Source of the DNA: Setophaga petechia
Lineage: Eukaryota > Chordata > Aves > Passeriformes > Parulidae
Direction of reading: 5' to 3'
Assembly (NCBI GenBank): GCA_024362935.1
Contig: JANCRA010000033.1
Coordinates: 7,955,001-8,019,000 of the forward strand
DNA: 64,000 bases
In this document: positions 1 through 64,000 of the stretch, in pieces
Layout of the letters: each line of letters begins with the position of its first letter
Position numbering within the stretch: position 1 is the first letter of the stretch
Position numbers and translations under genes: made by a program
The notes under the pieces: model-generated
Seen by the model: the letters and a program-made list of their open reading frames with translations, nothing else
The model's database searches: none
What the model was told of the DNA's origin: nothing

Positions 1-360
1 CCACCGCACCGCCCCCGGAGCGCTGCCTGGAGCGATCCGCACCGCCCCTCTGAACACGCCGCACCGCCCCGCACAGCCCCGCACCGCCCCTCTGAACACC
101 CCGCACCGCCCCGCACAGCGCCGTGGAGCGACCCGCAGCACTCCCCGGGGCGAGCCCGCACCGCCCCCGAGTATCCCGCATCTCTCCGCACCGCCCCGCA
201 CCGTCCTCTGAACGATCCGCTCCACTCCCGGAGCGAGCCCGCAGCGCTCCGCTCCGCCCCGCAGCGCACCGCATTTCCCGGAGCGCTCCGCTCCTTCCCG
301 CATTTCCCGGAGCGCTCCGCTCCGTCCCGCACCGCCCCCGGAGCGCCCCGGTGCGGGGAC
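1..360. repeat. GC/CpG-rich tandem sequence at the window edge
   Basis: Irregular repetition of cccgcaccgcccc and ggagcgctccgct. CpG-dense through about 600, like a CpG island. An open frame at 123-587 (MERPAALPGASPHRP) looks compositional; no gene recognised. The left side is cut by the window edge. Confidence 0.7.
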
Positions 361-600
361 AGAGCTGTCGCAGCTCCTGCCCGCACTCCCTGTGCCACCC
401 CCGCTGCTCCATGCCCGCACCCTCAGCCCATCCCGCACCGCCCGCAGCTGCAGGTGGCCCGGCCGAAGCAAAGTGCCTGTCCCGGAAAGTCCTTCGGGTG
501 CCTGGAACTCGGGCGGGATTCTCCGGAATCCCCTCCCAAGGACGAGGGACGGTAACCCGAGCTGCTGCTCCGTGTCCCGGAGCCTGAGCTGGGTTTTTAC

Positions 601-1013
601 GGGCACTGTGTGGCTGCAGTAAGGACAGCCCTTGCCTGGGATTGATTGCCCTCTGTGGCTCCGAGTTCTGCTTTTCCAAGAACGTGCAAACACTGCCAGG
701 CACTCCGGAGATGCAGAGGAGAGGGGCTCGGTGGCTCCACACGGGTTACCTGCCAGGGCTGTCAACACTATAAATACCATGGCCTGGAAAAGGGACTGCT
801 CAGCTCTGCATAACTGCTTTTAATAGAGCCACAAATACAGCCCAAGGAGGTCAGCCAGACTCCAGGCTTTGACTTTGGGAATTATCCTGAGGTGGAAATC
901 ACAAATGGGACAGCAGAGATGGCAGAGCAGGGACGCAGCACAGAGCACACCAGGGAGAGCAGCCCTGGCTGGGCTGAGCTCAGGGCTCTGGGGAACAGCT
1001 GCCCATATTTATT
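601..1013. other. No gene seen
   Basis: Unique-looking sequence after the CpG-rich block; no motif or repeat recognised. Confidence 0.6.
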
Positions 1014-1066
1014 CAGGCCACAGAATCAAAGAATCATTTGGGTTGGGAAAGGTTATGGAGGGTAAA
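1014..1066 (-). mobile_element. CR1 3'-end remnant
   Basis: cacagaatcaaagaatcatt followed by tgggttgggaaagg is the antisense of the CR1 3' terminus with its ATTCTGTGA-type repeat. Confidence 0.55.
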
Positions 1067-1458
1067 TCCACGTCTGGTGGAAGTGGCCCCTGTCTGGTTT
1101 GGATGTGTGGCTCTGTCACTTTGGGCAGCCAGGAGCGATGTGGGGGCAGCGTGGTGCTCACAGCCCTTGCTTGAGGAGGTGATTGTGCTTTGTGAGGCTT
1201 TGTGAAATATTCATCGATGGAGGGGATTTCAGAGAGCTCTCCAGCTGAAGGACTGATTCACTGGGGACAGAGGAGGCAAGGCTCCACTCCTCACGTTGGG
1301 ATTTTACACTTCCTGCTCCTTTTCATGGAGCTTTTCTTACAGAATGCATAAAATAAAACAGCTCCAGGCAGAAACAGCAGGAGCAAAACACACCAGAAAA
1401 ACCCCATGCACCAAAACACACCAGAAATTAGAGGAATATTCTGAGATAAGTCTGGAAT

Positions 1459-1830
1459 ATGACCTTGAGGCCACCAGGCTGATCAGAGGGATGGAGCATC
1501 TCTCCAATAAGGAAAGGCTGGCAGAGCTGGCATGGACACAAGATTTGGGGTGACCCCAGTGTGGCCTCACAGGGTCTGAAAGAGCTGCAGGAAAGATGGA
1601 GAGAGAGTTTGAACAAGGAATGGAGGGACAGCACACAGGGAATGGCTTCAAACTGCCAGAGGGCAGGGATGGATGGGATTTTGGGCAGGAATATTCTTGC
1701 CCAGAGCTGCTGTGGCTTCCCCCTGGATCCCTGGCAGTGCCCAAGGCCAGGCTGGGCAGCCTGGGACAGTGGCAGGGATGGAACAGGATGAGCTTTAGGA
1801 TCCCTCCAGCCCAAACCATCCCATGAAATC
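1459..1830 (+). mobile_element. CR1 LINE 3' fragment
   Basis: Long 3' part of CR1: atggagcatctctccaataa, gtgaccccagtgtggcc, cagggaatggcttcaaactg, ctggatccctggcagtgccc and ccagcccaaaccatccca. The overlapping open frames are non-coding remnants of this element and its 3' UTR. Confidence 0.8.
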
Positions 1831-4800
1831 CCCACACAGCAGCTGCACATGGCAAAGCCCAGGCTGCAGAATTACTGAAATGCACTTTTGTTCAGTACTA
1901 ATGCTGGAAGCATCAAGTGACTTCTAAAGGCCAGGATTAAAAAATTACAATAATAAACAAGCCCAGAGAGGCTTGGCTGGGTTTCAAAGACATTTGGAGC
2001 AGGGAAGAAATGACAGAGCCACTTTAGATGGTTTTTCAACAAGTTTAGACGTTCCTTTAATCCCTGGCAGGACCTGTAAACACTCTCTGCTGGTTTCATC
2101 AGTCACTGGCGAATTCCTGCAGGTAAACACATTCCTGAGAGCTTGGCTAAGTCAAGGTGGATTTAAGCCCGTGCTTATTCTTTGATGAATGAGGATATTA
2201 GAGGCCACTTACATCTTCCCTTTGAACAGCATAAATCCCTCACACACGCCACGGTTCAAAGAGAAAATGCACTTTAATTCCCATGTGGGCAATGCATTCC
2301 AAGGATGTGCCAGAAAATCTCATTGTTCAGGTTTTCCACTCGGTGCTATCTCCAAAAAAAAAAAAAAAACCCAACTTGTTTCCCACTTTTTAAAATGTAA
2401 GTGTGGTTTGACAGGAATCCTTTCCTTTCCCTGGGCTCTGCTGACCATTAGTCCTCACCACAAGGAAATGCAGCACTAAATTTATCTTCATCCACATTCC
2501 AAGCTGTCCAAAGCCTCTCTAGTAAGCTGTCCCTGAAACTCTTTTCCTTTTAATGCCAGTATTTTTGCTATTATTTCTGGGGAAGATGAGAGCCAAGGGT
2601 CACTTTGAAGCACCAGCCTGTTGTTAATAATTTAAGTGGATTATTGTTATATTTTAATCTCATCAAAACTCTCATTGTGCTGCCCTACAATAAGCTTATT
2701 GCTTTTAGCCCCCTGCAAATACAAATCACAAATTTTAACTCTGTTTTCCCCAAAATGCCATCGTGACATTTGAAAAGGAAGTTACATTTCTCTAATTTAT
2801 GTGCAGCATGAGATCCTTGGCTCTTCCCAAGAAATAATAGCAATAATATTGGCAATAAAAGGAAAATAATTCCAGGATATTATTTCATTACAGCAGAAAT
2901 CTGCCAAACATCTTCACAAATTAAAGGATAACAAACCACTTAATTTCAGGAAGCAATATTTACCATGGAAGTTATTTCCTAGGACTAGTCAAGCATCTCC
3001 TGATTAAAAAAAAAAAAAAAAAAAAAAAAAAGAAAAGGAAAAGTTTCTCATTTGATCACCCTGAAATGATTTTCTGGACATCTATAACACACGTCAATAT
3101 TTTTTTATGAAATGCTCCCCTACCATTTTACCTCCATAAGGTGCAGATTCCAACATTTTTCTGCTTTGGTTTTGATTTTCCAGAGCAGTTTGGAGAGGAT
3201 CACATCACCGTGAGCTGTGCTGCCTTTCCCCAGTGCTCACAGTTACTGGAGTGCAATATTTCAACCACAGGATGTCCATGAAAAGCTTTAGGGCATTCCA
3301 GTGTCTCGTTTTGTTGTGGTGTGAGGTACATTTTTGACATTTCCTCCTGACTTCTGCAGTGGGAATTGTGAATTTGGGCGAGTTCTAGCCATGAGGAGAT
3401 ATAACAGATAATGAGTGAAATAAGAAACTCTAATTCTTTATAAAAATGGATGGGTTCTGTCATGTTACTGCAGACTTAGAAATCCCTTATTCTCCTTCTG
3501 CAAACTGCTGCCTTCAATCATTTAATTCTGGAGAGAAAGACCAAAAAAAGAGGAGTTCATCCCAAATTTATTTCTTTCATAATGCAGAGATTTGATTAAT
3601 TTTGCCTCATGGCTGTGGCTTGTTCTCATCTGGTGCAAACTCTGGATCCTCAGCATAAAGCTGCTCAGAAATTCCTTCCCCACTTACGTGTCATGGTGCT
3701 AATTAATTTTGAGTGAATGAATTCTGCTGCAATGAAGATTTCTCAGGTACTTCTCCCTGCTGTTCATCTCCTCCTCCTGTACATTTTTCTCTGTACATCA
3801 TCCTCAATCTGTTTCTAACACTCAGGCAATGTCCAGCTCTGTCAGGCTGAGGAGTTGTGTTGGGTCACAGAATTTGGGAAACTTCCATAAAATTTGGCAT
3901 AATTTGAGCATTCCCCAGTGGAGTGAGGGCAGGACCTTGGTTAAAACATCTTTATTCACCCTGGGGATTTCTAAATACACCAGGTAGAAAGCTGCATTAG
4001 TGCAATGCACCCAGAATTACTATGCAGATATCAGTCAGTGCCAAAACATGAAAATTCATGAGACTGAACATTTAACTGATAAAAAATCCCATCCTAGCAG
4101 CAGCAAGGCACAGAGCTCGTTGTGCAGCAAGTGCCTGCCAGCAGGAATCACTGATAATCAAGATTTAATGGCAATAAATAATCAATTAACAGGGCTGCCG
4201 TGTCACTGTGCACAGAGCAGGATTCATCCCAAGAATTCTGCAAGGCAAATCCTTCTCCTGCCCCAGTGCAGCTCTTAGCATTTATTGCTACAGGAAATTT
4301 GCACTCAGAATTTTGGTTTTTTTGATCTTTTTATCGCTGTTAAGTGAGTTTTGAAAAAGGAGATGTTCTAACTATAGTCCTTGCAGATGGCACTTGGAAC
4401 ACACCCAGCAGTGCCAGTTTACCAGGCAGTTTGTTATTTTGTGCTGCCTTAGGAGCAGGAGATTTCAGGGCTGGATTTTGCCATTTCCTTGGGGCAGGGT
4501 TAAATTTGCACGAGCATTTGGGCTAAATAAAATAAATAAACCAAAGGAATTAATTGGAGGGCAAAGAGCATTCCCCAGGTAGGAAAAGCCAAAGCTGGGC
4601 CTTGGGAAGGTGGGAAGGGTGGGTTTTGTTTTCCTCCCTTTGCAGGAAACAGGATTTTGCCAGAGTGGGCTTCAATCCTGTGCCAAAAGCACAAAAGCAA
4701 TGTACAAAGGGGGTTCAGGGGTTCTCCATCCCTTGGAAATCCTTTCTCCATCATCCCTGCAGCTCCTCCAGGCCCTGCAAGGCCACACTGAGCTCACCCC

Positions 4801-4912
4801 AGAGCTTCTCCTCTGCAGGTGAACAATGCCAGCCCTGCCCCATCCCTCTGCCCATCCTGGAGCTCCTCTGGGCTCCCCCAGCAGCTCCAGCTCCTCCCAG
4901 TGCTGCCCCAGG
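1831..4912. other. Unique A+T-rich intergenic DNA
   Basis: Largely non-repetitive. A poly(A) run lies at 3006-3031. Sequence near 2560-2960 has low CpG and mixed A+T blocks, as conserved non-coding DNA may, but this cannot be tested here. No exon recognised. Confidence 0.5.
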
Positions 4913-5084
4913 GCTGGGTGCAGGATTCCAGCTGGGCTCTCACCACACGAAATTCTCCTCCACAGTCAATATTTCCCTGCAGGAATTCACTCAGGAGCCA
5001 GTGCTGGGTGCAGGATTCCAGCTGGGCTCTCACCACATGAAGTTCTCCTCCACAGTCAATATTTCCCTGCAGGAATTCACTCAC
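4913..5084. repeat. 90-bp tandem duplication
   Basis: gctgggtgcaggattccagc starts at 4913 and again at 5003; the two copies differ at only a few positions through gcaggaattcactca. Confidence 0.9.
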
Positions 5085-5399
5085 ACAGGAAGGAAAACGT
5101 CCCTGCCAAAGGTGGGGACACCAATAATGACATCCAGGCTGCCAGGGCCACCAGCAGGACTCCTGGTCAGCAGTCCCCTGGATCTGGAGAGGTGTCACCC
5201 ACTCTTCACTTTTCTGGCAGCTTGTTCTCTCTTTTCTGGACATGCTGGAACAGCACACGAGCCACCAGCACAGTGACCCCTGGGTGAAAACAAGGATGGG
5301 TGACATCTCATGGCACACACGGAGCTGTTTGTGGGCCCTGGGGACACTCTGAGTCCCCATGGCACAGCCAGGCTGCTGTGAGGGGATCAAACGGCTCCT

Positions 5400-6130
5400 G
5401 GGTTCATTGGGAGGGTTAATTAATTGGGAGGGTTAATGGGGAGGATTAATTGGGAGGGTTCATTAATTGGGAGGGTTCATTGGTAGGGTTCATTGTGGGG
5501 GTTCATTAATTGGGAGGGTTCATTAATTGGGAGGGTTCATTGGGAGGGTGCATTAATTGGGAGGGTTCATTGGGAGGGTGCATTAATTGGGAGGGTTCAT
5601 TGGGAGGGTTAATTTATTGGGAGGGTTCATTGGAAGGGTTAATTCATTGGGAGGGTTCATTGGGAGGGTTAATTAATTGGTAGGGTTCATTGGGAGGGTT
5701 CATTAATTGGGAGGGTTAATTCATTGGGAGGGTTCATTAATTGGGAGGGTTAATTAATTGGTAGGGTTCATTGGGGGGGTTCATCAATTGGGAGTGTTCA
5801 TTGGGAGGGTTAAATAATTGGAAGGGTTCATTGGGAGGGTTCATTGGGGGGGCTCATTAATTGGGAGGGTTCATTAATTGGGAGGGTTCATTGGGAGGGT
5901 TAATGGGTAGGGTTCATTAATTGGGAGGGTTCATTGGGAGGGTTCATTCATTGGGAGGGTTCATTGGGAGGGTTCATTCATTGGGAGGGTTCATTAATTG
6001 GGGAGGGCTCATTGGGAGGGTTCATTAATTGGGGGGGCTCATTAATTGGGAGGGCTCATTGGGAGGGTTCATTAATTGGGAGGGCTCATTGGGAGGGTTC
6101 ATTAATTGGGAGGGCTCATTGGGAGGGTCA
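5400..6130 (+). repeat. G-rich minisatellite (GGGAGGGTTCATT / AATTAATT)
   Basis: About 730 bp of mixed units of 13-17 bp: gggagggttcatt, gggagggttaatt and ttaattgggaggg. GGGAGGG pairs recur every 13-30 bp on one strand. Confidence 0.95.
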
Positions 6131-7780
6131 GTCTCACCCCGTGGATGCTCCATGGGATGGATCAGGCAGGGTCCAGCTCCCAGCTGTGGCTCAGCTCAGG
6201 GATGCTGGGATGCAGCCATGGCCATCAGCCATGGATGAGGGCTGGTCCCCATGGCACTGGAGCTCTGCTGTCACCCTCCTCCCACCCTGGGACACTTCAT
6301 TTCCCAAACTTGAGCAAATGTTATTCCCTTGAACAAATGTTATTCCCTTGAACAAATGTTGTTATTCCCTCTGATGAGAGCCAGCCCCTTCTGTCAGCCC
6401 TCCTTTGGGCAGCTTTGCTAAAAAGCATTTCTGGGGAATAGTTAATGTTGCCATCACTTTTTTTGCTTTGTTTCAAACTGTTTGCCACTAAACAAAATGT
6501 ATAATTGCAAATCTAATTACACAGATTGTCTTTAGAAATGTGCTTAGCAACTCGGTGTTTAATGAGCAAAACACAAACCTATTATTGCTATTATTCAAGG
6601 TTTTGTGACATTTCTTACTTTAAAAGTGTAAACAATTGGTGATTTGGATGGATAAAGTTCTTTAGTGGCTTTTCTCCTGGAGCTTTTTTTCCTGTATCCA
6701 ACTTAAATTAAGGAATTTGACTCCACTGCATTGTGACAAACCCTTGAAACCACTGACAGGAAAGAATAAAATTTATATCCAGTGGAATCTCTAAGTGCAT
6801 TTTAGACACTTCCAGGTGTTGTTGCCAACTCTCAAAACAGGATTGAAAGGGTGAAAATCTGACTTTTTTAAAGCCCCAGCCCATTTAACATCACCAGTTG
6901 GTTTTAATTCATTTTATAGATTACATTTCAAGGCATTTTAATTTCAGAATAACAACAGGACCCTGAAGAACAGCTTGGTTTGCAGCATCTCTCAGTTACC
7001 AGAATCAGAATATGTGAGGGGGTTTTGATTTAACCCTGCCCATTCCTTAAAGGACATCTCAGCCCAGACCACCTCAGCAATCCCAGAAAACATTTTGCAA
7101 TGGACTCACTTCCATTCTTTGCTTGTACCTTCATTTCTAGAAGAAAGGCAGAAAATTTGTTTTTATATCATTCTATATAACTTTTTTCTCTATAATTCTG
7201 TTGATTTCCTGACTCTTGCTGTGGTTAATGCTGGCAGCTCAGCAGGGTGAAATCCTGATCAGGGCTCAGTCCCTTCCCTCACCTTCAGCAGAAGCACCAC
7301 AATAAACTCCTCTCACATGGGCACTTTTTGCTCTCAAATTCCCAGCCTAATCCAAAAGGAAGATTATCCTTTCACTCAACAAGTGGCAGAGCACAAGATA
7401 AGCAATCGTGGCAGCAGATTAGAAAGACTCCAAAATCCCCTTGTAAAATAAACTATTAAAGGCTTTGATGTGCCCTTATCTGGCAGGGAGAGATTGCCCA
7501 AACATCCCAGAACAGAAACAATTGCACTGCAGGGCTGGGAGGCAAAGCAATAAACTCTGGGTGCACTTTTGGAGCTGAGTCAGTAAAAAAAGGCAGCTCA
7601 GCCTTTAAGAAACACAAAACACACATTAAAAAAAAAAATCAATGTTAAATAAAATATACCTTGCACATATGGGAACTAAATAGCTCCTTGTAGCTTAATG
7701 CAAAGGATTAATATTTTTAGTGATAAATATAAGAAAGGGGGGGAAATATCTCCTAATAGCTCAATAATATAATTTAACAT
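6131..7780. other. Unique A+T-rich intergenic DNA
   Basis: A short triplication of gaacaaatgttattccctt occurs near 6310-6370; otherwise non-repetitive and no exon seen. Positions 6907-6935 recur exactly at 12175-12203. Confidence 0.5.
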
Positions 7781-7783
7781 ATA

Positions 7784-8395
7784 CATACATAAATATATAT
7801 ATAATATAATATATTATATAATACATATATAAATATATATAATATATATTATATATAAATAAATATATTTATATATTAAAAATACATATTTATATATATA
7901 TAAAGTTATATGTTTTATATATATAAAGTTATATAGTATATATAATGTATATTTTTTCAATAAATATATAACTTTATATATAAATATATATATAAATATA
8001 TATTTAATATATATATTAAGTTATATATATATAAAAATACATATATATAATATATATATTAAAAATACATATTTATATATATATAAAGTCATATGTTTTA
8101 TATATATAAAGTTATATAGTATATATAATGTATATTTTTTCAATAAATATATAACTTTATATATAAATATATATATAAATATATATTTTTAATATATATA
8201 TTAAGTTATATATATATAAAAATACATATATTATATATATATATATATTAAAAATACATATTTATATATATAAAGTTATAAGTTTTATATATATAAAGTT
8301 ATATAGTGTATATAATATATATTATTTAAATAAATATATAACTTAATATATAAATATATATATTTATATATTAGGTTATATATATATATATGAAT
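7784..8395. repeat. AT satellite with ~187-bp higher-order period
   Basis: Almost pure A/T (ta)n and (tata aa) sequence. The block aaaaatacatatttatatat then ataaagttatatgtttta recurs near 7877, 8063 and 8250, so the low-complexity DNA was itself duplicated about three times. Confidence 0.85.
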
Positions 8396-10220
8396 AAATT
8401 AATTGATAACAAAATTATAAATGAAATCAGCCTATGTGAACTTTGCAGTATTTTCAAGGATATTTAGGCAAAAATGTTGCTCAAAACTGATGAACCAGAA
8501 GCCACAATCCAGTGTGGTGAAGCCAAAAGGCAGGCCCTGAAAATACAAAAAAGATCAAAAGGTTTATTTTAAAATCTGCTTAATTGAAAGTGAGTGACTG
8601 CAAACAGCCACGCTGGCAGAGCATTTCATCCAGAGAAGGTTTCAGATGGTTAATGGTAATTATAAAATATGTGACAAATTAACTCAAAGCAAGTGAAGAT
8701 ATACATGACAGATAAAAGCAAATATTACAGCTCTGCTGACAGCTCCTCAGTCTTTCAGTGACAGGAATTATAGAATCGGTCAGAAAGTGCTTGAAAAAAG
8801 AAAAAAAGGAAGATAAAAGCAGTCGTTTGGAAGATGAAGCCACTGCAAAGGAACCATCCAGTTTGATGTCCCCAGGCACTGAGGGGCTGATCAATCTTCA
8901 TGGCTTTGGGGAAAATTAAGAATTTTTAAAAACCCAACCCAACAACCCTGTCAAAAAATCGTATTTGTGGTTCACATTCCTCCCTGGAATTCTGCTTCAC
9001 TGCCCCAGTCAGGGCTGGGAAGAGCCCTCAGCATCTCCAGTATTCCAGAGCTGGAGTGACCCCCAAACCCCACTGGTTTCCTCTCTGCAGCCACCCTGAC
9101 AACATCTCATTCATCATCACTGCGTGGTGGAATCTCAGCTCTTCTCCTGACCCTGGCAGGTCCAACCCAGCACAAATTCCAGCAAAACGCTGCTGCCCTT
9201 TGGTGCTGTGCCAAAAGCACTCCTGGTCCAGCACAGCAGCCAGGACAAGGCAAATTTTGGTATTTTATATGGCAGAATTAGGATGGGCTGTCACCAAACA
9301 AGGCACCTCAACCCTCACAGTCACACAGAGCAGCCCTTTAATTTGAGATCTGATGGCCACAGGTGTCACCTGCTCCCACCAGGGGACCTGGAAGCTGTTC
9401 TGAAAGGGAAATCAGTCCTGAGGATTGTTGTGATTCCTTCAGAATAATCAAAAGCATCAGTGACATGGAGGTGGAAGTGGAATTCATTCAAAATTAACAA
9501 TTATTGCTGTGGCATGATGGCACGAGGTTAAAGAGATGTCTCAGTGCAGACAGCTCATGTTTGAAAAAATTCTCATTATGTTTTGCCCTGGAGAAATGAT
9601 TTATGCAATTAGGATGTTTCCTTCAGCTAACCTCTCTCCCTCTATCCAGGTTTTCCAACCATCTTCATTATCCTGGAGCACCCTCAATGCAAAATTTATA
9701 GCAATGATCAAATCTCCAGGAAGCTCATGTTCAGTTTTTTTATTTTTGCCTCAAATTGAGGACTGAAGACAACAAAATAATTTTACTGCTCAGTCTTAAA
9801 AATATTGGAAGGACTAATGTTAAATCAATCCATGGATCCCTCTGGTCCATCACAGAGAGCACTGACAGTGATGTAGGAATGCTGAATTTCTGTGGTGCTG
9901 CAGCTCAGCCACGCTCCTGGGTTCCTTAAGGACCATTCATTTCTGTTTTTCAGGACATTTAGAGAAATTCTTCTCAAGCCAAATGTATTTGTTCTCCTCC
10001 CACTGTTTGATTCTCAGTCCAGTGCGTGTCACACAGTAAATCCCAATGAATGTGAAGTGAATCACAATAATCTGAAACCACAGCGTGCTGCCACCTCCTT
10101 TTGATGGATTTGTCCATGAATATGCACCAGAAACCCAGAATTTGCCTTTTGGGCCCGAGCTGATCCTCCTGTGGCTGTCACACAGCAGCATCCCAGACCA
10201 GGATCTCACTGAGAATGGCT
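8396..10220. other. Intergenic DNA without recognised gene
   Basis: Mostly unique sequence up to the solo LTR. Several open frames on both strands lack any family resemblance. Confidence 0.5.
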
Positions 10221-10227
10221 CCAGCAG

Positions 10228-10555
10228 TGTGGACAGTTTTTTATTGAGACATAACTGATAGGAAAAGAGACGTGAGAAAATCCATCTGAGAAAGCAACAG
10301 CTGCCTAATTCAAGGACATGGTTTCCTTGAGCAAGAAGCTGTTCAAGAAAATCTGTGATAACAGGAGGTAAAAAAGAAGCCACAAACATCCTGAGAAAGG
10401 TGGGACTGACTTTTTATAGCTGACCAATGGTGAGCTCTAGTTTTGCAATATGTATGAGCCTCATTACTGTGATTATAAAAGTGTGCCTGTTAATCAATAA
10501 ATCTGAGACTTGTCGGTCACCAGCAGATGAGCAATGTCTCCCATCTTCCTCGTCA
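10228..10555 (+). mobile_element. Solo LTR, family A copy 1, with 6-bp target duplication
   Basis: 328 bp bounded by TGTGGACAG...CCTCGTCA. The flanking direct repeat cagcag (10222-10227 and 10556-10561) is perfect. Contains a TATA-like ttttatagc and AATAAA (10497-10502) before the 3' part. A 6-bp duplication is typical of class II (ERVK/alpha-like) avian retroviruses. No internal gag/pol/env seen, so it is a solo LTR. Confidence 0.9.
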
Positions 10556-10789
10556 CAGCAGCATCTGCCAGCACCTCCCAGGAACAGGGAGGCTGCAGAA
10601 TGAACAAGTCAGGACCCTGCAAGCAGCCCGAGGCAATGGGAGAACCAAAAATGACTGGAGGAACGCGAGGAGCGGCAGGAGGACTCGTTCTGCTCGTTCA
10701 GATAATGAATTGGCTTCAAAGAATCGAGTGGGGCCATTGTCTTAGAAACCCAGGCCGGGAGAGAAAATCTTCTGGGGAGTTGGCAGGCA

Positions 10790-11325
10790 GGGCCTGGCAC
10801 ATCTGCACACCCAGGCAGACTGGCACATCTGCACACCCAGGCAGGGCCTGGCACATCTGCACACCCAGGCAGGGCCTGGCACATCTGCACACCCAGGCAG
10901 ACTGGCACATCTGCACACCCAGGCAGGGCCTGGCACATCTGCACACCCAGGCAGGGCCTGGAACATCTGCACACCCAGGCAGGGCTGGCACATCTGCACA
11001 CCCAGGCAGGGCCTGGCACATCTGCACACCCAGGCAGGCTGGCACATCTGCACACCCAGGCAGGCTGGCACATCTGCACACCCAGGCAGGGCCTGGCACA
11101 TCTGCACACCCAGGCAGGGCCTGGAACATCTGCACACCCAGGCAGGGCCTGGCACATCTGCACACCCAGGCAGGGCCTGGCACATCTGCACACCCAGGCA
11201 GGCTGGCACATCTGCACACCCAGGCAGGGCCTGGCACATCTGCACACCCAGGCAGGCTGGAACATCTGCACACCCAGGCAGGGCCTGGCACATCTGCACA
11301 CCCAGGCAGGCTGGCACATCCCGCT
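10790..11325. repeat. 25/27-bp minisatellite (GGCACATCTGCACACCCAGGC)
   Basis: About twenty units in two length forms, differing by agggcctggcac versus aggctggcac. Frames are open on both strands (His-Leu-His-Thr-Gln-Ala / Pro-Gly-Cys-Ala-Asp-Val). It starts 235 bp after the LTR at 10228. Confidence 0.95.
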
Positions 11326-11419
11326 TCTCTGGCAACACCTGGCAGGAGCTGTACTGGAATTTAGCAAATGCTGAAATCGACAGAACAAAAGAATTTGGGG
11401 TTTCTGTCCCTATAGCACT

Positions 11420-11515
11420 CATTTCCCAAAAAAACCCCCAAAAAAACCCCAATAAACCTCCCCCCCCCAAACCCCCGCCCCCCAAAAAAAAAAAAAAAAC
11501 AAACCCAGGAAAAAA
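11420..11515. repeat. A/C low-complexity tract
   Basis: Runs of A5-A17 and C4-C8 (aaaaacccccaa type), ending near 11515. Confidence 0.85.
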
Positions 11516-11551
11516 ATAAACCTGGCAGGTCAGCTCAGGACACATCTTGTT

Positions 11552-12020
11552 GGGATGTATTTCTAATAAATGCAAACTAATAAATAATGTATAAGGAATA
11601 AATATACATTCTAATAAATAATGTCTGTTTATTAAATATATTATATATTTATTACATACATTATATTATATATTTATATTTTATTGATATAATTATTTAT
11701 TCTATTATATATTTATATTTTATTATACATTCTTTATAAGTAATGTATATAAATATACATTGCCAATAAATAATGTATTTCTAATAAATGCAAACTAATA
11801 AATAATGTATAATAAATAAATAAATATACATTCTATAAATAATTTATATTTATTTAATATATTATCTTACATATTTATTGAGTATATTATATTATATATT
11901 TATATTTTATTATAATTATTTTTTCTATTATATATTTATATTTTATTATACATTCTTTATAAGTAATGTATGTAAATATACATTACCAATAAATAATGTA
12001 TTTCTAATAAATGCAAGCCC
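11552..12020. repeat. AT-rich tandem duplication, ~221-bp period
   Basis: gtatttctaataaatgcaaa begins units at about 11556, 11777 and (partial) 11998. Each full unit ends with ttctttataagtaatgtat and a short ccaataaataat. Confidence 0.85.
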
Positions 12021-12429
12021 AGAATGCCACTCAGTCAATAAAAGTCACCAGTGACCAAAGGGTTGTGGGTGGGAGAGCATTCCCTGTCATCCTGTTTGAA
12101 AAGATTGGCAGTGCTGTGCATTTGGAGCTGCAGAAGAGAGTTATCAAAATAGGAACTAAAATCAGAAAGTTTTTATTCATTTTATAGATTACATTTCAAG
12201 GCACGGAGCTGTGCATGAGCTGTGCCATGGCAATGCCTGCTGCAATTACAGTTTGTTAAAAATACATCATAGCCTGGGGCTGAGCCATCTGCAGGGATTC
12301 ACTCACCTTTGTGCACAGGCCAGGATGCCTTCGACCTAAAAACCAGAAAAATTGTATCAAAAGCTGGGTGGGCAGCAGGAGCAGGGCAGGGAATGTCCCT
12401 CTGTCCCTCTGTGCTGGGCACTGGGCAGG

Positions 12430-12472
12430 TGACAGTGTCCAGTGTCCAGTGTCCAGTGTCCAGTGTCCAGTT
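12430..12472. repeat. (CCAGTGT)n microsatellite
   Basis: Five to six copies of cagtgtc. Confidence 0.9.
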
Positions 12473-12504
12473 ACAGGAGGGACACTGAGGGGCTGGGGCT
12501 GTCC

Positions 12505-13115
12505 AGGGCAGGGAACAGAGCTGGGAAGGGAATGGAGAATTCCTGAGGAGTGAGAAGGGAATGGAGAATTCCTGAGGAGCTGGGAAGGGAATGGAGAATC
12601 CCTGAGGGAGCTGGAAGGGAATGGAAAATTCCTGAAGAGTTGGAAAAGGGCTGGAGAATCCCTGAGGGATGGGAAGGGAATGGAGAATTCCTGAGGGATG
12701 GGAAGGGAATGGAGAATTCCTGAGGGGCTGGAAGGGAATGGAGAATTCCTGAAGAGTGGGAAGGGAATGGAGAATCCCTGAGGAATGGGAAGGGAATGGA
12801 GAATTCCTGAGAGAGTTGGGAAGGGAATGGAGAATCCCTGAGGAGTGGGAAGGGAATGGAGAATTCCTGAGGAGTGGGAAGGGAATGGAGAATTCCTGAG
12901 AGAGTTGGGAAGGGAATGGAGAATTCCTGAGGAGCTGGAAGGGAATGGAGAATCCCTGAGGAATGGGAAGGGAATGGAGAATTCCTGAGGGAGCTGGAAG
13001 GGAATGGAGAATTCCTGAGGGGCTGGAAGGGAATGGAGAATTCCTGAGGAGTGAGAAGGGAATGGAGAATTCCTGAGGGGCTGGGAAGGGAATAGAGAAT
13101 CCCTGAGGGAGTTGG
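12505..13115. repeat. Purine-rich 26-30-bp minisatellite
   Basis: About 22 units of gggaagggaatggagaattc plus ctgaggag(t/ctg). Almost all purine on the plus strand apart from ttcctg. Long frames on the minus strand (NSPFPSHSSGILHSLP) come from the repeat. Confidence 0.95.
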
Positions 13116-13184
13116 GATGGGGCTGGAGCAAAGGAGGATCCCCAGGGATCTTTTCCCTCTCTGGAATTCCCTGCCAGGTGGGGA

Positions 13185-13425
13185 CAGGTCCCAGGGACAG
13201 GGACAGGAGCAGAGGGAACGGCCTCAGGCTGGGCCAGGGCAGCTCAGGGTGGGCACAGCAGGAATTTCCCCATGGAAAGGGGGGTCAGACACTGGAACTG
13301 CCCGGGAAGGAGCTGTTTGGGGTGTCCATCCCTGGAGGTGTCCCAGGAATTCCTGGAGCTGGCACTCAGGGCTGGGGACAAGGTGGGGATCAAGGAAAAG
13401 TCACAAGATTCTGTGATTTACAGAG
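13185..13425 (+). mobile_element. CR1 LINE 3' end (second subfamily)
   Basis: Reads gggaacggcctcaggctggg, catggaaaggggggtcagac, catccctggaggtgtcc and ends gattctgtga, the diagnostic CR1 terminus. Directly follows the purine-rich minisatellite at 12.5-13.1 kb. Confidence 0.75.
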
Positions 13426-15330
13426 AAAAAAAACCTCCAAAACTCAATCTTCAGAAACCAAACTATTCTTTTCTCACCCCCACTGTTATTGTGAAATGAC
13501 AATTACTGTGACAAATAGAAGGATTTAACTGGAGTGCCTGCAATGAACCATATTTGGTAAACACATCTGTATTTCATGGGTTTACCCTGCAAACAGCAGA
13601 GAACTCTGCAAGTCACACAACAATCAATCTTCTGCAGCATCACTTTGATTTTTGAGTGGTCTGCAGTGAGGGTCTAAGAGCCCATAAAGCATTTCAGATC
13701 ATCTGGGATCCCTTGCTGGAATTTTAAGTGTGTTCCTCAAAGAGGAGAGTGGTGCTCGTGAGCCTGGGGTTAAACTGGCTTTAGTGGTTTCAATGCAAAG
13801 GAAAGTTAATTAGTCATTTATAGAAATGCTCCATGATAAACATGGCAGCCCAATTTGTATTCAGATATGACTTTTCTGGTCTAAAATAGAAAGCAAAGCA
13901 ATTAGCCAGCAAAGGCATTAACTGCTGGGGTTATTCAGTGGATAATGAGCAAATGCAGCCACTTCCCTCTGCAGTGCTGTTTGTCACTGCCTTTCATGCA
14001 TTCCCAGCATTAGGGTTTGTTTTTACCACGATGGTGATTAGTAACAGGATCAAACCCCACTCTCAGCTCCCTTACAGGACCAGGAAATTCATGGCAGGAG
14101 CAGCCCTTGGCTCTCTGCAATCCCTGAATTTCCACCACAGCTCGGTCTGAGCGCTGAAAATCCTCTTCAAAGCGTGCAGGAAATGCTGGGAGCTTGACTT
14201 GGTGCCTTTTAAAATGTAAATAAGAAATTATCAGAGATCTTCAGCTCAGGGAATGCATGGAAATCAACGGTGTGTTCACTGAAGGAAACGCAGAAGTGAT
14301 GGAAACAGCAGAGGATGATCCAGGAGGGAAGCACAGGGCAGAGCTGGGCAGGACAGGGACACCCAAAAAGGCCCTGAACCCCCTCTGGAGGCACGGACAG
14401 GCAGAGTTCCACCACAGCTGGACATGCCATGTGCACAGTGACACCCTCAGGAGGCACCTGAGGCCTTCCGAGGGAGGAATCCCAAATCTTCAGTGATTTA
14501 ACCTGATTTGAATTGCATTCCTTTCCTTCTCCCGCTCGGAATATTAATTGGGATTTTTGACAGATCCGTTTGCTGTCAGGGAGATGAAAGATATGCCTGT
14601 CAGGCAATGTTTACAAGGCAGTCTTCAAGCTGGGAGAGAAAATTAAAACCATTACCATGCCACCAATCTGAAGCCAAACTTATTATCACACCAAATATTT
14701 TGCAATTAATCTGAATTAGAAGAAATGAAGGGAAAAATCCTTCACCTTGGCTGGAATTGGAGTTTTTACCTCAGCACATTGTCCAGTCACACTTTAATCA
14801 CAGATTTGAGGAGAGGGGAAAGTGAGCTCACCAAAACATTCAGTGTTGTAAAATCATGTTTTCAGTGTGCTTATTCCAAACCCTCCAGGAAGTTCTGCTG
14901 GGATCAGCTGGAGATGGAGCAGGGAGGGGAATCCTCATCCTCTGGAGGTTCTGGATTACTCCACTCAATAACCCCAGCAGTGAATTTCACAGGTTAATTG
15001 CTTTGCTTTCTACTTTAGATGATATTTGAATCCAAACTGGGGTGCCAGAGCATCCTTGGGATGTTCTGCATTGCTCTGGGTGTGTGCTGCCAACAGGAAT
15101 TGTTCTCTCTGCTGCTTTTGCCCAAATTCTCACCCAGTTCTGCCTGAAGCACAGTTTGAGCCTTGAAAAGAATCTCCAGAGAGAAACAACAGCACCACAG
15201 ACATCCCCCAGCTTCCTCCCCCTCTGCCTCCTCCTCACCCAGGAGGGGCACAGTGGGAGCAGGGACGGCAGGAAGGGACCTGTGCCCACCCAGCACTGCC
15301 CAGGGAGGAGTTCCAGGAGATTCCCAGTCC
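13426..15330. other. Intergenic DNA without recognised gene
   Basis: Unique-looking DNA; no repeat array, LTR border or exon recognised. Confidence 0.5.
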
Positions 15331-15505
15331 AGGACAAATCCCAGATCCCCAGTCCAGGATAAATCCCAGATTCCCAGTCAATCCCAGGATAAAATCCAGA
15401 TTCCCAGTCCAGGACAAAGCCTGGGTTCCCAGTCAATCCCAGGATAAATCCCAGATTTTCAGTCAGTCCCAGGATAAATCCCAGATTCCCAGTCAGTCCC
15501 AGGCC
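15325..15505. repeat. ~25-bp minisatellite (cagtccaggacaaatcccagattcc)
   Basis: Seven or so units with caatcccaggataaatccc variants. Confidence 0.85.
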
Positions 15506-15552
15506 AAGGCCCAGCTCCAGCTGGGATCCAGCTCAGCTCACAGTGATGAGGA

Positions 15553-15852
15553 ATGGCTGGGTTTATTTGGAGCCACCTTTCCTGGTTTATTTGGAGCCAC
15601 CTTTCCTGGTTTATTTGGAGCCACCTTTCCTGGTTTATTTGCAGCCACCATTCCTGGTTTATTTGCAGCCACCATTCCTGGTTTATCTGGAGCCACCATT
15701 CCTGGTTTATTTGGAGCCACCATTCCTGGTTTATTGGAAACCATCACTCCTGGTTTATTGGGAGCCACCACTCCTGGTTTATTGGGAGCCATCATTCCTG
15801 GTTTATTGGGAGCCCCCACTCCTGGTTTATCTGGAGCCACCTTTCCTGGTGC
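15553..15852. repeat. 24-bp minisatellite (TTCCTGGTTTATTTGGAGCCACC)
   Basis: About 12-13 units, mostly 24 bp with a few of 23 bp. Because 24 is divisible by three, frames stay open on both strands (LSWFIWSH; NKPGMVAP). Confidence 0.95.
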
Positions 15853-16284
15853 TGGGCCGTAACTGGATGAGACAGGAGGAGCCCCCAGGCCCATCTGAAG
15901 CACTGAGGCAGAATAAAGGGGATTTTCAGGCCTGGTTTGTGTCTGCAGCAGTGCCCAGGTTTGTCAGCAGTGAGTCAGGGCTCCTGACAGGCACAAAGGT
16001 CAATTTTCCCCTCCCTGAGCAGAGGAAACTGAGGCTGCTGACTCAAAATCACATTTCCAGTCACTGGCTTGGCTGATTCATCATCAGCTTTGTCCCAGCC
16101 TGAGCATGAAAAGCTGGAGCTGTTGGGGAGAGAGAATTGGGGTTTGAAATGCTCTCAAAAATGACTATTTGGTGTCTGTTTGAAAGCATTCAGAGTAAAT
16201 GGGAAGGGAAGGTGGGGAAGGACAACATTGAGGGAAGGAGGAGTGCGAAGAGAAATCTGGAGAGGTTTTGGCTCAGAAAAACTC

Positions 16285-16362
16285 CTCAAATCACAGAATG
16301 GTTTGGGTCGGGAGGGACCCTAAAGACATCCAGTCCAACCCCCTGCCATGGGCTTCCACCAG
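16285..16362 (-). mobile_element. CR1 3' fragment, antisense
   Basis: tcacagaatggtttgggtcg, gagggaccctaaagacatc and cagtccaaccccctgccat are the antisense of a CR1 3' end. Confidence 0.75.
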
Positions 16363-16919
16363 AATATTCTGTATTTTTGGTTACTGGTTGGAATTACATT
16401 CCAATTTAACCAGCCCCAGTTCCTTTTTCTCCCACAGCCTCGCCAACATTTCCTGGGCTGTGTTGCACAGATTTCAGCAGATTCACAGTTTGATTGCCAC
16501 GAGACTTCCCAAAGTGAAAAACAAAGCTAAAATCCCTCTTATGAGAGCTCAAGGCATTGAAAGTCTGTGTTGCAGCACTGAATGCTGATATAAAAATCCT
16601 TTGGAGCACTTTGGAAATACGGGAGCAGAAAACAGAGTCAGAATCTTTTTACCTCAATCCTGGCAATTTTGTGACAAGAGCAGAGGGACATTTTATGAGT
16701 TTTTAAGAGCTTAATTTAAAAAGGATTAGCTACCACTACCAAAATGGTGTTTTAGAGGGAGGAATTCAGGGGTTTAAGCACCTTTATGCCTCTCTTTCAA
16801 CTTCAGAGCTCAATCAAACACAAAGGGACCAAAAACCCAAAGTGATTTTTGCACTTGCTCATTCTGTGACCTGAGCAGAGCAGGTGAGCTCAGGCTGGCA
16901 CAGAGCAGGACTCTGTTCA

Positions 16920-18290
16920 CCCCTTACAACCTGCTGGGATTTCATACAACACTGTTTTATACAATATAGATATTATACAACCTGCTGGGATTTCATACCA
17001 CACTGTTTTATACAATATAGATATTATACAACCTGCTGGGATTTCAAAGAGCAATATTTTATACAGTATATATTTTATACAATATATATTTTATACAACA
17101 ATATTTTATAAAATATATATATTTTATACAACCTGCTGGGATTTCAAACAGCTATATTTTATACAGTATATATTTTATACAATATATATTTTATACAACC
17201 TGCTGGGATTTCATACAGCAATATTTTATACAGTATATATTTTATACAATATATATTTTATACAACCTGCTTGTATTACATACAACAATATTTTATAAAA
17301 TATGTATATTTTATACAACATGCTGGGATTTCAAACAGCAATATTTTATACAGTATATATTTTATACAACCTGATCTTATTACATACAGCAATATTTTAT
17401 ACCATATATATTTTATACAATATATATTTTATACAACCTGCTGGGATTTCATATAGCACTATTTTATACAACATATATTTTATACAATCTGCAGGGATTT
17501 CATATAGCAATATTTTATACAGTATATATTATATACAACCTGATCTTATTACATGCATACATAAAAAGCAATATTTTATACCATATATATTTTATACAAT
17601 GTGTATTTTAATACAACCTGCTGGGATTTCATACAACAATATTTTACACAATATATATTTTATAAAATATATATTTTATACAACCTGCTCTTATTACATA
17701 CAGCAATATTTTATAAAATATATTTTTATACAACCTGCTGAGATTTCACATAGCACTATTTTATACAATATATATTTTATACAATCTGCAGGGATTTCAT
17801 ATAGCAATATTTTATACAATATATATTTTATACAACCTGCTCTTATTACATACAGCAATATTTTATAAAACATATTTTTATACAACCAGCTGGGATTTCA
17901 AACAGCAATATTTTATAAAATATATATTTTATACAAGCTGCTGGGATTTCATACAACAATATTTTATACAGTATATAATTTATACAACCTGCTCTTATTA
18001 CATACAACAATATTTTATACCATATATATTTTATACAACCTGCTCTTATTACATACAACAATATTTTATACCATATATATTTTATACAATATATATTTTA
18101 TACAACCTGCTGGGATTTCAAACTGCAATATTTTATACAATATATATTTTATACAATATATATTTTATACAACCTGCTGGGATTTCAAACAGCAATATTT
18201 TATACAATATATATTTTATATAATATATACTTTATACAAGCTGCTGGGATGTCATACAGTGCTATTTTATACAATATTTATTTTCTTCAC
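16920..18290. repeat. Long AT-rich minisatellite (ACAACCTGCTGGGATTTCATAC)
   Basis: About 1.37 kb in which a 20-25-bp core (acctgctgggatttca, or cctgctcttattacatac) alternates with ttttatacaatatatatttt blocks of variable number. The two core types are interleaved. Several sub-arrays differ in block number. Confidence 0.95.
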
Positions 18291-19500
18291 CCTGCTCAGA
18301 TTTTCACAGCCCAAGGCAGCTCCCTCCTGCTCCCTGGGTGCCTCTAAACCTTCCCTGGAGCTCTCTGGGTGCCTCAGGAGCTCCAAAGCCAGGCCAGCAA
18401 TGCCAGTGCTGTCACAGGTGGGGATTTTCTTCCCCAATTGTTCATTTTGAGCTCTGCCAGCCTGGATGTTTGCTGTGGGCATGCAGGAGCAAAAAGGGAG
18501 AATCCAAGTTCTTGTGCCAGTGGCTCATTCATTTTCAGCAGGCAGCAGAGGAATGAGCTCATTTGGAATTGAAATTAGCTCATTATAATTTCTTTTATTA
18601 CTGGCTCCTGACCAAGCAAGAAATGCTTTCTAATATTCAGAACATGCTGTACAGTTCACTGCTTTACAAACAATTGGAGAAAAAACAATATTGTGATCAG
18701 AAAATGAAATTCTGGTTTGGGTTCAGTTCCATTAGGAACAGGTGTTGGAAAACATAGAGAAAGTCACAGATTTTGGTGGAATTATTCCATGAGATTTGTG
18801 CTCCCCATGCTACCTGTAATATTTCAGTAGTAATTAATGCAGCAGTGCTTTATGAACCTCCTTGCTTTCCTCTAATTAAGCTACACTGGCATTGCCTGCA
18901 AAGAAAAAAAAAAAGAGAGAAAACACTTTTCTGAGCATTTAAAAAACTCCAAAAAAATTTCTGCTTTCCACTGCAACATGGTCCAGGTGAGATTCTGACT
19001 GAAGAAAACAAAATTTGAATTTCTGGAGGGAATTTCAATGAAAAAATGGCCAAACCAAGATGCTGGGCACTGGAGGGAGAGGATGGGAATAATGTCCTGC
19101 TTTTCCCACGTGCATTCCCTGCCTCCCAAAAACCAACACCTGGAGATGTGGATGTGCTCAAAGCAAAAATCTTCCCATTTATTCTGCAGGCCCAGAAATT
19201 CCCTGATGTTCTGGAAACCCTGGCCCAGCTTCTGTGAGAACTGGGATCCTCCAGAGCTGTTTTATGGCAGCCAGAGGTTGAAAAAACCCCCCCAAAATTC
19301 CTCATGGCTGGAGCATCCCAGCCCTGAGATAAGGAGCTACATTCTTCTGAGGGCCAGCTGCAAGGACACATAATTAGATAAAAACAAATTAGGATTCTAT
19401 TGAATTCTTTTAATGAAACACTCATTTCAGCAGCAGAGAGTGTGCATTAAGGTGTCAGAAATGGAAATGGCTGAAAGCACAATGGGGCATTTGGGAAAAA
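18291..19500. other. Intergenic DNA without recognised gene
   Basis: Unique-looking sequence; open frames at 18850-19425 on the minus strand lack any family resemblance. Confidence 0.5.
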
Positions 19501-19505
19501 GCACA

Positions 19506-19627
19506 TTATCCTGATATTACATTATCCTGGTGGTACATTATCCTGGTGGTACATTATCCTGGTTTTCCATTATCCTGGTTTTTCATTATCCTGGTTTTTC
19601 ATTATCCTGGAATTACATTATCCTGGT
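19506..19627. repeat. 16-bp minisatellite (CATTATCCTGGTTTTT)
   Basis: Eight units with gtggta, ttttcc and ttttt variants. Confidence 0.9.
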
Positions 19628-20522
19628 GAAGTGCAAACAGCTGGAAGGGGAAAACAGATCCTTTCCAAAATTTACATTGGAACTGTCAGAATTAAGAAGA
19701 GCTCTGAAGGCTAATGTATAATATCACCATTTTCTTAGTCAATATTTGACAAAAACTCTTTTTTCCCCAGTTTCTCAGTGAAGTCAGGCTCCTTTCCCTG
19801 TTCTGTTGTGTGCTGTGCACACCAGGAGTGGGAATTTGATAAATGGATGATAAATGCCCAGCCCTCCCTGCCTTTATTGGGGACCTCACCCTGTGCAGCT
19901 TTGATTATTGTCAGAAAAGCAGGCAAAGCCCACCCCACCCCACCTCACACAATAAATCTGTTTTCTCTCCATTTCTGATCCCTCCACTGCAGAAATGAAA
20001 GTTCTCCTTGCAGGGCTGGGATTTCTCAGCCATGAGCAAAGTCTGGCAGGAGCCACAGGAGCAATCCTGGCCTGCTGAAATTAAAAACTGCCTCTTGCTC
20101 CCAAGGAGCACAAGCAGTGAGAAAGAGCCTGGAAGAGGAATTTAGCTGAAATTCCACCTGCATGAACCTTTTTTCTGCCCCCAACAGCTCCTCTCTGGAT
20201 CCCAGCTGTGTTTGCTGCTGGGGCAGAAAGCATTCTTTGCCTCGTAAGCTGATTAAGTTTGACCCAGAAGTTAGAGAAAAAATGAATGTAGCATTCTGTT
20301 AATCCAATTTTTTTCTTGCTAACCATCCAGCATCTCATACACAGCAAGCTAAAGAAGTGGGGACAGCTTAATAAAATATTACACTTGCATTTAGTCCGTG
20401 CTAAATTGAGAGGAATGCTATCAGAACTGCTGCTCCAGAGTACAGAGGGATCAAACCCAGCCCAGGGCAGAGCTGCCTCCCTGGATTTGCAGACAGCACT
20501 GAAGGGAAAGAGACTGAGGTGA

Positions 20523-20748
20523 AAAATGACCTGTTTGGGATGGAAGTGCCCCTGACCCTCACTGAGAGGCATTTCCCCCACTCCTTTATGGGGGTATTTC
20601 AGTAATATTTTCATATTTATAAATATGTTTTATAAATTATTGCTGTATGTAATAAGGGCAGGTTGTATAAAATGACCTGTTTGGGATGGAAGTGCCCCTG
20701 ACCCTCACTGGGAGGCCTTTCCCCCACTCCTTTTTGGGATATTTCAGT
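20523..20748. repeat. 81-bp direct repeat flanking a stray inverted minisatellite unit
   Basis: aaaatgacctgtttgggatg begins copies at 20523 and 20669. The 65 bases between (20604-20668) are the reverse complement of a unit of the 16.9-18.3 kb array, including caggttgtataaaa and gctgtatgtaataag. Confidence 0.85.
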
Positions 20749-21293
20749 GGGAAGTGCTGGGCTGTGCTCTGCCCTCTGGGATGGACAGGGTTTAGCTCTG
20801 CCTTGCCCAGCAGGGCTGGGTTTAAACTGCTTTGATTTGTGTAACTGATTTTTCTTTCATTATTGGGAATCATTCCAGGTTTTTCTGCCCAGGCTCTGTC
20901 CGTGTGTTTCAGAGTGGTGCAGCCTTGGTGAAGAGACACAGGGGTTTTTCTGTATTAAAACAGAAAATAGGGCACCTCTTGGTTGAGGAAATTAGAGCCA
21001 CCAGCATTGTGAGCTGTACCTGTCAGAACAGCAATTTGTTGGCTATTTAACAGGGCAATATTAATTCCTGTTCGCTTTCATTCTCATTTTTTTGGAGCTG
21101 CTTTCATTGACAGAACCACTTTAATAATTGCAGTTGTAAAAAATCACCAGCCCAGCTCTGAACACTCCTCACAGCCACAGGGACATTAACTTGCCTCTGG
21201 TTGCTCTCATTTGCATTCTGAGCTGTTAATGAGCTAATGATGGTGCAGGTTTAATGAGCAGAGCATCACTGCAGAGACAGGGGGGTGGATCAG

Positions 21294-21584
21294 TGTCACT
21301 ATGGGACACGAAGGAACACGAGCACACAGCTCTCAAGGTGAAGGAAAAAAGGGAAGGTTTATTTTTCTGACTCCCATATTTATAGTTTTACAAAGGTGAC
21401 AGTGGATTGGAGGGTGACAGTGCCACCTCTCCAATGACACTGGCCACACCAACAGTCCATCAGCTCTCTCCTCCTCCATAAGGAATGCAAACAATGAGTT
21501 ATTTACAAGAAAGTGCGTGATAAAGTTCCCTACAAGAATGTCAACATCAGAAGGCTGAGAAAATCTTAAAAGACCAGGGTGACA
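21294..21584 (-). mobile_element. Solo LTR, family B, with 6-bp target duplication
   Basis: On the minus strand it runs TGTCACCCTGG...CATAGTGACA (291 bp), with an AATAAA before an R/U5-like end rich in gtgttccttcgtgtcc. Flanking duplication gatcag (21288-21293 and 21585-21590) is perfect. No internal coding region. Confidence 0.85.
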
Positions 21585-24574
21585 GATCAGAGCTCCTGAA
21601 GTGCTGAGTGAAGCTTTGATTGCCCCCTGCCCCCGGCTCATCAGCTGCACACCCACCCTGCTCAGCCACCTCTGTCCCCTGGCACTGAGGGATTTGGGCT
21701 CTCTGGGTTGGGGAAATGCTCAGATCCTTCCATGGATCCTGGGTCAGAGGCTGAGCCCGCTCTGCCTTCACCCCTCTGCTGCTGCTGCACATTGCCTTTA
21801 ATTGCAATTCTCCAGCCTGACTTTCCACTAGCTTTGCTGCAGCTGGGCAGGACATCTTTGTAAGGTTTTCAAAAAAAAAGCAAAAAAAATCAAATTTTTC
21901 CTAAAGGAGTTACAGTTTCTAGAGTTTGCAGTTTCTGATCCTGGTTGTGTTGTCCTTGAACTCAGAGATGTCTCAGTTCCCAAAATCACGTGTAAATTAA
22001 TATATCATAATCCACGCCCCCGATAATTTTGGAGTGGATTTTGGCAACTGTAATACACTTCTAAAATAAATAGAATTTTACACTTCTAAAAGAAATAGAA
22101 TTTATTTCAGCTGCTGTGAAAAGGGTGGCTTAAAATGTACATGGGGTAATTTTTTTCTGAGAGGTTCCAAACCTGTTTAATCCATTTTCCTCTGCACTTT
22201 ACATGTGTAATTGCACTTGCCTGCAAAGAGCATTTGAGTGAATGCACAGATCAAAGGAGTTGACAGCTCACATAATAAATCCTGTTTGCTCCTAATAGAG
22301 CTACAGGGCTGAGCATTTGCATGCACAAATCTGGGGAATTTTAAATATCTGAAGTTACACAGCAATCAAGTGGTATCAATCTCATTTCTAAACAGTTAAT
22401 CATCATCTGTGTATTTTTATATGGGATATTTTTAAATTATCCTGACAGTATTTTAGCTATTCCAACCAAGGGGAATAAACAGGCAGTGAACCAGGTCCTG
22501 TAAGTGATTTTCCAGCTTTGTATCTCTGCTGGGCTCTTGGAAATCAGGTGTGCAATTGATGTGAAATACTTAAAATGAGAAGCAGGTAAAATTCTCCAGG
22601 TAAAGCCCCCAGATCTGAGCAGTGCCCTTTTCTAGGCAGTTCAGCTACCTCTAAAAAATTACTCCATTTTTACAAGTACCAGAGCAAAGGAGTTAATTAA
22701 CAGGGCACTTAATCACATTTCCTGGCACCAATACATCAGCTACAGGTGTCATTTCCATTAACATCCTCCAATATTTATATTTTTCAGGACTCTGTACAAG
22801 TGCTGCTAATGGAGTTGAGAAGAAGAGATAATTTTCTTGCTGCAGCGAGTCTCTGTGATTAAGTGCTCAGGCCCTGGTAACAAATGAATGCAACAACCTT
22901 TAAATCCTTTCCATACAGACAAATTAATGCATTTCTCATAATAATATTGCTGGGAATCCAGACAGGCCAGTGCATCTTTGTGACTTTCTCTGCATGAGTC
23001 AGATTTACACCGCTGCACTGGGGGGGAAAAATAAGAAAAGGGCAGGGATGACAAGTGGATAAACAAGTTAAAATAACACCATTTTCCCTGTGCCATTTGT
23101 GTGTTGTCAGCACACACACAATTCCAGAAATTACTGAGGATAAATCCATTCCAGGGGTCCTGGTGCTGCCTCCCCCATTTTTTTTTTTGGAATTTTCATG
23201 GCAGAGCCACCCAGAGCAAAGTCCCAGTGCTGCTCCAGCACTGCTGCCATTTCATTTGATGTCACTGTTAAAGTCTCATTTCCAAATCCCTTGTGCTAAG
23301 AGTGCTTGAGCCCTAATTGCACATTTAATCATCAGAATTACACCGTGGCTCAGGAAATGCAGTGGGCAAAGGCAGCAGAGCAAATCTAACAGCAGAGGGA
23401 GGGAGAAGAAGGCATTTTCTGGTTTGCAGAAAATGTTAAATGTGTTTTTCAGCCAATGGTGGATTGAGATCCCTGGAAATATCAGCTCTGTGCTGCTGGA
23501 TGCTCTGTGCTTACCAGAACTAATTATCTACAGATTTATCTGTTTACCTACAATCTAAAGGGCACACAGCCATCAACTGAACTCAAGCACTAAAAAGGAA
23601 AAAAATTGAGCTCTGGACTCAGATTTTTGTGTTTCTGGCTGAGTTCTTTCAAAGCTGTGCATAACAAATCTTCACCTCACACAGGAAATGTTCTGTGTTT
23701 GAAGGAAAAGCCAGATTTTTAACTTGATAATTACAATACTTGACTGCAAAGAGAAAATCCATCCTAGCCACAGGTTCTCTGAAGCCAGCATTTCAAGAGT
23801 CTCAAAGAAGTTGCTAAATCACTTCAGTCACCAAGGAAATAAAGGTGACACAGTTGGGGAAATAATGAACTGAAACTGGGAGCTGGGATGTTGATGCTGA
23901 GATGTCAGAACTGCAATTCCTGTCTCAGGGCCTGATCTCCTGCAGCATAATTACTTTGAGAAAAGTCAAAATCAGATTTGAAAACAGTCCACAGACAATA
24001 GAATGATTCTCACTACAGGTTTGTCACTGACACTTCCTCCTCCAGGCTTTTGGTGGCCGTGTAACTTCTGAAAAATGAAACTCTGACTTCATAACTGAGC
24101 TGCCAGCTCCAATCACTTTGTTAGAACTGGGTAAAAATACCTCTCCCTTCTTCTGAAAAAGTTGTCTTTTTCTCACTGGAAAGCAATTTGTTCAGCAAAA
24201 CTTTAAAAGCTTTTCCTAAATAATCCAAAGGTATGAGGCTGGTCTGGAGGCTGCCCAAAAAGAGGATGAAGGACACAATCCAGCCCGTGTCTGACACTGG
24301 GAATGGGTTTGCTTCTGTACCCAGCTAAATTCTGCTCTCTACCCCCAGAAAATCAATTCCTCCTGTGGTTTAACTGCCACCAAGCCCGAATTGATACTGC
24401 AGGGGAAAACTGGAGTGATCAGTGGAGGTGGGTTTGACCTTTCCTCTGCAATGTGGCATTCCAGAGATGAGCACCTCTGAGCCACCCCAGGCTGGCTGTG
24501 CTGCATCCCCCAGCCCAGGGGGGAGCAGCATCCCTGCCTTTCCTGGGAGCCCTGGCACTGCCACTGGCATCCTT
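21585..24574. other. Intergenic DNA without recognised gene
   Basis: Largely unique, A+T-moderate sequence; a small (acacac) run near 23110 and a poly(T) at 23180. No exon recognised. Candidate for conserved non-coding elements only by lack of repeats. Confidence 0.45.
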
Positions 24575-24942
24575 TGTGAGAAATCCTGGCTTGGGATTTT
24601 TCCTGCCGGAGCTGAGAAGCTCAGTAACAAATGTAAACAATTATTGTCTGCTGCTGTGGAATGCAACAGGTCCACCTGGGATTGGTGTTCTGTGGATGTT
24701 TGGATTTACTGACCACTCATGGTGGAGCTGCTGTCACTCTCTGTGAGACACAGACCTTTGTTATTATTCTTTCTATTCTATTCTTAGCTTAGCCAGCTTC
24801 TGAAGAAGCTCCTTTCCTATTCCTATGTAGTACAGTTATAATGTTATACATATATCATAATATAATAAATCAAACCTTCTGATCATGGAATCAAGATCTT
24901 GACTCTTCCACCCTCTAAAAAACCCCTGTGACCACCATCACA
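24575..24942 (+). mobile_element. Degenerate LTR-like element, family C copy 1
   Basis: Shares with 30139-30500 the blocks ctgctgctgtgg-atgcaacagg, ctttctattc, ccttctga and catgga-tcaagat. It has AATAAATCAA near its end and closes ...ccatcaca. Resembles a common songbird LTR. Target duplication not found; the start is uncertain. Confidence 0.6.
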
Positions 24943-25744
24943 TGGGACCTCTGTGCTGTGGGGTCTCAGAGCTTTGCTTTGCTGTCAGCCACAGTAAACC
25001 AGCAGAAATTCAGAAATTTTTTTCCTGCTGGGAATTCCCAGCCCTGCTGACACCCCCCTGCCTGGGGCTGTGCTTCTCCCTCCTTTCCCTTGAGGATTTT
25101 CCTGCCCCTGCCCTGCTGACATTTCCCTCTTCCAGCTCACCAAATGCCATCAGATTTGGCAATCTGCACTTGCCCACACACAGCAGCCCAGGGAGGTGCT
25201 GGAATGATCCTGGTGGCTCCAGCTCCCTGCAATCCTGATGTGCCTCACAGTGATGGAAAGGAAAACTCCTTCCTCTCCAGTGCACTGGGTGATGAGCAGG
25301 TGAAATCCCTCCTGAGCTCTCTGAATTATCAGGAGCAAATCTGTGCCTTCTTGATAAATCACACAAAGCATCTACTTTGCAACCTTTAATTTAATCTACA
25401 GACTGATACCATATTGCTCCAAGCTTTATATCTTAAAAAAAAACCCCATGAAAGATGGACAGGCTGTGCTAATGATATTTGACAGCTCCTTGTGCAAGAG
25501 AACAGCCTCCAATAATGCATTTCCAAAGAGCAGAGATTTCCCTGGCTAACATTTGCTGGGGGTTCAGATGACTAATGACAGGCTGGGCTGCAAAATGACA
25601 GGGATAAAGGTCTCCTGTCCCAGGTTTATCACCAGCCCAAGCCTCTCAAATCGAGCTCAGCAGCAGCTTTGTGCTTTTTTTGTGTGTATGTTCTTGTTTT
25701 GGTGGGGCACTTATCAGCAAATCAATGAAGAGCCTGACAGAGAG
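24943..25744. other. No gene seen
   Basis: Unique-looking sequence between the family C LTR and a CR1 fragment. Confidence 0.5.
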
Positions 25745-25822
25745 GAGGTTTAGATGGGACATTGGGAAGAAATCCCTCCCTCTCAGGGTGAGGAGGCTGT
25801 CCAGAGGAGCCTGTGGTGGGTT
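25745..25822 (+). mobile_element. Short CR1 fragment
   Basis: gatgggacattgggaagaaa and cagggtgaggaggctgtcc match the CR1 3' region; it runs into a 118-bp duplicated segment. Confidence 0.5.
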
Positions 25823-26046
25823 TTATTCATTTATAGGTATTTTATAGCTTTGCCTGTTTGCTTGGCCTGGATTAGGGATGGAGCAGGTTGGATCTGGGTG
25901 TGTAAACTGCTCAGAGCTGCATCTGAGCCTGTGGTGGGGTTTATTCATTTATAGATATTTTATAGCTTTGCCTGTTTGCTTGGCCTGGATTAGGGATGGA
26001 GCAGGTTGGATCTGGGTGTGTAAACTGCTAAGAGCTGCATCCAGAG
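25807..26046. repeat. 118-bp tandem duplication
   Basis: gagcctgtggtggg begins at 25807 and 25925; the copies share attttatagctttgcctgt and ggatggagcaggttggatc with very few differences. Confidence 0.92.
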
Positions 26047-26159
26047 CCTGATCCAGCCCTTTTCTCTCTCTCTATTGACATTTCCTCAATCAATGTGGGC
26101 TCAGAGCTGGAGATAACTCAGGCAGGGCTCTGTGTGCATTCCTGCTCACACAGCCCTGG

Positions 26160-26192
26160 TGTGAGAGAAAAACCCAGAGTTTTTCTCTCACA
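26160..26192. repeat. Perfect 14-bp inverted repeat (hairpin)
   Basis: TGTGAGAGAAAAAC, five-base loop CCAGA, then its exact complement. It ends two bases before the dispersed repeat copy at 26195. Confidence 0.9.
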
Positions 26193-26194
26193 TG

Positions 26195-26355
26195 GGATTC
26201 TATCACAGCTGTCTTGTTCAGGTAAAGGAAACATTATTAAAGATAAAAGATTCCAATCTGCCAAAAATAAAAAGTCCTTAGAACATGAGTGCTGAACAGA
26301 ATAAGTGCCAACTCAGAAACAATTGCATATCAACATGACAGAAAGGTTATTAAAA
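26195..26355 (+). repeat. Dispersed repeat, copy 1
   Basis: About 160 bp from ttctatcacagct to ggttattaaaaa; nearly identical to 28929-29086. Shared block: aaaggaaacattattaaaga, then cagaataagtgccaactcag. Family unknown. Confidence 0.85.
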
Positions 26356-26757
26356 ACATGGCCCGAGCTCCCACACCTTGTGTGTCATCTTTCAGTCAGT
26401 AGATGGAACTGAAAATTTGCATTTAGCTATTCAGAAATACATCTTCAACTGTAGATCTGTCAAATTAGCAAATAAATTGAGGAGTAAAATCAATTCTGCA
26501 GTTGATTTTCCTACTTGCCTAAAACCAAGTATTGTGACTGCAATAAATGTGTCATTGGAGCCAAAATTCTTCTGCAGTGAAGTCCATTTTGTTCCTTTAG
26601 ATAAAAATAGGGATTTTTAATATTTAGATTTTAAAACAGTAATTTTGAATATTTAGATTTAACTGCATATGTGTTGCAGCAGCATTTTCTGCAAAGTAAA
26701 AGTCAACTCTTACAAATGCCATCCTGAACATCTCCAGCTGACCCTGTGCTCCTCAGG

Positions 26758-27150
26758 AGCTGAAATGAGCACAGGGATTTGGTTTAGGGAGCACACACAC
26801 AACAAACACCTGAAATGAGCACAGGGATTTGGTTTAGGGAGAATACACACAACAAACACCTGAAATGAGCACAGGGATTTGGTTTAGGGAGAACACACAC
26901 AACAAACACCTGAAATGAGCACAGGGATTTGGTTTAGGGAGCACACACACAACAAACATGAACACAAACAGACCCTACAAACATTGAAAAACACCTGAAC
27001 ACAAAACAGACCCTACAAACAGAGACAAACACCTGAAATGAGCACAGGGATTTGGTTTAGGGAGCACACACACAACAAACATGAACACAAACAGACCCTA
27101 CAAACATTGACAAACACCTGAACACAAACCAGACCCTACAAACACTGACA
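26758..27150. repeat. 57-bp minisatellite with second unit type
   Basis: tgaaatgagcacagggattt plus ggtttagggagcacacaca recurs five times; the later part adds aacacaaacagaccctacaa units. Confidence 0.92.
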
Positions 27151-28928
27151 AGTTTAAGGTTTAAACCTTTCCCAGAGGCTGTTTGATCCCTGATATGTTC
27201 AACATTGGTGCTGGGAGACATTTTTGGAAGCAAACCAAAGCTCTTCTGGCTGAACTTTTAACAGCAGGATTAAAAACTGGAGGGGAAAGTGCTTTCACAG
27301 CAGCAATGGAACTGAATGTTTTATTATTTTCCCCCCAAGTGTTAATAAAAAGCAGTGTTGGAGTTCTCAGCAGTCCTTGGCCATGTGTGCTGGGATTAAT
27401 GATTTTCCTCTGAGTTGATTGTACCCAAAGGCAGCCAGTTTTATCTTATAAATAAATATATTTTGTGTACTGCAGGTTGTTGGTCAAAGGCCAGGCTTTA
27501 CACAGGAGCTTGGTTAAATTCAGACAAATCCCAGATACCCAAGAGACAGCAGAAATTTAAACTCTAAAAGAATTTAAAATCCCCAAAGCTGTGTGTTGTA
27601 AGTCTGGTGTGCACAACCCTGTTTGTTACAGAAAAGGCAGGAAAAGCACCCAAATTTGATGATTTGATGGAATTCTGGACTGTGCTTGAAGGGTAAAACT
27701 TGGCAGACTCTAAAACTCCACTGAACAAGGCTTTTCCTCCCTTTGCTGTGTTGAGAAATCCAACGGGAATTTTTCCTTAAGGAATGGCTGGGACCAGTCC
27801 TGGCCCAGCCTAGAGTCCAACACTGAGCACATCTTGATGTTCTCCTCATGTTTATAATTTTTTATTCCATTTTTTATTCAGCCTTTTCTCAGCTGGATCA
27901 AAGTCCCCTTAATGCAGACCTGTTCCATCTCCTGCTGGGGGAATCCTCCCTGGCCTGTGTTTGGTGTTCTGTGCAGCCCCACCAGCAGCCAGAGTTTAAT
28001 TAGAAAATAATTTGGTTTTCTGCATGACTCACACAATCTAAATAAAGACAAAGTTGGTTGTAAATAATTTCTGTCAGGCCTTATTATGCCTATATATATA
28101 TATTCATAATTTTTTTCTCTCTCATGAATCAGGCTATTAGAATAACATTAGAGAAATTATCTGAACCACTGACTCATGCAAACCCAACTGCTCAGTTCTG
28201 TTGTTCCTGCAGAAATGTGGCTTCAGCATTCAGAATTCAGTCTCTTTTTGCCCTTGGATGTGATTTTATTACCACAAAATGATCAGTGCTTCAGATACAC
28301 ACCATTTCCTGCAATTACTGAATAATTATCCACCACATTTGTATGGTGGAGTGTAAAGGTAGCCCAGATCTGCTCTACAAAATGGGGATTAATAAATGTT
28401 CCACTGGAGATCATCCTGTGGGAAACATTTTTGTATCAGAGGTACAGAATCACAAACCAGCTTTGCTGATCCCTGAAGTGCAGGAATTGATCCCACAGTG
28501 TTTGACAAAGGTTTTACCCAGCTCTAAAAATCTGGGAGCATCTTGACAGCAGGCACCAAGATGAGCTGAATTTCAGCTGTATTTTACTGCCTTAACTGCT
28601 GCAGCCAAGGGAAAAACCAGCCATGGGTGACTCTGGGACTTGCAAAACAAAACCTGTATTGAAATTGTATTTTCAGATAAAATAAAGCTGAAAAGGTGAT
28701 TCCATGAGTAAGGGATCCTCAGCCCAGTGCTCCAAAAGCTCTGAGATGAAAGAACAGAACTTTGTGACACATTTCATCCCCCACAAATGTCCCTCCCTTG
28801 CCAGCACAGAGAAGGACAATAAACTCTTGGCATTCTGACCAGGATATTTACACATTTACACTGCCAAGTGCACCTGAATGATTCATGAGGGGTGAACAGA
28901 GCACCAGGGCTCTATTGCAGCTCATGGG
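27151..28928. other. Intergenic DNA without recognised gene
   Basis: Unique-looking A+T-rich sequence with a short (ta)n near 28095. No exon recognised. Confidence 0.5.
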
Positions 28929-29086
28929 CTTCTATCACAGCTCTCTTGGTCAGGTAAAGGAAACATTATTAAAGATAAAAGATTCCAATCTGCCAAAAAT
29001 AAAAAGTCCTTAGAACAGAATGCTGAACAAGTAAGTGCCAACTCAGAAACAATTGCAGATCTTCATGACAGAAATGTTATTAAAAA
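28929..29086 (+). repeat. Dispersed repeat, copy 2
   Basis: Second copy of the 26.2-kb element in the same orientation, 2.7 kb away. No hairpin flanks this copy. Confidence 0.85.
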
Positions 29087-29414
29087 GCAAAACCAGGATG
29101 CTGTCAAATACTCCAAGCAGCTGATGCACCATCTGCAAAGTCACTTCCACAATGACAACTCCAGAATAAAAAAAGTGTTTTCTGCATGTTCTGTTTTACA
29201 CATATAAAAATACCAAATGATAGCTTGGCACAGGAGCTCTGCAAATGACAAAAATTCAGAGGCTGAGCTGAAAAACACAGAGATGTAATGACTTACAAAC
29301 ACAATTAGCCAGAGCACACGAGGAAATTGGACATCCCAGGTGCAAAAAAGCCCTCTGGTTTCTGTAGCAAGGACTAAGGCAACAGGAAAAATGTATCACA
29401 CCCATAAAGGGAGA

Positions 29415-29730
29415 GAAAATCAGGGGAAATTCAGACCTGTGGCACTGAGGAAAATCAGGGGAAATTCAGACCTGTGGCACTGAGGAAAATCAGGGGAAAT
29501 TCAGACCTGTGGCACTGAGGAAAACCAGGGGAAATTCAGACCTGTGGCACTGAGGAAAATCAGGGGAAATTCAGACCTGTGGCACTGAGGAAAATCAGGG
29601 GAAATTCAGACCTGTGGCACTGAGGAAAATCAGGGGAAATTCAGACCTGTGGCACTGAGGAAAATCAGGGGAAATTCAGACCTGTGGCACTGAGGAAAAT
29701 CAGGGGAAATTCAGACCTGTGGCACTGAGC
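29415..29730. repeat. 35-bp minisatellite, nine near-identical units
   Basis: ggaaaatcaggggaaattca followed by gacctgtggcactga. Units are almost invariant (one aaaacc for aaaatc), so the array is recent. Confidence 0.95.
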
Positions 29731-29804
29731 AATCTTCCCTGCACAGCAGCACTGTGTGTATGGCCAATCCCAATTTCAGGATCAAAGAGCAGCAAGCTCC
29801 CCAC

Positions 29805-29885
29805 ACCCTGCCATGGCAGGAGGGTTGGAAATAAAACACCATAAAATCATCTTTAGGTTCCTTCCAACCCAAACCATTCCAAACC
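29805..29885 (+). mobile_element. Short CR1 3' fragment
   Basis: ccctgccatggcagg and ggttccttccaacccaaacc match the end of CR1, with unrelated bases between. Confidence 0.5.
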
Positions 29886-30138
29886 CTTGTTTTCCCCCAC
29901 AACAAAGCCACATCCAGGCTGTGGCCACGTGGCAATGATTTGAAATCCCTGCAGAGCTGTGAAATGCCCAGCACAGCAGTGACCCTGGAACTGGCACCAT
30001 CCAATGAAAGCTCCTGCACTCCCAGCAGCAGTGGCACTGCCAGCCTGGCATGGGCTCTGCCAGGCCTGGGATGCCATCTGCTGGGTGCTCAGACTCCAGC
30101 AGCTCCACCTGGAAGAAACACCCACCCCTGCCACGGAC

Positions 30139-30500
30139 ATGTTTCATGAAAATCCTTCTGACAGGATTTTCCTCCTGAGAAGCTGAGAGGCCTCAGAAAG
30201 GAAATGTGGACATTGATTATCTGCTGCTGTGGGATGCAACAGGTGGGTCTGGGATTGGTCTGTGTGGTTGTTTTTAATTAGTGGTCAATAATTGAGACAG
30301 CCCAGCTGTCTCAGACTCTCTGGTCAGTCACAAGATTTTATTATCATTCCTTTCTATTCCTTGCCAGCCTTCTGATGAAATCCTTTCTTCCATTCTTCTA
30401 GTATCATTTTAATGTATAATTTTCTTTTAATAGAATATATATAACAAATCAGCCTTCTGAAACATGGAGTCAAGATTCTCATCTCTTCCCTGCAAACACC
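30139..30500 (+). mobile_element. Degenerate LTR-like element, family C copy 2
   Basis: Homologous to the element at 24.6 kb (gagaagctgagaggcctcag, gattatctgctgctgtggga, ttctgaaacatggagtcaag). Its poly(A) signal is mutated. Borders approximate. Confidence 0.6.
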
Positions 30501-31040
30501 ACCACCCACCCCTTTTGTGTTTTCTTTGGATATAAAGACAAATTAAGCCAATTAAGACATTTAAAAATTACATTCAGCTCCTCCTAGTGATGGGGGCACA
30601 GATTAGGGATTGATGCTGGCACTGCAACAAAACCTAAGAACAATTGTGACATCAATTTGCTGCATAAATATGGATTTAGGAACTGTTCAGGAAAATTAGA
30701 AATTAAGACTCAGAATTGTGACTTGCAGCAGTTTTTGGATTCCCAAATACAAAGCAGTAAATGAGTGAATATGGGGGCTCTAAAAGCTTTTCCTCACTAC
30801 CACAGTGAGCTTTGAAGAGCCCTTGTTTGTCCTGTGGCAAATTCCTGACACCTGAGCTGAGGGTGAGACACAGAGGATGAATTTAGGAGCTCCAAGAGGG
30901 CTCTTAGAACACCTGAACAGGATCACTTCACTCCCTCATCATGTCCCCTGTATCACACAGCTTTTATCCAACAGCCACTCCCAAATTCACTCCTTCCATT
31001 TGTTTTAAACCTTTTCATGAGTCAAAACAAAACCCAGAAA
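30501..31040. other. Spacer before the PFDN4 3' end
   Basis: A+T-rich unique sequence; nothing recognised. Confidence 0.5.
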
Positions 31041-31058
31041 GTCCAATACATGCCTGGC

Positions 31059-31064
31059 TTTATT
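31059..31064 (-). terminator. Poly(A) signal AATAAA for PFDN4
   Basis: AATAAA on the minus strand 260 bp after the stop codon; the implied 3' UTR is short and A+T-rich. Confidence 0.65.
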
Positions 31065-31323
31065 GCCTTAATAAACAATGCAGATATTCCAATCTTGAGG
31101 CTTTACCAGCAATGTGAAGTCATGTTTTCCTGAATAAATAAATAACTGCAATAACCAAAATAAGAAAGTTCTTATTAAATATACAGAACTTTACAGGAAG
31201 TTTAAAAAAACCAAACCAACAAAAAGAAAGGGATGGATTTTCTGTACTCAAATATAATTGCAGCAATGTTATCAAAACATTTAATAACCTAAGGGAAGGT
31301 TGGGTGTTGTGTTTAGAAAAGCT

Positions 31324-31455
31324 TTAACTGTCCTCAGCCTCCAGATTTATGTTGTTTCCAAACTTTGCATAGAGCTGAACTTTGAGGTCAGACAACACGC
31401 TCTGGATGGACTCCACTCGGGATTCCAGTGCTTCAATTTCCTCCTGTAAACTCCT
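31324..31455 (-). CDS. PFDN4: PFDN4 exon 4 with stop
   Basis: 43 codons plus TAA (31324-31326): RSLQEEIEALESRVESIQSV then LSDLKVQLYAKFGNNINL and EAEDS. Acceptor ccttttcag|aggagt. Confidence 0.95.
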   Translation of the reverse strand, partial: RSLQEEIEALESRVESIQSVLSDLKVQLYAKFGNNINLEAEDS

Positions 31456-33399
31456 CTGAAAAGGAAAAATAAACAAAAATCAGTTGTGTACAACACACTG
31501 AGCCAGGTTTGTCAGCACACAGAACCAACAAAGAGCTGCCTCTTGTCCAACTCATCCCAGGTCTCGCTGCAGGATTTATTGCAGGAGTGACCAAATCCTA
31601 AATCCAGCATGGATTTCAGCCTGTGAAAGCTCCAGAGGATGCACAGATCCCACCCCAGGGCCCAGCACAGCCCAGCAGTCACACAAACCTTGGCCTCCTC
31701 CAGCATCTCCTGAGTCTCCTCCAGGGAGTGGCTGATGAAGACATCCCCAATCTGGTAGGGGATCAGCTGGGAGTCAGCATCATCCAGCAGCATGATGTCA
31801 TCACAGGCATCCTCCAGGTTCTGCAGCTGCTTCTGTTTGCCAGGACACAGAAAGAGGATCCCTGGGAAAAGCCTTTCAGTGGACACTGCCACAGCTGGGT
31901 GAGGAGCCCAGAGAGGCTGGAGTTTGGGAACAAATCCCACCCACCACCAGGACATCCAAGAGATCACTTTCAGAGCTGGAATTCAGCAACTCAATCCAGC
32001 AGACACTCGTTATTTGTCATTAACAGAATAATTAATATGTGAATATTAATTATATATGAGCAGGCAAGGGCAATACAGCAGATTTAAATGTCACTAATAT
32101 CTGATATTAGTGAAATTTATTAATTAATCTGATATTTTACCATTCTCTATTTCCAAAGTATCAGAAACCTCCTATCAGAACCCAAGCATAACTTAAACTC
32201 ACAGTAACTCACTGCTGCTAATTTCCTATGCTCCAGATGAAAACCCAATGAAAAGTTCATGAGATCTGAAGCAAATATACCTTTTTCACTTCTATTTCTT
32301 CTTTCAGCTCTGTGATCCTGCTGGTGTTTCTTGCAAACTTGTTGATTTTCTGTTGATCTTCAAAGGTGACATTGACATCTTCTGCAGCCTGCGAGGAGGA
32401 GAGATCAAAAGGATGATTTCAGTTCTTGCATTAACTTGAATCTCCCTGCAAGGACACTCCTACAAAGTGATGGAAAACAATCTGACAGCCACCACATTCT
32501 GCTTATGCACCTGGCTGCTCAAAGTGCCTCTTCAAGGATACCAGAAACACCCATGTTTAGCTGGGCATATCCAATTAAACACGGCATCCTAAAGGAAAGG
32601 TTTCTTTGACACTGATGGCTGAACTGGACACTGTGCTCTGAGTTTTCTCTGCAGAGACACCATGAACAGGAACAGTTAGTGACATGCAGAGCAGAATGGC
32701 TTCAAAGTGACAGAGAGGAGGGCTGGATGGGATATTGGGAATTAGGAATTGCTCCCTGTGAGGGTGGTGAGAGGTGCCCAGAGCAGCTGTGAGTGCCCCT
32801 GGATCCCTGGCAGTGCCCAAGGCCTGGGACAGCGAAAGGCGTCCCTGCCATGGCAGGGGTGGAGTGATGCAACGAGACGAATTTTAAGCTCCTTTCCAAC
32901 CCAAGTCACGATGATGAGGACTCCATAACTAACCACCCTCTCAGAGAATAAATTTCTCCTCACACCCACCCTGACCCTGCCCTTGTTATTTACAACGAGC
33001 CGCACCAGCAGTGGCTCCGCAAGGCCACCGACCCCGGGGGACAAGCGCTGTGCCAGGGCCCGATCCCACAGCCCCATCCCAGATCGCGATCCCAGCGCCC
33101 GATCCCACAGCCCAATCCCAGCGCCCGATCCCACGGCCGATCCCATACCCCGACCCCACAGCCAATCCCACAGCCCGATCCCAGCGCCCTCAGCTCCCGA
33201 GCGGCGGCCGCGCCGTTCCGGGCAGGGCTTGACCCGGCCGCCTCTTGGGCTCCGGAGGGCTCCGGGACACAGCGGGAGCAGCGGAGGAGCTGAAAGCTCC
33301 TCGGGAGGGATTGAACCCCGCCGGGAAGGGACCAAACCCGGCTCAAAAGGACCGAATAGCCCCGGGCCCGCTCACCGCCTTCTTCATGGTGGCGGCCAT
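31324..33399 (-). CDS. PFDN4: Prefoldin subunit 4 (gene span, stop to start)
   Basis: Beta-type subunit of the hexameric prefoldin co-chaperone, which hands unfolded actin and tubulin to the TRiC/CCT chaperonin in the cytosol. Coding exons on the minus strand: 33376-33399 (MAATMKKA), 32281-32388, 31689-31832, 31324-31455. All introns are GT-AG in phase 0, giving 135 aa (human 134). Visible: N-terminal coiled-coil (FEDQQKINKFARNTSRITELKEEIEVKKKQLQNLEDACDDI), the central beta-hairpin part (LIPYQIGDVFISHS), then the second coiled coil (EETQEMLEEA... EEIEALESRVESIQSVLSDLKVQLYAKFGNNINLEAEDS). This matches the human protein almost throughout. First ATG chosen (aacATGg context; human also starts MAATMKK). 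It lies head to head with CYP24A1, 6.9 kb between start codons. Confidence 0.96.
31689..31832 (-). CDS. PFDN4: PFDN4 exon 3
   Basis: 48 codons, from KQLQNLEDACDDIMLLDDAD to the helix end EETQEMLEEAK. Acceptor gcaaacag|aagcag, donor gccaag|gtttgt. Confidence 0.95.
32281..32388 (-). CDS. PFDN4: PFDN4 exon 2
   Basis: 36 codons, AAEDVNVTFEDQQKINKF and ARNTSRITELKEEIEVKK. Acceptor cctcgcag|gctgca, donor aaaaag|gtatat. Confidence 0.95.
32690..32915 (+). mobile_element. CR1 LINE 3' fragment in PFDN4 intron 1
   Basis: Contains the conserved avian CR1 tail: ggctggatgggatattggga, ctggatccctggcagtgcc, ctgccatggcaggggtgg and tttccaaccca. Truncated at the 5' side, as usual for CR1. Confidence 0.75.
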
Positions 33400-33680
33400 G
33401 TTGGCGCTGAAGCATCCATGGGGGGCTGAACCATCCGCCCTCCGCGCAGAAGAGGGGCATGGGCACGGGGAAAAGAAGAAAAACGAGAAAAAACTCCAGG
33501 AAGCGGCCGAGATTCTATGAAAATCGGGGATTATCTCTATTCGCAGCGCGGCGGGATGCCCAGAGCGGCCTCAAGGCACGGAGTGAATGTGAAGGCGCCC
33601 CCGCGGCGCTTGGTACGGCCCGGTGGGAGGGGCGGGAGGCTGCTTCGGGGCGCTGGTCCGCCAGGGGGCGCCATGAGACG
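32990..33680. promoter_or_regulatory. CpG-rich promoter region of PFDN4
   Basis: G+C- and CpG-rich stretch around PFDN4 exon 1. It includes a short tandem motif (cccgatcccacagcccaatc) at 33055-33185 inside intron 1. No TATA box seen; typical of a housekeeping gene. Confidence 0.6.
33376..33399 (-). CDS. PFDN4: PFDN4 exon 1 (coding part)
   Basis: Encodes MAATMKKA; donor gcg|gtgagc on the minus strand. Too short to appear as an open reading frame; recognised by identity to the human N-terminus. Confidence 0.93.
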
Positions 33681-34435
33681 GGAATGGGATAATGGGATAT
33701 CGGGATATCGGGATATTTATTGGGATATCGGGATATTTATTGGGATATCGGGATGGGATAATGGGATATCGGGATATCGGGATATTTATTGGGATATCGG
33801 GATGGGATAATGGGATATCGGGATATCGGGATATTTATTGGGATATCGGGATGAGATAATGGGATATGGGGATATCGGGGTATTTATTGAGATACCGGGA
33901 TGGGATAATGGGATATCGGGATATCGGGATATTTATTGGGATATCGGGATGGGATAATGGGATATCGGGATATTGGGATGGGATATTGGGATATCGGGAT
34001 GGGATAATGGGATATCTGGATATTGGGGTATTTATTGGGATATCGGGATGGGATAATGGGATATCGGGATATCGGGGTATTTATTGGGATATCGGGATGG
34101 GATAATGGGATATCGGGATATTGGGATGGGATATTGGGATAATGGGATATTGGCCTAGATATTGGGGTATTGGGATAATGGGATATTGGGATAAAATATT
34201 GAGATGGGGTGGGATAATGGGATATTGGGATGGGATAATGGGATGGGACGATGGGATGGGATATTGGGATAGGATCCATGGGATGGGATGAAATCCACAG
34301 GATTGGATATTGGGATGGGATAATGGGATGGGATGGAAACCATGGAGTGGGATGATGGGATGTGATAACAGGATGGGATCGGATAACAGGATGTAATAAC
34401 GGGATGGAATGGGATAAAGGGATGGGATGGAATAC
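33675..34435. repeat. GGGATATC minisatellite upstream of PFDN4
   Basis: Units of gggatatcgggatatttatt and gggatgggataat, grading at the right into gggatgggataatggg. The palindrome GATATC occurs dozens of times. It starts about 280 bp from the PFDN4 start codon. Confidence 0.95.
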
Positions 34436-35283
34436 TTATTTCTATAATATTGCCTGAAATAAAATTTTTTTGGGAGTTTTTCTTTCTGTTTCAAATAACT
34501 GCTCATTTCCAAACTCCTGTTCCAAAGCAGTAGGAAAGACAGAATAATAAAAGATATTTTGGGTGGCCTCAGGCTGATGTTACATTTTATTTTGGTGCAT
34601 CATCATCATCGCAGTGCCTTGTTTCCAACTGAGGGAAGAAGTTCATCACCAAATTTCTCCCCAGAGAACCACATTATTATTAACTTCTATAAAAAACATA
34701 ATCCCAGCTCTAAACCTCTCTTTTCCTCAGAAAACAAACTCTCATCCCCCTGGCCATCCTCCTGCTCTTCCCGCAGGATCCTGCTAGGAAAGGGCACAGC
34801 CTGAGCCGGGTTATTTCCCTGGCTGCATTAACTGCGCAGTCCCAGAGCCAGGGCAATTTCCCTCAAGAGAAAAGGAGTGGATTTCACAAGAATTCGATGA
34901 CTCCAAGGCTTTGAAAAGCAATCCTTTTTTTTCCCCACATGCTCGGGCAAGCTCTGTGGGGTGAGCCCTGCCAAGAGTAACTCAGTGCAGAGCTCTGTTA
35001 TGTAAATAAAAGTGAAAACAGCTCGGGAGTGCAGGGAGCCAGCGCGGGGCGAGAGGAACCCGCTGAACCCGGCGCCCTCTCTCCTGTCCCGCTTGCATAA
35101 AGGACTTGCTCCTTCTTGCTCTGCTCCCTGGGCTGCTGCTCGGCTTCCCCTCGCCGGGATCCCTTCCCCGCCCTGCCCTCAGCTCACGGCTCCTCGGGGG
35201 CTCTTTGCAATCTTCTCCTTCCTTGCTGGAGCCTTCGGCAGCCCAGCTCAGGGGGGAAGAGCATTGCCATGATTTTCTGCCTC
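34436..35283. other. Intergenic spacer with a small CpG-richer part
   Basis: 35030-35230 is G+C-richer (gccagcgcggggcgagagg). An open frame there seems to begin with a signal-peptide-like stretch but it starts with TTG, not ATG, and runs into the next minisatellite. Confidence 0.5.
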
Positions 35284-36125
35284 AGGGAGACCTTTGGATT
35301 CCCAAACCCTTCTCCCTTTTCCCTGGATCCCCACAGACCTTTGGATTCCCAAACTCTTCTCCCCTTTCCCTGAAGCCCCACAGACCTTTGGAGGTCCTCA
35401 AACTCATCTCCCTTTTCCCTGGAACTCCACAGCCCTTTGGATTCCCAAACTCTTCTCCCTTTTCCCTGAAGCCCCACAGACCTCTGGAGATTCCCAAACT
35501 CTTCTCCCTTTTCCCTGGAGCCCCACAGACCTTTGGATTCCCAAACTCTTCTCCCTTTTCCCTGGATCCCCACAGACCTTTGCATTCCCAAACTCTTCTT
35601 CCCTCTCCCTGGAACTCCATAGACCTTTGGATTCCCAAATTCTTCTCCCTTTTCCCTGAAGCCCCACAGACCTTTGGATTCCCAAACTCTTCTCCCCTCT
35701 CCCTGGAGCTCCACAGACCTTTGGATTCCCAAATTCTTCTCCCTTTTCCCTGAATCTCCACAGACCTTTGGATTCCCAAACTCTTCTCCCCTCTCCCTGG
35801 AGCTCCACAGACCTTTGGATTCCCAAGCTCTTCTCCCTTTTCCCTGAAGCCCCACAGACCTTTGGATTCCCAAACTCTTCTCTCCTTTCCCTGCAGCCCC
35901 ACAGACCTTTGGATTCCCAACTCTTCTCTCCTTTCCCTGAAGCCCCACAGACCTCTGAAGTCCCCAAACTCTTCTCCCTTTCCCCTGGAACTCCACAGAC
36001 CTTTGGAGATTCCCAAACTCTTCTCCCTTTTCCCTGGAGCTCCACAAACCTTTGGATTCCCAAACTCTTCTCCCTTTTCCCTGAAGCCCCACAGACCTTT
36101 GGATTCCCAACTCTTCTCTCTTTGA
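35284..36125. repeat. ~47-bp minisatellite (CCCCACAGACCTTTGGATTC...)
   Basis: About 18 units: cagacctttggattcccaaa, ctcttctcccttttccct, then (g/a)a(g/a)cccca. As 47 is not a multiple of three, all three minus-strand frames cycle and stay open. Confidence 0.95.
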
Positions 36126-37495
36126 GTTTTCATCCACTGCTACTGTCATCTAATCATCCAGAAGGTGAGATAAGAGGAGTCTGGTGTTAAAAACCAGTAT
36201 TTGAGTGAAAATAGAACAAAGGTTCCTTTTGCTTTCATTTAACTGCGAACGTGGATGACTTGGAGATCTCAGTTTTCAAAGCCATTTCTGTTTCTCTTCT
36301 GGAGAATGGGAATTACTGTGATTTCCCATCAATATTTACAAAACTCAAAGATCATTTGCTGGCAAGAGAATTAAAAGAATTATCAGGGAATTAAAAGCGT
36401 ATAATCAAACACAAACAAACCCTGCAATAACAACCAGAGCTTGCAAGTTGCAATCCATTTGCCTTCCCCACGTTGTGAAATACCTTCCTGTGACACTCTC
36501 CCTGTTAATCTCCTCCTGTGGCACTTCAGCACTTTGTATTAATTTGGAAAACTCAGAGATTTCACAAAAAAATTTAAGGCAAATTTAGCAAAAAGCTTTT
36601 CCCAACCAGGAGAAAGAGCAGAGGCCAGGAGGCCGGAATTGTGTAATATGTCACAGAGCAAAGCTCCTGGAGTTACAGGCATTAAGAGTGAAAATCCACT
36701 CCCAGCATAAAGCTGTTCCCACTGAGGAGTTATTTTGGTGATATTTGATGTGTTTGAAGTGAACTGCATGAAAATCACTCAGGTCCCTTTCCATGAGCTC
36801 CAATGTTTTGATCTGGGAGTTCAGGAGTTGTTTTTAATGAGCTTCCCAAGAACACCTCAGCCCCTTAAATCCTGGGCAGGAGCTCTGAGTTTGATGGGAT
36901 TTCCAACCTTTTATTCAAATATGTTACAATTGTTTCCCAAAAAATATGACCAGAAATTGACTCAGCTCAGAAAGCACCTCTAAAACTTGGACTAATTAAA
37001 TATTTAGTGGTGAAAAAATCTGAGCCAGCCGTGTGTACCTGCTCAGCAGATCTCCCACAGAAGCATCCCACTGGCACATGGTTTTTCAAGGAATATTCTC
37101 TCCTGACATCCAAGAGAGCAGAAATCAAATCAGGAGCAAAAGAGAAGCACAGAAAAAATCAACTTTTTGGTTTTGATCTTCTGCTATTTCCTGGACTTTG
37201 ACCCAAAAGTCCTCCTTGCCCTAGTGGAAAAGTGAAAAGGGGTTTTCATTTCTGACTCCCAGCTGTCATTTGCTGGAAAATATTGGGAAGTCTTGTGGAT
37301 GGACACCTGTGGGATGGGGGTGACACCTTCACAGTTCAGGTGCCTCAGTGGAGGGACACACCCAAAATTCAGCTCAAGAGCACTGAACTGGTCCAGCTTT
37401 TCTCTTGGAACTGATGCCTTGAGAGGCTGAGCTAGAGCAGAGGCTGGATGAAGATAAAGAATAAAACAGGGATTTATTCAAAGCATCTCCACAAT
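36126..37495. other. Intergenic spacer between PFDN4 and CYP24A1
   Basis: Unique-looking A+T-rich sequence, no exon or clear element seen. Confidence 0.5.
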
Positions 37496-37539
37496 GGATC
37501 CACCTTGGGCAGCACCAGAGCCCAGCCAGGGCTGCACCC

Positions 37540-37700
37540 AAGATGAACCAAAATGGTCCCAAAATGAACCCAAGATGAACCAAAATGGTCACAAAAGGAA
37601 CCCAAGATGGTCACAAAATGAACCCAAGATGAACCAAAATGGCCCCAAAATGAACCCAAGATGGTCAGAAAATGAACCCAGGATGAACCCAAATTGGCCC
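37540..37700. repeat. Minisatellite (AACCCAAGATGAACCAAAATGGTC)
   Basis: Seven or so units mixing cccaagatgaaccaaaatgg and cccaaaatgaa. Confidence 0.9.
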
Positions 37701-39010
37701 CAAAATGCACGGCCGGGCACGGGGTCTGTCCCTGGGATCAGTTCTGCTCCATCTTGCAGTTCATTGTCCCATCCCAGCTTTAGCCCATCCAGTCCCACCC
37801 TGCTTGTTTTTCTCTCTCCAGCCCACGCTGTTTGTGCTCCTGGGCTGAGATTTGGATCATTTGTCCTTGGTGCCCAGCTGGAGCAGGAATTGTTTTGTGT
37901 CCCTGCTCTGTGCACAGAGCTCACCATCCCCTAATGTGAAGCTCAGAACAGAATCTGAAAAATACAAAAGCTAAAACCTGAGGCATCAATATAACCCTTG
38001 ATATGTTCTAAAGTTACAACTGAAAATTAAAGCTTGGGTTTGAGATATCTTAAAAATGAGGTGAGAAGGGGAGGCTGCAAACACCCCTGGACTTGCACTT
38101 GAGCAGGAACTGAGGAACGATTTTCTGTCCCAGCTCCCAGCACACCACCTTCCCTGCCAGGGACTTACACATGAGCCACGGGAGTGAAACACAACCCTTT
38201 CCATTCTGTCATTCCAAAACAGCTTCAGAGAGAGAGGATTTCACATTAACAGGGTGGTTTCCTCCCCGTAGCTGTGAAGAACACGGAAAAATTGACCTGT
38301 GCCCAGTTTAGTCTTGACTTGCCTGTTCCAGACTCCTCAAAGACATCGTTTCACAGGCACGAAGCTGTGACCCTTCAAATGAGTTCATTCTCATTCCTTA
38401 AATAGGCAGAGTGCACAAATTGTCTCTTCTTGTCTGGTTTCTCAGAACTCATCATGAATGGAGCCCGAGCTGCCTACAAGGACAGGGAGATGTGTTTCAG
38501 GAGCACGGCTGCAAAGCAAACAAATCACAGAATGTGATTGTGGTGTCCCCCCCAAAAGAAAATTACAAACATTTGAACCAACTTTAACTTTAAAGCCTCC
38601 CTGGGAAGTGCTCTGACCCTGTGGCCCACAGAGGATGATCCCATTGCAGAAAATCACCAGGGAAGGATGTACAGAACTCCCAGACAAATTCTGCAGTGTA
38701 TTTCCTTTTCTTTTGTACATTTTCTCTCTGCTGATCACTGCTGCCTTGGTCTTTGCATTGTTATTAATTTGACTTTGAGACGTGTTTATTTATGTGTCAA
38801 ACCCATCTTCTGATCATGCTCTGTCCAACACACCCAGGGTGTCTGTACACTCTGCTTCTGCCAAACCTTCACATGAAGGGGATTAGAGCTGAGTCACAAA
38901 AGGCATTGGGAAAGAAGGGAAAGGTAGCGTGGGGTGCAAGAAAATCAAATCCCCATTGCAGCCAAGCTGTCTTTCCTGGAAATCCTCTGGATTTCAGGTA
39001 GCTCCATTTT
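37701..39010. other. Spacer upstream of CYP24A1
   Basis: Unique-looking sequence without recognised exon; possible distal regulatory DNA of CYP24A1, not testable here. Confidence 0.45.
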
Positions 39011-39029
39011 GCAGCAGGATCCAACTCTT

Positions 39030-39215
39030 CTCTTTCTCTTCTCCTTCTCTTCTCCTTCTCTTCTCTCTTCTCCCTTCCCTTCCCTTCCCTTCCCTTCCCT
39101 TCCCTTCCCTTCCCTTCCCTTCCCTTCCCTTCCCTTCCCTTCCCTTCCCTTCCCTTCCCTTCCCTTCCCTTCCCTTCCCTTCCCTTCCCTTCCCTTCCCT
39201 TCCCTTCCCTTCCCT
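39030..39215. repeat. (CCCTT)n pentanucleotide tract
   Basis: About 28 uninterrupted copies of ttccc, preceded by tctcttctcctt. All pyrimidine on the plus strand; about 1.05 kb before the CYP24A1 start. Confidence 0.97.
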
Positions 39216-39715
39216 CCTTTCCCTAGTCCCTCCTTTACCTGTTCTTGCCCCTCTCAGCCTCAAACATTTTGAGCTTTTCTCTGCAGTTTCTGATTAAAAG
39301 ACTGGGATTCACTCTTTTTTTTTTGGTCAGGATTTAATGGCTAACAACCCTCACAGTGAAGGGAATTTTGCCTTCCCCGGTGATGCCCACATGACCTTTC
39401 CTGGTTACTCAACCAGAGAGGGTGAGGGCAGTTCACACCCCACAACTTCTCGTTCCTCAGCTCCCTGCACTTTCTTATTCCGTCTTTTTAAAGTGCAAAT
39501 GCTGCGGGAAAACTGAGCTACTCTGCGCTCTGCAGGATGAACAGCACAGCCCACCGCGCTCACGCGGGTGCTCGGACAAAAAACACAAATTAAAAAAAAA
39601 AGAAAAAAAAGAGGAAAAAAAGTAGAGAGAGAGCGCTACGAGACCGCTCGCACGAACGCCGGGCAAGGAGCGGAGCCGCTGCCTGCGCTCCTGCCAGCGC
39701 TGCGTCCCTGGGAAC

Positions 39716-40075
39716 GACCCGCGCATCCCCGATCCCAGCGGGTTCGACCCGCGCATCCCCGGACCCCAGAGGGTCCGACCCGCGCATCCCCGATCCCAGC
39801 GGGTCCGACCCGCGCATCCCCGATCCCAGCGGGTTCGATCCGCGCATCCCCGATCCCAGCGGGTCCGATCCGCGCATCCCCGGATCCCAGAGGGTCCGAC
39901 CCGCGCATTCCCGCGCTCCCGGGGTGTCCCATCGGCGCATCCCCGCTCTCCAAGTCAGTCCGACCCGCGCATCCCCGCGCTCCCAAGGGGTCCCATCCGC
40001 GCATCCCCGCACTTCCAGCGGGTCCGACCCGCGCATCCCCGGATCCCGGCGGGGCCGACCCCGCGCTCCCAGCGG
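39716..40075. repeat. 30-bp minisatellite in the CYP24A1 promoter
   Basis: About twelve G+C-rich units of 30-31 bp built around gacccgcgcatcccc and cccagcgggt(t/c)c. Where units join they form the palindrome GCGGGT-CCG-ACCCGC, with GGGTTC/GGGTCC halves resembling receptor half-sites. It ends ~155 bp before the TATA box. Confidence 0.9.
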
Positions 40076-40110
40076 GCGGAGGCGCTGGCGCGGTGCCTTC
40101 CCTGCCTCCC

Positions 40111-40128
40111 TGAACCCTTTCATGACCC
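40111..40128 (-). promoter_or_regulatory. Paired nuclear-receptor half-sites (direct repeat, 6-bp spacer)
   Basis: TGAACC, six bases, TGACCC on the plus strand; on the minus strand this is GGGTCA-N6-GGTTCA, two consensus RGKTCA half-sites. It may stand in for the second (distal) VDRE of the mammalian gene, although the spacing is 6 rather than 3. Confidence 0.4.
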
Positions 40129-40166
40129 GCCTGCCCCGCGGGCTCCGCGGGCAGGGCCGGGGCAGC

Positions 40167-40181
40167 CGCCCCACCTCACCC
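40167..40181 (-). promoter_or_regulatory. DR3 vitamin D response element (proximal VDRE)
   Basis: The minus strand reads GGGTGA-GGT-GGGGCG. The known mammalian proximal CYP24A1 VDRE, also antisense, is AGGTGA-nnn-AGGGCG (recalled), so both half-sites differ by one base. Position just upstream of CCAAT/TATA fits VDR-RXR control by calcitriol. Confidence 0.65.
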
Positions 40182-40195
40182 CACCCATGGCTCCC

Positions 40196-40200
40196 ATTGG
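40196..40200 (-). promoter_or_regulatory. Inverted CCAAT box
   Basis: ATTGG on the plus strand, about 65 bp before the predicted transcription start, a usual NF-Y position. Confidence 0.5.
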
Positions 40201-40230
40201 CGCGGATGAAAGTCCAGCACCTCGGGCTGC

Positions 40231-40237
40231 TATAAAT
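40231..40237 (+). promoter_or_regulatory. TATA box of CYP24A1
   Basis: TATAAAT in a GC-rich context, 41 bp before the start codon. Transcription would begin near 40261, leaving a leader of about 10 nt. An ATG at 40244 (out of frame) would then lie upstream of the start site. Confidence 0.75.
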
Positions 40238-40271
40238 GCACCTATGCGGCCCGGGGGCCGGCACCGAGACC

Positions 40272-40466
40272 ATGGGCGGCTGCAGCATCCTCCTCCTCCT
40301 CCTGGCCCGCCGGCGGCTCCGTGCCCGCACCTGCGGCCGCGCCGCGTCCTCGCTGAGCGCGCTGCGGCCGGCGGAGACGCTGCCCGGGCCGCCCAGCTGG
40401 CCGCTGATGGGCAGCCTGCCCGACGTGCTCTGGAAAGGGGGGCTCAAGAGGCAGCACGAGACCCTG
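40272..40466 (+). CDS. CYP24A1: CYP24A1 exon 1 (coding)
   Basis: Encodes residues 1-65, phase 0 at the donor (ccctg|gtgagg). The first ~34 residues are hydrophobic/Arg-rich with no acidic residue, as expected of a mitochondrial presequence; [20 protein letters not shown] follows, as in the family. The presequence is shorter than the human one. Confidence 0.93.
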
Positions 40467-43400
40467 GTGAGGCGGCGGGGATGGAGGAAGATGAGGATGA
40501 GGATGAGGATGGTGATGGGGATGGGATGATGATGGGAGGGTGATGGTGATGGGGATGGGATGGGGATGGTGATGGGGATGGGGATGGGGATGGGGATGCC
40601 GCGCCGGGAGCGCCCCGCGCTCAGGGCGGGTTTCTGGCTCTCCCAGGCTCAGTACCACCGGCGCTTCGGGAAGATTTTCCGCATGAAGCTGGGCGCCTTC
40701 GACTCGGTGCACATCGCGGCGCCCTGCCTGCTGGAGGCTCTGTACCGCCGCGAGAGCGCCTGCCCCCAGCGCCTCGAGATCAAGCCCTGGAAAGCATATC
40801 GCGACTATCGCGACGAAGCCTACGGGCTGCTCATCCTGTGAGTGCTGCCCGCAGCATCCCGGCGGGGCTGCGGGGATCCCTGTGCCCGGGGGATGCTCGG
40901 AGCGCGGACCGGGGGTCCCGGGGGTCCCGGGCTGCTCCCCGAGCGTGGCCGGGGCTCGTCCCCACCCCGAGGATCCCCCGGTTGTGCCGTGGGTGCGGTG
41001 GAGCATCAGCAGTGCGGGTTTGGGGATTTTTTTCTGTTTACATTCTTCTTGGAGCTTTCCGCTCTCCAACTCGCTGTTTTTGTTTTGGTGCAGGGAGGGA
41101 AAGGACTGGCAGAGGGTCAGAAGTGCCTTTCAGAAGAAACTGATGAAGCCCCGGGAGGTTATGAAACTGGACACGGCGATCAATGAGGTACCGAGCTCTG
41201 AGAAATCCCTGCTCTCTCTGCTGCCCTGCAAGCCTGGGGAGCTGAAGCAGGTCCGGTTTATCTGGACAGCTTTGTTTACTCCACAGTGATAAACCACGAG
41301 CTCAGACCCAGAACATTCAGGGAACAACGAGTACAAACTCACTGCCAGGGTCTGAGACCACGCAGAATCCTGGAGCTGAGAGTGTCTCCGCAGAAAAACA
41401 GGATTATTCCATAAGGATCCCGGCTCCTGCAAACAGCTTTTCCCTGCTTTTCCTGCATGCAGTAATTTTTACCCCTTCATTCTTCTGCTCCTCCCCTGAG
41501 GGAACACCTCTGTCCTTAACCTCTGTGCTCCTGGGGAGGCTGAGGAGCATCTGTGACAAACACCTTAATCCTGAGTTGTGAAACCCCAGCTGGTGAGGGA
41601 TTGCATCCCCGCGAGGGCAGCACAGTTCGTGGAAGCACCGCAGCTCGTCAAATCCTAACACTTGTTCACACAGGGGGAAGTTGAATCTTGTTCAAAGAAC
41701 GGGGAACAAAAGGATTCCTCCCATGCAAGATTGTTATCTGCTCAAAAGACAGTTGAAATGCTGAATTACACCGGATTTTTATTCATTGATGTCATTTTAT
41801 TCCCTTCTTTTCTCTCTCTTCTCTCCACCATTTAGGTCCTGGAGGACTTTATGTACAGAATAGATGAAATTTGTGACCACAATGGCCAGATGGAAGATAT
41901 CTATTCAGAATTCAACAAGTGGTCTTTTGAAAGTGAGTTGGGTTTTGCCTGAGTGTGGTGCACCTGCCAGGGCATTGCAGTTAAAATATGATCAGGGATG
42001 AATGTGTTGGCTGGTTATTTCCAAACTCTCAGCTATAATATCATGGAAAGAGAGCTGCAGAACAGCCAGGGACTGTCAGTGCAAAATTTATCAGCACAAA
42101 TATAATTTTCTGCCTAGCTACCTGCATGGCTTACAAAAATCCAAACATTCCAATGATTTATAAATCAAAATTTGAGGGGATTATGGTTCGTTTATCTAGA
42201 GTGGGATCAGATAACACAGAGCCCTTTTTGTCCATCTGATATTTGTTAACTATCAGCAGGATCAATGAAATATTCCAATAACAGAGCGCTGGCTGTAGGC
42301 AAAGACTGGAAAATCCCATTTCCAGTGTTTACACTGGGATTGAGGAGGGCTGGAATGAGTTACCAAGGCAGAGCCACATCCTCAGGAACCTCTCAGAGCT
42401 CCCTGAGGAATGTGCCAGGGATGACACAGGGCACAAAGTGGCTCAGGGACTCCCAAAAAAAGGGATGGGGATGGTTGGGAGCAGTGACTGATCCAGCCCT
42501 GCCAGCCCAGCTGCCCTTGGCTGCCTGCTCTGGGCTGGGCTCCTCAAAGTGGATTTTTTCCCACTGTCAGTGGTGATGGCTGCACTTGGATTTTTTCCCA
42601 CTGTCAGTGGTGATGGCTGCTTTTGGAAAGGCAGAAATTAGAAGAGACACTTTGAAAAGAAATGGGAAAAAAGACAAATGGAAAAGGTGCAGAGTGGGAT
42701 GCTCTGCTCAGTGCCTGCTGTGGGAAGGAGTGGGGAATGCTGTGGGAGATGCCTCCTCAAGCCCTGTTCTCCTGCCACTCACTTTTCTTCAGTAAAGTCA
42801 CCAAATATGAGTGAAAATTTTCTTCAGTAAAGTGACCAAAATTGCAGTTCTGCTGCTGGGGGGGGATCAGTGTCACTTCTCACTGTGCAGAAATGGGCCC
42901 CAAGCTGGAAACCCTCCCTGGGGCCAGGGCAAACAAGCAGGAGATGTTTCACCAGTGCTGCTCTGCCAGGTCTGCACCAAGGAACACCTTCAGAAGCTCA
43001 CCCAAGCCATTCCTGGGTGATAAATGATGCATCCCACACGGCCTTTTGTTTATGAATTTAATTATAACATTGCCTAACCACAGGTATCTGTCTGGTGCTG
43101 TATGGAAAGAGGTTTGGCCTCCTGCAGCAGGACGTAGAAGAAGAAAGTCTGAACTTCATCAAGGCTGTAAAAACGGTATGGAGGGGTCTCTGCTGGGGCT
43201 GTGGGGGTTTTTCATCCCTGCTGTTAATGAGAGGCAGCAATTTAAAGGAGACTGCTGGAAAGAGCAGCTCAGGCTTCTGTGCCCAACAGGTGCCCAGCTA
43301 ATCCTGAACTGCTGCCTCCTTTATGCAATGCCTCAGTCTGTTGTAATAAAGCAGACAGGACTCAGTTTCTATATGCAGGAAAAGCCCCTTTTTATTCACA

Positions 43401-46400
43401 TTTTTACACAGACCTCATGTGCACCTAAAATTGGTTAATAGCTTTCTTGCCAATTACCCTATTACTTAGTAAAAGATATTTTATTTGTCCATCAAATCCC
43501 CCTAATCTTGAATTGTTTCTATATTTTTTTCACTGATTCTCATGAGACAGATCCCTGGTCATCACAGCTGCACTTGTTTTTCTCCCCAGGAATAGTTAAT
43601 TCTTGTGTTAATGAACTCTCTCAAGCTGTTTTCACATAGAAACTTGCAAGCTGCTGTTAGCTGAGGTAGCCAAGCTAATCCATGTTTTTTAAGATATTTT
43701 CATATCTTATAAATAATATTTTAATAAATAATATTTTATTACCTGTCTGCACCCTCAGTGTGCCAGGGAAATGCTGAGTGGCCATCAGGGCAGCCCTGGA
43801 GGAGCATTGTCAGCTTGGCTGGTGACTCTGCTCCCCTGTGGGACCCTGCAGGCTGGGGCTGTGCCTTGCTGGGGGTTTGGGGTGCAAACTGCCTCAGCTC
43901 ACTCCTCACACACGGGCAGCCAGCCCTGCCTGGCATTTCAGCCCATCTGCTGTCAAGGGACAGGGGGGCACTGCCAACAATGCCCTGTCCCACTCCCAGC
44001 AGTGCCTAAAATCAAGGGGGCTCCTGGCTGCCCCTGGTTCTTCCCCCTCAGTAGACTCAGAGCCATCCTCTCAGTCCAGGATGGAAAATCCAGCAGAATT
44101 TTGCCTTCCTGAAAATCTCCCTCTGCTTCCCAGCCTGGTGCTGGTCAGGGGCTGCAGGGAGAGGGGTGGAAAGAGATTAAAGAGAGATTTCCCCCACAGA
44201 TGATGGCCACGTTTGGGATGATGATGGTGACCCCTGTGGAGCTGCACAAGGGGCTCAACACCAAGGTCTGGCAAGCTCACACCAAGGCATGGGATGATAT
44301 ATTTAAAACAGGTCATTATTTAACCCCAATTTATCTCCTTTCTCTTTATCTCTGTCCTCTCCTTGCTGGGATTGATTTTTTCATGCTTGCTGCTGTTAAT
44401 CCCCACCCTCAGCACGGATTAAAGCACATTTACTGTACCTAAACAGGGATTATTCCCATGTGGGAGCAGGTTTTGGTGACTAACACCCAGGCTGTGGGGC
44501 AATATCCAATTCCCAGGGAAATCCCAGGATTCTGGGAGCCAGCAAAGTCATGGCACCACTTTAATCTGTCCTAAAAGGAAATTCAAAATGTATCATCTCT
44601 ATAAAGGCAAGGGTATAAATGAAAAGGGACTTCCCTCAAAGACTCATTTTCTTGACAAACAAGAATTGTGCATGCAGCAAAAACCTGTTTGCTAAAAATA
44701 AAAAATTATAGCTTTTCTGAACAACCTGTAACATAGTTGTAAATCCTAAACCCAGAAAAAATTTAAATAATAAGGTGCAGTTTGGCTTTTTGACAATTTA
44801 AAGTAATTTGGCCTTCCAAGTTTAAAAATTGCTCAAACTCCAGATATGAAGTTAAGCTTTTATTTTTAATTTTTTAAAATTTCATTGATTTAAACAGTGA
44901 GAGGCATAACTAAAGGCTGAGAAAGCTTTTGGAAGGTTGTAACACTGAGATTATTTCCCTTGGGTATTTGAGTCCCAAGGCTTTTTATCCTGTCAGCTGC
45001 ACACTCATTTTATTGCTTCTTGGTTTATGGGCTTTAGGAAAGACACTTTAAACCAGTTTTGCTCAGAAAAACCAGTTTGACACCTTCACTTAATGTGAAT
45101 AATTCCTCACAGGAACTGTTTTTAACAGCTGGGATACTCCTGAGCAAAACCTGTTTCTTTTTATTTAAATAAAAACCCCAGCATGTCAAAATTTGGCATC
45201 TCTTTGTGCCTTCCCCTGGTAAATCCAAGGTTTACATTTCCCCTCGGGGGTACTGGGTGCTAAATCCCTTTGATTTTCTAACACCTTGATCCCCTTTGAA
45301 AACCCCAGGTAATAAATTTTACACCCTCGTGTTTCTGTTTGCTGAATATTTCCCTGATTTCCTCCCCTAATTGAAGGGAGCTGAACTCCTCAGAGCTCCT
45401 CTGACGAGGCAGACGGGAGACCTTGCTCACCCTCTGATGATCGACAAGTCTCAGATTTATTGATTAACAGGCACACTTTTATAATCACAGTAATAAGGCT
45501 CATACATATTGCAAAAGTAGAGCTCACTATTGGTCAGCTATAAAAAGTCAGTCCCACCTTTCTCAGGATGTTTGTGGCTTCTTTTTTTTTACCTCCTGTT
45601 ATCACAGATTTTCTTGAACAGCTTCTTGCTCAAAGAAACCGTGTCCTTGAATTAGGCAGCTGTTGCTTTCTCAGATGGATTTTCTCACATCTATTTTCCA
45701 TCAGCTATGTCTCAATAAAAAACTGTCCACACTCCTCCTCTGCTGAAAAGCCATTTTTGGGACTGAATTTGTTTGCAAAGTGACCCCACCATTCTTTATT
45801 CCCTCTAAATACCCTCATTATTTACCCACTGCTTGCAAACAGAGCACAGCTTGGCCCTTGGGTGGGTTTGGTGTGTTTCTATGGCACTGGCAGTGATTTT
45901 TCCCTCATTCTGCCCTCCCAGCCAAGCACTCCATCGACAGCAGGCTGCAGAGGCACTCTGCTGACCCTCAGGGGGATTTTCTGTGTGACATCTACTCGGG
46001 GGGACAGCTGTCCAGGAAGGAGCTGTACGCTGCCATCGCAGAGCTGCAGATCGCCGGCGTCGAGACGGTAACGGCGACGGGCTCAGGGTTTAGATCTCCC
46101 TGCAATTCAAATTCCCCCAATTCTCTTCTTAGCTGCAGATCCCCAGCATGGAGATGGTACCTGGGATGTGCCCAGGGTTTAGATCTCCCTGCAATTCAAA
46201 TTCCCCCAATTCTCTCCTTAGCTGTAGATCCCCAGCATGGAGACAGTAACTGCGATGTGCCCAGGGTTTGAATCCTCCCAGTTCCCTCCTTAGGGTTCAA
46301 ATTCCCTCCCTGGGCTTCAAATTACCCCAATTCCCTCCGTAGCTGCAGATCCCCATCATGAAGATGGTAACCACAATGTGCCCAGGGTTTGAATCCTCCC

Positions 46401-49400
46401 AATTCCCTCCTTAGGGTTCCAATTCCCTCCCTGGGCTTCAAATGACCCCAATTCCCTCCGTAGCTGCAGATCCCCATCATGGAGATGGTAACTGGGATGT
46501 GCCCAGGGTTTAGATCCTCCCAGTTCCCTCCTTTGGGTTCAAATTCCCTCCCTGGGCTTCAAATTACCCCAATTCTCTCCTTCGGGCTCCAATTCCCTCC
46601 CTGGGCTTCAAATGACCCCAATTCCCTCCTTAGGGCTCCAATTCCCTCCCTGGGCTTCAAATGACCCCAATTCCCTCCTTAGGGCTCCAATTCCCTCCCT
46701 GGGCTTCAAATGACCCCAATTCCCTCCTTAGCTGCAGATCCCCATCATGGAGATGGTAACTGGGATGTGCCCAGGGTTTAGATCCTCCCAGAATCCTCCT
46801 TAGGGCTCCAATTCGCTCCCTGGGGTTCAAATTAACCCAATTCCCTCCTTAGCTGCAGATCCCCAACATGGAGGTGGTAACTGGGATGTGCCCAGGGTTT
46901 AGATCTCCCTGCAATTCAAATTTCCCCAATTCTCTCCTTAGCTGCAGATTCTCAGCATGGAGACGGTAACTGGGATGTGACCAGGGTTTAATTACCCCCA
47001 GTTCCCTTCTTGGGGTTCAAACTCCCCCAGTTCCCTCCCTGGGGTTCAAATTCCCCCAATTCCCTCCTTAGCTGCAGATTCCCATAATGGAGATGGTAAC
47101 TGGGATGTGCCCAGGGTTTAATTACCCCCAGGTTCAAATTCCCCCAGTTTCCTCCTTACCTGCAGGTCCCCAGCATGGACATGGTAAAGCTGATTTTCCA
47201 AGGGTTCAAATCTCCCCAATTCCCTCCTTAGGGCTCAAATTACCCCAATTCTCTCCTTACCTGCAGGTCCCCAGCATGGAGACAGTAACTGGGATGTGCC
47301 CAGGGTTTAAATCCTCCCAGTTCCCTCCTCAGGGTTCAAATTCCCCCAAATCCCTCCTTAGGGTTTAAATCACCCCCCAGTAAATTCCCTCAGTTCCCTC
47401 CTTAGGCTTTAAATTCCCCCAGTTCCCTCCTTAGCTGCAGATCATCAAGGAGGAGATGGTAAAGCTGATTTTTTAAGGGTTCAAATTCCCCCCAGTTCCT
47501 TCCTTAGCTGCAGATTGCTGGGATTTTCCAAGGGTTTAAATTCCCTCCTTAGCTGCAGATCATCAAGGTGGAGATGGTGAACCTGATCTTTCAAGGGTTC
47601 AAATTCTCCCCAGTTCCTTCCTTAGCTGCAGATTGTTGGGGTGGAGATGGTAGAATTTATTTTCCAAGGGTTCAAATTCCCCCCAGTTCCCTCCTTAGCT
47701 GCACATCACAGGCTGGAGATGGTAAAGCTGATTTTCCAAGGGTGCAAATCATCCCATTCCCCCCTTCCTTCCACACCCTGAGCAGCAGCACACCTGGAAG
47801 TGACTTCATCCTGAAGTGGCCTCAGTGGCCCAAGTGCAGATGGATTTTGAACTGAAATCCCTGCATTTTGACCTGAAACTCCCAAACTTTTAATTCTGCA
47901 GGACAGCTGGGACTGCTCATAACCCCTCAGGCTGTCAAAATTCCATAAAGCTGTGCCCAGCCAGAAATGTTGCTTTGAATTTTGGGCAAATTCTTCTTTC
48001 TGTGCCTGTAAAAGGAGAACTTCACCTTTCTTTTTGCTCTGTTCCAGACAGCCAACAGCCTGCTGTGGGCTCTGTACAACCTCTCCCGCAATCCACACGT
48101 CCAGCAGAAGCTTTTCCAGGAAATCCAGAGAGTTTTGGGTGCTCAGCAGAGCCCGAGTGCAGAGAGCCTGAGGAACATGCCCTACCTGAAAGCCTGTCTG
48201 AAAGAATCCATGAGGTAAAATCCCCAAATCCTTCAAAACAATCCCCAAGTGCTTCACCAGCTTCTTTGTACAAGGGAGAAGGAATTTTCCAGCACTTGGA
48301 ATTTTGTTCATCTTGCTGCTTGAGGGAAATATGAGAGATAAAAAAGGGAATTTGATAGAAATTTAACCAATTCTTCTCTTTCCCTGCAGATTGACCCCAT
48401 CAGTGCCTTTCACCACCCGCACCATCGACACAGAAATGGTTCTGGGCAATTACATGCTGCCCAAAGGGGTAAGGCAATTAATTCCGTTTATTGGGATTGT
48501 TTTTAATTTATTAATTGCCCTTTAAACCACAGAGGTTGCTCATATTTCAGTTTCTAACTGGCTTTGCCAAAGTACCAGCCCCAGGACAAGGCATGAGGGA
48601 TTCACCCCAAGGATTCCCATAAACACAAACCCACACCTGCCTGCACTGCAGCTGGACTTAGAAATATTTGCCTGAAACAATTTTGATGTGCTATACCAAC
48701 TTTTTTTTCGAATTTTCTCATTATTCTCTGAGGAAACCACAACCTTTTCTACGTTCCAATTGATTTTTTGGGAATTCCTTGTCCTCTCCTGAGGAAGCTG
48801 CTGTGCTGTGAAAAACACATTCACTTTCTTGTGAAAATTTTAAAAGTTTTTTAAAGGACAATAGGAGACAAGGACTACAGAGCAAAGGTTGTTATGGTTG
48901 GATGTATCTTGGTACTTAGCTAAGAGTACACTTGTTATTTTGGAAAATATTTTTATCTACTATTTCTATTACATTAGTTTGTTACATATTCATAAACAAT
49001 CATGCATAGTAAACTTTTTCTTTAAGCTAGTTTGCATATTTTAAGAACTGTTTGGTATGGCTCTTGTTTGGTTTTACTCTTTTAGAGCATGAGTATTCTT
49101 TGGTTACGGGTTTTAGCCTATTTTTTCAGGTTTTGGTTTTTTAGAGCATGCATATTCTTTGGTTGTGGATTTTAGCCTTTTATTTTATTACTTTTAATTT
49201 TTGGACTTTGGTCTACACTGTTTTCAGATGTGAGAGTTGATAGTTGTTCTGTAGCAGGGTCTTCTTCATATGTTCATTGGATGTTATCTTATTTAATTAG
49301 GTATTTAACACAAGCATACTTATTTCAGCTATTTCATACTATGTCCAAGCTTAATTAACAACAGAAATAAAAATTATATCTTTATAACAAAGTCACTTTA

Positions 49401-52205
49401 GCCTCACACATATAGAATCCACTTTACTATTTGCCAAAGCCAATGCTGTGATGTGTGTGTATGACATTCTCCACACTGGAGCCGCTTCCCTCGGGAGCTG
49501 GGGGTGGCTTTGTGACCTGTCCCTGTCCTGCCTCGCTGCAGACGGTGCTGATGATCAACAGCCACGCCCTGGGCTGCAGTGAGGACTATTTCAGGGGCTG
49601 GGCAGAGTTCAGGCCCGAGCGCTGGCTGCACAGGGGCTCCATCCATCCCTTCTCCCACGTCCCCTTCGGCGTCGGCAGGAGGATGTGCGTGGGGCGCCGC
49701 CTGGCCGAGCTGCAGCTGCACCTGGCCCTCTGCTGGGTAAGCGCCCCACAAAGGGAACCTGGGGGGTTTGTCCTCAGCTGAGCACAGGCACAGCCCAGCA
49801 CGCTCATTGTGGGCACAGCAGGCACAGCCTTCCCAGGGAATTTTCCTGGGGAAGGCAGTGAGAGAGCTCAGACAAGAAGAGAAAGCAATTCTTGTCTCTA
49901 TTTGTGCTCCTGGTTTTTGGCACATGTGGAATGTGTTATGGAGTATTTGCTGTTCCTGTTGTTTGGCACATGTGGAATGTGTTATGGAGATTGTTTGTTT
50001 ATTGTGGGGTGTGGAGGTCCAGGGACATCACACCATAACCAATATGATCCAGTGAAGCCAAATTTATTATCCTTAAAAAGGCTGTATTTATAATAAATCT
50101 CTACTGTCCCTGGGTCTCTAGCTAATACATGATTGGTTAATCCTAGCTGTTCACATGTCTAAATTAGAATGCTGATTGGATCACCTAATTTTTCATGTCT
50201 TGCTGTGGCTGTCTGGCCCATCCATGACTTCTCTTTTTTCTTACTCTCCCGAGCTCACTGACAAACCTGCTGAGTCCTGATGACCCTTCTTCTTGTATCT
50301 CTTTCAAGGATATACCAACCCCATTTCTGAATATGTCCATTTTCCATTGTTTGTGGACGTGCCCATTATCCATTAGTACAAGCAGGCTGGATTGTGCATC
50401 GGCTGAATATGGCCCTTGTCCTGCCAAAACTCCTCAACCTGCAAAAAACTCTCAACAGTTTGAGAGTGATTTCTTAATCACTGTGATTTCTGGACCCTGG
50501 TGATGGTTGGATTGTTTGGCCAGTTGGGTCAAAGCTGTGTTGTGACTGAAATGGTCACGGGTTTTTCTTTGGTGTGATACAGTACAGCAGTAGAGTTTAA
50601 TACAGTACAGCTGAATGAGGCAGCTGCTCAGCCTGGTGAATGGTGCAGCCAGAGCAGGTTACCCCAGGCTGGGGCTGCACTGACAGCTGTGCTGTGTGCC
50701 CACAGCTGATCCGCAGGTACCGCGTGCTGGCCACGGACCGGGAGCCGCTGGAGACGCTGCACTCGGGGATCCTCATCCCGGGCAGGGCCCTGCCCATCGC
50801 CCTCCAGCCACGAGCAGGTCTGGACAGACACACACCTGGTGCTGCTCGGGCACAGACACACACCTGGGTGATGCTTGGGCACACAAACACACACCTGTGC
50901 TCTGCTTGTGCACACAAACACACGCCTGGGTGCTGCTTGGGCACACAAACACACACCGGGGTGCTGCTTGGGCACAAACACACACCTGGGTGCTGCTTGG
51001 GCACAGACACACACCTGTGCTCTGCTTGGGCACACACACACACCTGGGTGCTGCTTGGGCACACAAACACACACCTGGGTGCTGCTTGGGCACAGACACA
51101 CACCTGTGCTCTGCTTGGGCACACACACACACCTGGGTGCTGCTTGGGCACACACACACCTGTGCTCTGCTTGGGCACACACACACACCTGTGCTCTGCT
51201 TGGGCACACACACACACACACATCTGGGTGCTGCTTGGGCATAAAACACACACCTGTGCTCTGCTTGGGCACACACACACACACACCTGTGCTCTGCTTG
51301 GGCACAAACACACACATCTGCTCTGCTTGTGCACACAACCACAAACCTGTGCTCCTACTTCTGCACCAAAACACACACCTGTGTTCCTGCTTGTGCACAA
51401 AACCACACCTGTGTTCCTGCACACTGCAGGCTCTGCTGGCACCTGAGCTGGGATTTCTGTGCCAACGTTTGGGTAAACAGCTGATGTCTGTCTGCTCTTC
51501 ACTCTCACAGGGCCAGAGCCATCCTGGGCCTTTATTTTAACAAATGAATGCTGTCCCAGTTCAGTGTTTTATCAGGAAATGTCCTGTGTTTCACACAGCT
51601 CATGGCTCTGGAGTCAATTTTATATCCACATTTTCTGTGCCTGATGCAGCTCAAAAAGGGGGAAATCAACATATACCCACTGCTGCAGAAAATAACAGCC
51701 AGGGCTTGTTAGAACTTCACTGCAGTCCCAAAGATATTTCCTGGAAAAAACAATTTGATCTTGGGCATCAATTTGCAGATTAAATAGAAGATGCCTTAGT
51801 GAAGGAATTGCTCACTGCAAAATTTAGATAACAAAGCTTCATTTGAGGCAAGACAGAGAAAAGTCTATTTGTAAATAGTTGTGCAGTGTTGCAATTTAAT
51901 ATTTTGAATGTAGGATTTTCTTTCTCACAAGTTTATACAAACAAGCTAACAAAATAACTTACTTGTGCAACAACCTAAATTGAGAAAACAAGTCTCTGAT
52001 CCAGAATGAAATCCTCCAGTTAGAAATCCAGGACATTTCAATGCTGGGGAAGATATTTTTTTGCCAGCCAACATCCCAGGAAAAAAATACCTCCCAGTAT
52101 AATCTGAATATTCACTCCTTTAACTGAAGTCTGTTCAGTGCTGTTTGCTTTGACATAACCACTATAAATATTCTTTTTTTGCTCAATACAGGTGGCAAGA
52201 AATAA
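40272..52205 (+). CDS. CYP24A1: Vitamin D 24-hydroxylase, mitochondrial cytochrome P450 (gene span, start to proposed stop)
   Basis: Inner-mitochondrial-membrane P450 that uses adrenodoxin electrons to hydroxylate calcitriol and 25-hydroxyvitamin D at C24/C23, starting their breakdown. Coding exons: 40272-40466, 40647-40837, 41094-41187, 41836-41932, 43084-43175, 44200-44311, 45922-46067, 48048-48214, 48390-48468, 49542-49736, 50706-50817 and, proposed, 52192-52205. All introns are GT-AG and all phases join, giving about 497 aa (human is 514). Visible hallmarks: Arg-rich presequence lacking acidic residues (about 1-34); [11 protein letters not shown] before the first helix; I-helix AGVET|T (305-310); ExxR as ESMR (362-365); FRPERW (414-419); heme loop [10 protein letters not shown] with Cys440 as thiolate ligand. 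Residues such as [13 protein letters not shown] and [11 protein letters not shown] match mammalian CYP24A1 from memory. The start ATG has a strong context (accATGg) and lies only 41 bp after the TATA box, so the leader would be very short. Odd points: an exon-derived repeat in intron 7 and no stop in exon 11. Confidence 0.95.
40480..40600 (+). repeat. (GATGRG)n microsatellite in CYP24A1 intron 1
   Basis: Runs of gatgag and gatggg fill most of the 180-bp intron 1. Confidence 0.85.
40647..40837 (+). CDS. CYP24A1: CYP24A1 exon 2
   Basis: Acceptor ctctcccag|gctcag, donor atcct|gtgagt. Encodes [16 protein letters not shown] through AYGLLI and two bases of the next Leu codon. Very close to mammalian CYP24A1 in LLEALYR and [13 protein letters not shown]. 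Confidence 0.95.
41094..41187 (+). CDS. CYP24A1: CYP24A1 exon 3
   Basis: Acceptor ttggtgcag|ggaggg, donor aatgag|gtaccg. Completes the split Leu codon and reads [31 protein letters not shown], in phase 0 at its end. Contains the C-helix WxxxR motif (WQRVR), a heme-propionate contact in P450s. Confidence 0.95.
41836..41932 (+). CDS. CYP24A1: CYP24A1 exon 4
   Basis: Acceptor ccatttag|gtcctg, donor gaaa|gtgagt. Encodes [32 protein letters not shown] plus one base; the alpha-helical NKWSFES segment matches the family. Confidence 0.93.
43084..43175 (+). CDS. CYP24A1: CYP24A1 exon 5
   Basis: Acceptor aaccacag|gtatct, donor aaaacg|gtatgg. Completes Ser and reads [30 protein letters not shown], in phase 0 at its end. 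Confidence 0.93.
43338..43752 (-). mobile_element. Possible solo LTR in CYP24A1 intron 5
   Basis: A+T-rich block that on the minus strand has AATAAAAAGG followed by an R/U5-like end ...TTACAACAG. It is flanked by a 7-bp direct repeat cctcagt (43331-43337 and 43753-43759). Terminal TG/CA lie one base inside these borders, so the assignment is tentative. Confidence 0.45.
44200..44311 (+). CDS. CYP24A1: CYP24A1 exon 6
   Basis: Acceptor cccccacag|atgatg, donor aaaacag|gtcatt (a weak donor). Encodes [37 protein letters not shown] plus one base. [10 protein letters not shown] and LNTKVWQ are strongly family-like. Confidence 0.92.
45402..45731 (-). mobile_element. Solo LTR, family A copy 2, in CYP24A1 intron 6
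   Basis: Inverted copy of the element at 10.2 kb, 330 bp, bounded on the plus strand by TGACGAGG...CTGTCCACA, with perfect duplication ctcctc (45396-45401 and 45732-45737). It lies about 190 bp before exon 7, in antisense orientation to the gene. Confidence 0.9.
45922..46067 (+). CDS. CYP24A1: CYP24A1 exon 7 (start of I-helix)
   Basis: Acceptor gccctcccag|ccaagc, donor gagacg|gtaacg. Encodes [49 protein letters not shown] in two stretches around the family's FLCDIY and SRKELYAA blocks. It ends in phase 0 inside the I-helix acid-alcohol motif (AGVET), with the next Thr at the start of exon 8. Its last 24 coding bases and donor are the parent of the repeat that fills intron 7. Confidence 0.94.
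46041..47721 (+). repeat. Exon-7-derived minisatellite with microexon-like units, CYP24A1 intron 7
   Basis: About 15 copies of the exon 7 end (ctgcagat...gagatg|gtaac) follow the real one. Starts of the copied exon part: 46133, 46222, 46343, 46464, 46732, 46853, 46942, 47072, 47160, 47261, 47435, 47508, 47553, 47626 and 47699. Spacers are pyrimidine-rich (ccccaattctctccttag) and extra ttcaaattccc-type sub-repeats fill the gaps. Eleven copies keep AG before, 24 nt, and GT after. Confidence 0.92.
48048..48214 (+). CDS. CYP24A1: CYP24A1 exon 8
   Basis: Acceptor tgctctgttccag|acagcc, donor atgag|gtaaaa. Begins [16 protein letters not shown], completing the I-helix, and ends in the K-helix ExxR motif (KESM, Arg split across the intron). 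Confidence 0.94.
48390..48468 (+). CDS. CYP24A1: CYP24A1 exon 9
   Basis: Acceptor tttccctgcag|attgac, donor aaaggg|gtaagg. Completes the ExxR Arg, then reads [37 protein letters not shown] is characteristic of CYP24A1. Confidence 0.94.
48807..49444 (+). mobile_element. Possible LTR-derived insertion in CYP24A1 intron 9
   Basis: A+T-rich block starting TGTGAAAAACACATTCACTT, with caaaggttgttatggttgg inside. It resembles a songbird LTR I recall, but I found no clean target duplication; gctgtg occurs on both sides (48800-48805 and 49445-49450). Confidence 0.4.
49542..49736 (+). CDS. CYP24A1: CYP24A1 exon 10 (heme-binding loop)
   Basis: Acceptor cctcgctgcag|acggtg, donor ctgctgg|gtaagc. Encodes 65 residues with the meander FRPERW and the heme loop [20 protein letters not shown]; the Cys is the heme thiolate ligand. 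Confidence 0.95.
50010..50540 (-). mobile_element. Possible LTR-derived block in CYP24A1 intron 10
   Basis: On the minus strand an AATAAA-type signal (gataataaatttggc) is followed by tatggtgtgatgtccctgg and ends ...CCTCCACA, as an R/U5 end would. The 5' border and duplication are not resolved. Confidence 0.35.
50706..50817 (+). CDS. CYP24A1: CYP24A1 exon 11 (no in-frame stop at the usual place)
   Basis: Acceptor gtgtgcccacag|ctgatc. Encodes [21 protein letters not shown] and then [16 protein letters not shown], the family's extreme C-terminus. No stop follows: the frame stays open into a tandem repeat until 51446. A donor cgagcag|gtctgg at 50818 would let it splice to 52192. I prefer that splice because a UTR-like terminal exon with a poly(A) signal lies downstream. 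Confidence 0.85.
50820..51435. repeat. CA-rich minisatellite directly after the exon 11 donor
   Basis: Units of roughly 29-35 bp (tgctgcttgggcacacaa, then acacacacctgg). It begins two bases past the proposed donor. On the plus strand the frame of exon 11 stays open through it to a stop at 51444-51446, giving a His/Thr/Cys/Leu-rich sequence. Confidence 0.9.
51436..52191. other. Rest of CYP24A1 intron 11 (or 3' flank)
   Basis: Unique A+T-rich sequence between the CA-rich minisatellite and the proposed exon 12. Confidence 0.5.
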
Positions 52206-53305
52206 AGGACAGGCCTGCTGCTGCCTGCTCTTGAGAGAGATGTGAGATGTGGGAGCCAAAGCTCCAGGGAAGAACTGCACCACATCCCTTGAACCACTGC
52301 TGAGCCAGGAACAGCACCAGGAAAAGCTCCCAAAATGTTTTATTGGGAAAAATGTGCTTAAAAGGAGAGGGAAATGCCAAGTGCTGTCATGGAGCTGTGG
52401 AAATCCAGGGGTTTAGTGCAGGACCAGGAGCCCTGGGGGTGCTGAACTGCCCAGTCTGGGGAGAGCTGCCTCCAGTTTGGGACCAGTTGGGGCTGGAGTG
52501 GCCCTGGGAGCTCGGAGTGGGAGAGGAAATGCCCCAGTGCTTCTCAAATTGCCAGAGAAGGGAGCTGGGAGTCGGGAAAAGGCTAAAACAGGGCTGGGAA
52601 ATTGGGACAGTGAAAGAAATGCATTTCCTTGGCATCCTGGGTTGGAGGGAAACAGGGACAAATGCACCTGGCAGGATTTACTGCTTTGCTTTGAGCAGTT
52701 GCAAGCTGGTCCCTGACACACCCTCTGCTCTTCCCATGGATTTCCATCCCTCCAGCTCCTGCACTACCCATTTCATCCCACCTTTATTGGAAAAGCTTCG
52801 TGGTCTTTCATTGCATGAATGGAAATGGAACCACTGGAATCCTCTGGGTTCTGCCTCTGCAGATTGATGATGGTCCTGACAGGACAGGGACATGAGAGGA
52901 AGAACAGAAAATTGTGCTTCCAAGGACAATTCCAATTAGGAAATGAGGACCCTCAGCATTTCCAGGGGGTCTATTTCTCGTGGGGACTGCAATACCTAAA
53001 GGTTCAAATTGTCACTGCCCTCCATGCAATACTGGATTCTGGCTGTTATGGTCGCTGGTTTTACACTTTCACAGTTTCAAGTACAGCTTTATTTCTATAT
53101 ACAGCCCTGAATTTATTTTTTTACACGTTGAAATGCTGCAAGTTCTTACTACATGTTGGTCTGTCTCTTGTTTTTAATTTGTTTGTTCTCCTCTGTTATG
53201 CTCAGACATGTAAATGTACCCCCATAACAATGTATAAAAAATTTGTGCATTATCTGAATATTTCTAGGCTGTTTTGTAAGAAAATAAAGAGTTCTATTTT
53301 TTCTC
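52192..53305 (+). other. CYP24A1: CYP24A1 proposed terminal exon 12: last codons and 3' UTR
   Basis: An acceptor (tttgctcaatacag|gtggca) at 52191/52192, joined in phase to exon 11, gives the tail Gly-Gly-Lys-Lys and a TAA at 52203-52205. The following ~1.1 kb is non-repetitive at its end, A+T-rich near 53050-53290 with AUUUA-like motifs, and closes with AATAAA at 53283-53288. Known: mammalian CYP24A1 has twelve exons with a long 3' UTR. Inferred: the exact splice and transcript end. Confidence 0.6.
53283..53288 (+). terminator. Poly(A) signal AATAAA for CYP24A1
   Basis: Canonical hexamer in an A+T-rich context after the last proposed exon, followed by a T-rich stretch (53296-53305) suitable as a downstream element. 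Confidence 0.6.
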
Positions 53306-53764
53306 TAGAATGACTCTTTCATTATTTATTTTAAAATCTTTGCAGCTTTGCAGAAGAGGCTTCTGCCCCCTTGGCACAGTCTGAACACGTTTCTGCCTGG
53401 CATGGAGATCCCAGGGAGGGGACTGGGACAAGATAAAATCCATGGAAAATTCTGAGGAAAGGTGAAAATAGCTGGAATTTTTGCAGAACAAATAGAAATT
53501 ATGTATATTTTTAAAATGCCATCCCTCAGCAGCATTCCTGGCAGGGTGAGGGTGACACTGGGAGCAAAGAGGATGGGAAACAATTCCCAGAGAGTTTGTG
53601 CTGAGGTGCAGGTGCATGTGGGGATCTACCCAAAATCCCAGGGCAAAAACCCCAAAAAGCCTCTCTTTACAGCATCATAAATTAATATTACCACCAACAC
53701 ATTAATATTAGAGCCAATGGAGTTGTGCCAGTATGGAAGAAGTGCTAAGAGAAACAGTTTGTTG

Positions 53765-54262
53765 GATTCCAGGCATCTCTCAGTGCTCACAAACGTTCTG
53801 ATGGTTTAACCCTCAGAGAGAAGCGCTGATCTCTCGATTCCAGGCATCTCTCAGTGCTCACAAACGTTCTGATGATTTCACCCTCAGAGAGAAGCGCTGA
53901 TATTTCGATTCCAGGCATCTCTCAGTGCTCACAGACATTGTGATGGTTTAACCCTCAGAGAGAAGTGCTGATCTCTCGATTCCAGGCATCTCTCAGTGCT
54001 CACAGACATTGTGATGGTTTAACCCTCAGAGAGAAGCGCTGATCTCTCGATTCCAGGCATCTCTCAGTGCTCACAAACGTTCTGATGATTTCACCCTCAG
54101 AGAGAAGCGCTGATATTTCGATTCCAGGCATCTCTCAGTGCTCACAGACATTGTGATGGTTTAACCCTCAGAGAGAAGTGCTGATCTCTCGATTCCAGGC
54201 ATCTCTCGGCGCTCACAAACGTTCTGATGGTTTAACCCTCAGAGAGAAGTGCTGTTATCTCG
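53765..54262. repeat. 71-bp satellite with trimer higher-order structure
   Basis: Seven units start at 53765, 53836, 53907, 53978, 54049, 54120 and 54191 (gattccaggcatctctcagt). Variant positions (aaacgttct/agacattgt; gatggttta/gatgatttc) show that units 2-3 equal units 5-6. Confidence 0.95.
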
Positions 54263-54715
54263 TTGAACTGACCTTGACAGCCTCGTTAGCGGCTGTTTCG
54301 AAACCCTGATTGCCCCTGGGCAGGCAGTCCCAGGTGGATATTTACCTATTTACCGACCTGCTCGGGGTTTTTGCTGTTTCAGTGCAGTGGACCGGGAGAT
54401 CCAGGGCTGTTGCTGTCAGGGAGGTTCGGGTGGGCTCTGCTCCAGCCCAGGTACAGATCTGGGCTCTCTGCTGGGTCACCAGCCACCACTGACCTGGAAA
54501 AGGCAGTTCCGGAGTCTTTGGAGCTTTTTCAGGTTCCTGAAGTTTGCAGAGAACTTCATTAATCTCCCACCTCCGAGTAAATGTCCAGAACCATTGACTT
54601 AGGAAATAGGTAATTATCAAACTGCACAGACAATGAGTGACCAAGCCAGGATTCCACTTCAGAGCTTTCCTCTCCCTCTGTTTCCGGAGCAGGACCCCAG
54701 CAGATGCCCTGGGAT
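54263..54715. other. No gene seen
   Basis: G+C-moderate unique sequence. No BCAS1 start or other exon recognised. Confidence 0.45.
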
Positions 54716-54717
54716 TA

Positions 54718-54830
54718 GTAAATATCAATATAAATATAAATATAAATATCAATATCAATATCAATATCAATATACCTATAAATATACCTATAAATATAAA
54801 TATAAATATAAATGTAAATGTAAATATATA
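54718..54830. repeat. (AATATC/AATATA)n hexanucleotide tract
   Basis: About 18 copies of aatata, aatatc and aatgta variants. Confidence 0.95.
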
Positions 54831-55047
54831 TCCATATCTGGGAACACTTTAGCCCAGCAGGATAAATCAGAGCAGTCTTTTGCTGCTTTGGAACGAAGCC
54901 CTCATTCAGAATTTCCATTTCAACACCACCTCCCTGGGATCATTTCCTCCTCAGAGGAAGGCAGCAGGATCACAACTTTAATGGGATTAATTCACCTCCA
55001 CATTCCATGTCCCTACAGGGAAGGGAGTGAGGTTTACCTGTCCAAAA

Positions 55048-55146
55048 GGAAATGAATTCTGTTCAGGCTTTGGAAATGAATTCTGTTCAGGCTTTGGAAA
55101 TGAATTCTGCTCAGGCTTTGGAAATGAATTCTGTTCAGGCTTTGGG
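55048..55146. repeat. 24-bp minisatellite, four units
   Basis: ggaaatgaattctgttcagg followed by cttt, four times. Confidence 0.95.
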
Positions 55147-57479
55147 CGTGTTGGAGTTGGAAAGGCAAAGCTGGAGCCACCAATCCATTCTTTTTTATGG
55201 ATAAGAATGCCAGTCTTCAGACTGGCAGCCTGGAGTTTCTGGTCTGTGCTCTGTTCCTGCCAAGCTGATGTGCCACAGCTCTGGGCCAGGCCCTGCAGAG
55301 GGATTTGGGGACCTTTCCCTGCTCCCATCAGTTTTGTCAGTTTTGCTCAGGTTTGCCCCCTCCAGCCTGAGAAGGACCTTTGTGCTCAACAACCAGAGGC
55401 AGAATTCACATCTCTGCCACTGCTTCAATTCAGGGTGCAAAATAACCCAAAATCTAAAAAATTAATTCAGTGAGTTGCTCCCCCCTGAAGTTCATTTCAG
55501 GACAAATGTTCAGGAAATTCATCCCATGCCTCATTTTAAAGATATGAATCTTCATTTTGAATTCAATGGCACTGCCCGTGGGTGGGTGGGTTTTTAATGC
55601 ATTATCACCTCTTAGAAAAGGAGAAAGTTGGACAATTTTCAGTCCTTTGTGGCACATCTCTTGAAAATTCATGGGAGAGTTGTAGCTTTAGCAGAAAAAG
55701 CTGGTTTTGGCTTCAGATAATTGAAACAAGAGGTTTATTGGGATTGAAGCAATCTCAATACCAGCAGCTCATTGATCCCTTGTGTGAATGAGTGAATTCC
55801 CCTGAGAACCTGAGCACTGATAGCTCAAGGTGTGGGTGGCTGCATCCAAATTTGTTTTAATGTCTCCTTTCAGGCAAGGCTTGGAGAACAGTGTGAATAT
55901 TATATTAGGAAATTAAGCATTATGTTTATTCACTTCTATTTATTCTTGGGTATTTTTGAGTATCAGAGTCGAAGAGAGAGAAAATCAGAGTTTTTCTTTC
56001 CTGTCTAGAACTTCATTAATGCTACACACAATCCCTGTATGGATTTTATCTCCTATATTCCCATGCTCTTTGCTATGGGAATGTCAGAGGACAGACTGCA
56101 TTGAATTTCAACTCCTGCCCACGGTTTTTATCTCAATTCTGTGATCTTTGAGGCTTTGGAACAACCTAACAAGTCAAACCTCAGCTGTAGGATTTGGGTC
56201 CAGAAGGAATTTTAAAGAACTTTGCATTGTAGGGTTTGGATGGAGCAGAACACTTATGGAGCAATAATCCCTGACAGGAAAAGCAACAGTGAGGCCTCTC
56301 CATAAAACAAAATATTTTTCTCTGAGGGACAATGTCAAAACAAGTGTGGAATGGAATGCATTTAACAATCAGGGAAAATGATCCTCTGCTTCCTTGGGCA
56401 TGTTCCTCTCAACAAGTTCAAACTGTTTGCCTCTGATTTTCCAAGGGTTGGGTGAACTCCAGGCAGTGGGAAGGGAGAAGGGAAGGAAGAGAAGGCACTG
56501 CACCCAGCAGGGCAATAAAGGGGAGCCAGGAGTACAAAAATTACCCCAAATTGGAATCTGCACGTCCGTGGCACTTTACCCTCCACTATCAGCTCAGGAA
56601 TGGAAATCAGAGTTTCATCTGATTCATGCTGTGGTGAACTGTGCTCCACAGGAAAACAGGAGATAGAGGAGCAGGGAATGCTCCAGGTGTGCTTGCAGGT
56701 GGAATTCCTGCAGCACGGGGCTGGCTCAAGGTGAAGAAGGGAAAAGGCCCTCCAGATTTAATGGAAACAATGGAAGGAAATGTTTGAGAAGCCTCAGGCA
56801 GAGTGGGTTCCCTTCTCCAGCCTCCCAGGCTGCCTCAGAAATCCCCTCCTGTTATCTCAGTTCCACCAGCGGGAGCCACGGGCGGCCCTGCAGCGAGGGC
56901 AGTGCCCCAGCCAGGCTCTGTCCCATTTTTCTCCAGGACAAAGGTCCCAGATATCTGCTCAGGGGTCAGCCAGGAGCCAGCTCAGCCATGGGCAAAGGCC
57001 AGCCCTGCCTGGGTGGCTTGGCAGGGATACCCCAGCTCAGTGCAGACACCAGACCCCCTCCTCACACTGCAGGGCTGGATGTCTGCACCATGGAGCACAG
57101 GAGAAAACCCAGCTGGGCCCCAACCTTGGTCATTGTCCATGGGAGCAGAAGGAGGACAAGGAGGAGCTTGGGAGCAAGATTCTGGGCAGAAAAACAGGAT
57201 AACTGGGGTCATCCCCACCTGCCCTGCTCAGCTTTTGGTGCTCTGGAAGAATCCTGCCTTCCCTCTGGCTGTGCCTGAAAGAACAACAGGAAAGAAAAGC
57301 TTTAATGCTCTTTGTAACATTCATGATTTCAATGCAAGTGGAAAGCTTCAAAGCACAGTCCACTAAAATAAAATAAACACAGAGAAAGACCAGGAGATAT
57401 TTTATATTCAGGGAATGATATAAAGTTCTCAAGTAGGACATCCTGGACATTCTCCCTGGGAGCTTCCACTGCGCTCTGC
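55147..57479. other. Intergenic DNA without recognised gene
   Basis: Unique-looking sequence. Overlapping frames at 56780-57366 are G+C-rich but show no family resemblance or splice-supported structure. Confidence 0.45.
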
Positions 57480-57565
57480 TTTAGGTGACAAGGTGGAGAT
57501 TGGGCAGAGGTTGGACCCTTGGAGATCTTTTCCAATCTAAATTAATCTGTGATTCTGTGATTCAA
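57480..57565 (+). mobile_element. CR1 3' terminus
   Basis: gaggttggacccttggagat and cttttccaatctaaattaat followed by ctgtgattctgtgattc, the CR1 end with its short terminal repeat. Confidence 0.75.
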
Positions 57566-59009
57566 GACATACCCAGGGAAGCTGGCTCCATAAGAGATCA
57601 GGCATTTGGTTTTCCTACAAAAATTCAATATTTCAAAGAACACCCCAAAGTGCTCCTGGAAGGGGTGATAAGAAGTGCAGGCTGAGGGAAACATTTGCAG
57701 GGCAGTGAAATATCATTTTATCAGGTTTATTAGTTCCAGAATGAGTGGTGCATCCCACCTGTCTGTTAAATACCTATTTGTGTGCAGACTGAAAAGGATT
57801 TTTGGGGCCAGAAAGAGCCATAGAGTTACAAGAAGAATTCAAGCCCATAATGGTAAGGATGTTTTATTTATTGATCTATTTATAAATCTATTTTTAGATG
57901 ATGATTTCATTTAACCACCAGAGGCAGCAGTTAATGGGGTCACTGGAGTGAAATTCTCCTGAAATGGAGAGAACTGGTCCCTGCTGGGAGCTGCTCACAC
58001 CCACCCCCAGGACAGGGGAGCTGGGGGAATTTTTCAGGTGTGGTTTGCTCACCTGCAATAAAAGCCCTGTGGAGATTGCACCTCCCCAGGGAAGGTTCTC
58101 CTCCACAAAAGGAACTTTGTGGTTCACAGACTGATTATGTGCCCTTGTCCTTCACCCCCTTTCGTGACAGGGATCCTGGGACTTTGACCCTGACAAAAAC
58201 CTTTTTGTGCAGGCTCGGTTTTAGCAGGGTCACAGGGCTGCTCTGACTTACCTCCTGGCTGCAGAACTGCTGCAGTCAACAGCAGCAATGTGGCACCAAT
58301 TTGTGTCTGGGGATGAGACCTTGGGGCTGGGAAGGGCAAGACCAACCCCATGTGTAGCCAAAGGAACCAGGAAGATCCCAAAGGTCTCTCTTAAGAGAAC
58401 TTCAGGTGCTGAATCATTTATTTTGGGATGCAATCCCTCAGGTTCTTAAATATTAAAGTGAAATTAAGCCACCCAAAACCAGCAGGACTTTAGGATTTTT
58501 GTTCTAAATGCTAAAATTTCACTTTGGATACATGAGAACTTCTCAGGAACTTCCCTTCTGGCTGGAAGGAGAAAAGAACTGATTGCAAAAGGGATTTTTG
58601 TTGCTGAACAGTGGCAAAACAACTTCCCAGCATGGGGCCAGGCTCTGAGGGAAGGCTGGCAAGGACAACAAGGGAAGGTGTGCCCCAAGACACGTTGCAG
58701 GCAGGACAGGAGCTCCAAGCAGGAGCCGTTGATTCATAACCCCAAAGGCAGAATTGAAAGGGAAACTCATTGCCTATAAACCAGAGCCAGCTGTGAGGCA
58801 ACAGCCACTGCACTGGGGGAAGTTTTATTTGTGTGAGCAGCCAGATGAATGGGAGAAAGGTTTAAAAATAGCACATTGTGCTGCCTGCAGGGGAGCAGGG
58901 CAGGGAGGGACGGGGCTGGTGCCAAGTGTTTGATCTGTGCTCTGAGCCAGCCTTGCCCTGGCAGGTGCCCTCACCAGCAGAGCACTGAGGGATGGCTGCA
59001 TCCCCAACA
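57566..59009. other. Intergenic DNA without recognised gene
   Basis: Unique-looking sequence up to the solo LTR; nothing recognised. Confidence 0.45.
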
Positions 59010-59015
59010 TCCCCC

Positions 59016-59342
59016 TGTGGACAGTTTTTTACTGAGACACAGTCCATGGGAAAAGAAATGTGAGAAAGTACATCTGAGAAAGCAACAGCTGCCTAATTCA
59101 AGGACATGGTTTCTTTGAGCAAGAAGTTGTTTAATAAATTATGTGATAATAGGAGGTAAAAAAGAAGCCACAAGCATCCTGAGAAAGGTGGGACTGACTT
59201 TTTATAGCTGACCAATAGTGAGCTCTAGTTTTGCAATATGTATGAGCCTTATTACTGTGATTATAAAAGTGTTTCTGTTAATCAATAAATCTGAGACTTG
59301 TCGATCATCAGAGGGTGAGCAGGTCTCCCATCTACCTCGTCA
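59016..59342 (+). mobile_element. Solo LTR, family A copy 3
   Basis: 327 bp, TGTGGACAG...CCTCGTCA, with perfect duplication tccccc (59010-59015 and 59343-59348). Highly similar to the other two copies, including the segment gaaaggtgggactgactttt. Confidence 0.9.
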
Positions 59343-59348
59343 TCCCCC

Positions 59349-60419
59349 GGGGAAGCTGCTGCTGCCCCCGAGCCTCTCTGGGGCTGTGTTTGGCACCCAG
59401 AGCAGTGCCAGGCTGGGAAACATTTATTTTTTGTCAAAAAGGATTTGTGGCATGGAAACAGAGAAGAGTGCTATTTATAGAATGGCATCCAGGGGAAAAC
59501 CCTGGAATTTCTGGGGAAATCAGAGCCCCTGGGCAAAGTGAGATGTGGAAATAACATTGTGGGGGTCACACAGTGCCAGGGCTGTGCTGTGGAGCCACGA
59601 GCCCCACGCTGGCTGTGCTGAAGGACAATGGGTTTGCTATTTTTGCTACTTTTCTAGACAATCCTGAAATTTAAAATCCTTCTGTTTTTGAAAACCTGAT
59701 TGAAGCAAAGGTGTTTTTTTAGCAAAAGTTTTGGAGAGAGAAAAGACAACAGCTGGATGCAAATCTCATGGGAAAGAATCTTCTGGAGAACTTGGAGTTG
59801 TTTTTAAGATTAGCAGGGCTGTTACAACAATTTCCTCCAGGACAAAAATTTTTCTTCCAGTCAAGCTCCCAACCCGTAGTTCTCAACATCATTATGTCAA
59901 CAACTCTTCATTTTCATTTTGAAAGGGCATTTCATGAAGCCACCTCAGTCCCATGGCATGTTTTGATTTTTAGAAAGCAGCTCCTCCCAAACACCTCCAG
60001 GCTCAGCAGCAGCAGGCCCAAGCCAGCAGCTCTAAATGGTGTGAAAACCTTGGACAATCCTGCTCTGAGCTGGAAAATTCACTTCTGCCAAAAGCTGAAC
60101 CCTTTTGGTGCGTGGAGAGCACTGAAATTTTCAGAGATATGCAGCCATTTTTCAGAGATATGCAGCCATTTTTCAGAGATATGCAGCCATCCTTGCTGCT
60201 CTTGTTGTACAGACAGAGAAAACTGATTTATTTTCAGTTGTTAATCCAGGGATAGAGCTTTGCTTACCTGGCTTGAGAGCCAGACTAATTAGGCAGTGTT
60301 AGTCCTGGGGGAAACCTGCTATATAAATATTAAAAAAGCCCCTTCCAGCAGCCTGTGCTCATGTCCATCACCAGTTCATAACACACATTGAAACATCCTG
60401 GAGCCTCATTTCACCTGCT
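59349..60419. other. Intergenic DNA with one short triplication
   Basis: ttttcagagatatgcagcca occurs three times in tandem (60128-60190). Otherwise nothing recognised. Confidence 0.5.
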
Positions 60420-61735
60420 GAAAAGTAGGAAAAGAAAAGATATGTATTCATTTGGAAATACAGCCAAATGACATATTGTATATATAATGTAAATATAAAA
60501 ATATAATGTAAATATAAAAAATTGATAAACATAAATAGATTATGGGGTTCTTAACACATTTATTCCACAGCTTGTGAGGAAGTTTCTTGTCACTTTATTA
60601 GCTGAAAAGCAGGAAAAGAAAAGATAGGTATTAATTTGGAAATAGAGCCAAAAGGGGCATTGTAAATATAAAAAAATATATTGTAAATATAATGTAAATA
60701 CAAAAAATTATATAGTAAATATAATGTAAATATAAATAAACATAAACAGATGATGGGTTTTTAACACATTTATTCCACAGCTTGTGAGGAAGCCTCATTT
60801 CACATTATTAGCTTAAAAGCAGAAAAATAAAATATATGTATTAATTTGGAAATACAGCCAAATGAGATATTGTATATATAATGTAAATATAAAAATATAA
60901 TGGAAATATAAAAAATTAATAAATATAGACAGATGATGGGGTTCTTAACACATTTATTCCACAGCTTGTGAGGAAGCTTCTTGTCACTTTATTAGCTGAA
61001 AAGCAGGAAAAGAAAAGATATGTATTAATTTGGAAATAGAGCCAAAAGAGATATTGTAAATATAAAAATATATATTGTAAATATAATTTAAATATAAAAA
61101 ATTAATAAATATAGACAGATGATGGGTTTTTAACACATTTATTCCACAGCTTGTGAGGAAGCCTCATTTCACTTTATTGGTTGAAAAGCAGGAAAAGAAA
61201 AGATATGTATTAATTTGGAAATACAGCCAAAAGAGGTACTGTAAATATAATGTAAATATAAAAATATATTGTAAATATAATGTAAATATAAAAAATTAAT
61301 AAATATAGACAGATGATGGGTTTTTAACACATTTATTCCACAGCTTGTGAGGAAGCTTCATGACACTATTAGCTGAAAAGAAGGAAATGAAAAGATAGGT
61401 ATTAATTTGGAAATACAGCCAAAAGAGATATTGTAAATATAAAAATATATATTGTAAATATAATGTAAATATAAAAAATTAATAAATATAGACAGATGAT
61501 GGGTTTTTAACACATTTATTCCACAGCTTGTGAGGAAGCTTCATGTCACTATTAGCTGAAAAGCAGGAAAAGAAAAGATATGTATTAATTTGGAAATACA
61601 GCCAAAAGAGGTATTGTAAATATAATGTAAATATTTAAATTATATTTTAAATATAATGTGAATATAAAAAATAATAAATATAGACAGTTGAGGGGGGTTT
61701 TAACACATTTATCCCACAGCTTGTGAGGAATTCAG
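60400..61735. repeat. AT-rich satellite, ~185-210-bp period, seven units
   Basis: Each unit holds cacatttattccacagcttg, tgaggaagc, agctgaaaagcaggaaaaga and a variable (tgtaaatataa)n tract. cttgtgaggaa recurs near 60571, 60781, 60966, 61150, 61344, 61527 and 61719. Confidence 0.95.
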
Positions 61736-62094
61736 AGGTGAGTGTCAGGGATCAGTTCTTTGGTATAGTATGTGGGTTTTTTTACTAAGGACAGTTAAAG
61801 TTTCATCAGGGTTGGACTTTTGTGAGTCTATTTTTGGCAAGGCTGGGTAGGGGAATGCACTGGCTGAACCTGCCCTCCCACCCTGTGCTCTGCTATTAAT
61901 AGCAGGGGTTTAATGAGCAGCCAGGGCAGGGGTGAGGGGGAAACCTTCAGCCAGAGACATTTTCAACCAGACACCACAAAATAAATCCCAGGAGCCGCCA
62001 GGATGGGGCAGGAGGGAAAGGTTCCTCTGCATGGGAAATGTCCCCAGAACTGGGTGTCAGAACTGGGACACTGGGAACTCCCAGCTCTGAGGGG

Positions 62095-62515
62095 AGGTGG
62101 GGAAAATTGGGATTGTTCAGCCTGGAGAGGATTTGGGGTGACCTCAGTGTGGCCTGGAGGAGCTGCAGGAAAGATGGAGAGAGAATTTATAGAGAATTTA
62201 TGTTTATATATATTTATATACATCTATGGAGGGACAGGACACAGGGAATGGCTTCAAATGACAGAGAGGAGGGTTGGATGGGATATGGGGATGGATATTG
62301 GGATATGGGGATGGATATTGGGATATAGGGATGGATATTGGGATACTGGGAGGGTGGCAGGCCCTGGCACAGCTGGGGCTGCCCCTGGATCCCTGGCAGT
62401 GCCCAAGGCCAGCCTGGACAGGGCTGGGAGCCCCTGGGACAGGGGAAGGTGTCCCTGCCATGGCAGGGTGGGATGGGATCAGCTCTAAGGTTCCTTCCAC
62501 CCAAACCCTTCTGGG
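62095..62515 (+). mobile_element. CR1 3' fragment split by microsatellites
   Basis: gttcagcctggagaggattt, tgacctcagtgtggcc, cagggaatggcttcaaatga, then a (ggatatggggat) insert at 62278-62346, then ctggatccctggcagtgccc and ccatggcagggtgggatgg. Confidence 0.75.
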
Positions 62516-62629
62516 CTGAACTGTGGCCAAACTGCCCCAGATTGCTCCCTGCAGGCTCCAGGGATGGAGGGAAGGGCAGCACACGGCTGGGCTCCCAGGA
62601 CAGGGATGCAGGCCCAGCTGGGATGCAGA

Positions 62630-63185
62630 ATTCCCAATTATTTCTTTAGAATTCCCAATTATTTCCCCACAATTCCCAATTATTTCCTTAGAATTCCCAA
62701 TTATTTCCCCAGAATTCCCAATTATTTCCCTAGAATTCCCAATTATTTCCTTAGAATTCCCAATTATTTCCCTAGAATTCCCAACTATTTCCTTAGAATT
62801 CCCAATTATTTCCCTAGAATTCCCAATTATTTCCTTAGAATTCTCAATTATTTCCCTAGAATTCCCAATTATTTCCCCAGAATTCCCAATTATTTCCCCA
62901 GAATTCCCAACTATTTCCCTAGAATTCCCAATTATTTCCCCAGAATTCCCAATTATTTCCTTAGAATTCCCAATTATTTCCTTAGAATTCCCAACTATTT
63001 CCCTAGAATTCCCAATTATTTCCCTAGAATTCCCAATTATTTCCTTAGAATTCCCAATTATTTCCCCAGAATTCCCAATTATTTCCTTAGAATTCCCAAC
63101 TATTTCCCTAGAATTCCCAATTATTTCCCCAGAATTCCCAATTATTTCCTTAGAATTCCCAATTATTTCCCCAGAATTCCCACAT
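62630..63185. repeat. 21-bp minisatellite (GAATTCCCAATTATTTCCYYA)
   Basis: About 26 units of exactly 21 bp, differing mainly at cc(tt/cc/ct)ag and aat/aac. Three frames are open throughout (EFPIISL, IPNYFPR; GNSREII on the minus strand). Confidence 0.97.
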
Positions 63186-64000
63186 ATTACCACGCCAGGA
63201 ACTGCTCTGACTCTGAGAAGCAGGGCAATATGATGGTGCCAGGAGAAATAAAGGATGCAGGGAATTTTAAGATACTTTATAAAGATAACGAGGGTCAGGA
63301 TGTGACCCAAAAATGCAGCAAGAGGGAGTCAGTGTCAGAGTGAGAGCACATTGCAGCTGTGGGACCTCGGGATGGAGCAGGAAAAGAGCAGGAAAAGCAG
63401 AGCAGGGGCAGCAGAGCAGGGTGAGACACCCCATGAGCAATGGGAGCTTTCCTTGAGAGGTTAAATCAGCAGCAGAACAGAGCACTCGTGGCTCTGCTCC
63501 AAGGACAATATTTGAACTAATGCAGCAGCTTTGATCATCCCACTCCACATGGTGTTTACTGGTGAGAAATGCCAGCTTCTCTCTAAGCTCATGTGGATTT
63601 CCCCTCTTTTTGATCCCACAGCACCCTCAGCTTTCCTGTAAGGTTGGAAGGACTAATCCATATTTATGATAACTTGAGAAATAAAGTGTTCTTTGTTTTT
63701 ACATTTTCCAGGCTGGACAGGATTGAGACAAATAATAAAACAGAATGACTGGTTGCTCTTTCCTGCTCTCACAAGTAAAATATTCTTTGTCACAGGCACA
63801 CTCAGAGCAAGATTTCCAGCAGCTCAGAGCACAATATTTCCTGGTTTGGCAGTGAAGGTTACAATGGTAGAACAATGGCTGGCTGTGCTGGAAATGACCA
63901 TTTCCATTTCCAGAGAGACCATTAAAGCTCCATGAGCCTTTACCTCGAGGAGTTTGTTCTAGCAGAGATGTCATCAATGCTGTGTGTTAATTGCTGTTTT
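63186..64000. other. Intergenic DNA at the right edge
   Basis: Unique-looking sequence; no exon recognised. Confidence 0.45.

Follow-up and report, generated by a model that had tools for sequence, protein, structure and literature searches.

Internal tandem repeats at exon–intron boundaries have been described in human genes, where a minisatellite in such a position can change splicing (PMC2812944). The human genes concerned are part of segmental duplications, and the alterations reported there create introns that are backed by transcripts (PMC2812944). The minisatellite reported here in CYP24A1 of Setophaga petechia likewise overlaps an exon–intron boundary, but its unit differs from those described in the human report (PMC2812944) in carrying a live 5′ splice site together with a new acceptor-like AG, and it is known from DNA and protein records. 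Splice signals are also copied by tandem duplication in the intron gain of the AGGT type, in which, in the reported examples, a new intron derives from an exonic proto-splice site (AGGT or AGGC) or, in potato, from an intron–exon segment, and the fission yeast unit likewise has 24 nt and intron phase 0. The CYP24A1 duplication, in contrast, goes from an exon into an existing intron, and the rebuilt coding sequence joins exons 7 and 8 in the ordinary way. Microexons are shorter than 28 nt and frame-preserving, and the known ones are included and conserved; the 24-nt copies of the present array share this size and frame preservation and are candidates by their sequence. The decoy exon of 143–153 nt in a retained intron of OGT has experimental support and, in the account given of it, is rarely spliced in (PMC12017769). 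The copies in CYP24A1 resemble that decoy exon (PMC12017769) in being exon-like AG...GT cassettes within an intron, but they are many, short and known from sequence alone.

No description of an exon-end array in CYP24A1 was encountered in the titles and abstract openings of the matches listed, in which few subscription journals were covered. At this locus a live 5′ splice site and the coding bases attached to it are followed downstream by about 15 copies of themselves, in the gene of a hormone-degrading enzyme that is apparently kept. With so many near-identical donors in a row, the array is a test case of how the spliceosome settles on one of them, and also of whether a working splice site can be rewritten by minisatellite turnover. 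New here is the recognition of its units in predictions from two other passerines, Lonchura striata and Hirundo rustica.

The window, that is the whole analysed stretch of 64,000 nt, contains the CYP24A1 coding sequence, which was rebuilt. The direct 46067-48048 join gave a protein of 497 amino acids, identical at 489 of 497 positions to the Ammospiza nelsoni record, and the search of the PDB with the full rebuilt protein led to rat CYP24A1 (3k9v). The Ammospiza nelsoni record is itself the head of a 58-sequence cluster. An own-genome search with exon 7 as query returned a single match, the CYP24A1 locus itself. The alignment with the rat enzyme, together with the rebuilt coding sequence, placed the point of any insertion between AGVET and TANS, as the sequence-only reading had proposed. 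This point adjoins the acid–alcohol pair of the P450 I-helix, whose role we assume from P450 biochemistry. Spare splice sites are in this way lined up beside a vital part of a vitamin-D-degrading enzyme, and the insert would adjoin the pair if any copy were used.

Coordinates of the CYP24A1 features and of the repeat copies in the window (a slash marks the exon–intron boundary)
Feature	Position	Strand	Remarks
CYP24A1 exon 7	45922..46067	+	rebuilt CDS; aligned to rat CYP24A1 3k9v
Whole array	46042..47750	+	exon end and 15 intronic copies; nested 29- and 49-nt subrepeats in spacers
Parent of the repeat	46044-46067	+	last 24 nt of exon 7
Real donor and first spacer	46068..46132	+	ACG/GTAACG; 65 nt, proximal class
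Copy 1	46133..46156	+	AG-24-GT
Copy 2	46222..46245	+	AG-24-GT, in-frame TAG
Copy 3	46343..46366	+	AG-24-GT
Copy 4	46464..46487	+	AG-24-GT
Copy 5	46732..46755	+	AG-24-GT
Copy 6	46853..46876	+	AG-24-GT
Copy 7	46942..46965	+	AG-24-GT
Copy 8	47072..47095	+	AG-24-GT
Copy 9	47160..47183	+	AC replaces AG; distal-class donor
Copy 10	47261..47284	+	AC replaces AG
Copy 11	47435..47458	+	AG-24-GT, distal-class donor
Copy 12	47508..47522	+	core truncated, without donor
Copy 13	47553..47576	+	AG-24-GT, distal-class donor
Copy 14	47626..47649	+	AG-24-GT; with the next 72 nt translates to the Lonchura insert match
Copy 15	47699..47721	+	core of 23 nt, distal-class donor
CYP24A1 exon 8	48048..48214	+	rebuilt CDS; usual splice partner of exon 7

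The end of exon 7 was found to fall within a minisatellite extending to about 47750. TRF resolved the stretch 46042-47749 into arrays with periods of 89, 121, 219, 118, 73 and further lengths, of which the first begins inside exon 7 and covers the splice site; minisatellites are frequent throughout the window. With up to three mismatches allowed, the core pattern was matched 13 times in the window, by the parent and by 12 copies, and every match lay in 46042-47653; 100 dinucleotide shuffles gave 0.00 matches on average. Aligned without gaps, the exon 7 30-mer reached 23/30 identities at its best site in intron 7, and the best matches in 30 control stretches of the window of equal length ranged from 14 to 17. 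The similarity of the copies to exon 7 thus far exceeds chance, and a fortuitous resemblance was ruled out by the shuffles and the control stretches. The exon-end repeat array in intron 7 is real, and most of what the sequence-only reading had stated about it was borne out: the derivation of the copies from the end of exon 7, the acceptor-like site composed of the exonic AG and intron-derived pyrimidines, the number of about 15 intronic copies, the retention of AG, exactly 24 nt and GT in eleven of them (the exceptions being copies 9, 10, 12 and 15), and the in-frame TAG of copy 2. The end of the array, which had been set at 47721, had to be moved downstream. The first spacer showed 58/65 identity to the spacers behind copies 1 and 6. 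The donors of the array form two classes, proximal and distal, the latter split off with a support of 0.99 in a unit tree from which copy 12 was left out.

The comparison with other birds showed that the predicted protein of Lonchura striata (P0008) has a 24-residue addition precisely where exons 7 and 8 meet, between AGVET and TANS, and that this insert matches the translated distal repeat unit of the window at 22/32 positions (E 2e-12). A similar stretch, with 19/29 residues identical to the window unit (E 1e-11), occurs in the predicted protein of Hirundo rustica (P0009). Both records look like an exon 7 prolonged as far as a copy donor, rather than like microexon inclusion, and from these matches the array seems to predate Setophaga petechia. 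The first unit has 89 nt in the window; judged by the protein records, it would have 72 nt in Lonchura, where the insert counts 24 residues, and 73 nt in Hirundo, to agree with the frame of exon 8. These were the two passerine records, among 120 relatives listed, that placed the repeat unit in the protein; the aligned sparrow, Poecile, Platysteira and other records have a plain junction.

The reading that we consider probable is that of a donor-spanning minisatellite which is removed whole from the true donor, decoy use being rare or absent. A tandem duplication older than the split between several passerine families would have generated a unit of about 72-73 nt, comprising the last 24 nt of exon 7, the 5′ splice site and about 49 nt of intron, and this unit would then have multiplied as a minisatellite inside intron 7. 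The spliceosome would normally pair the first, exon-proximal donor (46068) with the acceptor before 48048, the array leaving whole, and the copies would drift free of coding constraint. The sites of some copies may still suffice for occasional cryptic use, chiefly of downstream copy donors, which would shift the frame or bring in a stop codon in the window species and would add an in-frame 24-residue I-helix insert in Lonchura. Exchange within the array would extend to the live exon boundary, since the donor next to exon 7 belongs to the proximal class in the window and to the distal class in Lonchura and Hirundo. The clean removal of the array is inferred from the protein records. Against this reading stand the Lonchura and Hirundo records, which could reflect real use of copy donors, and the AG-24-GT arrangement kept in 11 of the 15 copies, which is compatible with selection.

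An alternative, which we regard as unlikely, is that some passerines use the copy donors at a real rate, so that exon 7 is lengthened by 24 residues in frame in Lonchura and elsewhere gives shifted or stopped messages, with a reduced CYP24A1 output. The passage from AGVET directly into the repeat unit in both the Lonchura and the Hirundo protein agrees with it, but both are gene predictions only, the search with the insert alone gave just these two among 9 candidates, and the plain junctions of the other aligned records argue against it. The strength of the donors points in either direction. On a donor score matrix the real donor scored 5.3, the third weakest of the 9 CYP24A1 donors scored, and six of the 11 AG-24-GT copies scored above it and five below; these six count against the favoured reading too, as do the seven copies of the 11 with enough upstream intron. 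The calculated U1 pairing energy was -5.2 for the real donor and -1.6 to -5.4 for the 11 copies, which are therefore on par or weaker, without a clear advantage. The sequence-only reading had credited the copy donors, given as ATG/GTAACT, with a better fit than the real one at +6; T at +6 is indeed present in 7 of the 11, but the exact motif in only 3. When exon 7 of the window species was read through into the array, the frame was shifted at the first 2 copy donors, and a stop at 46269 preceded the remaining 12. Since its extension would shift the frame or meet a stop, the poison isoforms suggested earlier may arise by this route.

It is tempting to speculate that the donors in passerine CYP24A1 form an evolving ladder which acts back on the functional splice site, exchange in the array putting array variants in its place. 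The length of the unit in each lineage (89 nt in the window, 73 in Hirundo and 72 in Lonchura) would then decide whether read-through ends in an enzyme with an I-helix insert, probably inactive, or in a message that is degraded. Little likelihood is attached to this proposal; if it were true, vitamin D breakdown would be tunable through minisatellite turnover.

Still a little less probable is that single 24-nt copies act as microexons, or are bound by factors without inclusion and slow the removal of intron 7, with an inactive enzyme or a detained intron as the outcome. Eleven of the 15 copies are intronic cassettes with a putative AG acceptor and a putative GT donor, and their 24 nt lie within the 3-27 nt of frame-preserving microexons, 10 of them being without a stop. 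Their acceptors are rich in pyrimidines but contain 3-7 T of 17, compared with 11 at the exon 8 acceptor. The branch-point score did not discriminate, values of 3.4 or less being obtained in 9 of the 11 copies and also in 5 of 11 real acceptors. The distance to the preceding donor is 94-244 nt in seven of the 11, in favour of inclusion, but 49-65 nt in the other four, a length below or at the limit of what an intron needs; the spacing of the copies alone leaves inclusion possible and is not decisive. Moreover, AG-N24-GT occurs 188 times in the window and is so common that the 24-nt spacing is notable only by the homology of the copies. That retained introns can hold decoy exons, as reported for the introns treated there (PMC12017769), would accord with the factor-bound variant. 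The behaviour of the copies as microexons, as first envisaged, found no confirmation in their sequence conservation. Compared with their consensus, 13 of the 15 copies (copies 12 and 15 left out) showed 4 synonymous and 34 non-synonymous differences, with a random expectation of 17% synonymous, which indicates that coding constraint is absent. Some differences among the copies are common by descent. In the same 13 copies the AG and GT columns were conserved at 50/52 positions, which is not unusual (permutation p 0.11). A protein with a single 24-nt microexon insert did not appear in the protein search, which is a weak result with a database clustered at 90% identity.

An assembly error in this repeat-rich stretch is highly improbable and was rejected as the whole explanation, although minisatellites are difficult to assemble and the copy number could be inexact, for the copies differ among themselves and their units recur in the records of two other species.

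A 14-residue insert at the same exon 7/8 junction was also met in a Saguinus record (P0089), and its sequence proved to be unrelated to the repeat unit.

The array in intron 7 of CYP24A1 is a genuine minisatellite that spans the splice donor and derives from exon 7. TRF and direct-repeat searches placed this complex minisatellite from 46042, within exon 7, to about 47750, and 15 copies of the exon end were counted in the intron after the parent (exon 7's own end), in agreement with the approximate number proposed in the sequence-only reading. The acceptor-like AG, exactly 24 nt and GT were retained in 11/15, as had been claimed, one of these having an in-frame stop. Searching the window with a degenerate core pattern gave 13 matches (the parent and 12 copies), where shuffled sequence predicts none. 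The derivation from exon 7, likewise proposed, is borne out by a 30-mer of this exon, whose best match in the intron was 23/30 (range of 14-17 for 30 control stretches taken from the same window); comparison of the copies with the parent also upheld the claim that the AG before CTGCAG follows pyrimidine-rich sequence in the former and coding sequence in the latter. The spacer of the parent is identical at 58/65 positions to those behind copies 1 (46133) and 6 (46853), therefore the first unit of the array sits on exon 7 and not merely beside it. The spacers contain nested 29- and 49-nt subrepeats, and 21 pyrimidine-rich TAG sites occur within 46068-47750. Minisatellites and AT-rich arrays are abundant across the window (139 TRF rows, 1-64000), so the birth of an array here is not peculiar to this intron.

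The rebuilt coding sequence of the gene, in a host genome of 1.22 Gb, comprises twelve exons and 1494 bases encoding 497 amino acids. Among the matches listed, the best for the protein was that of Ammospiza nelsoni (Passerellidae; 98%, 489/497 identical), so that the host is probably a passerine with affinity to the American sparrows. The prediction aligns with rat CYP24A1 (PDB 3k9v) across query residues 32-492.

CYP24A1 exons bearing on the array and the end of the reading frame
Feature	Position	Strand	Remark
CYP24A1 exon 7	45922-46067	+	
CYP24A1 exon 8	48048-48214	+	
CYP24A1 last exon	at 52192	+	contributes terminal GGKK and stop, same as the Ammospiza nelsoni record

The copies had been proposed to act as microexon-like decoys. 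On a donor scoring matrix, the genuine exon 7 donor reached 5.3, the third weakest of the nine CYP24A1 donors with valid scores, and the donors of the 11 copies scored above it in six cases (maximum 6.5) and below it in five; their U1 pairing energies were equal to or weaker than that of the real donor. The acceptors of these copies have 12 to 15 pyrimidines in 17 positions with just 3 to 7 T, that of exon 8 having 15 and 11. On paper the decoy donors therefore compete, and the decoy acceptors appear inferior to that of exon 8; scores for the branch point were not informative. Against the consensus, 13 ungapped copies showed 4 synonymous and 34 non-synonymous changes (random change gives 17% synonymous), a test indicative only, since the changes are partly common by descent. 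The AG and GT columns were conserved at 50/52 (permutation p 0.11). The distance to the preceding donor is 49-65 nt for four of the 11 copies and 94-244 nt for seven, and therefore, given the minimum length of an intron, inclusion of all copies in series is implausible; inclusion of a single copy is compatible with these distances. When five microexon peptides and the distal unit were built into the query, a search retrieved only the predicted protein of Lonchura striata (P0008) among 10 candidates, with 54% of the region covered, in a database clustered at 90% identity, where an 8-residue insert could therefore stay hidden; that match seems to pass through the read-through stretch.

Extension of exon 7 to the first two copy donors would add 89 and 178 nt and shift the frame, and the remaining twelve all lie past an in-frame stop at 46269. 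The insertion point falls within the conserved AGVETT stretch (AAVETT in the aligned rat sequence), where an insertion is expected to cause loss of activity in a P450. Most likely the array is removed along with intron 7. Tandem repeats at exon-intron boundaries can change splicing (PMC2812944), and the CYP24A1 array is such a boundary repeat; tandem-duplication intron gain (PMC4974935 and PMC3629103) is a related known kind.

Extra residues at the exon 7/8 junction were sought in 120 listed of 539 relatives, the bird records among them being aligned. P0008 (Estrildidae) has 24 additional residues precisely between AGVET and TANS, 22/32 identical to the translated window unit 47626-47721 (E 2e-12), including the flanking LQI.GVE. 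The predicted protein of Hirundo rustica (P0009, Hirundinidae) has a similar stretch (19/29 identical, E 1e-11), beyond which part of exon 8 is read in a wrong frame before the correct one resumes; this may reflect an error in the assembly or in the gene prediction. Of the 9 candidates in a search with the Lonchura insert alone, only these two records were returned, the Hirundo one at E 5. The remaining bird records in the alignment, within the 120 listed of 539, have the plain junction without extra residues. A prediction from the monkey Saguinus oedipus (P0089) carries a 14-residue insert of unrelated sequence at the same junction. Because the Lonchura and Hirundo stretches match the translated window unit, these predicted proteins are taken as evidence that a repeat unit would lie directly behind exon 7 in both birds, with a probable length of 72 nt in Lonchura, given its 24 additional residues, and of 73 nt in Hirundo, to judge by the reading frame in exon 8; the 72-nt extension would keep the frame. 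Judged from these protein records, the minisatellite would be common to three passerine families.

Among the 14 copies bearing a donor, the five distal ones begin like GTAAAGCTGATTTTCC, and the remaining nine resemble GTAACTGGGATGTG more closely, as does the parent. The unit tree separates the distal class with a support of 0.99, internal placements of the proximal class being poorly supported. The inserts start with VKLDFQG in Lonchura and VKLISKG in Hirundo, resembling VKLIFQG of the distal class; exon 7 of the window, if read on, would give VTATGSG. One window and two protein records thus suggest that the intron start adjoining the live exon belongs to different classes in different lineages, from which we infer that exchange inside the array may reach the functional donor.

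Arrays near a donor number three in CYP24A1 (introns 1, 7 and 11). Intron 1 (40467-40646) is just 180 nt long and has a GATGGG-type repeat at 40490-40598 near the exon 1 donor. At 50818-51446, intron 11 opens with the weak donor CAG|GTCTGG, and at most 7 bases from this donor, at 50824, a minisatellite begins whose unit is ~29 nt long; the frame of exon 11 is open up to 51446 (ORF 50640-51446, 268 aa), so that retention of this intron would add ~200 residues.
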